Shown here: piece after piece, positions 1-64,000 of the stretch
Layout of the letters: each line of letters starts with the position of its first letter
Numbering within the stretch: position 1 is the stretch's first letter
Origin: Polytrichum commune
Taxonomy: Eukaryota > Streptophyta > Polytrichopsida > Polytrichales > Polytrichaceae
Assembly (NCBI GenBank): GCA_950295325.1
Contig: OX485803.1
Location: 77,331,554 to 77,395,553 of the forward strand
DNA: 64,000 nt
Direction: 5' to 3'
Position numbers and translations under genes: made by a program
The notes under the pieces: model-generated
Told to the model about the DNA's origin: nothing
Database searches by the model: none
What the model saw: only the letters and a program-made list of their open reading frames with translations

Positions 1-931
1 ATATTTGTAGAGTTGTTCATAAGAAGTGTCATTGGAAAAGTTGCCATAGTGACATAAAATGTCATATGACACTAAATACAATATTTAGTGCAACAAATCT
101 TGTGGCAATACATAGTGAGTCTAGGTACATATTCACAACGTCTACCATTGGGGAGAGTAAAAATGTTGAACACATGCAATGATGTATTGTGATGGATGAA
201 TTCACTAGGAACTTGTACCATAGTAAGTACTTCATAGTTGTTATGGTAAATGGTACATGTGTTTCGTGGTGAAGCAAAGGGTGTTCAATTGAACTTTCAA
301 GGTACGAGACATAGATTTTCAAACCCTTATTGTTGGAACTTGGATGTCATTGAAAATAGAAACCCTACCCTGAGGTATGGTATACATTCTTGCAATGCAA
401 CTCAACCCAATACACAACATGTGGATACCTCACCATGCACATACTTGGATATATTTGAAAACAAATATATTGCAGCATGCAAGCAAGTACTTTGTTGCAA
501 ATACGAACGTTGAAAAAGAAGTTGAAGGAGTCTAAGGAAAATTCCCACCCACCCACCCTTGCATTGTGTGAAGAAGAGTTTGAAGGGTTTGGCCTCTAAA
601 ATGAAGAAGTTCAAGCTTTGAAAAAGTTTAAACAATCAACATTCTCTCTCATGAGAGGTGTCTTAGTTGTACTGTACATAGTAAGTATTGATATTGGTTG
701 CCCCCATGGTACTGTATTTATCATGTCATCTCTCCTTTGGTGAAGCATGCTTAGAGTAACAAGATGGTATCATCCAAAACAAGGAGATTCATAAGCATAG
801 ACAAGCAAAACCATAATGATTTGGTAAATAATTGCATGCTCACAATAGGACCAATGACATGCTCACAATAGTGGGAGAGTTTCCATTTTGACAAGAGTGT
901 TTGTCTTGTATGTAGTGAAGAGAACATGCAA

Positions 932-966
<35 letters not shown>

Positions 967-1084
967 CAAGGTTAAAGTTATATTATGTGACTTACCTTGA
1001 TGTGCATACTACATTGATTATCCTAATTAGTGAGGGAGGGCTAATAATGCATGTGATATGAAATTGGTGAAGGTGATACTAAAT
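1..1084. other. Intergenic, nothing recognised
   Basis: No reading frame here shows recognisable protein similarity or splice-consistent exons. The stretch is AT-rich. It includes short palindromic CACTAAAT/ATTTAGTG motifs near 70-90 that recur elsewhere (about 7,450-7,790 and 19,780-19,830). Confidence 0.5.
935..962. repeat. (TA)n microsatellite
   Basis: An uninterrupted TA dinucleotide run of about 28 bases. Similar short TA runs occur near 8,702 and 12,536. Confidence 0.9.
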
Positions 1085-1375
1085 TTCTATACTTTATGAA
1101 TGTAGTGTCACCAAAAGATCTAGGAAGCATTGTTCATCTTGGCACGATTCATTGAAAATATTATTCATAGTAGCACTATACACTGAAAGTACATGCGCTA
1201 TTCATTGACAAGCATGTGTTTGCATATAATTTTTTTTTAAATCACTCTACAAGCACCTTAGAGCACACACAAATCTTCTTGAAATGTATGGTAAATGGGC
1301 TAGTATTCATGAATTTAGTATCACTCAATAAAGATTTCAGCTCTCAATTTTGAGACGTGGCACAATAGTGTGTGT
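1085..1375 (+). repeat. Dispersed repeat, copy 1
   Basis: This segment is similar in the same orientation to 44,495-44,830. Shared blocks include 'GATCTAGGAAGCATTGTTCA', 'TTCATTGACAAGCATGTG' and a final 'CATGAATTTAGT' block. It codes for nothing I recognise. The two copies have diverged by substitutions and by gain of a short GGCACTT-containing repeat in the other copy. Confidence 0.7.
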
Positions 1376-4300
1376 TTTGGGGAATAGCATCACACGCATC
1401 AATTGGGATAATCAATGCACTTATTTAAGTTATATTGCAACAACATGATGTTAAACATGTTCTCTCCCTACCCCTACCTTCCTTGGCTTAGCTTATCTTT
1501 CCTCCTAGTTCCCTTGGAACCTCAACCAGGGTGACTCTGATTCGCTACTGGTTGTCCATGAGGAAGCAAATACTGGCTACTGGCTCCACTAGGTGTTGTT
1601 CCACATCTCTGTATTTTAGGTTACTAGTTGGCCCACTGGTGCATGTCCTACCAACAAAGTGAGGAGGGTTGAGCGGTTAAAATGAGCGGTAATGGCAGAC
1701 CCTAGACTTTTGAGAGCAACTTTTGAATTTAAAAATCGCAGTAATTTCAATATAGCCATAGAATTACCGCAATCCTCCTGATTTCTATCGTCCGACACGG
1801 GCAAAATTTGCACCACCTCATACTTCTCCAGATCTGGCGCAAAATCTCTCAAGTGATCGGTAATGGGCGTCTCTACTCTATACTCCCAGTCATCCTCTAC
1901 ATACTCCCGTCCATGATTGAGGGGCTGATCACACCGGCCAGTTTAGACACCATCCATCAGCACCTCCGGCTGTAATAGTGTGTAAAGTGGTAGACCAACA
2001 TCTATCTCTCCACATAATCCCCATCAATTTCACGGCTGGAACCGGTCGGAATTTTTGTGTGTGATGGGGGCATGAGTAGTGTTGATTGGTTTCGTCTCGG
2101 ATCCCTTCTTCAACCAGGAACCTGGTCCTCACGCTCACAGTTATATCCGCCGCTTACCAGGCAAGATTGTTCATGAGACTCCCACCTACCCAGACTTCTT
2201 CAGTGGTCACTAGCTGGGCGTCCTTGGCGTCCTTAGCCTGGCTTCAGGCTTTGCATACCCAAGTTATCATGCGCCCAGAGGTCGTTATTATTATGTCTAC
2301 ACATTTCTCCCTTCAAAACCAACACTCAAACTCTGTGCGTCTACTGCTTTGTACACGTGGACTTGCTGTTGTAGTAGCTACGCACATAAGTTAGATTCAC
2401 ATTAAGAGTTTCGTGTCTCGGGGATTACAACAACACTTCCCCTTTTGTCTTCTAGGGTTTCTATACTCGTATACTCTTACTCCTTTGATGGAAAACCACA
2501 CTTGATGACCTTGGAGAGGAGAGAGCTTCTCCCTATCTCCCTTCTCCTATATACTCTACACTCACATTCAAGTCTCACTTGCAGCCACATGTTCCTGTAA
2601 GAACTTAGGCCATTTCATGTTCTTCCTAGTTGGTCTTGTTGGCTGGTAACAACAATTGGTTGTTTTATTATTATCATTGTTATTTATTTCCACCTATCTT
2701 CTTAAACTTCTATTCCTAATAAATGATACATTTGATAAATAAATTTTTTTTTATAACAAAGCGTAATCCTAAGTGATATATCATTATAATAGGCATGAAT
2801 GATGCAATTGATAAGGGTAATTTTTAGATTACAGCTATATGGTTGGAATCAAGGAATCTTTGAACTATTACCAAAATATCAATTTAGAGGCATTTCCTCA
2901 CAAAATTGATATAAATAATTAAATTTTAAAATTTTAAAATAGAAGAAATGTGTTTGAGTTGGTTAAAAAATATGGGTTCGATTATGTAGCGGAGAATGAC
3001 AACAAATATCAAGTCAACCACCAAATTGCTTTCCTTTAATAATCAATTTTCTAACAAAGAAAAGTACATGATGTTTGAACACTTCAAAATTCATAGAGAG
3101 ATGTTGGTAGCAGATTCTTACATACCGATTGACAAAGACTCTAATACTTACAAGTGGGAAAATAAACTCACTAAAATAAACACTTGTCCAATACCGCCAA
3201 AGTTACTTCAAGAAGCATAGGCAACTGGCTTTAGGTTGATGAGTCCTTCAAAGGTTCATGAATATTTCAAGTATCCCTCTTTGGTATTGGCTTTAGTTAT
3301 CATGTAAAATGTTCATACCATAACAATGATGTATACATAGATGTGGCCCATAACATTGTGAACAACATAAAACACCTTAGAGCATGATATGAATGAGGTT
3401 AATAGAAAATATGATCATTATTACATGAGAAATATTTGGCCACAGTTTGATAAAAATTAAAATTAAAAGTATTCAAAATGAACGATCGTACATGCCAATT
3501 GCATGAATTTTCTTTGGGGGCGTTAATTGGAAGCCAAAAATGCCACATTTTAAAAGAACCAATTGAAAATTGACATCTTTTTCTAAACCAAAAAATATAC
3601 ACATAAAAGGGCAAGTGACCCAAAAGTGATGCTAGTGACATTAACATTTTGGAACGTAGGCGTAAAGTAGTGTGAAAATACATTTAAAAAATGTTCTTAG
3701 TGGTTTCAACACAATGCCAATGTTCTCAATAATCATAGTTTAGTATTATCAAATTTATTTTAATATTTGAAGACTGTTTAAACAAGGAAAGTCATCCAAA
3801 CACAAGTTTCATGGTTGCAATTTAATTGCAATTTTCATATATTATATGTATTAATTATCCTCTAACATTTTTAAATATAGTAAAAATGATAATTGAGGGA
3901 ATTATTATTTTTCAAATGAAGTTTAATTTAGTTTGCATCACTACTACATAACCAATAGGTGGAGAAGGTGAAGGGAAGAAGGGGGGGTTTATAAGGGAGG
4001 GTGTGTGAGTAATCTTCTTCTTAATATTGCCTCAAATAAGTGATTTGTTTTATCTATACAATACACAACACTTTAGATTAATCTATGGATGAAGTTGGTT
4101 TAGCATCTTAGGGACCCCCTCATTTAGGGTGCATACTAAATAATTTGAAACCTTGAAAAATCACTCGCCCCTGATATGTATACAAGGCTTCTAATGTTCA
4201 ACCCTTTGATGAACACATGCGCTATATACATACTACACTCATGGTGTGGGTTCATGCTCAATACTAGATTCACATCCTCAATTTCACTTCCAGTTGACAC

Positions 4301-6369
4301 CGTACTCACGAATAGAATTGGAAGAATAAGAACATAGGAAGTAGTTGGAGATTCAAGTGTAACTAGCATTGCCAGTTATTTTCGTTTGCGATGATGTATA
4401 TTGTGGGCCATCTTGTAGGCATCTTGCAAAGGGAAAGTAAAACTAACTCATGCATGAGTCCACTATATTTACCATAATTAATCTAGTTTGGTAGGGGGTA
4501 CAAATTGGGATGGGGTTTAGTAGTCAAGGCCATGTAACCAGGTGTGATTATGCATCTACATGCCCTTTAAAAAATAAGAGCGTTAGCCCAAATTCTACAA
4601 AGTGATTCCCCTAACCACACCCACTTGTACAAGTTAATGATGTCATCTTGTGTAGTACTAATTTCTTGATGGGAGCTAGTTCGAAAAAAATAAAAAAATG
4701 TAAATAGGTTACATCAAACCATAAAACTTTAAAAACATGTGAATTGTATGACTATGGACTTGAGATTCACAAAGTTAGATTATGAGAGGCCATAGTTTGA
4801 TTGGAAGGGATGTACCTCTCTTGGTCTGAGCACATGGCCAACGTTTGGTATAAGTAAGGCAAATTTTATTCAATTAAGAAGACTGTGTTGTTGTCTTTTA
4901 GGCTATGATGAATCTTTGCCAAGTCTAGATTGAGAATGACATTCTTCCTTTTGAGTTGCAGAGGAATTGTAGGTCAGATGGATGATACACCTTTGAGCAG
5001 ATTGTGACAACTATCTAGTATGTAATTTTTTATAACAACCAGGGGGTTTGTACTGGTTTGTCCATTTCTTGTATCTTTGCTCAGTGCAAATTCAAAGTGT
5101 GCTGAATACATTGTATTAAGGCTGCACTACAAACTCGACATTTTGTGCGAATTGGCATGTACTGATTGTCCGCATCGAGAGTAAATTCACACAGATCATG
5201 GGCTTTGTAGATCTCGCATTGACATAAGGTTATTACTGTCAAAAGATACTGTGAGTTAAATAGAAAATGGAAAGTGTAGCAGCAAAGGGAACGAATTGAA
5301 TGCGAGTTTTTTGCAATTGTATTTGGAAGCCCTATTTTGGGGTTTCATTGTGGACTTGTGATTGAAGAGATTGGAAGTCACCGGTCTGGATTATATGTAA
5401 AAGTTGAATCGATTGAAGGTCGTCCCTAAGAATTGAGTATCTCTTAATGATAATCCCCAAGAAAGATTAAGACAGTCATTGTTTATCCAAGCCATTGTTT
5501 GAGGGACTGATGTGTGTTGTAGAGTGTGCACATTTGCAGAGGTGGTATGTAAAGAAGGGTTGAGTTGGGATGACAAACACTCAGGGTGCAAAAATGTGTC
5601 ATTGTCCTTGTGTTGCATGTTTTTTCTTCCCAGGACAAAAAGGCCAAGAAGAATGATCTTGATTTCTTAAAGTGCAAACTCAGACCATTATCTATGGATG
5701 TTGTGGCTTGGGATACCTTTGCTCTCCGCCAGAAGCTGTGAGAAGAGTAAAAGTGAGAGAAGAGTTGGTGTCTGCATGTTTGTAAGAAAGATTTAAATCA
5801 ATTCGCGACCACTGTCTTAGGTGAATCATCTGATTTTTTGAGAGGATGCAATAGAAGGTGGACAACCCAATGAGCAGATTCGCATCCATTAGGCCTCAAG
5901 TTGGTATTGAAACCGAGATCTAAATCAATTCTGAAAGCATGCCATAACTTCTTGCAGGAATGTGCCAGTTGTTGTTGTTGCAGAAAATGAGAACTGTTCT
6001 ATGTAAGTCTAGTTAACTTAAGTGGTGCACTATAACTTAGATGAAGAGTCGCATGATTAGGCAATAGAATAGACTGTCATCTGGGAACTCTACAGACTGA
6101 ACCCTTCCTAATTACCAACCTCATTACCATGTTCCCTCGTTAGTGGAAGAGCAGGAGTATGCTCTGTTGTGCATGGTTGGATCGTAAGGAGATGGACATC
6201 CAAGGGCCTAGATCGGACTTCTGGAATTCCATTATGTGTTTCATCCATGGGGTTACAAGGTGATTCTCTTGTATTGTACTTATTTATTCTCATAACTGAA
6301 GATGTGAAGGCTGAATCAACAAATAGGCAGACATTAAGTCCCCTCATACGAACTATGGGGGGTGTCAGA
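1376..6369. other. Intergenic, nothing recognised
   Basis: About 5 kb without a supportable gene. Open frames such as 2,086-2,394 (+) lack recognisable motifs, conserved partners or splice context, so I treat them as chance. No terminal inverted repeats with target duplications were seen. Confidence 0.5.
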
Positions 6370-6760
6370 TCCGGGCGGGGGCAGCCTCCTCAGAAATTTT
6401 TGAACCCGACCGAAAACTGTTGCCCACCCCGCCCAACTTCGAAAAAAATATTGCTCTTGCATTCTTGAAGGCCGTTTGACTACAAATCCCATATTGAGTG
6501 CACTTCACCTTCAAGGTCTAAAATCCAATATATATGTGCACTTCCCACTAGTGAATAACAATTCATTGCCCGGAAGTGAAACCATCAATGAAGCATGTAA
6601 TTAACTTGGAGGTCAAATAAAATTACAAAATCCTCATTAACATTGAGGTTATAATTTTTATGACTTACCATTTGAAAATGTCTTTGTCATTCTAAGTGAA
6701 ACCTAAATTTAGTGTGATGATTTAGTATGTATATTTTACAATTAATTTAGTAATGCCATC
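6370..6760 (-). repeat. Dispersed repeat, inverted relative to 18,590-18,960
   Basis: The reverse complement matches 18,590-18,960 over about 370 bp. Shared landmarks include 'GGCCTTCAAGAATGCAAG', 'CATATATATTGGATT' followed by 'GACCTTGAAGGTGAA', and 'AAAAATTATAACCTCA'. It is an old transposon copy of unknown class and shows no coding capacity. Confidence 0.75.
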
Positions 6761-7914
6761 TACTTTCACAAGTATTCATACACACTCAAATCAATTAATG
6801 TAACTACTGGAATTAATTAATTTGGTCGTCGATGTTGAGGATAGTGTTGTGTAAAGCTTCAAAGCTTTTAGAATTAGTAGCACTTTCAGATTCAACAAAT
6901 GTCTTGATAAGTTGGATTTCGGTGCAGTATGTTCTCCCGATTGTCCCAAACTTTCCAAATGGCGCCTGCACTAACTTATACTCCCGCCCCAGTGTCTGCT
7001 TGCTTGGCGCGTTTGGTTTACTCAACTTTATAATGATTTCACATTATTGGGCTTCGGTCAAGCGGGTTGCATCAGGTCATTTGTTTCCTATTACGATTCA
7101 TCGAATCAAAGGGTCTAGAAAGCAATATAAGTAAAGTACGCACCTACCAACTAAGTGTGCACCAATGGCTTTGGTTCAAAGTGCGTAATTAAGCGGGAGA
7201 TTACTGTAGTGACTGCTCACATTATCACAATCTGGGTCATTGTAAATGAATTTACACGATTAGTGAACGGGGAGAAATTTGAGCCAAGTTGGGTGCTATC
7301 TTTACTTGTTTTTATTCAAGTACTTCTTCGTTGAAATGCTTTGGTTATTCCTTGTATTTTTATTCACTATAGTAATATTTCCAAAATATGGTTCGTTCAT
7401 TTCCTATAGTGTTTATTTGGAACCATTAATTTGGAAAACGAATCGGTTCACTTGTAACTACACTAACTATGATATTTAGTGTCATGTGGTATTTTATGTC
7501 ACTGGTTTCTTTTTGGATGGCACTTCTTATCAATAAGTGAACAAATATTGTCATGGATGATGGATGAGTGCATCCGTTGGCCAAAACCCTACCTTCTCTT
7601 GTCAACAACTTGTGATGCAATATTGTCATGGATGATTGAAATTCGGATGGAAAATCACTTGGTAAGTGACAGTTATTGCAACACTGTTGACAAATAATGT
7701 TGGGTTAACATTTAGTGTTGGTGACACTATACTGCAATTTACAATTAGTGTTGAGCAAGACAAATAGAATTAGAGACACTAAATACATCCTAAATTTTGA
7801 AGCGAAAAAAGAAAGAATAAACAATGTATCTGGATATGCTATTATGCTTCCAATTATGATGGTCTTAGAGAAGACTTATATGGACAGAGACTTTCAAAAT
7901 CATGTCAACAAACG
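6761..7914. other. Intergenic, nothing recognised
   Basis: No gene supported. Several short frames are open on both strands (for example around 6,830-7,130), but none resembles a known family or carries consistent splice sites. Confidence 0.45.
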
Positions 7915-8110
7915 GGGAGGACCGACCAGTTACAGATGAACCGCTTGAGTTTGAGTAATAACCGGTAGAAGTTCAGAACTTCAGGAAAATTACGGCTCAC
8001 TTAGAGGAATCTATGGAATATACTTCAAATAATCAAAGTAAACCTAAAGATCACAATATGTAACGTGTTGGACCTGGAAAGAACAGGATTTTGCCTGATT
8101 ATGCCCAAAA
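7915..8110 (+). repeat. GGTTGAAGTT repeat family, copy A
   Basis: One of at least four copies of a short dispersed family, recognised by 'TGAGTTTGAG', 'GTTCAGAACTTCAGG' and 'CTATGGAATATACT' in order. The other copies lie at 18,985-20,330 (split by a later insertion), 29,585-29,640 (partial) and 58,718-58,885. It ends near 'CTGATTATGCCC'. A SINE-like or MITE-like origin is possible, but I could not identify Pol III boxes or a tail. Confidence 0.7.
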
Positions 8111-8510
8111 TCTCCTTGGACACTGTATCATGTAGACTAATGGTTGTGACAAAACCATTTTACTTTCATATAGAAAATTAAAGATACTATGTGCCTTTAT
8201 ATATGGTCACTTTCCAAGCCCAAAAGTTGCAGGGACAATTAAAAGGGTGAAGGGGTTGCTAATATGCAAATTAGGTTACCTTTGCAAATGGGTTGCCTTT
8301 TATCCATGCAAATTACCTGTTGATTTGTCTATTGATAAATATAACAATTAGAATAAAAATATAGTGTATTTTGATATTGTCTATAAAATAGCGTAGGGCA
8401 ACCTAATTGCACATATCAATGTATCTTACTAGGCACGGATCAGATATGCACAAGTTGATAAATCATCTAGTTGTTGAATTAATTTTTTTTTTTGAAAAGA
8501 TTTGTATGAC

Positions 8511-8654
8511 ATAACATTACTCAGCTGATGAGTTGTGTTCATGGGCCCCACACTAGATTCGAGAATAAAGCCTTTGGATGCCAAATTCCCAGTGCTTCAA
8601 ACTAAATCTAAAGGCATGACACCTGCACACAACTCATCAACTGAGTAATGTTAT
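8511..8654. mobile_element. 144-bp hairpin element (MITE-like)
   Basis: The two 28-bp ends (8,511-8,538 and 8,627-8,654) are inverted repeats differing at one position and start ATAACATTACTCAG. The 88-bp centre carries no long open frame. Size and structure suit a MITE or a long foldback. A clean target-site duplication was not identifiable, so the superfamily is unknown. A small-RNA precursor is an alternative. Confidence 0.7.
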
Positions 8655-9057
8655 GAACCAACTTGCCGATAATTAAGTAGATTGAGAACACTTTCTTATG
8701 AAATATATATATATATATACTTCAAGAGAAAATAGTAGGAATTGCGATTCTTACTATCCTTGCGGGCGATATCATTGCAAATCAGACTCTTTGAACTCAG
8801 GAATACGACTATGAATATCTTCTAACACCCTATCCCCAGAGTACTCTGTTGGATTGCAATCCATTTCATCGCCACTTCTCTGTACTGTAGAACCGATAAT
8901 ATGAGTTGTCTTGAATTTCCTTCTGTTCAGCATTTTCGTGTCAGCTTCAGCTGAAATGGAATCACTTGTGGTCTGTTTGGGTTGCTTCAACCTCTCTTTC
9001 ACTGTTCTCTGCAACACATGTATTGACCAAGTTAGCTCTCCCACAACATTCTCAACG

Positions 9058-9213
9058 AGAGCCAGTAAGGGCGTGTTTTCTCTTGTTTTTTATGCTTTTG
9101 GCATTTGCTTTGTTGGCCTTCTGTCTCAGAAAAAAGAAAAAAAGGAAAAAAGAGAGCTGTTCACTTGCAAGGGTAATCAGGGCACCTCAAAAATGTGGAC
9201 ACAAATAGCTCCA
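9058..9213 (+). other. Possible membrane-anchor remnant upstream of P450 fragment
   Basis: The + frame encodes about 20 hydrophobic residues (FLLFFMLLAFALLAF) followed by a basic cluster (KKKKRKK) and ends at 9,208. This is the arrangement at the N-terminus of microsomal P450s. It lies directly before the P450 C-terminal remnant at 9,200-9,545. It could be the anchor of the same gene after an internal deletion. That is inference, because the usual proline-rich hinge (PPGP) is absent. Confidence 0.35.
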
Positions 9214-9545
9214 TTCAGTCTGGGCTCAAAACATCACACATGCAATCAATGAATCGTTCCCTCTGTCTACATGCCTCTCACAATCCCTCTCCCTAGTCTA
9301 GGTGAGGCTTTGAGATACACCATCCCAGTCAACACATGGGTTTTCTTTGATGTGTGGGCTGGCATAGGGTGTGCCACTAGCAAATTTTTGAAGAATTCCT
9401 TGGAACTCAACCGCAAGGGATTCATCAAAGGAAGGGAGCACGAATATGTTAACTTCCAAGGCCACCGTTTTGAGTTGCTCCCAAGTTTTGGAATTGGCCA
9501 ACATGGTTGTCTCAGTTTGACGATGGGCTCGTGGATGATCCATTT
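9200..9545 (+). pseudogene. Cytochrome P450 C-terminal fragment (decayed)
   Basis: The translated text follows the last part of a plant P450. It has an INES-like K-helix remnant in a shifted frame near 9,225-9,250, then the meander (YTIPVNTWVFFDVWA), then FIKGREHEYVNFQGH and the heme loop. The heme loop reads FGIGQHGC followed by LSL, where the family has FGxGRRxCPG. The two arginines, the proline and the following glycine are lost, although the heme-ligand cysteine remains. A frameshift and a stop separate the K-helix part from the rest, and the catalytic oxygen-binding half is missing. This is a dead fragment. The P450 clan cannot be assigned safely. Confidence 0.75.
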
Positions 9546-9559
9546 GATTTGTTACGTGT

Positions 9560-10279
9560 ATGTTACATGCGTTTGATTGAGCTCTTTTAGTGAACAATGA
9601 CTAGAAGAAGGACCCATCGAAGGGGAACATGTGTTGTTGCGACAGCATAACTTCCAAGTGTAATCTCTACCGTCAGACTGTCAACCAATTTGTATCATTA
9701 GTGGTGGTGTTGGAAACCTCAATAAAAAGAAAGGGGTAAACTTCTACATTCAATTTGTCTACTGTGTAGAAAATGCACTGCACATTTTGTTGTACGACAC
9801 ATTATAATATCGAAGACAATCCAATTACACTTCAACAGAAAATTGCAGATCATCATGACCTTCAACTTCAGGTGTACTTCTGGAAGGGGAATGGATAGGT
9901 AAATGATGACCATAATTTATGACATGTTCACTTATTAAAACAAAATGTCTGGCCAAATTCAAATCCTCAATTCAATTCTTTCAATATGTTATGCATTGCC
10001 AACTATTATATGTATGTCCATTTTGTTGCTAGACTTTTAAATATGCACACACAACCACCTTCCACTGCTCAAGTGTTCAGTGTTGCAATAACTAACTAAC
10101 TTACATGAAAGGCGCCTTTCATTCTCAAATATGTAGGTGTTCGAGTGAATAACCTACTTGCCAGGAATCAGTTGGGGCCACTTCCCACTCGACATGTCGG
10201 TTCAAGTTCACCTGCAGGTGGCACTTCCTCCCAGCAAATTTTGTCCACACGATGACCAATAACAGAATGTAGTGCCCCC
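9560..10279. other. Intergenic, nothing recognised
   Basis: No coding or repeat feature that I can support. Confidence 0.45.
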
Positions 10280-10815
10280 ATCTAGAACTTGGCCCCATTT
10301 CACTCTAATGGTTTTGAATATGATGTTGCTTCAGGGTTGATTCATGCAACCTATCAAACTTTTAGCCTTATTCATCAAGCTATGACATGCGTATCATCGC
10401 CAATTTCTTTCCTTCCTCCTAGCCTCTTCATAGGCCCTTCCTCAGACCACCAAAATTATTGTTGTCTCAGATATATTCATCGTCCTCCAAGATTCATGGT
10501 TTCCTTGAAAGTGGACCCAAACTTTCACTTGGACCAATTCTTAGACTCAAAGAGATTTGACTTCAAATTTAGGGAATTCTAATAATTATCCCTAAACCAA
10601 CCCAGAACAAACATAGTGGCAGGCCAGAGTACGATGCTCACCAACCTAACACGATTGTCACAGTGCCTCCCAGGAGTCCATGGGTACCTCGCAACCCAAA
10701 TTAATCTCTTCAGGTAGCCCATGGGTACCTCGCAACCCAAATTAATCTCTTCAGGTAGCCCATGGGTACCTTGCAATACATTGTATTGCAGTAGCTTGGA
10801 CCTGCGTCGTCCTAG
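10280..10815 (-). pseudogene. Decayed duplicate of the last exon and 3' end of the 12-14.7 kb membrane gene
   Basis: This stretch aligns colinearly with about 11,660-12,170, the terminal exon and downstream region of the neighbouring minus-strand gene. Shared landmarks are 'AGGCCAGAGTAC', 'CACGATTGT', 'CCTCCCAGGAGTCC' and 'TTCATCGTCCTCCAAGA'. On the minus strand it still reads a membrane-helix end similar to VNIVLWPFTVFVLRW (here VSIVLWPATMFVLGW), but the upstream part is frameshifted. A 41-bp unit beginning TGGGTACCTCGCAACCC is repeated perfectly from 10,681, with a third partial copy at 10,763. This is a tandem-duplication relic, not a functional gene. Confidence 0.75.
10681..10772. repeat. 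41-bp perfect tandem repeat, about 2.2 copies
   Basis: Copies start at 10,681, 10,722 and 10,763 (the last partial). Each contains the palindromic KpnI-type core GGTACC. The repeat lies inside the decayed exon copy and is absent from the intact copy at 12.0-12.2 kb, so it arose after the duplication. Confidence 0.85.
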
Positions 10816-11659
10816 ATTGTTGCACATGTAAATATAAATTAATATGCTGGATCAACTTCTACAGTCATGCAGCCATGGAACTATATACCCGTGTCTATGT
10901 TCAAAATCCCTCAATGACCCAGCACCACCACCAGCGGCTCCAATGTATACAGATCTTTTGTAATACTTCATCCAATCAGTGGTCATTTACAACATCATAG
11001 AATTTTCAATCAGTGTCACATTGGGCAATTTGCTTCATATAGTAGCATTATGTGAGTCATAATAGATGAAAATATGAACAAAGGCATAAGATTGATAATA
11101 CATGTAATATAATAGAAACATATTACACACCTCTAGGATAATTTTAACACAATAAATACATTCTACAACACCCTTTGAATATTTGGGTTGATAGATTATA
11201 AGTTCATTAACTTTGTGTGAAAAAACATTCACCGTCAAAAACAACCTATGTACAGACATAATTATTCAATGAGGTTGAAAGTCTCATGTTGGGATGTTTA
11301 GATTAAACATTTAAGGGATGCTCGAGCTTGATTAATCCAATAATAAATAGTCAAGTATTAGCCTTGGAGTCGTGTCGCCACTTTTAGCCAACCCAACCGC
11401 AAAGCAAAGTCCCAACTTCTTGGTGCCCATGTTTCATTGATCGAGTTTGATCTGCCTTAAAAAGCGCTTTAAAAGGTCGTGTCTCTCATGTCACATTCTA
11501 AAACCATCATGTAAACTATTACAAAGTAGCAAATGGGAAAGGTTAGTGACTATGCAAGCATCGGATTTTGCTGTGTCTGTACTTGGAACATAACATATCA
11601 GGAACATATTTCAATAAAAAAAAAACAACGGTACAATTGTTGAGGAAAGCCTTGTACCC
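10816..11659. other. Intergenic, nothing recognised
   Basis: AT-rich and without a supportable gene. The following stretch, 11,660-12,005, is the 3' flank of the membrane gene and is shared with its decayed copy. Confidence 0.45.
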
Positions 11660-12005
11660 CCACACCCAAAATGTCTGAAAGCGTTTCTAACATGTTCCCA
11701 GCAGGCCTACCGTCCCTAGTAGTGGACCATTCTCAATATGATGTTGATTCTCGCATTCTAGATCAAACTTCTGGTCATACATCAAGTTGTCATATGAGTA
11801 GGTGTCAAATTGCCCAAAACATTCTTCCACTTGCCCTCCACTTGTTCATCGGCCATTCCTCAAGTCCATTATTGCCCTGTTAGATGTATTCATCGTCCTC
11901 CAAGAAGCACGGTTCTGTGAAGGTGGAACTGTTTTACTTCCACTTGGACCTAGATATGGGATTCTCTGGATCATGAAGATCTGACTCACATGGAAACTCT
12001 GGAAA

Positions 12006-14739
12006 CTATCCCCGTTGGTTTGTGAATAACCAACGTAGAACAAATACAGTGAAAGGCCAGAGTACAATGTTCACCAAGCCTAGCACGATTGTTACCGTTC
12101 CTCCCAGGAGTCCGAGAGCCCAATATAATTTCCTCACGAAGCCCATAGGTATGGTCTCCTCGCAATAGTCTGGTTTGCAGATGTTGTAATGCGCCGTCCA
12201 ATTAGCGTATATTTGCAGAAATCCTATCCCCTTAATAGTCTTAAAAAGAAGTACGGCGGGGTTAGAAATTTTGAAATCTACCAATCTTTTCAAACGGTCC
12301 GACTGACTGAGTGCACCATAATAATAAGAATCCCACGGGTCCGTCCCCACACCATAATCTATTGGAACGTCCCTCAAGAAAGACATCAAGGCATCACCAT
12401 ACATCGTTGCTGTTGGATTGACAAGATCCATAGGTATCAATGATTGTATGTTCACAAAATTACCTGCAAATGCAAGGGAAATGTTGAATAAAAGAATTAG
12501 ACTCCAAAACTGGAAAGTGTAATACCTGCGAGGAAAATATATATATATATATATGTATGGAGACAGAAGGCAAACAAAGCCAACGCCAATTAATTTCATC
12601 TAAAATTAATAAATTAAATTTTCGGTAAAAACTCAGCAGATGTATCATTTTGTGAACTGGTAAATTATAGACTCACCTCGAACAGACTGTAACACACTTG
12701 CTGCAAGAGCCTCTGCATTGAGAAGAAAGGGTGTCTCCAAAGGCATAGACCCTTCTAGGTTTGGATCTAGATTAAAGAGCACTGTTGTCGCGAGGCGACA
12801 CATGGCTATCCACTGCGAAACTACAGCAGATGAGGCGTTTACTGGCGGCCACAGATCTGTAAAATTGCAAAACTTGTCTACTGTGAGAGGAACTGTATCT
12901 TTCTGTACATGGCCAGCCAATGGAATTCCACTAGTGGTATCGAGTGCCGACACATTGATCGATGGAGATTGCGCACTCGTATTATTATAATCAATACTCC
13001 ATTCTGGTGATGAATCTTTGTAGAGGACATAGACATTCATGATGTCTGCGATGTTCTTGATAGTCGTCTTCGTACATGGGCATGAGATAGGGTCGTACGT
13101 CTGCCCGTTGGTCTTGTTGAAAAGTTTGCCAACAGGATAGGCCTTATTCTTGCCCTGCAAATTGGATATTTGCTTTACACGGACGTCGGGCGCCTCCCAG
13201 AAAAGGAAAACAAGAGAGACTGAGAATCCGGTCAACAAGATGATTAAAAAGCCCAGCCGACACAGGGCACGGGAGGGTGCCGGGTCCTGTACTGGTTCTT
13301 CTCTGCAGAGAATTTGCAAACATAGAATCCAACAGGTCAATAAATATTAGTGTAGATCTCCCTTCAAAATTGTACGCATTATTACATAAGGTAAACCCGT
13401 CTAATTCGGCTACTTAATCTTAAATAGACATCTATATTTGAGTGGCGTATGGATAGTTGTGGATCCAAGAACGGGCACCCCAAAGACATGTTTTGAAAAG
13501 AGATTGGACTAAATTCTGCTCAAAATTTTTTAACGACTCTAGGCTCAACAGTCAACGTATGGAGGGGAGATAATTTGGTCGTTTTATAGTTCAAACACTT
13601 TTGACTTTGAAAAATTATAGCAGCTGCCAGTATCAAGGGAGCGCAAAGCATTCCACAGGTTGTTGGTGAAATCCCATATCACATTTGCGGATCCAAGAAA
13701 TTTCCTACGTCTGAAATCCAAGTTGAGAATTATGGTAAACAACAAAAACTTGTAACCATTCAAGACAAAGTTTGATTTTATGGGAAATAATTCATTTGAC
13801 CACATCTAATATATTTCCTAGATCAAGAACCTGCTCACTCAAATACTCAACTGCATTTAGCCTAACAGGTTTTCACTGTGCAGCATGGTGCAACTTTGTA
13901 TGAAAGTGCGCTCGCTGCTAAATGTCCTTGTCAAAACAGTGCACGAGCATGAAGTAGTTTGGGCAGTTGCTGATTCAACCCACTTCAGTCGATAAAACTG
14001 CATTGAGGTTTATATATACTAAGCGTGACCGGATTAGCAGCTTACGTTTTTAAGTCTCTGAGAAAACCGGCCACCTTGAGGTCCCCCCATGCTGTGATTT
14101 TGCTCATAGTGCCATTCGCTTTCTCCATGTTGCTTGCGCACCACAGTCGCTACCAGACGATCCGCAACCACCCAGTATTCTGTATCATATAGGAAAAGCA
14201 TGTTAATGTAACAGCAGCTAGAATTCCCCGACACACCTGCTAAATCACAATGTTACACCACGATAAGACGCACTCATCAGACTACATCACCACCTGCAGT
14301 CCGTACCATACATATGGGTCTTAAATTCTGTGAGCACCTCAAATTGCAGCCAGTCCAAGTCGGAGATGTTCAAACTCGTGAATGAAGAGGTTGCGCTACT
14401 AGGAAACATGCGCCTAGAATGTCCCAGGATGGACTCGTCTCTCGTCGCTTGCGTCGCGTTCGAAGAATCCAGTAAGAACTGCATGCATGTATCAAATGGG
14501 AAGAGCATTCCAGGCCCATGATAATTTGTAGTAGTGTTGGTCCCATTTAAAAAATGGTCTGGTACAGACAGCCGCGGCTACTATTGATGAGCCAGTTCAT
14601 TTTCCTCAATTACGGATTGAGAATCAAAACTGTAAGCAACTCCCAAACTACGTTTCGGAACACAAATTCTATTGAATATTGAGTGCATGGTCTTACCGAC
14701 ATACAGAATCAGCGTTAAATAGCTGAACCTCTGAATCGT
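12006..14739 (-). CDS. Multi-exon gene for an unknown glycosylated membrane protein
   Basis: The exons I can support, in order of transcription, are 14,577-14,307, 14,179-14,046, 13,302-12,677 and 12,463-12,006. The first two join in phase (Y-G|AA), and the last two join in phase across a 213-bp GT-AG intron (R-G|GT-N). Small candidate exons lie at about 14,739-14,697 and 13,700-13,610, but their phases do not resolve cleanly, so the 5' end and the middle are uncertain. The predicted protein has a membrane helix (LGFLIILLTGFSVSLVFLFW), then about 300 residues with many N-glycosylation sequons (NKT, NNTS, NVS, NFT, NAS, NWT). It ends with CKPDYCEE, LGLLGGTVT and a second helix (NIVLWPFTVFVLRW). 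Two helices around a large cysteine-bearing outer domain is a channel- or receptor-like layout. I recall similar CxPxxC-LxxxGG ends in uncharacterised proteins of non-seed plants and protists. The function is unknown. It ends at 12,006. Confidence 0.75.
12536..12555. repeat. (TA)n microsatellite in intron
   Basis: A short TA run inside the intron between the last two exons of the membrane-protein gene. Confidence 0.85.
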
Positions 14740-14959
14740 CTAAAATAAAGAAGGGTAGTGACCGCGTTCAAGTCGGCTCTGCTGGACAGGTGGCCTGACT
14801 ACTTAAGGTTGAGGCATCTATAACCGATATAATAAGAGAGTTTGCATCTGTTTAGGAGGAGTAATAGGGGAATTATTCTTCTTGCAAAGCAGAAACAAAT
14901 TCTAAGGAGAATGCGTGCCAAAATAAGTTTTAATAAAAATTCATGACTATGGAAATTGT
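14740..14959. other. Upstream flank of membrane-protein gene
   Basis: This stretch would hold the 5' end or promoter of the minus-strand gene. No start codon followed by a convincing first exon was identified. Confidence 0.3.
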
Positions 14960-15260
14960 TACAAATTTTGAAGCGGTAAGGTTAAGGTATCACGTAGTCG
15001 ACCTATAGGTTGACCCATAACTGCTCATCTAGATATCAATGCTTGGCTACAATAGTTGTCAAAATTCTTATGAGGGTAATCAATCACAAGTCACCAACAC
15101 ATAAACCTTAACTATGTTCACTAAAAATGTATAGATCTTATCCATGTCGGCATTACATGACCCAGGTCAACTATGGATACCTCGACCTTATACTTGTATG
15201 GCACAATTTCAACTTCCCTCCTACACAATGGTGTCCAGATTCCAAAACAAGTCTATGTAG
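14960..15260 (-). repeat. Dispersed repeat, inverted copy of 45,030-45,310
   Basis: The reverse complement matches 45,030-45,310. Shared blocks read on that strand include 'AAGGTTGAGG' or 'AAGGTCGAGG' with 'ATCCATAGT', 'ACATGGAT' with 'AGATCT', and 'GTGATTGATT'. There is no coding potential. The transposon class is unknown. Confidence 0.6.
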
Positions 15261-16329
15261 GTAATATATGAAGTTATCCTGCATATGTTGAAAAGGGGTT
15301 GAAATTTCAAGTAATTCTGGATCCCTCATTAATATGACACGATTGGTGACACAAGTGTTGTATTATCCAAATATCGTATTATTCAAATGTCGTACTTGTG
15401 GTTTTTCAAGAAAGTGGTCTATTAAAATGTAAAATGTCATTTTGTATACACAATGAAGATACATAAGTATGATATAAGAACATTTTATTGAAGAAATATG
15501 CTCACAACGTCATACAATATGGGGTTAAAAAAACAAAATCCCATGTTGATGTCTTCACCACATCACCCACTACAAAAGTAAGAATATGTTGTCTTCTGCC
15601 AGTGTTTGTTGATGTCGGAAATGGCCATCTTGTTCAATTTACCCATAAAAGATTGCATGTTCATCACATCTACAACTAAGAACTCCAAATAATGCTCCAA
15701 TGCACATTATGATAGTAATTGGACATACTCACGCGCTTGAGGAAGCTTGACTATTGATATTGCCTGGTCATCCACGTCATTCCCCTCCAATGGTTCTAGA
15801 CCCAAATGGACTTCTTCACCCCATGCCAAATTCACCAACACAACCATGTTGTACTATGCATCAACAATTTCCTCCCCTGCCAACTACACATATTTTGTAG
15901 CATGCATTTTTTCACTCCGAAGATTCAAAGACGAAATGAGACTTGCAAATTTTATTTTTTGCTTCTTATGTTAAGATTTCTCACGTCCGTCATCCATGGA
16001 AAAATCTTGGACATGCTTTTGGTTGTTTTCTAAGATTTAGAAATTCATCTCTCTCCATATTTGAGAGCTCCATAGAATATCATGCCTTATAGTAGGAGCT
16101 ATTTTCTCAAGTCTAGGTGAGTAGTAGAATAATAAAAGTGAGAGAGAACCCATTTCTTCTTATATTGAACTTTGAATGAAGCATTTTTTCTCTATTTCAA
16201 AGGTTGTACCGCACTTGTAACATTAGGTGGTAAGAAAGTGATAGTTATATTGCTCAACTAAAAGGTTGGAAAACCGAATGATTTACCACTAGCAACATGG
16301 TTAAAGGAAGGAGTAGAAAATTTGTCCAT
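15261..16329. other. Intergenic, nothing recognised
   Basis: Short open frames only (15,488-15,679 and 15,747-16,033, +), without family resemblance or splice support. Confidence 0.45.
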
Positions 16330-16770
16330 AGTAAACAAAAATTAAAAAACACCTTTGGGAGCAAGCACGGTCAAGTATATGGAAATAGTTCTTCAGTATA
16401 CTAAAACCATATTTTGTTTGGTCAATCACCTAGAAGTAGTAGCAAAGTGTTGTTTAAATTGAATTTACTTATCATGGTGCCCTTTATTGTTGTGTTATGT
16501 ACTCAATTATAGAATTTCAAGATGAGATCTTCAAAACTTATCCATAAAAGTATTGCTCAAAAGGTAATGACTAAATTTGGTTTTGGACATAAAGTTCATC
16601 ACCTTAGATATTTTGAGGCTGAATTTTTCCCAGATTCCTTGCATTCACTATAAACTTGAGGGCAACATTACAAAATTTGTAGAAAATATCAATTGTATGC
16701 AATATTATCATGTTTTAAACAAATTTTAGACAATACATGTCCAATATATCTACTTGCACACTACTTGCAC
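16330..16770 (+). repeat. Dispersed repeat, copy 1 of 2
   Basis: Direct-orientation similarity to 59,925-60,320. Shared blocks include 'TATCAAGATGAGATCTTCAA' (with one change), 'CTTATCCATAAAAGTATTG', 'GGTTTTGGA' and 'CATTATAAACTTGAGGGCA'. Non-coding and of unknown class. Confidence 0.7.
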
Positions 16771-18589
16771 CTTCTAAAATATGTAGACTTTTCTTGAATT
16801 TTTTTTGCCAATATAAATTACTTGGCTTTGTACATCAATATGCTTTTCAAATGTTTATGATTGTTTCCTTCACAAAATTCAAAGTTAGTATATAATTTTG
16901 AATCATCATCACATAAACCTACCTAGGGTAATAGAGTTGTTTATTTGACCATGCTTGCACCCCTTCCACTTTTGAGATTTGAAGTAAACATTGAGGCTCA
17001 TCCTCCAACTCCCAAATACATCTAATTTCATCTAGGCCATCCTATTTGCAAACCACCACACATATTATGTCAGAAACCACCTTCCAAAGCATCTTGGGCA
17101 GAGAAAAATTTAAATAATCAAAGGTTTAAACTTGTCAATGCTTGTCAAGTTTACGACAAGAGGAAGAGTGGTAAAAACATGTCACTAGAAGACGTTGGTA
17201 AATTCACAACAAACATGAACACACATGTCACATGTCTCTTCAATCAAGTGAAGCAAAAACTTCACAAGTGATCCATTATCGATAACTCTCATAAGCCATC
17301 CCTAGAACAACCTTGTTGTGTGATTTGGCCCTTTCCTCCTCCCTACTTCTTGAGGAGGCAAGGGTGGCAACAATGTTCATGAGCAGCTTGCATCTCTCTT
17401 AGCTCACATTGATTCACTCAATTATAATGCTCACCACATCCCGGATACAGAGATTAATCTTAGCAACTACAATCCCTAAACCCTAATCCCTACATTTGAA
17501 AGCTCAATAATCTACATAATTGGGGACGACATACCCGCGCGGGGGGGGGGGGGGGCACTATACGAAACACATATGATTATACGTGAGTGCGCAAAAGGGA
17601 GTCTTGATTTAAACTTTGTTGTATTATGTATACATATGCTACACATTTTATAACATGTTGTTAATGGTGTAAAATGTCATTTTTTACCAAAAATGAAGAG
17701 TAAAATCGACTAGGGGTATGATTATGGATAAGGCACAAAGTTTCATCGAAGCGGTACCACTGTTTAAAGAATGGTTAAGACTGAAGGAAGAGGATTAGAG
17801 GTAGGGTAAGCAAGAGAATTTCAGGAAATTGGAACAATGTTGGAGGGTGACTGTTTTTTGAATTGGATATCATGTGAAGACTACTGGCTCGTGTGTACGT
17901 GTAGATGGTGAGGATGCTTGAGCTTGAGACTGTGTATGGAAGTGGAATAACAAATATGAGTTTGTATGTTCTTTGTACTTCAAGAATTGTATGAATGCAT
18001 AAGCTAGTATGGTTAAAAAAGTTGATATTCCTCACTTATCATGGTTTCTTAATATTGCATGGGAAACAAAGGACCGATGAGTTCAAGGTAGTAGAGTGTC
18101 AAGAGTAGAATTATTGGCATTTTTGGATGCAAAGTTGATGGGTAAGGTGGGATGTTGGGACAAAGATACTTGAACAATTGGAAATAAGGTACATAACATT
18201 ATTCAGATCCATAACAGTGTTTAGTGGCACTGATAGTAGTCCACAAAATATTCTCCATATTCAGTTTGAATGTGGAGGATATTCTGTCGAATACTATCAA
18301 TCCCACATAACATCGTTATGGATTTGAATTATGTTATGCAAACCCGGTAGAAGAGAAGGAATCTTTCACTCAACCAACACTCTCTGAATGACCAGTAAGC
18401 AATGATGTACATTTTATAATTAGTTAGGCTTAATCAATTTGGTAAGCATGCATTCTGATTTAATCGGGCTTAATTAGAAATAATGAAGATTAATTAGACT
18501 TAATTACATTCATTCACATTTCATTAGCTCAAATGCATATGAAAACTTTTTGAAAGTAGAAGGTATTAACTAAAATATTATAAAATACG
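16771..18589. other. Intergenic, nothing recognised; contains a poly-G tract
   Basis: No supportable gene. A run of about 15 G at 17,540-17,555 is followed by 'CACTATACG'. Comparable G or C runs occur at about 20,328, 21,173 and 60,450. Confidence 0.45.
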
Positions 18590-18960
18590 AAAAATATTAT
18601 AATATTTAACAAATTAGCAAATAATACACTAATTTTAGTTCCATATTAGAATGACAAAGACCCTTTCAATGTAAGTCACAAAAATTATAACCTCAGTGCT
18701 AATGAGGGTTTCATAATATTTTTGACTTCCAAATTAATTCATTGCTTTATTGGCGGATTCACTTTGAAAATGAAATCCCAATCAATTGCTTATTTACCCA
18801 ATGGAAGTGAACATATATATTGGATTCTGGACCTTGAAGGTGAAATGCACGTACTATGGGATTTGTGGATAAGTGGCCTTCAAGAATGCAAGGGCAATGG
18901 TCTTTTCAAAGTCGGGCGGATGGGCAACAATTTTCAGTCGGGTCCATAAAATCTGGATTT
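18590..18960 (+). repeat. Dispersed repeat, inverted partner of 6,370-6,760
   Basis: See the copy at 6,370-6,760. Here the repeat runs in the opposite orientation and is followed within 25 bp by a GGTTGAAGTT-family copy, which suggests both may be parts of one larger element. Confidence 0.75.
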
Positions 18961-19114
18961 TATGGCCGGGTAGCTGCCCCTACCCGAATCTACCTCCCCC
19001 GAGAAGTTCGTGGGGGGAACTCAACGTCCTCCCCGGTTGAGTTTGAGAAATAACCGGTTGAAGTTGGAGACGAGAAGTCGGGAGAATTACCGATCACTAT
19101 ATACTTCAAACTAA

Positions 19115-20244
19115 GGGGCGGTTTACACTATGGACCATGAAGTTGGACCAGGGCTCTGCAAGGCAGCTGATTGGCTGTTGAAGTTCTCCCGGGACAACTT
19201 CGGTTTACACTAAGGAAAAAATGGCAGAGGGACCATGGAGGTCGAGGTCCCCAAAATCCAATTTTTAAGGCCTAATAAATGCACTAACATGGTCCAATGG
19301 GTTTTGCGTTGAGAGAGGCAAGAGAGGTGGTCTGGTAGGAAAAGGCAAGGGCCCATGTCAGAGAAATACCATTTCAATAAATTTTTAATGAATCCACCTT
19401 TTAAGCGCCTTAATTATACCATAGCCCATGAGACATACCAGCACTACCTTGCCCTACCCCTTAAACCGGCTCACACTTGTTTCACCAAACAACGCGGGAC
19501 ATCTAGAACTCAAGAATTCAAGTGCAGATTTGTTTTTTTGGTCTACCAAATGCAATGTTTGGAATTTTGGGGCTTGTAATATACCGTTGGAAAGGTCTTG
19601 AAAATACCTTTCCAACGGTATATTACACACCCCAATATTCTTACCAAATGCAGTTGCAAAAAAATAAAAATCTGTAGTGGTTTAGTGACTGTAGATCAGG
19701 GTAGTCAAAAGAAGTGCAATGGGAAATCTTCTAACATTAATTATCAAAGAATTGAAAATTAGTGTTGAGCAAGGTAGGGTGGTAACAACATTAAATATAA
19801 TCAAACACTAAATATCCTATTTAGTGTAGTGACATCACAAGGCACATGTCACATGTAAATTACATTGAGCATGTACAAATTAAATTGCTCGTTTTATTTT
19901 ATTTAAAAAAATTGTTGTGAGAAGATTTGCAAGCCACATCTTCGACACATTTAACAAGAAGTGAAGACAAGTGAAGCCCAAGAGAAGACAAAGAATGATC
20001 AAACTTAATTTTTTTTCAAAATTGCCCTTTTTAGGCATGTATTAAAAAAACAGCACCTTCACTTCTTACCGCATGGTCATATCTCTTGGTCCACATTCGG
20101 TTTACACCTAGTGAGGGGCCCAACGGCTTTGTAAATCAAATTTTTAAGAACTCGGACCATGAAATGTAGACCATGAACTCGTACCGCGGAATAAGGCATC
20201 TTCCGTGGGACGAGTTCATGGTCTAATATGGTGTAAACCGCCCC
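19115..20244. mobile_element. Non-autonomous PIF/Harbinger-type element, 1,130 bp
   Basis: The ends are perfect 14-bp inverted repeats (GGGGCGGTTTACAC / GTGTAAACCGCCCC), followed inward by imperfect similarity around 'ACCATGAA'. The flanks carry a TAA duplication at 19,112-19,114 and 20,245-20,247. A GGGGC terminus with a TAA/TTA duplication is the Harbinger/Tourist signature. Two internal 'TTCGGTTTACAC' blocks (about 19,199 and 20,094) repeat the terminal motif. No transposase is encoded, so it would depend on an element elsewhere. A near-perfect 53-bp palindrome lies inside. Confidence 0.85.
19575..19627. repeat. 22-bp perfect palindrome with 9-nt loop
   Basis: The left arm is 19,575-19,596 and the right arm is 19,606-19,627, with perfect complementarity. 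They are flanked by weaker inverted similarity ('TTTGGAATTTTGGGG' against the complement of 'CCCCAATATTCTTACCAAA'). The palindrome lies inside the Harbinger-type element. It could be a foldback centre, a nested small element, or a hairpin RNA source. Confidence 0.9.
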
Positions 20245-20330
20245 TAATATAGGAAAACCGGAGGAGGTGAACCTACATACATCTAACCGGTTGGACTTGG
20301 AAACACTAGGATGTCATCTGATTATGCCCC

Positions 20331-22431
20331 CCCCCCCCCCCCCTCAAAAAAATAAATAAATCTCCCCGATCACTGGTGGGCATAGCCCTGCCCAAGACTC
20401 AGGCGCAAAGTCAACCTCGGAGTCATTTTTAATACCATCATGCGGGTGGGTGTATGTATAATATATATGAGGCAAAAGGTAAAACCATGAAGGGTTGCAA
20501 CACTATACGAACTTATTGTATCCATACACAGGGAGTGGCTCTTTGCATGGCGGCTGGGCCATAACAGAGGCTTCATTGCATTTAAAACCTCTTTTATAAG
20601 CACAAGCGCACCAAGTTCCCAAGGCAAGACCTGGCCTGGACAAGCCAGCCGGAATGACTTCTGCACTGGCATGGAAAACTTGAGCCCCACTGAGCCCCAC
20701 TTCGAGTGGATCCCCAAAGAAGGGCCTACCTGACTCCCATTGAAGGCTGATTAGGCCCTCTGATTAGCCAGACTGCTCTTGGGCGGCAAGAGCCATACTT
20801 TATTTGATAACAAATTCCGTTGACCATTTTTATGAGATCTTGTAAGATTCAAGGTAAGCTCATACATTTACAAAGAGAGGTCATCAACACTAAGGTAGAG
20901 GGTGCAAACACCAACACCCCACCCACAAGCAACACCTATAAACGCCTCCCAATTGCCAATATTCTATTATCTTGAACCTTTTCCCATGGAAAATGAGTGT
21001 CTGGGTCCACGGAGTGACAAGTTCTAGGTGTCATTAGTGGCGCCACCTCATATCAGGTTCCAATACCTCCATGTAGGGTAGGTAACGGGCTCCACTATAT
21101 CTCAGGTTAGTTCAAGATGGGTTTAGGGTGGCTTGTCAGTGCCTATTCTAGCCATTCTATTCACCGCAGGGTGGGGGGGGGGGGGGGACAGTTCATGCCC
21201 ACAAAGCCAGGGGGTCAATGATGGGCACAAAGAGGGGTCGGTTTTGGGCACAAAGGGAGTTGATACCCTAGATGCAAGGGGATGATTCTACAACTGAATT
21301 GGGTGGGATCATGGAGGTGGCCATGTTGGGTTTTGATCTAGGTTGGGTGTAGTACACAATTATGTTGAGTTGAGTCTAGGCAATGAAGGATCGAAAGGTC
21401 CGAAAGTGTAACAAGCTTTGGTATTGGTACAATATCCACTATTCCAAAATCCATATCCGAACTTATTAACTGGGAAAATTTCAATTTTATGGTGACCATA
21501 AACTAGAAACAAAAACCTAAGGTCCACTTTCAGCTATGGGTGACATTTAAAGATTATTATTTCATTTAAGTCCTCACTGTAGAAGGTAGAGCGTTAGATT
21601 GCTCATAGTGAATAGAAATGTAATGGAAGAGGCATAAGAACCAATAAGATTATAATAAGGCTACAATGCTAGTCCGAAGAGGGATAAGAGTTATACCATA
21701 TTGTTTGTATGAACCAATGAAAAGAAGAAATTCAATAAAACGCAAAACAAGGAGAGCATGAGATCATCTCACTCCAATTGTGAGCCGGAAAAATGTACTC
21801 ACATGTTAATTAACCCTAATGCAAGTGTTGGGAAGTAAAAAGGCAAACAAAAGAGGTGAACCTCACTCTTGGGAAGAGAGGAATAAAATTTAAAAAAGAA
21901 AAGAAAAGGTAAGTGCAATTACCATGTGTGGAAAAGGGGGTCTAGGAAGGGAGAAAAGGCCAATGAGAAGGACCAAACCCGGTTTTTTCTTCGGGGCAGC
22001 CCGAAGATGCCGGGCAACGCGAAAAAAAGAGGAGAAGGTTGGAGGGGTCTCGGGAGGTAGGAGGGAGACAGCTCAAAGGGCAGACAAAGAGAGAGGTGGG
22101 GAGCAAGGGGCGGAAGCGCTGCCTCAACCTAGAATGGGCGTGCATGAGAGTTTTGTGATAGTCAAATGTGAATCAAGTAGAGGCAATGAGCATGGTTGCT
22201 TAGGCAATGTGAACCAGCATTTGAGGGGGAGAAGGAATAACTAGTTAGAAAAATTAGAAGCAAGAGAGAGAAACAAGAAGAAGGAGAGCAGACTCGAGAC
22301 TGCCGACAGTCAGTAACCGAAGGCAACAAGAGAGTGTGGGATCCAACGCAATCAAGAGGGAGCGCCTATGAGGAGTGATTCGGCAGCAGCAATCGCGTTT
22401 GGATCTAGATTCTCTAGGCGACGAAGCTTTA
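20331..22431. other. Intergenic, low-complexity
   Basis: No supportable gene. It contains a G run at about 21,173-21,187 beside G-rich 'GGGCACAAAG' repeats. From 21,830 to 22,330 it becomes strongly purine-rich (A/G runs), so the open frames there (21,924-22,244 +) reflect base composition and are not good evidence for protein. Confidence 0.45.
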
Positions 22432-23001
22432 GGGGCACTTTATATTAGGGCCCATTTCTAGGGCCCATTTCCAAACCCTAGGCATCAACCAATGAGAGTG
22501 CTTAGATTGCTCAAATGGGCCCTAATATGGGCCCAAGGGCTTTATATTGAGAGTCGGCCCACTTCTCCTAAAGCTTACGTGGCGGGGTGACATGGCGGCG
22601 TTTTGGAGGGAAAGAAATGGGCCGATGCCAAAAAATTGGGTCAAGGGTTTATCGAGACCCACTTCGCACCTTCGGCCCACTTCACCCAACTTTTGTCATA
22701 TAGTCATTTATGACTTTATGGATTTATGACTTTATGACTTTATGACTTTAGTTCAAGCAAGGGCATAATTCATTTAAGCCCAAGTGGGCCATGGATTGGA
22801 CCTTACAATATAAAGTCCCTAGGCCCATTTGGAAGGCCCACTTTAAAGTAGAATTTCCAATTTGGGCCCTACAAGTGGGCCTATGGACTTTATATTGCAA
22901 GGCCCACTCTACGGCCCACTTTGTAAAGTAGGGCTAAAGTTAAGGCCCACTTCAAGTCCAAGTGGGCTCAACTCCAAATGGGCCCTAATATAAAGTGCCC
23001 C
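22432..23001. mobile_element. Tourist/Harbinger-type MITE, 570 bp, intact ends
   Basis: The two 26-bp termini (22,432-22,457 and 22,976-23,001) are perfect inverted repeats starting GGGGCACTTTATATTAGGG. They are flanked by TTA at 22,429-22,431 and 23,002-23,004. The interior is packed with both orientations of GGGCCCA and AAAGTGGGCC motifs and with extra TTTATATT blocks, a typical subterminal array. There is no open frame for a transposase. Perfect ends and duplication suggest fairly recent insertion. Confidence 0.92.
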
Positions 23002-23039
23002 TTAGTGTTGTGGTGAATCTAAAATGGTTGATTTTGTGC

Positions 23040-23790
23040 TGTGGGTGAGAGAACGAGCTGGGAAGGGATGCAAAGGAAGTTGAGATTGCTACATTGGGAA
23101 CGACCCGCAGTGGTGGATTTCTCTCCTGAGCTGAAGTCAGGATTGGCTCACACTGTATTTCTCATTCTCAACTCACATTGTGTGACTGGGACTATTGAAG
23201 ATTTTCGGAGCAGGTTTTCTGGGTTATGGTATTCTGGTAGCCGCTGCCACTATTTTGCTTGCAATTTCCGTCAGCATTTGAGAAACCTCTCACAGACACA
23301 ACAGCAACAAACAATCCACCGAGGCATGTGGGTTAGGCTAGGCTCCTGTCTCCCAAACCTCTTTGTTAAAATGGAGAAGAAAGCCTTCCAAAAGGTGAAG
23401 CCAGTGTTGATGCATTCTTGGGAATGATCTGCGAGATGTTCAGGATGCCGGGCCAAGATTGGCGATCTTCATACATGCTGTAACCACTTTGGGATTGTGA
23501 AGGTTAAGCTGCTGCCTCTGATGCTCTTCGACTCCGCCGACCAGAGGAGACTTCTTCCAGTAAAGTGGAGATTGACAACACCAAATTCACGCTCACAAAT
23601 GGAACTGCGCTTCAAATCCCCCCCCATTTGTTCACCATGGCCAACCTCTTCTGAAGCATCACCACAACAACACTCGGAGGAAGTTGGGTGACTTCCGGGA
23701 ATGCTCGCCCTGCACTTGCTGTGATTCCACACGGCGATGGTGTCTGCCGACCGTGTGTTGCTACGACATCAATTGCGGTGTGTAGGGGTT
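23040..23790 (+). pseudogene. Unrecognised gene remnant
   Basis: Three + frames carry protein-like stretches interrupted by stops. One reads GYGILVAAATILLAISVSI, a membrane-helix-like run, near 23,225-23,280. Another reads NTKFTLTNGTALQIPPHL near 23,575-23,630, followed past one stop by ITTTTLGGSWVTSGNARPAL. The high G+C relative to its surroundings and the shifting frames suggest a decayed or captured coding sequence. I cannot name the family. Confidence 0.35.
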
Positions 23791-25388
23791 ACCGTTTGGA
23801 CTCTGCTCCTTCACTCCCATTTCTTGCACTTGTCTGGGATGCAGAGATTGATTGATTGATTAGGCAACCAACTTTACATTGTTTCAAGGTAAGGATCAGT
23901 CAGTCAGCTGCCATGTGACTTAAGAGTGTGTGTGCTTATGAAGCGAGGGAGGAATTATGGCCTTAGTCGATGCATAGAAGTAGGATAATTGGAATTAGGT
24001 AGGGGTAAGAGGTAGCTAGATGTGTGCCTTATGACATTGTAAAAGACTCGAGTGTTTGTGAATACTTGAAAGGTTAATGGAAAGGTGTTATCCACGCCAC
24101 TTATCTCACCATTAAATGGATAAGAGTGCCAATGTGAATGATGACTAAGGTTGTGTGAAGGAAAATTCTTCCCTTGGATTAGGACGCATTCAAAAGGGGG
24201 TTAATGATCCTTGCTCACACCAATCATTTGTTCATATGCCTTTGTGAATGTGTATATGCTTGTGCAATCTTATCTCTAATCCTATTCATATCCAATAGGT
24301 TATGGGCCCACCATGCAAGTGAAATGCCTAGAGATTTGATTGCTTTGAGGTTGCAGAGTGGATCTTGAGGGGTTGGCGCTTTGGAGCTTTAGAGCGTTAG
24401 AGGTGTCCAAGGGCGCATTTGGTTGTTGTAAGTATTTGTTTGGATGTATGTTTGATACAAGAGCATGTCATGTGAGTTTCTCAAGTGTTGAGAGATTTCT
24501 TTGAGAGGTTTGGAAGTGTTTAGACTTCAAAGCATTTGACTTGAGTGTTTTGAGCGTTTAAGGGTTCATTTAAGAGCTTCAAAGGTGTTTAGATTCCAAC
24601 AGCGCATGACTTGAGAGGCTTGAGTGTTGAGAATTTTTTTTGAGTGTAAGGCACATTTGAGATGAAGATCTTATTTTAATGATTTGAGTGGTTTAAGAAA
24701 CCTCTTGAGGTGTAGAAGATCTAACTTGAGATATTTGAAAGTATAAGGTATTTAAGGTAAATGAAACCTTATTTGAATGATTTGAGTATTTTAAGAACTC
24801 TTTTGAGGTGGAAGAGATCTAACTTTAGATATTTGAGATAAAGAGGATCTTATTTGAATGATTCGAAAGCCTTAAGATCTCTCTTGAGGAATAGAAGATC
24901 TAACATTTTAGAGACCAAAAGATTCATTTGAAAACATGTGGGCATGTTTCCACTACATTGAGGTGCAAACACATATTTTGAGTGTAAGAAGTTATCTTTT
25001 AGTTTGGGTTGGGTGGTTGTAGGCCAAGAAAAACTAGTTTTGAATATTTTGAGACACTAGAAGGAATCCTGTCCAAATCAACCCTCCAGGGTAGCAGGAA
25101 TTTCACTGTAAAAGGGCACCGGTATGGGTGGGTAGTGGTATGTTGCTGCAGTCCTCATGGCCTAGTTAAAAGCCGGGTGACGGACCCAAAAAACCTCTGT
25201 TCACACCTTTTGGGGCTTCTGTGGTTGACGGTCCCTATCCCAAGGGTGATGCATACCCTTTGCCCATTCTACCAAAATGGGTGGGGTGGATTGGGTTTTG
25301 GGTGACATTGGGTAGGCGCCCTCTTGGTGACGTGCACCGGAATTGGGTGCTTTGTGGTGCGCACCATCTACCCGAATCGGTGGACATA
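23791..25388. other. Intergenic, T/G-rich with degenerate tandem repeats
   Basis: No supportable gene. 24,360-24,920 contains repeated TTGAG/TTTGAG phrases (see 24,661-24,905). From about 25,130 the sequence becomes GGGT-rich and resembles the minisatellite at 27,251-27,560. The pogo element separates the two, so they were probably continuous before that insertion. Confidence 0.4.
24661..24905. repeat. Degenerate 80-100-bp tandem repeat, about 3 copies
   Basis: Each unit contains 'TTATTTGAATGATT' (with small changes), then 'TTAAGA', 'CTCTTGAGG' and 'AAGATCTAAC'. The copies differ by small insertions and deletions. Confidence 0.7.
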
Positions 25389-25593
25389 CACCCTAACCTT
25401 GATAATATCACACTTGTTAATAGAACACCTTGATTTTGTCACCTAAAAGTTTGAAACCGATTTCCATAGTGTAAAACTCCCTCGTTATTATCACTATCAC
25501 CCTTGATAATGTCACATTTTTTTTTCAAAATTTGTAGTGTAAGTGTGATAATAACAAGTAACATGGATGAAAAAAGGCCGGATGGACAACAAA

Positions 25594-26150
25594 TTCTATG
25601 GATGATGTCGGCATCTTCACTTGCTTCCGCTTGAATCTTGGGTTCTTGAATCTTGAATCTCATGTGCCGAAGAAGCAACGGTTTCTCTCGCAGATCAACT
25701 TCTCGCAGCTCCGCCTGCATCGTATGCTCTCTCCTCTCGCCGCTCCACACACCGCTCTGCCCCTCATCTTCTTGCCGCTCTCCTCAACAAACTGCTGCAT
25801 CCACAAGGTTTCTTCCTAAATGGTACTTTTGAAGCTTTGAGGCTTGTTGAATCAGCTCGGTGTTGAAGACCTTGTAATTGATTTCTCTGTTTCAAACTTA
25901 GACTGCTGGCATTCATTCTGTGGCATTTTCAGAGAATTGCATTGTGAGGTGAAAGTTGATAAATCGGTGGTTCCTGAGGATTTTGTGGCTGCCGTTGAAG
26001 ATGGCGCACACATGGTAAGCACCTTAGTTGCATTCCTTCAGTAGCCATTTCCAATGTCGATAAATGCCTCTTAACCTTGAAGATTTAGAGCTGGTAAAAC
26101 ATTTCCGAGAAGCAATTTGCTGGAGCTGCATGCTTTCGCATTAGACATAC
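25594..26150 (+). other. Non-transposase sequence inside the pogo element
   Basis: This occupies the place where the DNA-binding and first catalytic segments of the transposase should be. The + frame at 25,844-26,041 reads protein-like text (LGVEDLVIDFSVSNLDCWH, then VDKSVVPEDFVAAVEDG) that I do not recognise and that does not resemble CENP-B helix-turn-helix or DDE motifs. The 25,650-25,800 part is C/T-rich, like a 5' leader. It may be a captured host-gene piece or a badly decayed transposase. Confidence 0.35.
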
Positions 26151-26179
26151 CTTCAAGATTGTAAATTCTAAGAAGTTTC

Positions 26180-27019
26180 ATGATACTCTTAAAAGTGAAG
26201 AATACCTATGGGTTTAATGCTTTTGTACTCTCCCATATCACTATCTTGTTCCTTCCACCAAATGTGACTTCAGTTGTTCAGCCTTTGGATCAAGGAGTGA
26301 TTGCAACATTCAAAATGTGCTATAAGCGCAAGCTTGTTGCCTGGACTTTGCAACAAATTGATAACAACTCAAATGAAGATTTGGGGAAATTGAATGTTGA
26401 TGTATTTCAAGCTATGCTATGGTGTGTGGCGGCATGGCATGAATTAGATGATCAAACCAATAGAAATTGTTGGAGAAAGTCCGCCATATTGCCTGCAGAG
26501 TGGAATGCATATATAAACAATCTTGATGAACGTATGAAGTCCAAAATGGAGGAAGCAACTTTGGAATTGGGTAGACTCATCGCCGCATTAAATTTGGGTT
26601 TGGATGTTGAAGGCAAGCATGTAGAAAAGCTTTGTCCTTTGGAGTACATAAACATGGAAGGTGAAGATGATTTTGAGGTGGAATTTTCTACTGAGGAGCT
26701 TGTGCAATTAGTGCAAGATGACGAACAGGTTCTTGATTCCATGGAAGTGGACCCATTGATTGTTGATAGCAGTGATGATGAGTCTAAAGTAGTGAAGCTA
26801 AGCGATGCACAAAAATATGCTAAAGATGTTTTGAATTTTATGGCTAGCCAAGGTTCTCAGATTTTCAGCACTCATGAGTTGTTGTTAGAAATGGAAAAAA
26901 TCCATGACAAACTCATTAGAATTGGTGTTGCACATTTAACATCAACAAAACAATGTGACATTAGAAGCTTCTTTGTCTCTAGTGAGAGGTCTTTACCTGA
27001 TCTCAATGACACATTATGA
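26180..27019 (+). pseudogene. Tigger/pogo-family transposase, C-terminal half
   Basis: The 279-residue frame opens into LPPNVTSVVQPLDQGVIATF (residues 25-44), the hallmark around the third catalytic acid of DDE transposases of the Tigger/jerky/CENP-B group (Asp37 here). A typical C-terminal region follows: WCVAAWHELDDQT, then CWRKSAILPAEWNAY, an acidic stretch (residues 166-205) and a final helical tail ending DIRSFF. The first two catalytic acids and the N-terminal helix-turn-helix are not found upstream, so this cannot be a working enzyme unless distant exons exist. The ATG at 26,180 is only the first in frame. The long undamaged frame suggests the element is young or that this part was under selection until recently. 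Confidence 0.85.
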
Positions 27020-27250
27020 TGTGCTCTTGTTGTTATTCACAATTTTGAATTAGATTTTACATTCAAAAACATTGAAGTCTCGTATTTGTTATTTAAAAAA
27101 AAATTGCAATTATATTTAGATTTTCTACATATTTTTTGATAATATCACATTATGCACAAAATGTGACATTATCAAGTATGTCACACCTGGTTTATATCAC
27201 ACTTTTTGGTGAAACGGAGGGTGTGACATTATCAAGGTTAGGGTGTACCC

Positions 27251-27560
27251 AGATGGCCACCGTTGTGGGTGCACACATGCCATCCACCTATCATGTGATG
27301 ACACATCCCACATTGGAGTATATGGAGGGTATGACAAGTAGGGTAAGGGTAAGGGTTGGGTAGGTGTTGGGTAGCGGTCGGGTGGATGTTGGTAGCGGTC
27401 GGGTAGGTGTTGGTAGCGGTCGGGTAACGGTCGGGTAGCTTTGGGTGGGTGTTGGGGTAGCATTGGGTGGGTGTTGGGTTGGCGTTGGGTGGGTGTTTGG
27501 GTAGCGTTGGGTGGGTGTTGGGGTAGCGTAGTGGTAGCGTTGGGTGGGCGTTGGGTTAGC
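27251..27560 (+). repeat. GGGT-rich minisatellite (left arm)
   Basis: Degenerate tandem phrases such as GGTAGCGGTCGGGTAGGTGT and GTAGCGTTGGGTGGGTGTT. The G runs on the + strand could form G-quadruplexes. Its start, 'TGGCCACCGTTGTGGGTG' (about 27,254), has a counterpart in inverted orientation at about 32,367-32,389, on the far side of a block of captured gene fragments. Confidence 0.85.
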
Positions 27561-27562
27561 AT

Positions 27563-28051
27563 GGGATCATTGACATAATTGACCAGCATATCTCCATATT
27601 CTCCAAAGCACCACACTGTCACTTTAGCAAGACTATCATGCTCACACATGTCAGACGACCTTCAATTTCCTATGCGATACCTTCAAGCTGCACTATCAGA
27701 AGAACTGATTCTGGCATGACTACAGATCCCTCTGGACAGAATGCAATGCAAATATTGAGAGAAGATAGAGGATGATAGATCATCCTGAAGACACTCAATT
27801 AGTAATAAATGCATGACAACATCATACATCTTAGACCTTGCTCATATATACATCAACGGATGTCTGGACTATGAGAAGAGTATAACTAAGTGCAAGAGAA
27901 GGAGCAACCAGAGATATTCGCACATGACCTGCCCACTCCAATATTGAAATGCATGATAAAGCGATCGAACAATGTAGCCTTGAAGCTCAGTTGCATTGGT
28001 GACAACAACCACCAATGTTCGCATCACCTCCTCAGTCACAAATTTCCCAGC
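27563..28051 (-). pseudogene. AP-1 complex gamma-adaptin fragment (two exons)
   Basis: On the minus strand an exon starting at 28,051 after a good acceptor (TTCTTGCTAG) reads AGKFVTEEVMRTLVVVVTNA, then TELQGYIVRSLYHAFQ. A second, starting at about 27,659, reads CEHDSLAKVTVWCFGEYGDM, then LVNYVNDPM. These follow consecutive parts of the gamma-adaptin trunk, the large subunit of the clathrin adaptor AP-1 that acts at the trans-Golgi network. The intron is retained, so this is a genomic copy and not a processed one. Only about 60-70 residues of a protein of roughly 850 are present. Downstream the frame runs into the GGGT minisatellite, so it is a fragment, most likely captured by a transposon. 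Confidence 0.78.
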
Positions 28052-28199
28052 CTAGCAAGAACAGAATAAAACATTTTCCTAGTGGAGTAAAAAACATCAT
28101 ATTAAGCTTGGAAGCACAGGAAATGTTACCTGAACACACAACAACAATTAAAGACTACAACACTAAAGAGAAGTCAAGACAAGAGCAAGACAAATGGTA

Positions 28200-28588
28200 G
28201 AATGTATAATATAGACAAAGCTTCTTCAGAATATTGATAGTGCACATTAGTATCAGGAGGTTGTTGTACATTAGTATTCAACACACAACCACTGTTTTCC
28301 ATTCTGACAGAAGTATCGGTCTTTTCAGAATAGCCACCTCTTGAACATTTCTTACGAAGTAGGTTCTCTTCTTCATCATCGCTACTTAAGTTCTAAACTA
28401 CCTATGGATGTACAGACACAATAGTCACAGCACGCCAACACAAAACAACTGTTATTCTTGCCATCAAAAAATAGATCCAAGCAGTACTATATATGCAGTG
28501 ATGACTTGTTTGAAACTGAGAGCAACTCCTCCAGCACCATCATAATGATAAACCTCCAAATCCACTGTCTCTCCACCATTATCTGGAA
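28200..28588 (-). pseudogene. PA14-like fragment plus acidic exon (captured)
   Basis: A minus-strand exon begins at 28,588 after an acceptor (GTATATGCAG) and reads PDNGGETVDLEVYHYDGAGG, then VALSFK. This resembles the end of a PA14 (carbohydrate-binding beta-barrel) domain. Further on, about 28,382-28,210 reads DDEEENLLRKKCSRGGYSEK and a polar continuation, which looks coding but is unrecognised. Whether the two belong to one gene is unclear. They sit between the gamma-adaptin and methyltransferase fragments in the same orientation. Confidence 0.5.
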
Positions 28589-28589
28589 C

Positions 28590-29308
28590 TGCATATACAC
28601 AGAAGATCATGCCAGAGTCAATGTTGGGTATAGGGATGCGGATTATAATTAGACAACATCAACACGCTTATTTTCATAACTCCTAAAACTTGCAAGAAGA
28701 ATTGACAGCTTTGTGGACTACACTTGTAGATGCACAAACAAAACAGGCTTATAAACAACAAAAAATTGTGAGACATTGAATCTCAGGGAGTGCACTATTC
28801 ATTAAAACCAAGCATCACGTGCGTGCATGCCCCTTATTAAAATACCCCTGTATACATTTTATTTTTGCTAAAATCAAGCAATATACTTACAAATCTCATT
28901 GCTTCAAAATACATTTCCATACGTACACAAGGGTCCAAAAACAAATACAGAAATTGTATATAACATGTGTACAAATGTTTGGAAATGCAAAAATATGGCC
29001 CTATTATATGTATAATATCAAATCATGGATTTTTAGTTATAAAGTCGTTACTTAGTGGATGAAAAAACACATGATTCTTGGTCCAGGTATGACTTGAACG
29101 CGTAAACGCGTAAATGCGTACTTTACATATATTTTTCTATAGCCTCATGTATATCTACTTCTTGCTTAATAGCAATATGTCTCTTGTATGTACATTTTGT
29201 ACATGCTTGTTTTAAATAATACCCCTTTTGTGCACCCACGTGTATAAATACAGTTTTTGAACAGTGCACTCCCTGGGCATTGAATAAGACTTCAGAATAG
29301 TGGCTTAC
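28590..29308. other. Nothing recognised inside the captured block
   Basis: AT-rich and intron-like, with no supportable coding segment. Confidence 0.4.
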
Positions 29309-29410
29309 CAAATTGCATCCTGAGCTTTCCAGGGCCTTTAAATACTGCATCTGTGGCCTTATGCTGGTCCCCATAGGCATGCCTGCCAATACAAATGGGC
29401 TTTGTCCACC
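29309..29410 (-). pseudogene. Isolated 34-codon exon, unrecognised
   Basis: A 102-nt phase-0 exon with a strong acceptor (TTTTTTTGCAG) and a strong donor (GTAAGC). It reads [20 protein letters not shown] followed by [14 protein letters not shown]. The layout (G-x-SPF-x-LA ... [10 protein letters not shown]) is reminiscent of one ankyrin repeat, but I cannot confirm that. It has no adjacent partner exon that I can name, and it lies in the same orientation as its neighbours in the captured block. Confidence 0.5.
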
Positions 29411-29584
29411 CTGCAAAAAAATTATCCACACTGTATAATTAAAAAGTTTACAATGTGCTCTGAGTTGAAAAGAGCTCAACGCATTTGTATAAATTGAAAT
29501 AATTAATAGAGAGGAACTGTTGACAAATCACTTTCAAAACTATAAGAATTTTGTGTAGCTGAGAGTGCCTGGAACAAGACTGTG

Positions 29585-29640
29585 AAATAACAGGTTGAAG
29601 TTCGAGACTTCAGGAGAATCGAAGATGATGAAAACATGTA
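29585..29640 (+). repeat. GGTTGAAGTT repeat family, partial copy D
   Basis: A short match ('AACAGGTTGAAGTTCGAGAC') to the family represented at 7,915, 18,985 and 58,718. It lies inside the captured block, so it arrived there with the block or later. Confidence 0.55.
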
Positions 29641-30080
29641 GACTCGAACAGTTGGGGCGCAATTCAATTTAATTCAATTCCCTCCAGGATGTTCAATGTT
29701 GTTTCAAAGCTGCATTCTTTCATAATAATCACCCATCATGCATGAGAAAATAAGTAGGTGGGTACATAACTACACAAGCTGGGTCACACGTGCATGTTTC
29801 AAGGACTTGGAACTGTTGTGTGGGTGTTTCTGACGAGCGAGTTGAAGCTCGGTACTCTGATATTTCTCTCAATACCCTCTCTGGTCCCTACCTGACACTG
29901 ATCTTGGAATAACCTATATTTGTATCCGTCAGAGTAATAAAACAAGCAGTGTTGGTCTGGTACATAGGTGAATGCATGGTATCAAGGATTCCACATGCAA
30001 GCATGTCCAGATTGCATTTCTTGAAGCCAAATATGGTGAGACAAACAAATTTCACGGTAGTAGAGGAGTACTTTACTTAC

Positions 30081-30230
30081 CTCGGACGTCAGTGCCAAGG
30101 CTCCAACACGGAGTGATGATAATTTGTGGAATGCTTTGCCTCCAGGGGTGGCGATGGCAAAAACCTTCTTCTTTTCGAGGGTAGCCAGGGGAAAGAAGAA
30201 ACCCGAAACAAGATTCCGATGAGTCCTGCG
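30081..30230 (-). pseudogene. Exon-like segment, unrecognised
   Basis: A minus-strand segment bounded by an acceptor (CCCCGCAG near 30,225) and a strong donor (GAG|GTAAGT near 30,080). One frame reads LEKKKVFAIATPGGKAFHKL followed by SSLRVGALALTSE. It looks like real coding sequence from a host gene, but I do not recognise it. Its orientation matches the other fragments in the block. Confidence 0.35.
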
Positions 30231-30482
30231 GGGCGATGATTCCAAGCACGTAAAGCATTACCTTCAAAAACTCCTATACCAACAAACTCGTGGTTCTTCA
30301 CCCTCAGCTATGGCGATCCATACTCGAGCCAAATTTGCATATCTTAGAAGTGAAAACCAAAATTTGAATGCTCAAAAGCCCTAAAAATGTCAGACATACT
30401 GAAACGGATGTCACAAAACCTAGATGCTTCATAGATCCAGCAACGCCCTTCAAGTGACTGTGAACCAGAAACTGTAAGTCTA

Positions 30483-31390
<908 letters not shown>

Positions 31391-31713
31391 CTGTGTTCAT
31401 AGGATGTCTTGCGTATCATGAGTACACTTCCATTCGGACTTCCTCACAATTGAATAATGCAACCCTAAAATAGACCTAGACCAAAAGTTGATGAATGCAA
31501 TGTGAAAGTTAGGTTTTTATGCCCAGGTCTTCTTTCATACAGAAAGATCTCCCAGGATTGACACACTCGACTTATGGAAACTTATAACACAGTCGAGTAC
31601 ACAATAAGTACTGTGTTGCGAACCCTAATGCTTCCCTGATCACTTCAAGAATCACTCTCAAATCAAAAGTAAGAACACAAGAATACATAAAATGCTGAGG
31701 CAAGTACCTCAAT

Positions 31714-31850
31714 CTTCCTCTGAAAGGATGGTAAAGGCGAGTGAGCTCGGCAGTGTGCGTTAGCTCCAAGTGGTGGCTATGGACATGAAGCAGCTTCGCA
31801 GCGCTGTGAAGAAGCTTTGCGGAGGGCGAGAAGACAGAGTGCATGGACAA
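31714..31850 (-). other. Candidate 5' exon of the captured transcript
   Basis: A minus-strand frame starting at the ATG at 31,850 reads about 45 residues rich in Ser, His and Leu (SAKLLHSAAKLLHVHSHH) and ends at a possible donor (GAG|GTACTT) near 31,713. It does not match the N-terminus expected for the methyltransferase. It could be the first exon of another captured gene. Weak. Confidence 0.25.
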
Positions 31851-32289
31851 GAAAATCCATGGTGGATGAAAGTAAAATGAGTCTTAACTTTTTGGAGGGA
31901 CACACACTAATTCCGAAATAGCACACTCAAGTAGGCAGACTAAATCATCCTGGCAATTCCATGGAACCCACAGTAATTCCGTAAAACCCACATCAATTTT
32001 TGAACTCATGTCAAACCTCCATTTTAGAAATAGTGTGGAAAACATTATTCGTTTTTGTAGGAAATTGATGTAAGTGACTACTTTATTTTATTCCAACTAA
32101 GTCTCCAAGTTGATTTCAGCGAGGACCCGAGGTCTTGGGCTCACATCTTTTCCACCCTAACAAGACATTCAAAGTGACCCACATTAATTTTCCACCCACA
32201 CTAATAGGACAATTTAATGTACTTATTCCTTCTCCCTCTTTAATCTTTTAAAGAGTTCCAAGAGGCTCCATGAAAGGAAAAGACAGGAA
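31851..32289. other. Nothing recognised
   Basis: AT-rich flank between the last captured fragment and the right C-rich arm. Confidence 0.4.
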
Positions 32290-32580
32290 ATGACCAAAAT
32301 AAGAGAGGCTCGGGGGGCGCCATTGACACCCAACATGGGTGCCAAGCCAACCAATACGGGTGACAACCACCCACATACGGTGGCCACCCTCTGAAGTGCA
32401 TTGTGCAACCCATGAACGCCAACCCCTTTGCAACCCTTTGCCCAAAACCCAAACCCGAACCCCAAAAACCGCTACCCAAGGGCTACCCAAAGGGTGGCGG
32501 TCACCCGATTGGGTAGACATGGTAACCGTCACCCATGTCAACCAGGTCACACCCAACATTTACCGACCTGTACCCAAACT
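32290..32580 (-). repeat. ACCC-rich minisatellite (right arm), inverted relative to 27,251-27,560
   Basis: The C runs lie on the + strand here. Read on the minus strand the arm contains 'GTGGCCACCGTATGTGGGTG' (complement of 32,367-32,389) and GGGTAGCGGT, matching the left arm beginning at about 27,254. The pair flanks the captured gene fragments like long, diverged terminal inverted repeats. Confidence 0.65.
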
Positions 32581-32714
32581 GCAGTCGCGGCGGCAGTCAG
32601 ACTGCGGGTTACAGTCAGAATGGCAGTGGACACAGACCCTGCCAGCACCGCAGGGGAGGATTGATTTGGACACGATTCCTTCTAGTGAGAGTATATCCAA
32701 GTGTAGGATGATAT

Positions 32715-34427
32715 CATTTGATAGCGAAGCCGCTTGTGTCATTGACAAGTTCAATGAAAGAAACTTTAACATTTAAAAATTCAAAAGCTAAATGTTGTTG
32801 GTATCCATGGATCTTTGGAATATGAACGGATCCGAGGAAACTCACCTTCCAGTGCGGATTCCAAAGTATTGAAAGAGTACCAAAGGCGCGTCAAGAAGGC
32901 CATGTCCATTATCAACTTCAACTTGCATACATTAAGAGTTGCAAAGGATGCGCGGAGGCCTAGAAAATCCTTTACAACATTCATGAGACGAAGAGTTTGT
33001 CCAATGTTCTCTTCATTGACCGCAAGTTTTTCATATATGAAAAATGTAAGAAGACAACGACTTGTTAAACCTCATCAACAAGATCAAAGCCCTCACAAAT
33101 CAACTTACTTGTTAGGAGATACTCATGAGAGACGAAGACATTGTCTTAACCTTACTTGAGAGCTTGCCGGCATCGTACGAATATTTGATCATTGCTTTGG
33201 ATACGATGCCGATGAAGGAGCTTACGATGGATTTTGTGACAACGCGTTTGATGCATGAGATATCAATGCGCAAGGAGAATGAACCCCAAGGTGAAGTGCG
33301 CTCGATGTGTCCAAGTTGCATGCCAATTTGCTCTTGGTGAGCATACTTGTGTCGAACGATTTGAAGGTCTAATTCAACCTAAACAATACATTATAAATTC
33401 TTGCCATGTGAAGGCAATTTGTACGAAATACATTTTGTAAATATACATAAAGCAGATGTGGCCAATTTAGTGCAATCTCCAACAGGAGATGGTACGCTCG
33501 AGCTTTGACATCATCGCCTTAGACATTTGAACGTAGAGGGTGTTCATATGCTCCAAAACATGGTGAGTGACATGAATTTTGAAAAAAAATCTTATTCCAC
33601 ATCCTCGTTGTTTTGCGAAGCGTGCATTCAAGGCAAACAACATAGGGTTGCGTTTCCAAACAAGGGGGAAATGTGAGTAAACAAGTCTTTGGAGATTATG
33701 CATTCCAACTTGTGTGGCCCCATAAAGATCACATCTATAGGTAGTGCAAGGTATTTCATAGTCTTCATTGACGATTTTTTAAGGAAGGTGTGGTTGTATG
33801 CATTGAAGTCCAAAGAAGAGTGTTATGAGGAGTATAAGGATTTCAACGCGCTCGTAAAGATGCAATTAGAACACAAAGTCAAGGTGTTTTGGTTGGACAA
33901 TGGCAAGGGGTTCGTTTCCAAAGTATTTCACCGTTTTTTGGAGGATCATGACATCGATAACCAAACATACATCCCATATATCCCTCAACAAAATGGAGTG
34001 TCAGAGCGTATGAATCACATCATCATGGACATGACAAATAACATATTTTGATGCTCAAAACCTCGATAAGTCGTTTTGAACGGAAACGGTGGCCAATGTG
34101 ATTTACATACGAAACCGATTTCCAATAAGGGCGTTGGACTCTATTGCACCTGAGAAAATGTAGAGCAGGAGGAGGCTTTACATTTCATACATGCATGTGT
34201 TTAGATGTATTGCCTATACAATGATGCCGGATGAAAAAGATAATAAGCTCGATATAAATGATACGGAATGTTTGTTTTTGGGTTATTGTGAGGGAACTAA
34301 GGTTTATATGCTAATATGTTTATAAACTGAAAAAATCATAAAAAATATAGACGAGGTACTCATGGAGGATAGCATGAGCATTAGAACAATTTGGAGATCC
34401 GTCAAAGTGAGAGAAATGAAGGCCCTA
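32715..34427 (+). mobile_element. Ty1/copia retrotransposon remnant (gag to integrase)
   Basis: Copia gag text is spread over shifting frames: LVSMDLWNMNG near 32,795, YQRRVKKAMSIINFNL near 32,875, then LESLPASYEYLIIALDTMPM near 33,157. A GAG-pre-integrase segment follows (HHRLRHLNVEGVHMLQNMV with CEACIQGKQH, about 33,500-33,645). The integrase core is open at 33,689-34,051 (LCGPIKITSIGSARYFIVFI, DDFLRKVW, LDNGKGFVS, PYIPQQNGVSERMN). The C-terminal integrase part continues to the LTR insertion (VFRCIAYTMMPDEK, FLGYCEGTKVY). Numerous frameshifts and stops make it dead. No reverse transcriptase or RNase H was found beyond the insertion. Its own LTRs were not found. Confidence 0.88.
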
Positions 34428-36463
34428 TGTCACCCAAATTTCCTCACCCTTGATTTCGTCCTTAGCCCGAGTATGGAATGTTTGACTGACACGTAATAAC
34501 TCCCTCCTTGGTAGTTCAATGTATCATTCCAATACCCCATTGGAATATACATAACACCCGCAACTCTTGATGAGCTTCCAACTTAACCCACATTATGTCA
34601 TTTCATTATCTTTGATTTCGGGCAAGGTTACATCCTTAGCTTTCTCCAAAGTCCACCCGGCCGCCTTGGCCACACACGCCTTCAGGGATTTACCTCGCAT
34701 GAATCTAGTCCTAGCCGTTGATTCCTCGCTGGTACATGACACCTCGCATATTGATTCCATGAGCACATAAGCTTAAGTATTAATAAGTACTTGTATAACT
34801 TATCGTATACTCCCCTTCACAAGCTTTCACAATTCCCGCTCAAGTTCAATCTTTTAATATAGCAACTAATCAATTAGTTGGGCCAAGTAGTCTATTTGAT
34901 AGACTAAGCTATTGATTACCCAATCTTACTAACTAGCTAACTAACCCACTAGCCTAACCCCAACTTATAGATTAATTACACTAACCAAGCCTACCCCAAC
35001 TGATATACTACTTAAGCCAGTTCTCGCTAACCCAGCCTACCCCCAACTGTATACTACTTAAGCCAGCTTACGCTAACCAGCCGACCCCCAACTGTATACT
35101 ACTTAAGCCAGCTTACGCTAGCCAGCCTACCTCCAACTGTATACTACTTAAGCCAACTTACGCTAACCAGCCTACCCCCAACTGATATACCACTTAAGCC
35201 AGTTCTCGCTAACCCAGCCTACCCCCAACTGTATACTACTTAAGCCAGCTTACGCTAGCCAGCCTACCTCCAACTGTATACTACTTAAGCCAGTTCTCGC
35301 TAACCCAACCTATCCCCAACTGTATACTACTTAAGCCAGCTTACGCTAGCCAGCCGACCTCCAATTGTATACTACTTAAGCCAGCTTACGCTAACCAGCC
35401 GACCTCCAACTGTATACTACTTAAGCCAGCTTACGCTAACTAGCCGACCTCCAACTGTATACTACTTAAGCCAGCTTACGCTAACCAGCCTACCCCCAAC
35501 TAATATACCACTTAAGCCAGTTCTCGCTAACCCAGCCTACCCCCAACTGTATACTACTTAAGCCAGTTCTCGCTAACCCAGCCTACCCCCAACTGTATAC
35601 TACTTAAGCCAGTTCTTGCTAACCCAGCCTACCCCCAACTATATACTACTTAAGCCAGCTGACCAGCTGCCTCTGCCGGAACTAATTCCAGGAGCCTCCA
35701 CAATATGATTTCAGGAACTTTTGGTGATACCCTCCGGCCCTCAAATAACTACTTACCAACAAAACTAATTGCTTCAAATGTAAATGTAATTTTCCAACTT
35801 CCACCAACATTAAATGCTCAACATTTCATTCATGAAATTGTGTAAGTACAATTCATTATATAAATCCAAGTACCACAACTCAAAGACTATAAACTAAATT
35901 CTCAATTCTTCAAACTCAAGCTACTACTAACAAGAGGTCAAGCCTACTTCAAGGCTAACTAGTCTTGGCTCTTCACCTTAACACCATGCACACACTCGTG
36001 CTCCTATCTTGCTTCCCACACACCCACACTTATAACACGTGGGGTGCCAAGGAGCACGAAGGAAAGAGGAAGAGAGAGGGAAGAATGAGGGTTTATATAG
36101 TGAGTTGAGGAGGTGAGCACCCTCAAGGCTCAAGATAAGCCTTCGTAATCCCTTTCCTATTTTGTAGGCTCTCATCCTATCTTCTAAGCCTTTGTCCTCA
36201 AACGAACAACATAGATCCTAATTCAAATATTTAACTCAAGGAACTACCCTTGGTTCTCCACCTACTACGCTCACCAACTAAGGAGCTTCCTCACACTACT
36301 AATCTTCTAATCAATCCACTCCACACAAGCCTAATGCTTAAACATAACTTCCTTCAAGCTTCACTCTTTTATATTTTTATGAATAATCAATAAACATTAA
36401 AACATAACTTCTAATGGTCTCAAAAGACTTAAGAATACATGTGGGCACCATTTTGGGCTCACA
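34428..36463. mobile_element. Solo LTR, 2.04 kb, with 5-bp target duplication
   Basis: It begins TGTCACCC and ends GGGCTCACA, giving the canonical TG...CA. It is flanked by CCCTA at 34,423-34,427 and again at 36,464-36,468. It is inserted in the Copia remnant. A second family member occupies 61,316-63,304. Aligned regions outside the central repeats include 'TAGCCGTTGATTC' against 'TGGCCGTTGATTC', 'CACACCCACACTTATAACAC' and the end 'GTGGGCACCATTTTGG'. The centre holds a 45-bp minisatellite. No internal retrotransposon coding or primer-binding site is present, as expected after LTR-LTR recombination. Confidence 0.87.
34985..35665. repeat. 45-bp minisatellite inside the solo LTR, about 15 copies
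   Basis: The unit is typified by CAACTGTATACTACTTAAGC followed by CAGCTTACGCTAACCAGCC and CTACCCC. Spacing is 45 bp (for example 35,050 to 35,095). At least two variants alternate (CAGCTTACGCTA and CAGTTCTCGCTAACC). The array sits at about the same relative place as the 32-bp array in the related LTR at 61.3-63.3 kb. Confidence 0.92.
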
Positions 36464-36562
36464 CCCTACAACGGTTGTTGTGGACAAATATTTCAAATTG
36501 TTTTTGTGTAATGACGGTGAGGAACAATTTTATTGTGTTACTGTTATTGTAAATGTAAACCG

Positions 36563-36652
36563 GGACTATTGGAAGTAAGACATGACTATTGGAAGTAAAT
36601 GAACATGACTATTGGAAGTAATTGAACATGACTATAGGAAGTAATTGAACAT
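36563..36652. repeat. 23-bp tandem repeat, about 4 copies
   Basis: GACTATTGGAAGTAATTGAA followed by CAT, repeated with small changes just downstream of the solo LTR and upstream of the CACTA coding remnant. Confidence 0.85.
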
Positions 36653-36800
36653 ATCTAGTTGTAGTCATGTTAATACTCCAATACTTATATAAGTAGTTGT
36701 ATAGTCATAAGGGATTATATTTATTGTAACATTTCCTAAAATTTTGTTATCTTGTATTTGATAGGCAACTATAATTAACCTATTATTTTTTGGTGGAATA

Positions 36801-39800
36801 GGGTCTTCTTATACGCAATACATTGGATGTAATGCATTGCAAGAAAAACATAACAGAAAGTCTTATGAAAACCATATTTGGGGAGAAAGATATACTAAAG
36901 GTTCATATAGACATGAAGGAAACCAACATACGGCCGCATTTGTGGCCCATACTGGGGAAAAAGCTAGGAAGCTTGACTTTGCCGCAAGCTTCATATGTGC
37001 TCACAAAGAAAAAGAAGGAGGTATTTGTGAATGTTGTGCGGCAGTTGAAAACTCCAACTCATTATGTTGGCCAATTGTGAAAAAACGTTCACGTGGATGG
37101 GAGCCTCAAAGGATTGAAATCTCATGATTACCATGTCCTTATGCAACAAGTCTTACCCCTTTGTATACGCACAATCATGTCAAAGAAGGTTCGTATATGT
37201 ATAATAAGACTAAGCCGGATATTCAAACGCATATGTGCAAAAACCATCAATCCATTAGAAATGATTGAATTACGAGAGGATACGGGCAACACCTTGTGCA
37301 TGCTTGAAAAAAAATTTCCACCGGCATTTTTTGATGTGATGACGCATTTCTTTGGTACATTTGGTTGAAAAAATAGATATTTATGGGCCGTACATGCCCG
37401 CTAGATGTATCTTATGGAAAGGTACTTGAAGACATTGAAGGGCTATGTTCGAAATTGCGCAAGAGCTGAAGCCTCCATGGCTGAAAGATATGTCATAGAT
37501 GAAGCGCTTGGCTTTTGCACAGAGTACATGCAAACATATTCTATTATAAGTCGCAGGGTATGGGATGATAAAAATGATCTTATAATGAACAATGAAATAC
37601 TTGAAGGTGTTGGGCGACCAAGGATACTAACACCTAAACTATGCGATGGGATACATGAGTTTGTGGTGAATAATGTGGTTTCCCTAGAGTCATGGAAAAA
37701 GTAAGTTACTTCATTCCAAATGTAGAATACATTGAAATTTATAAATAGAAAGTTGGCACCAAAATAATGAAACCATATTTTTTTTGTTATGTTAATTGGA
37801 AATGAATTTGATTAGTGATAAAAATTAAAAACAACGTATGTCACTAATACATGCCACTTATGTATGTTTAGTGTGCGGGTAATTTAAAAACATCAAATGC
37901 ATCACAAAATTGTTTTATTTTAAAGGCGTCACACTGCTATTATGACACAACACAAATTGGATCGTGAACACTATCGAAGAAAAAAACAAAATGGCAGGAT
38001 TGTTTATCCCGAAAATCTCCAAGATGAACATTTTTCCAAATGGTTCAAATCAGAGGTTTCACATGCCAAACAAGCGGGACATGAGATTGACAATGATGTA
38101 TTGGTTTTGTCTCTTCCACCCTCTAGCCAAGCAACATCGTACCGCTCCATGTATGCTTTCGGAAACCATATCCGTGTGCATAGTGCAAAAGGAATTTTAA
38201 CAACGGTCGACTCTGGTGTGGCCGCCACATTCTCCCAACATTGTCGCTCAAGTGTACATGCCAGGAACTTGAAGGCGGAAAATTTGGAGTATGTGGGATG
38301 GGTGGAGGAAATATTGGCCATGGACTATGGTCGATATGAGTTGGTTGTGTTATATTGTAATTGGGTGATGACAAACATAATTGGACATAATGCTACTATG
38401 AATTGAGATGATTATGGGTTTAGCCTAGTGAATTTTGATAGACTAGTGGCATTATCAGCCGAATCTTTTGCATTTCCACTTCAAGTTGAACAAGTTTTCT
38501 TTGCGGATGATTTGAACAATCATGGATTGTTGTTAGTTTTTTGGTTACAAACAAACCCAGGGAAACAATCAGGAAAGACTTAAAAGGTGACTTTTATTTC
38601 ATCTAGGCGTCTTGAACAAGGTTCATTAGGAAAAACATAGAATTATTTCACTTCCTTTTAACTTAGAACTGACAATTATCTTAGGGGTAAGGGATAAAAA
38701 CTCTAAAAACTCTCTTTGTCAGTACATACAAATGTGACAGTCTCTCACCTCACACTAATTCCCAGGCAATAGTCTGGTAGTGAGTTCATTTTAATTGGAC
38801 CAAGTGCGGTGCACAATCATAGGCACAGCCATCGGCAATAGTCTTGCATAAGTAGCACCGCAGAGTCTTGTTCTACCAAAGCCAAGGGCACTTTGGTATA
38901 GGCAATAGTCTTTCATTGCTGAATATTCTTGCATAAGAGCAGCGTAAATATTAGTCCTTACATGATATAACCTCTTTATTAATTAGGATTACAAAAGGTT
39001 GCAAAGTATATGGATTTCAATTATCTTTTGAATTTATACTTGTATTTCACCCCAAATTAATATCGAGTTCATGTTACGGAGTTCTGGGGCAATCGTTACC
39101 CTACGTACCGTAGTAAGCATTCTTACTTGTTGTTCTGGACTTGTCTTTTCTTTTCTCTACTGGTCTGCCCCACTTCTCTTGACAGCCAACAGTCCTTTGA
39201 AGGATGACCTTTCACCTTATCAGGGCCATCGTCTTTTCGGTCCTCTCCCTACAGTAGGGTTAGAGAAAAAACATACTCTCAAGTCATATCCTACTATCAC
39301 ATCCACACTATTCCCTCCAAGGACTCCAGACTATGGCCTTGCAATAATTCAAAAATCAGGTGCTCACTTCCTTAATCACAACATATTGTCTTATCCTACT
39401 AGATTCGTTGCCTAATGATCATCACAATCATAATCTTTCCATGCGCCAAAGCAATTGACCATACTTCAAGTTATCATCATCAGGAATTAGACAATGCAAA
39501 GACTATAGCCTCTGCCGAATTATTCCAGTTCATTGTATTTTAGATAGTCTATCAGAGTCACATGATTAATTATGACCAGAATATCTTCGCTCTTAAGAGT
39601 GCATAACAAATCAGTTGTATCAGTTCAACACAATCCAACAATTTGAGAAGTGATCAATTCGCATTCTTATTAGGATGAGGACAGAATCACATTCACGTTC
39701 TGCATCATAAGCCATTCAGTCTCTCACAATCATTCTCAGAGTCAGTAACAGACTATGGCCTATAACATTGCACAAAATCACCACACATCACCAAACTACA

Positions 39801-40546
39801 TTCAAAATATGTTAATCCTGGAAAAGTACATCAGGGAGAATGATAATAGTGAGGTAAGACTATTCGCTCTCCAGTACAAGCACCCTGGAGGCTTCTTTAA
39901 TATGGATATACAGGCTATGGCCTGAAATTCTCTATATCACTCAAATATCAGAGTTGATCGCCATACAATAGCCTTTTTACTTACTGCCCACTCTCTTGGC
40001 TCAAGAAGGAGAAGACCTCTCCCTTGATATAACTTCCTTCACCTACTTATACTCCTTTTCCCAACAGGTTCTTTTCTACTGACACCTTTTACAATCAGAC
40101 TATAGCCTTCCAGATTGTCTTTTTTGGTATCTCTGGGTTACAGGCCGTTCATACTTACAATCTTTTAATGTTTAAGTTCAATATAAGCCAGTTTCACACT
40201 CAAAAACTCCTTGGCAAGAAAAAAATGTTATCCTAAGTAATTTTTCTTATTACATGGATGGAAAGTGCTTCTACAGAAAGACCCAAGGGGAGCAAGAGTT
40301 GTTTCTGGAAAAGATTCTATGTTGGACATAGGATGCCTATCTTTAGGCAATGTTGAAGAGCATTGTGGATTGGTACCAACATCATTAGACAATGATGCTA
40401 CACCAACAGATCCAATATTAGATGAGGTTGTGGTTCTAAGCAGTGATCGAGTGGTTGTAGCTTTGAACACAAATGAGGATGAACCATCTTACGAAGATGA
40501 GGATGAATTTGGAATTGAAGAAGATGAAAATGCTTTGATAGAATAA
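36801..40546 (+). mobile_element. CACTA (En/Spm) transposase remnant, interrupted by a solo LTR
   Basis: From an acceptor at about 36,800 a single frame reads LLIRNTLDVMHCKKNI, the end of the TNP2/Transposase_21 domain. DUF4218 follows (KSHDYHVLMQQVLPL, KKFPPAFFDVMTHFFG, MYLMERYLKTLKGYVRNCAR, ERYVIDEALGFCTEY). A phase-2 intron at 37,705-37,925 (AA|GTAAGT ... TTAAAG|G) is still splice-competent. DUF4216 follows (HIRVHSAKGILTTVDSGVAA, then DDYGFSLVNFDRL and QVFFADDLNNHG). Stops at 37,081, 37,369 and 38,404 kill it. The solo LTR at 38,528-40,254 splits the DUF4216 end from its continuation at 40,260-40,546, which has an acidic tail (YEDEDEFGIEEDE). CACTA termini and the N-terminal part were not found. 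Confidence 0.88.
38528..40254. mobile_element. Solo LTR, 1.73 kb, with 5-bp target duplication (second family)
   Basis: It starts TGTTGTTAG and ends CTTATTACA (TG...CA), flanked by TGGAT at 38,523-38,527 and 40,255-40,259. Removing it restores continuity of the surrounding DUF4216 reading frame (NHG-W-KVLLQKDPRG), an independent check on the boundaries. It carries repeated 11-bp motifs in mirrored orientation: GGCAATAGTCT at 38,765, 38,834 and 38,901, and AGACTATRGCC at 39,328, 39,500, 39,750 and 40,097. No coding sequence was seen inside. Confidence 0.85.
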
Positions 40547-42467
40547 AATACAATATGTTGAGTTTTTAGCAATGTCATATTGTGTATAAATATGTACAAT
40601 TCATTATTAATCCAAAAAGAGATGGGTCATTTTTTGTGAGTATTCATTGCAAAACCGTAAAACATGTGACAATTTGAATAGACAAACCCAAATGAAGCAC
40701 TTCACTTTCCATAGTCATGCATGTTCTCTTAGACGTTCCCAAACACGTTCTCAAGTGCGTTCCCAAGTGAATTTCTGTCCCACTTCACTACCATGTCTCC
40801 CCAAAGTTAACTCGGACATAAAATGAGTAAAGGTGGAATTCAACCATTTCACCAGTTCACTGTTAATAATAGTAAAATACATGTTTTGTTGTAGTGTCCT
40901 ATTTAATTCAAGCACACTTAATTTCTGACACATATGTCTATCTCACCTCATGTAAGTTTCTATGCATGACACTCATCAACTCTCTCAAATATAATCAATT
41001 TGATGACGCCTATACTATCAATTACTTTGTATATACCTTGGATAACTAAGATGAAGGTTTGATCTTGAAGCTCTTGTTTTCCAAAAATGGTAAAGATACA
41101 AAGGACCTAACTCTTGTGTAGCTTATCGTCGTGAATAAGGTAAGGTGAAGTGTGCTCAAATCCTAACTCTATATATATTGAGAGGAGGTGCCTAACATGT
41201 GTCTTCCTTATAGATTGCCATATCTTTAATTCCTCTAAAAATAACGAAGATAGTTCCTCCGGGCACCCTCGAAGAGAGCACATATAATCCTCATCTCCTA
41301 TTTCCTTCAAAATGTAGTAGATATAGCCTAGAATCTACATATGTATCATCTAGGTATGGGAAGATTCCTAAGGCTAACCAAGAAGTAATTTCTTGGCCCT
41401 TATTTAATTCCACCTCCGCTTTCCCCTACCTATGTGGCCTACGTGGGTATTAGTCACCATAGAGCCTTTTCATTCTAAAGGGCTTGCTACGTGGCTTACT
41501 AATTATAAAATAGCTCACTAAGCAATCACTAATCTTAAAAGCTCACTAATTGACTTTTAAAAACCTTATGTGCCTTACTATCTATGGTCATAACTTACTA
41601 ATATAAATAGCTTACTAATAGCCTATTTAAGTGGCTCACTAAATTGGTGGTTTCCTAAATGGCCTCACTTAACAAGGTATTCTTTTTGACTTGCATAGTT
41701 CTCCCCGACCCTCTTGGTACACTGGTTGATGAACCGCCTATTCCCGGTTTGAAATGAATGATACCCGGACAATAAGGCCAATACCCAGATTGACACCCTT
41801 GGGATACACGGGTCTTTAGGTACTGGCTTCTACATACCCTCAGATTAACCAGTGGATGACCGGCTTATACTCGCCATGGTAGCTCTATAAGTACATGCTC
41901 CTATTCTTCTCCTTCGAGATATCCGACCATGATAGCTCTAGTGCTCCGACTCTAACCCTTGGTCTTTGGTCCCTCAGTCTCGGCTCTACGGCTCTCTTCC
42001 ACTCAGTCTTGGTTCCTTGGCTCTCTACCTCTCCGTCTCGGCTTCCGGTTTTGTCTCGGCCCTCAACTCTGTCTCTTTAATTATTGTTGTTTCTCATCTT
42101 TTCGTGTTGCTTTTGCTATTGAGTTTGTTGGTTTAAGCATATCCTTTTGGCTTTGACTACCTAATTCCTGTCAATGAGCCAATAATGTCTTAACATTGAT
42201 GTTTCATACGCTCGATGCTATCCTCTGCTCAACGCCATCCTCTGCTCACACTGTCATGTACCTCAATAGTTCATCAATAATACATGAAACAATTATACTC
42301 AAGACAACAGTTGTGAACTTTGAATGCATTATATCAAACTTCACACTTAACAAATACAATGTGATTGACTATAAGCTCGAGCCACCTAACCATAGGAGAA
42401 AGACAAAAGAAAGATCTCCTCTCCTCCTTCGAGCTCTCTCTTATATTCCAAAAGGGACTCCTAATCT
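40547..42467. other. Intergenic, nothing recognised
   Basis: No supportable gene. 41,500-41,660 repeats CTCACTAA/CTTACTAA phrases, and 41,900-42,090 is C/T-rich (CTCGG, CTCT phrases). Open frames there are compositional. Confidence 0.45.
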
Positions 42468-42590
42468 TATCCTTCTTTATCCATAGTATCTAAGAGATAT
42501 TTTTAGAAATCTTAAGTCCTCACTCCTAGTCTTATCCATCTTTATCCATAGTATGTAAGATATACTTTTAGAAGTCTCAAGATACGCCCA
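42468..42590. repeat. About 62-bp direct repeat, two copies
   Basis: CTARTCTTATCC...TCTTTATCCATAGTAT followed by TAAGA and TTTTTAGAA or TTTTAGAAG. The copies start near 42,462 and 42,524. Confidence 0.7.
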
Positions 42591-42594
42591 ATAT

Positions 42595-43190
42595 ATGGGC
42601 AACCACAGGAAAAACATCTTCTGGCCCCTCACACACCAAAACCCCAACTGCACCCTATGCCACAAAAATGACAGAGACACTTGGCCCCACCTTTTATCAA
42701 CATGTGAACACCCATACCTAAAAGGACTAGGAATTGCAAGACACAACAAAGCGGTACACCTCATCACCCAAACGCTCCAAGCCAACAAAAACACTCGGTA
42801 GTTCACACTAACCAATGCAGGGAAACTTAACAACATAATACCATAACAAACAATCCCCGATTGGCTTATTAAATGCTCATGCCAACAAATGCCATGCAGT
42901 TGCCAAGCTAAACTAAGACCAGATATCCTATCCATGATTGGTGCACCCAACCATACACAAATGCCAATATCGCCCTCCCCAACACACACAATCCAATTTA
43001 TCGAATTCACATACTCTCATGACAGATTCCCAGAAAGCAATCACCCGAAAACACACGAAATATGACCCATTAATAAACACCATACAAAACAATGGGTGGA
43101 AGACCAACCCCATCATTACCATCACAGCTGGAGTCAGGGGTGCCATTCACGAACACTCCATTGAAAACTAACCCAACTAAAAACCCCTAA
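42595..43190 (+). pseudogene. Non-LTR retrotransposon (LINE-like) C-terminal fragment
   Basis: The frame at 42,595-42,801 reads CTLCHKNDRDTWPHLLSTCE followed by HPYLKGLGIARHNKAV, a CxxC...H...C knuckle followed by RHN, as at the end of LINE reverse-transcriptase polyproteins. After a stop the text continues with LRPDILSMIGAP, IQFIEFTYSHDRFPE and, in another frame, KYDPLINTIQNNGWKTNPII followed by TITAGVRGAIHE. The order RPD...IEFTY...KY.PLI..I...GW...P.ITIT.GVRGAI matches polyproteins I recall from streptophyte algae and non-seed plants. At least one frameshift and two stops make it dead. No reverse transcriptase lies upstream. Confidence 0.65.
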
Positions 43191-44494
43191 ATCCAACATC
43201 AAACTCCTTATGAAACATATACACCAAAACGCCATCAAATACCTCACATATCTGGTTTTAAATAAAAGGAAACTAGATAACAAACAAACACCCATCCCCC
43301 CGCCTTAGAAATGTTAGATATACTTAATATTACAGTAGAGCCCACCTCCCCACAAAGGCAAATCACCTTATATTGCATCACGATACACTGTGATCAATAC
43401 AAGGTTAACGGGCTCACATTCATGCCGGTATAAAGATACGGGCGTTATTTTTTCTTTTCTTTTCTTTTCTTGATCTCTTGCGTTGGTTTCCTTTAGTGCT
43501 AACCCCCTGCGTTGGTTCCCTTAGTGTTGATCTCCTTGTGCTCTCCTCTTTGTGCTACCTGAGTAGATCTCCGGCGTTGGTCCCCCTTGTGTTCATGTTC
43601 CTCTCGCCCCTTGAGCCGGCCTTCTTCATGCTCGCACTACCTACGCTCCTTGAGCTGGCCCTTTCCATGATAATGATGCCTAGTTGATCTCTTGCATTGG
43701 TTCCCTTTGTGCTTCAATGTTGATTCCTAACCTTGGTTTAATGCTGATTTTCAACCTTGCTTCAATGTTGATTTTAAACTAAACTTATATAATGTTAATT
43801 TTCTAATAACACTCAATACTAACTTACTCAATGCTAATTTCTACGTTTAACTTACATGATGTTGATTCTTAATATCACTCAACACTAACTTACTAAATGT
43901 TGATTTCTAACTCCTAACTTACATGATGCTATTTTTTCCTAAATCCTAATCTTACTGCTCTCTGTGGCATCATTCTTTAAACTCACTCTAGATTTATTCA
44001 CTTGAAGGCCTCTGAACTGGTGTGAATAGAATCATGAGTCAATTGCGTAGATGTGGTGAATTTCATTAACAACTATGCAAACCTAGTCAAATTCTCTGAC
44101 ATCCCAGACTCTAAGATTAATTTCATTTCATTGCTTGACTAGGCAAGTCTAGAGAATATTAAGGTCTTTATTTTGTGTTTTATGTCTCAAATCATAAAAT
44201 CTTTCCATGCAAGCCAATCACAAATCAAATGGGAAGTCGTCCAAGCAAGCTGACATGGAGCAATTTCACTTGTTAACTTTCTCTGTACATGGAAAATATA
44301 CAACTCCCTTTTGGTGACGTGATGGTGGGTCACATCACATCTATGGACATGTTAGGACATGATGGGACAACCTGTCATGTGACAATTGTCATTGCTGGTC
44401 CCACTAAAATTGAATATTATTCTACAATGTTTTGAAAAACACACTAAATTTACCAATTAGGCAGTGTGGGAAACTAGTGAAGGTGAAAAATAAG
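43191..44494. other. Intergenic with degenerate repeats
   Basis: A TTTTC run at 43,448-43,472 is followed by repeated 'TTGATCTC', 'GCGTTGGT' and 'CCTTAGTG' phrases. 43,700-43,930 is a degenerate tandem of 'AATGTTGATTTCTAA'-like units of about 40-60 bp. No gene was seen. Confidence 0.5.
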
Positions 44495-44830
44495 TTCCTT
44501 TACGCTATGAATTCGTGCCACCAAAAAGATCTAGGAAGCATTGTTCATCTCAGCACTTGGCACTATTCACTTAAAGTACTGGCACTTGGCACTAACCACT
44601 TCAAGTATCAGCACTTGGCATGAAAATACTGATACTTGGCATAATTCACTAAAGTATCAACATTGGGCACCGTTCATTGACAAGCATGTGGCACACACTA
44701 ATCACAAGCACGCACTAGCATTCTTGAAACCTATGGTGAATGGGCATAGAACTTACAATAGTCATGAATTTAGTGTCACTTAGTAGTAATAACTTCAACT
44801 CTTGGTAACTTTGAGATTTGGCTAGATTGT
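44495..44830 (+). repeat. Dispersed repeat, copy 2
   Basis: Same family as 1,085-1,375. This copy has an extra internal series of 'AGCACTTGGCA' and 'GTATCA' phrases (44,550-44,680) spaced about 30 bp apart. Confidence 0.7.
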
Positions 44831-45029
44831 GCATATGACTTGAATTAGTACCACCCTCACTAATTGGAAACTTGCTCAAAAGGAAACTTGAAAAACTTTC
44901 CAGTTAAAAATTATTACATTTTTCAATCTAGTTCACATAGGTTTGTATCTATTATAAAGGAATTGGTTCTCAATCTCCTATCACCAAATGGTTTGCCCTT
45001 CACTATGAATTCCTCATTTGTGAACTCCC

Positions 45030-45310
45030 TAAGGTAGAGGTGCTTTCTCCGATCCGTGTCTAAGGTTGAGGCATCCATAGTCGACCAAGATCATTTAACC
45101 GCTCACTAGGGTACATGTATTGTTCACATGGATGAGATCTGTAATTTTTTAGGCGACTAGAATGAAGGTTTATGTGGCGGCGGCTTGTGATTGATTGCTC
45201 TCACAATTTTTTTGACAACTGTCGTAGCCAAGTATGAGCAAATATGGATTAACCTGTAGATTGACTATGTGTTCAAGTAAACTTTACCGCTTCAAAATTT
45301 GTAGCAATTT
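45030..45310 (+). repeat. Dispersed repeat, inverted partner of 14,960-15,260
   Basis: See the partner copy. Shared text includes 'AAGGTTGAGGCATCCATAGT' and the 'TGGATGAGATCTGTA'-like block. Non-coding. Confidence 0.6.
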
Positions 45311-45434
45311 CCATGTTCATGAGATTTTTTTTTTTGCATTCTCCTTGGAATTTGTTTCTCTTCACAAGAAAAATAGTCCCCCGCTATTATTCCTCCTAAA
45401 AAAATGCAAAATCTCTTATTTTATTGGTTACACA

Positions 45435-46404
45435 CACGGGGAGGTCACTCAGTAGGATTTTTGTGTACCACGTGCGGCGGAGGGGTATTTGTTTAGGGGC
45501 TATTTACCTCCAAGGCACGAATTAAAAGCTCCCTATAATTACATAATATTCTAAAATGACCTATTTTTTTGTACCATACCATTACTTATAATGCCCATGT
45601 CATTGAAATTTTTTGTAGTCTATATTCCTTTTAATTAAAAAAATTGAATTTAAGAATGTATGCAATGCAAAAGTGATGGGAAAAGCATGGCAACAAAAAA
45701 ATATAAAAATTACGTACCATTGCAAAAACCAAGTACAAAAACTTAATGTGAAAATACAAAAAGAAGACTTAGGATAGAACACAACATGATTGAGTGTGTG
45801 TTTACAAACACAACAAGATTGTGTGTGTGTTCACAAACACAACACCTGCTCCATAAAAATCCTTTATTCAAAATCACTTTACATGCTAGTGAAGACCAAA
45901 ACCATATAGTGTGAAACACTTTAAGCTTGGTCATGAATCTTATATAGTTCATTCTGTCACAAACTTGGACAGTTGCTCTGAATCATTCCTATCAAGAGTA
46001 CATCAGATCACGCAGCCTGGCTAAAAAACTCTACACAAGATTGGAGAAGATGATGACGACAAGCAATCCAATTTCAGTCGGGCATAGAGTTAGGCTTCCA
46101 ATTTCATCCATTTTTGGGTGAATGATGAGTAATTTTTCATCCATCCCTCGTGAGGCATGCGTACGAAATTGATTCTACTAAACATACATCCTAAGATCCT
46201 TATTTTCAGCCCCTATATTATTTTTACTAAAAAGGAATGGCCCATTATTTATACCTATCTATTTTACTTGTAATGGGCTTATGTACTTTTAATGGACCCT
46301 TCATTATTTGGAATTCTTTTATAATTTTTATGTCAAATGATTTTAAATCCTCCCTATATTATGCCTTACGTCATTTTTAAAATGCACTAAGTGACCTCCC
46401 CGTG
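45435..46404. mobile_element. hAT-type non-autonomous element, 970 bp
   Basis: The termini are inverted repeats of about 19 bp (CACGGGGAGGTCACT, then C or T, then AGT) and are flanked by an exact 8-bp duplication, GTTACACA, at 45,427-45,434 and 46,405-46,412. An 8-bp duplication is characteristic of hAT elements. The interior is AT-rich, and the ORFs in it do not resemble a transposase. The exact duplication suggests relatively recent insertion. Mutator elements (8-11 bp) are the alternative class. Confidence 0.88.
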
Positions 46405-46412
46405 GTTACACA

Positions 46413-47740
46413 TGTCTCAACCTTAAATTTGTGCCCTAGTATAGCCTCCCAATCCCACACGTTTGCCTTGCCCAAATCCGTTCTTTACAAATTCCTCTGA
46501 CATTGGGGTAGTCAAAGGATGTGTGGAGGGCCAACACTATACATGGAGCCTCACATATCAGTGGCTAATAGAGTCGTAGTAACGGTCTACAAAGATGGAT
46601 TCAAATATTTCAGGGTAGATATTGGAAAGACACATAGGTTTAGTAGGCATGATTTATGTGATTATCAAATAATATAGACATGGTTGTGGGCCCATGGGAT
46701 GACTTTGAACCAGTGAAAGGCTTACTAGTACACTAGTACAAAACATGGCTCTCTTGAATGCTTGGTTTGACACAAAAAGAGCCAAAAAGGGTCCATTTGA
46801 CATTAAGAATTGCACATCAAATCACAACCAAATCAAGTTCACATGAAGAAAAAATTTATTTTGAAGTATAACATGTAATGTTTTATATGTACTTGTCCTT
46901 AAATAGCATTGATTGTCATTCAAACTAATGTTCCTTTCTATATCATTCCCAAATAGCCATAATTAGCTCTCATGCTTTGATGTATTGCAAATGTACAGAG
47001 CACCGAAGAACCCAAAGTTTCAACCTAAAAGTATACAATCTTTGATTTGTGATTTTTTTTTAAATTAAGTTAAAATTGAAATGTGCTTGCATGGAGTTTA
47101 CCAAGTAATTTGAGAACAAAAATTGCATGATTTTAATCTTTAGAACGTTATCAACAACTTCACAAAGTTTCTACATTATGTGGAAAAGACCTAATATCCA
47201 GTGAAAATCTTAGCTAATTCCTCTAAAATGGCATAACCAAATAATTGCTTAGCCAATGATGGATTTTGCGCAACAGAATGAGGTTGGATAGGGGGTGGTC
47301 ATTTGACGACTTGGTCCCGTAATCGGTTCTTCTGGTAGGTATAACGGAGTCCGAAAACGGATTTATTTTTTTAATTTTTTTAATTTTTCGGGAGCATTCT
47401 CAGTAAGGGAATAAGACTGCGCGGACATCTTACCTCGACGAACAGGTGAAAAAAGTCGAAGACGCAATCACGGGATCGGCCTACTCTCTAGGGAGAGGGT
47501 CGACGGAGTCGCTGTAGTTAGTGGGGAAGGAAAGCAACCAAGCCAGGTACTGAAGGGCCTTTAGGAGTTAATCTTAAAGTTTGGAATATTAAATAAAAGA
47601 AATTGCACATATGTGTAGGAGCAATAAATAGGTAAATAATCTTTAATTATTTGGTTTTCATCTTGGAAAAAAAGCACACAACAAGTGGGATCTACATATT
47701 GGAAGTAACAAGAAAGCACAAAGTTATGAACATGTTTGCA
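46413..47740. other. Intergenic; contains a GC-richer block at 47,270-47,560
   Basis: Mostly AT-rich with no gene. About 290 bp (47,270-47,560) stand out by composition and look like structured RNA or organelle-type sequence ('GGTATAACGGAGTCCGAAAA', 'GACTGCGCGGACATC'). I could not identify this block. Confidence 0.4.
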
Positions 47741-47956
47741 CTAGGCATCATGCCCAATATAGAGTTGCATGGGGTGGTCAAGCTTGTGAGACTTTGGGAG
47801 TCCAATTGCATTTGCTCCATCATGGCAAGGTTCACACAGATCGAAGTCTGAACACTCTTCACAGTGCCAACGTTGATTTTCAATGTGCATGGAACATCCT
47901 TCGCACAAATGTTGACTTGGTTCCCACATTGGGTTGCTCTTGTTGGCGCTATCCTC
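47741..47956 (-). CDS. ZZ-type zinc-finger exon (probable last exon of the TNL)
   Basis: The 71 codons from a good acceptor (TTGTTGTGCAG) to a TAG stop encode CEGCSMHIENQRWHCEECSD, then FDLCEPCHDGANAIGLPKSH and KLDHPMQLY. The spacing C-x2-C-x10-C-x2-C-x5-C-x2-C-x12-H-x3-H is the complete two-zinc ZZ signature. The exon opens in phase 0, and the TNL exon ending at 49,221 has a strong donor (GAG|GTAAGT) in phase 0, so splicing across a 1,264-bp intron is possible. No separate start codon or upstream partner exon was found between them. It may instead be a remnant of another gene. ZZ fingers bind N-degrons, histone tails or SUMO in other proteins. Confidence 0.6.
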   Translation of the reverse strand, partial: EDSANKSNPMWEPSQHLCEGCSMHIENQRWHCEECSDFDLCEPCHDGANAIGLPKSHKLDHPMQLYIGHDA

Positions 47957-50900
47957 CTGCACAACAACTCTTTTGACTCAATTTGTTGGTCATATTTACA
48001 GATTTGCCCATTGCTATTGCAACATGCAAAAACCGTAGTTTGATGTCAACTTGTAAATGTCATGGTTGTATCATAATTTTCTACCTTGATTAAAACAACT
48101 TGGATAATATAATATCAAGAAGGAAACCAAATGAAGGAATTTATGAATATTTATATTCTTATTACTATTATTGCTTATGCATAGTTCACATCCATAATGT
48201 CCAATTTATCAATCAAATCCATGCAATAAATGCATATGTTTCTTAGCCTATAAAACTTTGTCCTTGTCATAAAGGTTGGAGAAGTCAGGATATAGGTTGT
48301 GCAACTAAATCGGTGAAGAAATCTAGTGATTGTTTATCCAGGTTAGGAATGGAGAATTGATTGTTGTAGAAGCAATTCTATTGGTGTGCAAGAAATAGAA
48401 AACATGGCTCAAGTTCAAAAACATGTGATGGCCACCTCATCAATTACAAACCAAGAGCTTTCCTTGTGAATATTTTCTTCGCGTGATATATTTAACCTTG
48501 CTCCAATGTGAGACTGATGCAATACATGTATATGTTTCTTAGCCTATAAATTTGCAAAGACAATATTGATGAGGCCTTAGTAAACATACATGTAAGTAGA
48601 GTAGAGAGGTCAACTTCTTGCGTCAAGTGTGAATGAAGAGCCTCTTTACCCAAGGGCTATACATTGGTTGACACAAGTCATATTTCACCAAAGGGGGAGG
48701 AGGCACATCCTCTAAGTTTTGTGTACACGTGCCTCAACCATACATTATTATGGGTGCTAATATGTTAGATTCTAGGAGTTTTTGAGACCTTTATATTTTA
48801 AAAAACGGCCCTCTGATACATTTCTATGTACAACTTGACTACTAATAAATCTTGGGACTCTTGCATTTCCAACATGCTACTTGAGACCCATAATAACCCA
48901 TATTGAAGTTATATTTTGTCACTCAAAGTGATTAAAAAAATGAAGAATAAATTTTGGCATTTTGAAATATTTGGGTCACATTTAGAATGTACCTAATAAT
49001 CGCCACATAAAACATGACATCTTCTTTCTCCATCTCTGATTTATAAAAACGTTTTTCTTATTTCAAAGTTGTGACATGTGTTGAGTTCAATATTTATAGT
49101 TATCATTAGTTACTTAGTATTTTGTTGAACCAAATGAGGCATACCAACTTATGTCTACCATTAGCTTTCATAAATCAACAAATCAAAACATAATGCATTT
49201 TCTATTTTGTTGGAACTTACCTCAACCATAATACAAGAGATTTTCATGGGGTCTTCAATGCTTTGTATGGTCACATTGTTTAGCTTTTCCAAATTGTCAC
49301 CCAATACCAACTTAGAAAACATATTCGTCATCTCTTGTGGCATGGTGTTGCTCGTACTTCCAACATGCCCACCCCCTTTCATTGTCATTTGCACCTCTCC
49401 TACCTCCCATTTGGAAGTATGCACCACACACACTGCAACCTCCTTCACAATAACCGTCCAACCAAGATATTTGGATGTTGCATACAAACATATCTTATCC
49501 CCACACTTTGAATTACACACCAATGAGTTGCCTCTCCGCAATGTGCATATATACACTTGATCTTCACTATCAGCATGTCGTAGCTTGAAAAGTTCATAGT
49601 TCTCAATTTGCACGTTGTCTCGAATAAGCCGTGCCTCTATAGAACAACGAGAATCATAATGTCCATGACTATCAATGTGCTTGGACCAACCTTGGTCGTG
49701 TGCTACGATGAAAAAAATGATAGCCAAACACTCCTCTTCATTGGTAATAATGAAATTTGTGCAACGTTTTGTGTCACACTCCACATGTATTGGTCTTTGT
49801 GTCAAACCCATGCTCACAACTGGAAAAGACTTATCATAGTAGCTAATAATTTGACGACTTGGTTCCATCTGCAATTTCATCAAAGACAAAGAATTAAACT
49901 CCTTAACCCTCAACTTTGCACGTTCCATACTAATTTTTGAAACTTTGAAAGCACACATCAAACATGCATTGGGACACATTTAATCACCATTGTCTAGAGC
50001 CTTTGTGATAATACTTGAGTGGATCTATTAAAAACATTGATACCAATGGACCACAACAATCAATGCGTTTCCGATAAGATCCATTGTTAGTTTAATGCTT
50101 AATCAAAATATGCAATCAAGGGTTCAAGTTTAGATCAATCACAATACTTAATAAAATTGTAAAACTAATATTTACCTTTCTCCAATCATTGTCGTACAAA
50201 ATGGAAACACTACTTCCACTTAGGTAACACCTTTCCAGGACCGCATTTGAAGACAATACGGAAGAACATTGTAATGTGCTACAACCAGAAAGATTGAGCT
50301 CTTTTAAAGCTTCCAAAGACTCCAAGTCATATAGGTGTTTCAATGCTTCACAATTGCAAAGTGATAAAAATGTTAGCTTCTTCAATATAGCAATTGATGG
50401 AATGAATGTGAGCTTACGACATGCCCCAAGATCAAGGACCTCCAAGGTCTTTGGAAGGCCTTCAATGGTGGTCAAGTTTCTACAATGTGACATGTTCAAA
50501 TATTGTAAAGAAACCAAGTCCTCCAACACTTTAGGGGATATCACGATTCGATTATATTGCAAATTGAGTCGTGTAAGAGATGTCAATAGACCAAACTCTA
50601 AATCTCTTCTTGCAATATCCTTGAGCGAACAACCATGAAGATTAAGTTTAGTTAGAGCTTGCAATTCTCCAAAGCCATTTGGGAGCTCAATAAGGTCACG
50701 ATTATAAACCAAGTCCAATTTCTTTAATTGCTTGAGGGAACTAAAACTATCAGGTAGTTTTTGTAATAGATTAATATGTTTAAGCCTCAACACCATCAAC
50801 TTTGTAAAATGTTTGATATATGATGGGAGGCTCTGGACTTTGTTAGAAGACATTTCAAAATGTTCTAACATCACCAACCCAACAATACTCAAAGGGAATT

Positions 50901-53620
50901 CCCGCAAATCTTTGAAATTTTTCAATGTCAAATTTGTCAAATTGGACAATTCCGATATTGAGTCCGGCAATTGGGAGATGGTGGGTTTGTGATGATTGGC
51001 ACCCAAGTCAATGACCAACTGATTAAGGTTATGAAGACAACCAAAGTCATTTGGGAGACCTTCAAGTGGACATCCGTGCAATTCCAAGAAGCGTAACCTT
51101 TGGAGTCCCATCATGGATGAAGGCAATTCTTGCAAGTCTTTGAAATTTGCCAATCTTAAATATGTCAAATTACACAATTTCAATAATGAGTCCGGCAATT
51201 TGGAGATGGTGGGTTTGTGATGATTGGCACCCAAGTCAATGTCCAACCGATCAAGATTATGAAGACAACCAAAGTCATTTGGGAGAGCTTGAAGTGGACA
51301 TCCCTGCAATCTAAAGAAGCGTAACCTTTGGAGTCCCATCATGGATGAAGGCAATTCCTGCAAATCTTTGAAATTTGTCAATATCAAATGTGTCATATTG
51401 GACAATTTCAATAATGAGTCCGGCAATTTGGAGATGGTGGGTTTGTGATGATTCGCACCCAAATCAATGTCCACCTCATCAAGGTTATGAAGTTGGCCAA
51501 AGTCATCTGGAAGGGCTTGAAGTGGACATCCATGCAATCTCAAAATGCGTAACCTTTGGAGTCCCATCATGGATGAAGTCAATTCCTGCAAATCTTTGAA
51601 ATTTCTCAATGTCAAATTTGTCAAATTGGACAATTCCAATATTGAGTGTGGCAGTTTGGAGATGGTGGGTTTGTGATGATTGGCACCCAAGTCAATGTTC
51701 AACTTATCAAGGCTATGAAGTCGGCCAAAGTCATCAGGGAGACCTCTAAGTGGACATCCATGCAATTCCAAGAAGCGTAACCTTTGGAGTCCCATCATGG
51801 ATGAAGGCAATTCTTGCAAATCTGTGAAATTTGCCAATCTTAAATATGTCAAATTGCACAATTCCAATAATGAGTGTGGCAATCTAGAGATAATGGGCTT
51901 GTGATGATTGGCACCCAAGTCAATATCCAACCGCTGAAGGTTACGAAGATGGCCGAAGTCATCTGGGAGAGATTGAAGTGGACAGTTGTGTATTGTCAAG
52001 GATATCAAGTTCACGAGTCCAAATATGGTTGATGACATATCTTTAATATAGTTGCAGTTTGTTAACTCCAAATATTTCAAGTTTGATATCTCAATAATTG
52101 CATCTAATGTTTTGGAAGGGGCAACATAGTTCTTATTATAATTGGGGGTTATAGATATCGAGCATACATGATGTTGATCATCCCCAAGAAAACCTTGCAA
52201 ACTACTATTATGTAGAGTCAAAGTCTTTAACCTCTTGAATCCATGTATATTGGAGGGATGTCCTCTACAATTTGTCAACTTCAAAACCTCCAATGTATCA
52301 CATAGATATAAAATTGAGGCTTGTGGCGTCAAAAGAAAAACTTCTTCAATAATGTGGAGCCTCAACACATTGAGATTGTGAAGTTGTTCAAAATCCTTTG
52401 GAAGGTAATGACATATAGTACCTTGTGCATTGAACGTTTTCAATTTGGCAAATTGTTTCATAGTAGTGGGTAGTTCATGTAATGCGGTGCAGTGCTCAAT
52501 GTTTATTTCTTCTAGATTGATTAGATGTGAAAATGTCTTTGGTAGCTTCAACAATCCAGAATGACTAGCATCAAATGTCACCAATCTTTGAAGGTTTCCA
52601 AACAACTCAGGCAACTCTCTCAACATTTCACATCGTTGGAGTTTAATCACTCTAAGGTTGTGTAGTTGGGCAATGGATTCAGGCAATCCCTCCAAACAAC
52701 TGCACCAATATAATGACAAATGCTCAAGCTCTTTAAGGTAGCCGATGGAATCAGGCAAGGTCTTCATAGTATCGCAAAATGCCAAATCCAATGTTTGTAG
52801 CCTTGATAGACTTCCAATATCTTGAGGGAGTTCTTTCAACATATTACAGTTGTTGAGTAACAATATGCATAATTGTGGAAAAGGTACCTAACATGCAACA
52901 TTGAAATTAAGTATGTGATATAATGAAAGAGAAAGTTTGCAAAACATTGTTAGACCATGTTCCATATCCAAATAAACCAAATACATCATACTCCATTTGC
53001 TGCCCAAATGCATATCCCTTCAACCAATACAGTAAATCACATATAACCCAATAATTATATATAGTGTTAAATACATAGAAACTAGTATAGATAACAGTGG
53101 ATTCTAATGTCAAAATAGTATGATTTGTGGTGCAAAAAAATGGACAATGTTGTAACTAGATAAGCATGTCACATAGCAAAATATGAATATTATACAAAAG
53201 TCCAAGGGATATATATTTTTTTAATAACAATCATGACCCAAGATGACTAGGGTTCAAAGTGTTGTAATACCTGCTCTCCCAATTTAGTTGGCCACAACCG
53301 AGTCAGATATCGGTTCGAATTTAAATCAAGCACTGCAAGATTGGACAAGTGCATTGTGGATGGTAGCTCCAATAGCTTAGAGTTCTTAGACCATTTCAGC
53401 CATCTGAGACTTTTTGGCCATGCGAAAAAATCTCCCTCCACGTCACATTTTTGTAATATAAGAAACTGCAACCCGCACATTGTTGCAAATTTGTTTGTTG
53501 CCACTGTTTTATGAGGTTGGCCTCCTGTTAAATACAACCCTTTAACTCGGTTTGATCCCTATATTAGTCACAAAACACAATATAAGATTGTTATGTTCTT
53601 TATAAATACATGAATGCATT

Positions 53621-53660
<40 letters not shown>

Positions 53661-56409
53661 GAATTTTGATTAATCACTATTCTACAAAACAATATGGGCA
53701 TTTGCCTATACTAGTCTAAGAGCATTTACCTCAAAGTAATATGACCTTCGTGACCCTTAACAATTAATAAATTGGATCTACTTTTAAGTTTTCATTCCTA
53801 TTGGGTTCACAACAATGAAGTATTCAACTTACAATAGAGGTGTCCAAAGTACTTTCTAAAAACCTTATACTTCAATGTCAAGAAGTGCTTCTACATGATT
53901 CTTTGAACTCGACATCTTGAGAACAATGGTTTTGTTTCTACTTAGATGATACACCATCCAAAGTATCATTCATTCCAAAGGGATTTGTCATGCATTGTAA
54001 TGCAGATTTATGATAATTTGACAAAGCATTCCTTATTATGTTCTCATTATGTTGAATCAACATCCAAAATCTTGAAAATGTTACATCAACAAGAAAGTGT
54101 TTGAATTGATTATAATGACTAAAGATCTCCAATGACATGAAAGTTTTGTTTTTCTTGGTGACACCAAGATTAAAACAAATGGCTAGGTAGAACATGGTAA
54201 GCATCCAAATGTGAAATTTACTTGATTTCCCTCCACCACGCTCCTTGAAGTCTCGGGATTCCACAAGTGGCTTCTTTCTCCAGCAACATGCGATTGCCTC
54301 ATCACCATTTCCCTTCCCATATCACATAAAATGTCATGCATTGATATTTTGTGCTCAAGACCATTTATTTTTATTAAAGATTTGTCCCTCAATATACGCA
54401 AGGACAATTGTGGAGACCTGTATGAATCACAAGATTCCCATATCTTCATAGCAAAGTTTTCTTCCTTGCCTACTAAAAAACAACTTATATCAAGAAACAT
54501 TTCTTGCTCTTGGCTATTAAGAGAGTCGTAGCTTATTTTGAGCTTGTTAGAAATGTCAACATTCATCCCCAAATCCTTGCTTGCTTGATGCCAAAATATG
54601 ACATCATTTGGGGTTTTCTTGTCATACAAGACAGCTCCCATGACCTCCAATGCCAGTGGAAGGCCACCACAAGCTTGAACAACCTCCTTTGCAAGATCAT
54701 GAAAACCGTCAGTTGGTTCCTCGCTACAAAATGCATGCCAATTGAATAGCCTCGAGGATTCAATAAAGGTCAATTCTTTAACTTCATATAATGCATTTTC
54801 ACCTTGTCCTTGAGTGATGTTGTTCAACAAATTTCGATCTCGGGATGTTACAAGAACACGACTACCCAAACCCAAGGTCTTGATTTGAGGTATGAGAGAG
54901 TCAAATTGGCTTCTATGGTTTATGTCATCGATGATAATCAATACTCGCCGACTACCTAGGCGGTCAAACCAATAAGAAACATATTCTTTGTTGTTCTTGA
55001 GATCTTTTTGGAACACATCACGTACCAATTGTTTTTGCATATCCATAATAGAATTTTCCTTCACATCTTTCAAGAAGCATTGGCATTGAAATCTTTCGTG
55101 TTGCTTTACAAAGTGGTTGTACACTTCTATGGCAAGGGTGGTTTTCCCAATGCCACCCATACCTACAATGCCCATACTCTTAACAACGTCGTCTTGAGTC
55201 ACGTCCATTCTTTCAACCACGTCTTTCGTAGAGTCTTCTAATGCCACTCGATGACGAGGACTTTGTACATATTGGTACGGAGACAAAACATCTAGAACCT
55301 CATTAACGATTCTTTTAATGAGTTTGGCTTCATCTCTACAAACGGAAGGGTGTTGCTTAGTTAACATATGCTTCAAAACATAAAATCAATGCCTATGAAT
55401 TTGTTGAATTATGTTGGAAAATTTACTTGAAATTAAAACAACAACTATGTGAAAAGAACACATATGCATAAGTTTTGATATTGAAAACTCACCCATACTC
55501 TGTAAGGAGAAATCCTCTGATTTTGGCAATCTCCAAGAGAGCAACCTTCCACCGTATGATGTCTTCTTCCCGCCCTCGTGTTTTATGCTTGATAAACGCA
55601 TCTGCAAATGGTCCATCATGGGGCTCGTATAAATGCATTGGATCAACATCAAAATATATTGGTAGGATTGGTTTTCCGCTCTGGAGCATATCACACAATT
55701 CGTTAAGACAATATTTGGATTCTGCATAACGCTTTGAGAATACGGCAACATGAACACCGACTCCAGTTAGTGCCTCATTGATTGAATGTAAGGCATGGTG
55801 CCCCTTTACAAGGGATTTTGTATCGAGGAAGGAATTGAGTCCAACAGAGATGAAAGCTCTATTGAGGTGGCTAACAAACGATAGCCTAACATCAGGTCCT
55901 CGATGGTTCAAGAAAACATCATATTTTTTGTGAGATTGAAATTTTTGAAAGGAATCATCATCCAACAAAACTCTTCCTTGGTTGTCCAACGCGCTTGTTG
56001 ATGGGCTTGTATCAAAATCCCTTTGGCGCTCGAGATTGGTATGCTCATCATGAAAATATCGTAAAGCATGTCCTTCACTTGGCAAGCCTTGCAAAGTATC
56101 TTGGACCAAACACTCTTGAAAACTATTTGCAATTGGCAAGTCTTGTGAAAAATCGTTGACTTGCAAATTTTGTTGCAAAGCACTTGTTGTGTCGTCCAAT
56201 GAAAGAGATGTGTGACCATGGTCTTGAATACAACAATGTCTCCCACAAATCCATTGTAATATGTTTGCTACAAATGGCCAACAATGCTCCATTCTTTCCA
56301 AAATGTATGCTTGAACGATTTCCCCCCTCCTCAAAATAATCTGATTAAGAATGTAGATCTCCAACTCTGGAACTGCAACCCCTTCAAAGGTGCTTAGGAC
56401 ATGATCCAT
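47741..56409 (-). CDS. TIR-NB-ARC-LRR immune receptor with extra C-terminal domains
   Basis: Exons: 56,409-55,493; 55,335-54,222; 53,558-53,271; 52,887-50,176; 49,868-49,221; and, less certainly, 47,956-47,741. Every junction is GT-AG and keeps phase (Y-G|A-DEAKLIKR at the first), giving 1,893 residues, or 1,964 with the last exon. Residues 1-160 are an unrecognised extension. The TIR domain (about 161-305, YDVFLNHRGPDVRLSF) keeps the SH pair and the NADase glutamate (E237 in YCLNEL). NB-ARC has the P-loop GMGGIGKTT (K370), kinase-2 LIIIDD, RNBS-B GSRVLVTSRD, GLPLAL and MHD (638-640). LRRs fill about 700-1,677. Exon 5 encodes a DQGWS-type domain, and exon 6 a ZZ zinc finger. A cytosolic sensor that activates NAD-cleavage-based immunity is expected from the family. 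The ATG at 56,409 is chosen because an in-frame stop lies 15 nt upstream. No truncating lesion was seen. Confidence 0.93.
49221..49868 (-). CDS. TNL exon 5: DQGWS-type beta domain
   Basis: 216 codons, in phase on both sides. The acceptor is TTGATGAAATTGCAG. The motif order AHDQGWSKHIDSHGHYDSRC, ..IEARL, then GDKICLYATSKYLGW followed by a paired strand VKEVAVCVVHTS matches a beta-sandwich-like module that I recall as DQGWS...G.Y..S..W.EA...GD.I.V.A...(P)GW from uncharacterised plant and fungal proteins. It takes the place of the C-JID domain usual after the LRRs of flowering-plant TNLs. No function is known for it here. Upstream text to 49,979 is also open but lacks a phase-compatible acceptor, so I take the exon start at 49,868. 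Confidence 0.65.
50893..52010 (-). repeat. Five near-identical 228-bp units within the LRR exon
   Basis: The landmark GTGGGTTTGTGATGATTGGC recurs at 50,981, 51,209, 51,437, 51,665 and (with two changes) 51,893, exactly 228 bp apart. Each unit is 76 codons, about three LRRs, and reads LPSSMMGLQRLRFLELHGCP, then L.GLPDDFG.LH.LD.L.ID, LGANHHKPTISKLPDS and LLELSNLT.L.L.NFKDLQE. The reading frame is preserved throughout. Low divergence among units implies recent unequal exchange or gene conversion. Confidence 0.95.
53621..53657. repeat. (TA)n(CA)n microsatellite in TNL intron 2
   Basis: A TA run followed by ACACACACAC in the 663-bp intron between the NB-ARC exon and the first LRR exon. Confidence 0.9.
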
Positions 56410-57724
56410 CTTACATGTATAGGCATCTCCAAATTGCTATACAATAGTTTAATGATTATTTTAAATACTTTGAACTTTCGATGTGATCAACATGGTATGA
56501 ACAAATAAAAATATATCAACAAGCTTCAAGAACATGATTTCAACATAATCTAGATTTGAATCACTAGAAGCAATAACATCTTGTGTCCTTCATTGCGGTC
56601 CTCAAGAAATGTATGCCCAACTTGAGATTTATAAGGAATAAACAAAGCCCAATCCATAAACTTAATGCGGTTTTCATAGTCTTATCATGGTTTTAGCAAT
56701 CAAGCAATATATTAAGAAGAACATAGTAAATTGACTTCTCAAATCCTTATTGATGATGAAGGATATTCATGTTACATCAAAATATATCAACATGTTGGAT
56801 AATCTCTATAATATAGTGGATTTGTTCACAAAGTACAAACCAAATCATTTATCAAGTGGATGTCATGTGAATAAACTCTTGATAAATTAAAATGCAACCA
56901 GACAAATTTAAGGATTACATAGGAACATTGAATGTCCAAAGGCAATGGTAACAAACTTGTGTTTGATATACGGTACACGAGATTAAAAGGTGTCGGTTCA
57001 TATTCATTAGATTCAAACAACTAATAATATGCTTTCATTAGATATGTAATCTCACAACATAAATTCCATAAACAAGCGGCTCTCCACGAAAAGCAATGTC
57101 CCTCTTTTTAACGTAATCTATAAATCTTTACATTACATTAACATGACCTTTTTATTTAATCAACCTAGATAACATATAGACAACTTCGAGTGCTATTATG
57201 ATTTAATGTTGTTTGTTGTGATTGTGTTCAATGAAATAGAATTATGAATTGTTGGCCACTATTTTTCCTAAAACAAATTGATTCTCTTTACCAAGGATCT
57301 AACGTTTCTATCTACAAAATAAAACACAATCAATCAAAGTGAGTATGCATATTAGTGTGAATTACATAACCATTTTTTTTTTCTTATTGCTCGTGTTACT
57401 TTGATGATAGTTGGTGATCAATCATGTAAAACTTTGACAATGTTATTAGATTGTCACTCACATTACTATCAATTCTTCATATTATATACCCGCTCTAAGA
57501 GAGTCCCCCTAATGCCTCTATCCCAAAGTTTGAGACTTAGCCAATAAGAAGATGCTCAGAGAACACTAACTAACGTTCAAAAGGCGAAACACCTTGAATT
57601 GGGAAGTTACAAATGTCCTCTCGCATATTGCTCCCAAGGACTAGCCCCTAAGTTTCTCACATGGTTGGCAAAAAATATCTAGTTCACCTACATACCCCCA
57701 ATGGATGATAAAGTGGACCATAGT
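56410..57724. other. Upstream flank of the TNL
   Basis: AT-rich and without a gene. It should contain the TNL promoter and leader. An acceptor-like CTATTGTATAG just upstream of the ATG (about 56,430) would allow a 5' UTR intron. No specific regulatory box was identified. Confidence 0.45.
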
Positions 57725-57845
57725 GGTAGCACATGAACGCAAGTGCTACAAAGATCACCCATCTTAGTACTCGTCCCGTGCTAGGCAACCTAACATTGGA
57801 GTTTCCATGGGGTCCATCTTACTTGCGCAAAATCGGGACAAAATT
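57725..57845 (-). pseudogene. 5S rRNA-like pseudogene (about 120 nt)
   Basis: The minus strand aligns along the length of plant 5S rRNA. Landmarks are CCCCATGGAAACTCC (5S: CCCATCAGAACTCC), GTTAGGTTGC (5S: GTTAAGCGTGC), GAGTACTAAGATGGGTGATC (5S: GTAGTACTAGGATGGGTGACC), and an end close to 5S position 120. It has too many changes for a functional gene. 5S-derived sequence occurs in plants as dispersed pseudogenes and inside the LTRs of Cassandra-type TRIM retrotransposons. TG-starting sequence just upstream (57,899, minus strand) would fit an LTR, but a matching second LTR was not found. Confidence 0.65.
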
Positions 57846-57895
57846 CAAAAGTGCATGTTAACTTATGCTCAAATCCTCACGGACTAACACATAAT

Positions 57896-58370
57896 TACAT
57901 ATTTGTCTAGGGATATCAAGGCACACATATCACAAGCCTACTTAAGAGAACTTGCAGATTGTAACTTGAGTATTACTTACCTAGACATTATGAAACTCCA
58001 GGAGACACTTCGATCCGCCATCATGGTGACTGCATGCACAAAAAAAGCGTCAAGAGAAGCGGTGACACAAGCAGCCTACACAACAACCTTACGTTAGAGA
58101 TTTGCCCTTAGCTGAAGAGAGAGACAGACGAGTCTAAACTGGTGGCAAAACTCAAGTTACTTAAGTAGAGAGGAACGAACTCTATTATGAGCAAGGATGG
58201 GTTGCATATTCGTCTAGTGGTATCAGCACAAGCAAACTCAAGAGAAGAAGCAGTTTGTAAGAGTGTAGCTTGCCTCCATGAGACACGGCCGCCATGACGA
58301 GTGCTGAAACAAAAGAAGTGTCAAGAGCGGCGGATCTGCAAGCAGCCTGCACAGCCTGCGCAATGATACG
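57896..58370 (+). repeat. Diverged direct duplication of about 150-190 bp
   Basis: 57,903-58,075 and 58,211-58,345 share, in order, 'GTCTAG.GGTATCA', 'CTCAAGAGAA' or 'CTTAAGAGAA', 'CCGCCATCATG' or 'CCGCCATGACG', 'GTCAAGAG..GCGG' and 'CAAGCAGCCT'. Spacing is about 300 bp. 'GTCTAGTGGTATCAGC' resembles a tRNA A-box or a TGGTATCAG primer-binding site, but no tRNA structure completes it. Confidence 0.6.
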
Positions 58371-58389
58371 ATGGGAGTGGCCTCGGCAG

Positions 58390-58512
58390 AAGAGACACAG
58401 ACAGAGACACAGAGAGATGGAGAGAGAGACAGAGACAGAGAGAGAGAGAGAGAGAGAGTGCGAGCCCTGGTGCCACAACTTCCAAAGTTAGCTTGAGAGA
58501 GAGAGAGAGGAA
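58390..58512. repeat. GA-rich microsatellite
   Basis: (AGAGAC)n grading into (GA)n at 58,390-58,458, with a second short (GA)n at 58,493-58,511. Long open frames here on both strands are produced by the repeat. Confidence 0.9.
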
Positions 58513-58717
58513 CGGACTCCTTCTTTCCTTCTTTCCTGCCAGAGAGTTGGGGGCACCCAACTTAGTGGGCTACAGTGGCAGCCTATTTAACAAGTGGCCT
58601 CAGGCATCTTGGGCAGCCTTTCTGAATAATTGAACTGACTTTGTGAGTCAATGCGTGCAGTCCAAGCGACTATTATACTGTACTTACGAGCAGTGAACTG
58701 GGAGAAACCGCTGCTAG

Positions 58718-58885
58718 TTACAGAGGAACCGGTTGAGTTTGAGAAATAGCTGGTTGAAGTTCAAGACTTAAGGGAAATAACCGACCATTTTTTAGGAACC
58801 TATGGAATATACTCTGATTTAATAAAGAAAACCTGAAAGACTTTATTAACATGTAACATATTGGACTTTAAAACAATAGGACATC
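58718..58885 (+). repeat. GGTTGAAGTT repeat family, copy C
   Basis: The best preserved relative of copy A: 'TAGTTACAGAGGAACCGG', 'TTGAGTTTGAGAAATA', 'GGTTGAAGTTCAAGACTT' and 'CTATGGAATATACT' in order. Confidence 0.75.
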
Positions 58886-59924
58886 AACTGAAAATCCTCC
58901 CCAAGCACCAGGGGGCAGGTGTCACATGGGTGAGCAGGCCCCGCATGCGGGGGCTCCTTAGCTGCCCAGATTTCATGTCCACCCTTCATCATTTGCTTGT
59001 TCTTCAACTTCCACTGCTCTCCTGACCCAGAACAGATGCAGTGAATGTGCAAGCTTCCTCTTTACTAAGGTAGACAGGTCTTAAATGGTTACTGTTTCCA
59101 AGTAAGCCCACTTCTCTTGGGATACAAAACACGCGATTAGTACGAAACGGTTAGCAAATCCAGATCGAGGCCATGGCCAACTTCCTCATAATTTTCGTAG
59201 CTTCTATGAAAAAAAATATGCATCATCAAAGTGAAGATTCTTGTGCTCATAAAATGGCTACATCCCCTAAATTATGTTTATTGTTGAACCTAGAATGGTT
59301 AGCATTTTTTGAGCACATAGTCAAGACTCTCTCAAACATATGTCTTGTGGGTATTTGTTTATGGAGCTACATCTAACCTCAAACCACGCAAAACTAGGTA
59401 AATTTGATTAAGATAAGTTACCGAATAAGAGACACCTACCTTATAACATTATAGCACTCAAGAAACCCAACATAAAGCCATAATTTTTGGAGGTATTCAT
59501 TCGACAGGAAATTAGAATTTTGAACGCAACTTTCTTCATCAAGAAAGTGGCATAAGTACATTCAATAATGTTATAAGGTGTATGCCTATGTTACAAACTA
59601 ATCTACAAGTTGATTACAGTGTACGCAAATGACACTTGGCATTAGCATGCTCAAGAATATCTTCCTCTTGCATATTAAAATGTAAACACATGACACTTTC
59701 CACTGGTATGCTCAATTATATTTCCCCTTGCATATTAAATCGCAAAACTAACATCTCAAGTATCCCAATGTGCTACTCTAAATGTCATAATGTTAATAAT
59801 TTTCCACTTAGCAAAGTTACTTATGTTGACGAATAGCATCCTATTGGCAATTAGCGGACATGACGCTTTGAGAACTCTAGGTATCTAGTTTAAGCTCTTT
59901 GCAAATAGTGTATGAGACACACCA
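58886..59924. other. Intergenic, nothing recognised
   Basis: No supportable gene. Confidence 0.45.
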
Positions 59925-60320
59925 TAAACGGTGTAGGGTGCAAGCATGATAAAGTGGACCCAAAAAAATGCTCTAGTATACTAAAATCATTATCTTCTTG
60001 GACAAAGGCTTATAACTAATAGCAACATGTTGTTTATGTTGGTTTTTATTTCATGATTCTTTCTATTGTTCCGTTAAGTACTCAAATATAGAATATCAAG
60101 ATGAGATCTTCAACACTTATCATTAAAAATATTGTTGAATTGCACATGGTTAAATATGGTTTTGGATGTAAATTTTATGACCTTAAACACTTTTCATTTT
60201 ACTTGAATTCATTATAAACTTGAGGGCATCATAAAAGAATGGAAAAACATCAAATCAATGTAGGTTTTTATCATATTTAAACAAAAATTAGACAATTACT
60301 TAAACAATAACACCTACTTG
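59925..60320 (+). repeat. Dispersed repeat, copy 2 of 2
   Basis: Direct partner of 16,330-16,770, colinear over about 400 bp with substitutions and small gaps. Confidence 0.7.
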
Positions 60321-61315
60321 CACACCACTTGTAATTATGATGCTTCGAGATCAATGGTGTAGTACATGTTGTCTTTATGGTCATTGACCTATGCTAAAGT
60401 TTAATAGTTCTAATTCTTAATATTACATATGTAGTGCGCCTCCACCTTCACCCCCCCCCCGGACTGGAAAATACCGTTTTATTCTGAATGGGAGTGCAAA
60501 TGTCCTAGTGGCATTAGAAAACTTCATGCAAAGAAACCTGCTAACATGTAGGGAAACATTTGCATCAAGGAAAAACTTTGACTAGGATATTGTCTAGGAC
60601 TCAATGTTGTTGGAGTCTATGACAGATTGGGGCACCCATATGACTTCCCTGCTAAGAATATTAAGGAGAATATTCTGAAATTAGTGTAAAAAATGCAATG
60701 GACCAAGTCGAAGGCATGAATATGGAAGTCAAGTGGCAATACACTCAAACGCATTGGTTCTATGTTGAATTTGCACTCCTGTCAGTGCAATGTGGTGACC
60801 ACATAAAGGCCTATATATTGTGTTTGGAATCATCCATACTTTTTGCATTTCTTCTCTTTGTGATATGCCAACAAATCTCCTATGGTCAAGGCATGGTTGA
60901 ATTTGGCATTTTTGTCATGGTTGAAATTTTGTGCGAACTATGTCTACTGTGTGTTGAGCTTAGTTGTCTATATCATTTTTTTACACGCGTTGCAAAAACA
61001 TGCAATGTTTGCAACTATTCCCAGCCAATGATGGATTTTATGCACCCTTTTTCAAGGTGCATTTAATGCGGAAATGTCCTACATATTGAGAGGAGTGAAA
61101 CAAAGTTAGTATTTGTGGCAATTCTTCTAATTCTGGGACTTGGAAAAAATGCAGTTTTCCGTTAATATGTTTGTGGAAAATGAGTTTCCCATTTACAACG
61201 AGGTGGTTGGGTAGATGGTAACGCAACTTCTTCACAAATATTGAGTTGATATCAATTGGTTCAAACCATGTGCAATAGGTGTGCATGAGAGCATTGTACA
61301 TCCATTGTCGGATCC
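60321..61315. other. Intergenic; one unexplained 122-codon frame
   Basis: The + frame at 60,698-61,066 is 122 codons long and hydrophobic (SSILFAFLLFVICQQISYG) with several cysteines. It has no recognised motif, no nearby exon and no neighbour relationship, so I do not call it a gene. A C run lies at about 60,449-60,458. Confidence 0.35.
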
Positions 61316-63304
61316 TGTGAGGCCAAACCCACCACCCTTAAGCGTCTTAGTCCGGGTGATGGTTTTGAGACTCACATGTGTCACACCAAAAGTAGCAACA
61401 TGAGATATAAGTCCCATCTCAATGAACCCCCAACTTCTCTTAAGTCATGATGTTTTATTAATGCAATTTTCTTGAGTGGGTATAGCATTGGCCGCCTCAA
61501 GGATCCATCCCACGGCCTTAGCTACACATGCTCTTAAGGACTTCCCTCTTGAAACCTTAGTTCTGGCCGTTGATTCTTCACTAGTGCTCGTCACCTCGCT
61601 AAAGCTGTGACTTGTTGACTCCATGTGATGAGTACACAAGTGTTAAAAAACACTCATCACACTCATCACTTAGCGTTACATCTTCTCCCGCAATTCTTCG
61701 CCATTCACTCCCAAGTTCATCCGTCAATCGTTCCTAACTTGATTAGCCCAGCTCCCTAATATCATAGCTGTGGATACACCCAGCTCCCTACTATCACAGC
61801 TGTGGATACACCCAACTCTCTATTATCACAGTTGTGGATACACCCAGCTCCCTAATATCACAGCTGTGGATACACCCAACTATCTACTATCACAGCTGTG
61901 GATACACCTAGCTCCCTAATATCACAGCTGTGGATACACCCAGCTCTCTACTATCACAGCTGTGGACACACCAACTGCTGTGGGTACACGCAGCTCCCTA
62001 ATATCACAGCTGTGGATACACCCAGCTCCCTACTATCACAGCTGTGGATACACCCAGCTCCCTACTATCACAGCTGTGGATACACACAGCTCTCTACTAT
62101 CACAGCTGTGGACACACCCAACTGCTGTGGGTACACCCAACTCCCTAATACCACAGCTGTGGATACATCCAGCTCCTTAATATCACATCTGTGGATACAC
62201 CCAACTCTCTAATATCACAACTGTGGATACACCCAGCTTCCTAATATCACAGCTGTGGATACACCCAGCTTCCTAATATCACAGCTGTGGATACACCCAG
62301 CTCCCTAATATCACAGCTGTGGATACACCCAGCTCCCTAATATCACAGCTGTGGATACACCCAGCTCTCTACTATCACAGCTGTGGATACACCCAGCTTC
62401 CTACCAAATGCTAAACTTAACTAATCGAACACTATAATCTAAATACTATAAATCTAACTTGATTAGCCCGACCACCTAATGTCACAGCTGCGGGTACACC
62501 CAGCTCCCTAATATCACAGCTGTGGATACACCCAGCTTCCTAATATCACAGTTGTGGATACACCCAACTCTCTACTATCACAGCTGTGGATACACCCAGC
62601 TTCCTACCAAATGCTAAACTTAACTAATCTAACACTATAATCTAAATACTATAAATCTAACACCATAAATCTAACTACTATAATTCTAAATACTATAAAC
62701 TAACCACTATGAACTAAACACTTGTTTCTAAATGCCTTAAGTCAAAATGCGACATCTAAACAATGTAAAGCTAACTTCAAGACTAATTGGTCTTGGCTCT
62801 TCATCTTAAAGCCTTGCACACACACGTGCACCTATCTTACTCCCCACACACCCACACTTATAACACATGGGGTGCCAACGGAGCACGAAGGAAAGAGAGA
62901 GAGAGAGAGAGAGGGGAGAGTGAAGGTTATATAGTGAGGTGAAAGGGAGTAGGTGAGCACCCCCAAGGCTCAAGATAAGCCTTTTGATCCTTTGCTACTT
63001 TGTAGGCTCTCATCCTATCCTCTAAGCCTTCAACTCTTAAACCAACAACTTAGGTCCTAATTCAAACATTTAAATCAAGGAGCTACCCTTGGTTCACCAT
63101 ACACTACGCTCACCTAACTAAGGAATTTTCTTCACACCGCTAAACTTCTAATCAACCACTCCACACAAGCCTAAGGCCTAAACATAACTTCACACCAAGC
63201 CTCACTCTTTTTATATTTTTGTGAATAATCATAAAACATAAAAACATAACTTCTAATGGTTTCAAAGGATTAAGAACACATGTGGGCACCATTTTGGACT
63301 CACA
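61316..63304. mobile_element. Solo LTR, 1.99 kb, second copy of the 34.4-36.5 kb family
   Basis: It starts TGTGAGGCC and ends GGACTCACA, so the outer TGTGAG/CTCACA is a perfect 6-bp inverted repeat. The flanks are GATCC (61,311-61,315) and GATCA (63,305-63,309), a target duplication with one change. It is homologous to the copy at 34,428-36,463 on both sides of the central arrays (for example 'CACACCCACACTTATAACAC', 'GCACGAAGGAAAGAG', 'GTGAATAATCA', 'GTGGGCACCATTTTGG'). The central minisatellite differs in unit. No coding sequence is present. Confidence 0.82.
61750..62605. repeat. 32-bp minisatellite inside the solo LTR, about 24 copies
   Basis: The unit is TATCACAGCTGTGGATACAC followed by CCAGCTCCCTAC. 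It contains the perfect 10-bp palindrome CACAGCTGTG. Copies are 32 bp apart (for example 61,801 and 61,833). The main run is 61,750-62,405. A spacer of about 65 bp (CTAAACTTAACTAATC...) follows, then about four more copies to 62,605, then the same spacer again, showing a higher-order duplication. Confidence 0.93.
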
Positions 63305-63309
63305 GATCA

Positions 63310-64000
63310 ATTGCCGGCTACATAGGGTCACGTCAAGACAATTTGTTAGTCCCAGGGAATTGGAAGTGGCAACAGTTTATGAATTTCGTTCTTAATTCTT
63401 GACAAAGAATAAGTTAATATCATAGATGTGAGTCATTCAAACCGCTTGTGGTTTGAATTAAAGTCCACGTTCTACAAAAACAAAGAAGTTAGTTATTAGG
63501 ATTAGTCAATAAATAGGTGGATAATAGATTTTAGAACATCCACCTATGGATGTGAATTGTATAAGAGACTGATATTGGATCTGAACCAACTCAGATTCGA
63601 ATCCGGTTGGTTATATTGATTGATGTTATCCTAAAATGAGCTAATGTTAAAGCATAAATAATATGTAAGCGGATACAGAGAAGAAGTTATTATACATGAG
63701 TGCGTAGAACCTTCTCAATATCTTTTTATCTTTTTAATGATATTATACAATTTATCCAAATGAATTAACTTAACTGTTTGCGGTTCGGTTAAGGTTCACG
63801 GTCTAAGTAGAAAAAAAATAGTAATTAAATATTAGATTAAAGTCACATACTTAATATGAAGATATTTAGATAATAGATGAAGAACAACGAATGACAACAT
63901 CGAATGGATAGAAGACAGCGTAAAACAACGTCGAATGGAAAACGGCAACGAACAAAAGACGACGTTAAGTGGATGAAGCATCGAGCGGATGAAGGCGTAA
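63310..64000. other. Intergenic to window end; diverged internal direct repeat
   Basis: 63,425-63,540 and 63,770-63,870 share a diverged block ('CGCTTGTGGTTTGAATTAAA' against 'TGTTTGCGGTTCGGTTAAGG', then 'GTTCACG' and 'AGTCA..TA'). The end (63,880-64,000) repeats 'CGAATGGA'/'GGATGAAG' phrases. No gene was identified. The window may cut a feature here. Confidence 0.4.

Follow-up and report, generated by a model that had tools for sequence, protein, structure and literature searches.

The TNL receptors of flowering plants carry a beta-rich domain, the C-JID, directly after the LRR domain. Domains integrated into NLR receptors indicate host proteins that are attacked by pathogens, and the presence of a ZZ zinc finger in NLR-like genes of the moss Physcomitrella (P. 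patens) was reportedly described by Andolfo et al. in 2019. In the accessible part of a paper on these genes, one sentence names ZZ (PF00569) among their domains (PMC7145615). Mosses have more NLR integrated domains, and zinc fingers are among those of non-flowering plants, according to the accessible text of Chia et al. 2024, which names no ZZ (PMC11218826). A ZZ is named for wheat Lr10 in an excerpt from a survey of zinc fingers in R proteins (PMC3419713), and the main text of a 2025 survey of angiosperm integrated domains contains neither 'zinc finger' nor 'ZZ-type' (PMC12787737). Outside the receptors, the ZZ of AtUBR4/BIG is described in part of one report as binding peptides with an N-terminal Arg, N-RA and N-RR (PMC7618180), and its crystal structures are, by their PDB titles, of fusions to R- and Y-degrons. 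The accessible sections of a 2024 review still call binding by the BIG ZZ open and describe the alpha-amino group as held by a pair of Asp residues in the ZZs of PRT1 and p62 (PMC11668491).

Here, we describe a computational analysis of a 64,000-nucleotide stretch of Polytrichum commune DNA (the window; C1:77331554-77395553 in a 408-Mb assembly whose contig C1 measures 77.85 Mb). The window holds a predicted TNL gene in which the LRR exon is followed by an exon encoding a DQGWS module and by a last exon encoding a ZZ zinc finger.

The spliced model of this gene lies on the minus strand, from 56409 to 47741, and consists of six exons that are separated by GT-AG introns and form one open frame. 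Intron 1 is in phase 2 and all others are in phase 0, and the joined exons (5895 nt) encode 1964 aa and are interrupted by no stop before the terminal one. Exon 1 (55493-56409; aa 1-305 plus 2 nt) encodes an N-terminal extension and the TIR domain (Pfam E 3.1e-22; 79.6 bits, cut-off 21.3) and ends at a phase 2 donor, GTGAGT. Exon 2 (54222-55335) encodes the NB-ARC domain (E 2.3e-32, 112.6 bits), with the P-loop GMGGIGKTT, and a winged helix (WHD_ROQ1, E 8.1e-13). The LRR domain, which follows the NB-ARC within the one frame, begins in exon 3 (53271-53558), an open phase 0 exon encoding a linker and the first LRRs, and continues in exon 4 (50176-52887; LRR_14, E 4.1e-63, 213.7 bits). Exon 5 (49221-49868) encodes the DQGWS module, aa 1678-1893, which is predicted to be a beta-sandwich, and is joined to exon 6 across intron 5 (47957-49220, GTAAGT...GTGCAG), the donor GTAAGT and the acceptor TTGTGCAG being in phase 0 on both sides. 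Exon 6 (47741-47956) encodes the ZZ zinc finger (E 7.7e-9; 35.7 bits, cut-off 21.4) and the stop; its zinc core, at about 47768-47905, contains all eight zinc ligands. Each of these five Pfam families scores over its cut-off. The first-pass annotation had raised the possibility that the LRR, DQGWS and ZZ exons encode one protein, and the 1964-aa frame, the GT-AG junctions and the phase 0 joints bear this out. The strong phase 0 donor that it gave exon 5 was found as GTAAGT, with the ZZ exon opening in phase 0 and carrying its own stop in an open frame, and its numbering, in which the DQGWS exon starts at residue 1678, is matched exactly by the spliced model. On this genomic evidence the six exons very probably constitute one gene with the architecture TIR-NB-ARC-LRR-DQGWS-ZZ, which would be spliced in RNA as predicted. 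Elsewhere in the window, a plus-strand ORF at 26168-27016 with a DDE_1 endonuclease domain (E 4.6e-16) looks like a transposase remnant, and two adjoining long minus-strand frames (12009-12599 and 12648-13346) have no Pfam match at E up to 0.01.

The gene is a member of a family. A genome search with the ZZ frame listed 18 matches at E <= 0.001, 12 of them on contig C1 (76.45-77.38 Mb), five on contig C4 and one on contig C3, and a search with exon 5 listed 16 matches at E <= 0.01, comprising the same 12 C1 loci and four on C4; only the best candidates were scored in these searches, which a decayed partial DQGWS exon, L035, escaped. Among the matches listed, a ZZ exon is present downstream and on the same strand for 16 of 16 DQGWS exons, and 17 of the 18 ZZ matches belong to these 16 receptor genes. 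The domain order proposed in the first-pass annotation thereby gains the backing of 16 genes, all from one genome and falling into two divergent groups.

The 12 C1 copies are clustered near one contig end, and each of them has its ZZ exon behind exon 5 in the same orientation, joined in phase 0, with an open frame and a stop, which speaks against a chance arrangement. Exon 3 has a stop-free, full-length match in all 12. Intron 5 is GT-AG throughout (1194-2604 nt), with the donor GTAAGT (GTAAGC in L017) and an acceptor ending in CAG (TAG in L017); its retention would introduce a stop 7-19 residues past exon 5 in all 12 copies, so that an isoform devoid of the ZZ is possible. A search with the NB exon, in which the best 110 of 462 candidates were listed, recovered 12 full C1 copies (87-100%), the window copy among them, each accompanied by a ZZ. 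It also recovered two incomplete NB matches at 86% (77028338 and 77151238) that have no DQGWS or ZZ match; the remaining NB matches among the 110 listed are at 47% or less. All eight zinc ligands are kept in 11 of the 12 copies, L020 having Ser in place of Cys35. The window copy is open throughout, unlike its damaged paralogues, in which exon 1 contains frame breaks or stops (L013, L018 and L020) or the LRR exon contains a stop (L015), a pattern that reads as birth and death inside the cluster. In eight copies (L010-L015, L017 and L019), the initial ~29 residues of exon 1 are matched in a different frame from the remainder, and these copies may therefore start further in; this is not so in the window copy, L018 or L020, and in L016 exon 1 is covered only in part. 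The LRR exon of the window copy contains a tandem array at 50892-51984 with a 228-bp (76-aa) period and 4.8 copies by TRF. Across the 12 C1 copies, matches to exon 4 span anywhere from about 1044 to 5448 nt; in nine of them, the window copy included, the matched length is that of the window copy or is longer by an integral number of 228-nt units. Neither exon 5 nor the ZZ exon changes much in length among the 12.

The second group consists of four divergent TNL genes on C4, in which open exons are arranged in the order TIR, NB, LRR, DQGWS and ZZ and are 45-47% (TIR), 37-38% (NB), 31-32% (DQGWS) and 37-39% (first ZZ) identical to those of the window gene. The junction between exon 5 and the ZZ exon was read by base at two of the four loci: in L022 the exon ends at TTG before gtaagt and reopens after tag at GTC ATG TGG (intron 399 nt, phase 0), and in L024 it ends at GTT before gtaagt and reopens at the same GTC ATG TGG (intron 1145 nt, phase 0). 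Exon order and junction phase are thus common to two groups that are about 31-47% identical by exon, which favors a single ancient acquisition, and we infer that the ZZ exon probably entered the receptor lineage once, ahead of the split between C1 and C4, and was then kept. As described below, the scores of the C1 and C4 fingers with BIG exceed those between the two groups, a result that two separate acquisitions could explain too. Three further features of the C4 loci were noted. Behind the intact ZZ exon of L024 lies a second, degenerate ZZ stretch (L024:4253-4447) that has lost its first Cys. Another TNL, L035 (C4, 4.08 Mb), contains the decayed partial DQGWS exon (4077-4313), and no ZZ lies within 2.7 kb downstream of it. 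Finally, an ORF encoding a ZF-HD dimerisation zinc finger (PF04770), on the same strand and with its own stop, is located 1.0-1.2 kb upstream of the TIR frame at all four loci (L026:3196-3666, L027:3397-3861, L028:2144-2608 and L029:4385-4849; two stretches in three of the four) and could be either a neighbouring gene that was copied along or a further N-terminal exon.

The DQGWS module between the LRRs and the finger has no Pfam match with an E-value below 0.06. When seven sequences from this genome were aligned with 28 of 36 database matches (35 in all), nine residues were invariant (A49, H57, D58, Q59, R83, L96, Y106, T109 and S132); one relative (P0032) is from Sphagnum jensenii. An AF2 model (pLDDT 68, pTM 0.72) has eleven strands, and fold searches with it retrieved many beta-sandwich domains and no clear family; the module is read as a predicted post-LRR beta-sandwich. 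In two database proteins, P0006 and P0019, the DQGWS module comes first and LRRs come after it within a single open frame, opposite to the arrangement in the window gene.

The finger itself most resembles that of BIG. Among all PDB chains, the top match of the window finger is the Arabidopsis BIG ZZ (9lgr, 53.8 bits, E 1.8e-13; also 9lgs and 9qt9), ahead of S. pombe Nbr1 (38.6 bits), p300 (31.3), p62 (29.0 and lower) and KCMF1 (24.9). The C4 finger of L022, which is 40% identical to the window finger, likewise matches BIG best (53.6 bits; CBP 29.0, PRT1 about 20). The C3 match, the nearest ZZ of the genome outside the receptors, is located in the plant's own BIG gene, where a 604-aa frame aligns with Arabidopsis BIG (9qt9) over residues 6-585 at E 1.6e-209. 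With this BIG finger, two fingers from each receptor group (C1 and C4) reach 47-53 bits; C1 and C4 fingers reach at best 41-45 bits with each other, and the other non-receptor fingers of the set reach 42 or less, the comparison covering solved structures, the genome ZZ matches listed and database fingers. When an AF2 model of the window finger (pLDDT 70, pTM 0.54), whose input alignment included the BIG finger L021, was used in a fold search of the PDB, the degron-fused BIG ZZ ranked first (E 8.6e-5), followed by HERC2 (1.8e-3) and p62 (2.1e-3). A tree of the ZZ core (28 sequences, 62 columns, P0046 dropped) has long branches and places BIG beside C1 and the C4 fingers with database fingers labelled HERC2-like by resemblance (support 80); it shows neither a single clade of receptor fingers nor C4 beside BIG. 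Judging from the pairwise scores for C1 and C4 and the modelled fold for C1, the receptor finger is likely to be a ZZ of the BIG/UBR4 type. The earlier suggestion that the finger is an N-degron reader or an integrated decoy gains concrete form from these scores and this fold, the histone readers CBP and p300 scoring lower.

Positions 19, 22, 37 and 39 of the ZZ exon are those that we take to form the ligand pocket, by their presumed correspondence to p62. BIG has D,S,D,D at these positions and the first C4 fingers have D,N,D,D (D,N,D,A in L025), so that D19 and D37 are present in four of four and D39 in three of four. Among the C1 fingers, E,S,D,D is found in the window copy, L010, L012, L014 and L015; the others have E,S,S,D (L013), D,F,D,D (L011), N,F,D,D (L016 and L017), E,S,N,D (L018) or N,F,N,D (L019 and L020). 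Position 19 is thus E or N in 11 of 12 C1 copies, the window copy included, and position 37 is not D in four of 12. Because positions 19, 22 and 37 vary in C1 and Asp19 is replaced by Glu in the window copy, N-degron binding may have been lost in this group; 24 of 71 C1 ZZ positions vary, and variation at three of the four presumed pocket positions is not significant (P 0.11).

The coding constraint on the ZZ exon bears on whether the finger belongs to the receptor at all. Averaged over 66 non-independent pairs of the 12 C1 copies, mean dN and dS are 0.060 and 0.166 for the ZZ exon (ratio about 0.36) and 0.049 and 0.101 for exon 5 (ratio 0.48). If the ZZ exon were a separate small gene or a decayed exon, the mature receptor would stop after exon 5, and the stop met 7-19 codons past exon 5 upon intron retention in every C1 copy would suit such an arrangement, as would the Met that directly precedes the finger in 11 of the 12. 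However, the nine codons before this Met are themselves constrained (pS 0.226, pN 0.069), the Met is replaced by Val in L019, and an alignment of the 12 copies from exon 5 to past the ZZ stop has 48 distinct gap intervals in the 1264-nt intron and 15 in the 3' flank, against a single one in the 648 nt of exon 5 and none in the 216 nt of the ZZ exon. Together with the phase 0 junction common to both groups and the 16 of 16 association in two clusters, these observations make a separate ZZ gene in the intron (47,957-49,220), which the first-pass annotation had named as evidence against its own model, very improbable. It is also unlikely, to a lesser degree, that the finger derives from another ZZ protein (of the NBR1, HERC2, PRT1, HAC or ADA2 type) and owes its likeness to BIG to common features of a small domain. 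The core is short and the tree groups the C4 fingers with HERC2-like sequences, but BIG leads by 15-25 bits for two fingers that are only 40% identical to each other, and PRT1 and p62 rank lower in both sequence and fold.

Two further explanations accept the finger as part of the receptor and differ in what it would do there. The ZZ could be a structural or regulatory tail that sets the receptor level through stability, dimerisation, or a ubiquitin ligase or autophagy partner, and takes no part in recognition. The near-constant length of the ZZ and DQGWS exons and their dN/dS below 0.5 are in keeping with this, as is the concentration of variation in the highly variable LRRs; the variation at three of four presumed pocket positions counts against it, although it is not significant, and we regard a tail function as improbable, if not remotely so. 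Alternatively, the ZZ could sense N-termini directly, its BIG-type pocket binding the ends created by pathogen proteases or by host N-degron chemistry, such that the degron itself is the ligand. The degron-fused crystals and peptide binding of the BIG ZZ and the Asp residues kept in the first C4 fingers agree with direct sensing, whereas the replacements at positions 19 and 37 in the C1 copies do not, and this explanation appears somewhat less probable than that of a tail. In its most specific form, in which this TNL family would read degron ends arising when pathogens cut or modify host proteins, with a BIG-like pocket in C4 and a diversified one in C1, the proposal is more doubtful still; if true, it would unite NLR immunity with the N-degron pathway within a single molecule.

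The explanation that we moderately favor is that the segment with the DQGWS and ZZ exons is the 3' end of a TNL gene with a long-kept, integrated BIG-like ZZ that would serve as effector bait; for the bait role taken by itself, we consider the odds to be even. We infer that the ZZ, resembling the N-degron-reading finger of BIG, would be held on the receptor as bait and that the trigger would be either a pathogen protein that binds or alters the ZZ of BIG or a protein end bound by the finger, in both cases changing the C-terminus of the receptor. The steps of activation are modelled on what is generally known of flowering-plant TNLs. In the resting state, the LRRs and the DQGWS module would keep the receptor off and would also contribute to recognition; upon contact with the effector, the LRR-DQGWS-ZZ end would free the NB-ARC switch, the receptor would assemble, and the TIR domains would signal. 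No effector directed against BIG in mosses is known to us. That a divergent, multi-copy lineage of receptors has kept a BIG-like ZZ suggests that in this group of plants pathogens attack, or once attacked, the BIG/UBR4 ligase, and that these receptors may guard the protein-degradation machinery. As a small, purifiable domain, the ZZ lends itself to probing BIG/UBR4 as a target, and its two natural variants, in which the presumed pocket is kept (C4) or changed (C1), could separate a decoy from direct degron sensing.

The first-pass annotation knew of no described receptor with this order of domains. A ZZ in moss NLR-like genes had in fact been published, as cited above, and the Physcomitrella genes resemble the window gene in joining a ZZ to an NB protein in a moss; the accessible part of that paper gives no TIR-NB-ARC-LRR-DQGWS-ZZ order, exon position, copy number, ZZ type or likeness to BIG (PMC7145615). 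Likeness to BIG, an order including DQGWS and a ZZ in every member were not found among the papers listed by our literature searches. In relation to known systems, the window gene shares with plant TNLs the order of TIR, NB-ARC with a Roq1-like winged helix, and LRR, as well as clustering and variable LRR length, and differs in its additional C-terminal DQGWS module and ZZ. Like the C-JID, the DQGWS module is positioned directly after the LRRs and is beta-rich by prediction, but it has no sequence match to the C-JID, none being found for exon 5 in Pfam at E up to 1. The receptor finger and the ZZ of BIG/UBR4 (9lgr, 9lgs and 9qt9) have the same eight zinc ligands, and the C1 fingers match its spacing after the third Cys pair; the receptor finger has one residue fewer between its second and third Cys, and the presumed pocket residues are changed in C1. 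A non-canonical ZZ inside an NLR protein is supported here by gene structure and constraint. As in the integrated-domain NLRs of the integrated decoy model, an extra domain that resembles part of a host protein is carried on a full receptor; unlike a sporadic fusion, the BIG-type ZZ is present in all 16 members listed.
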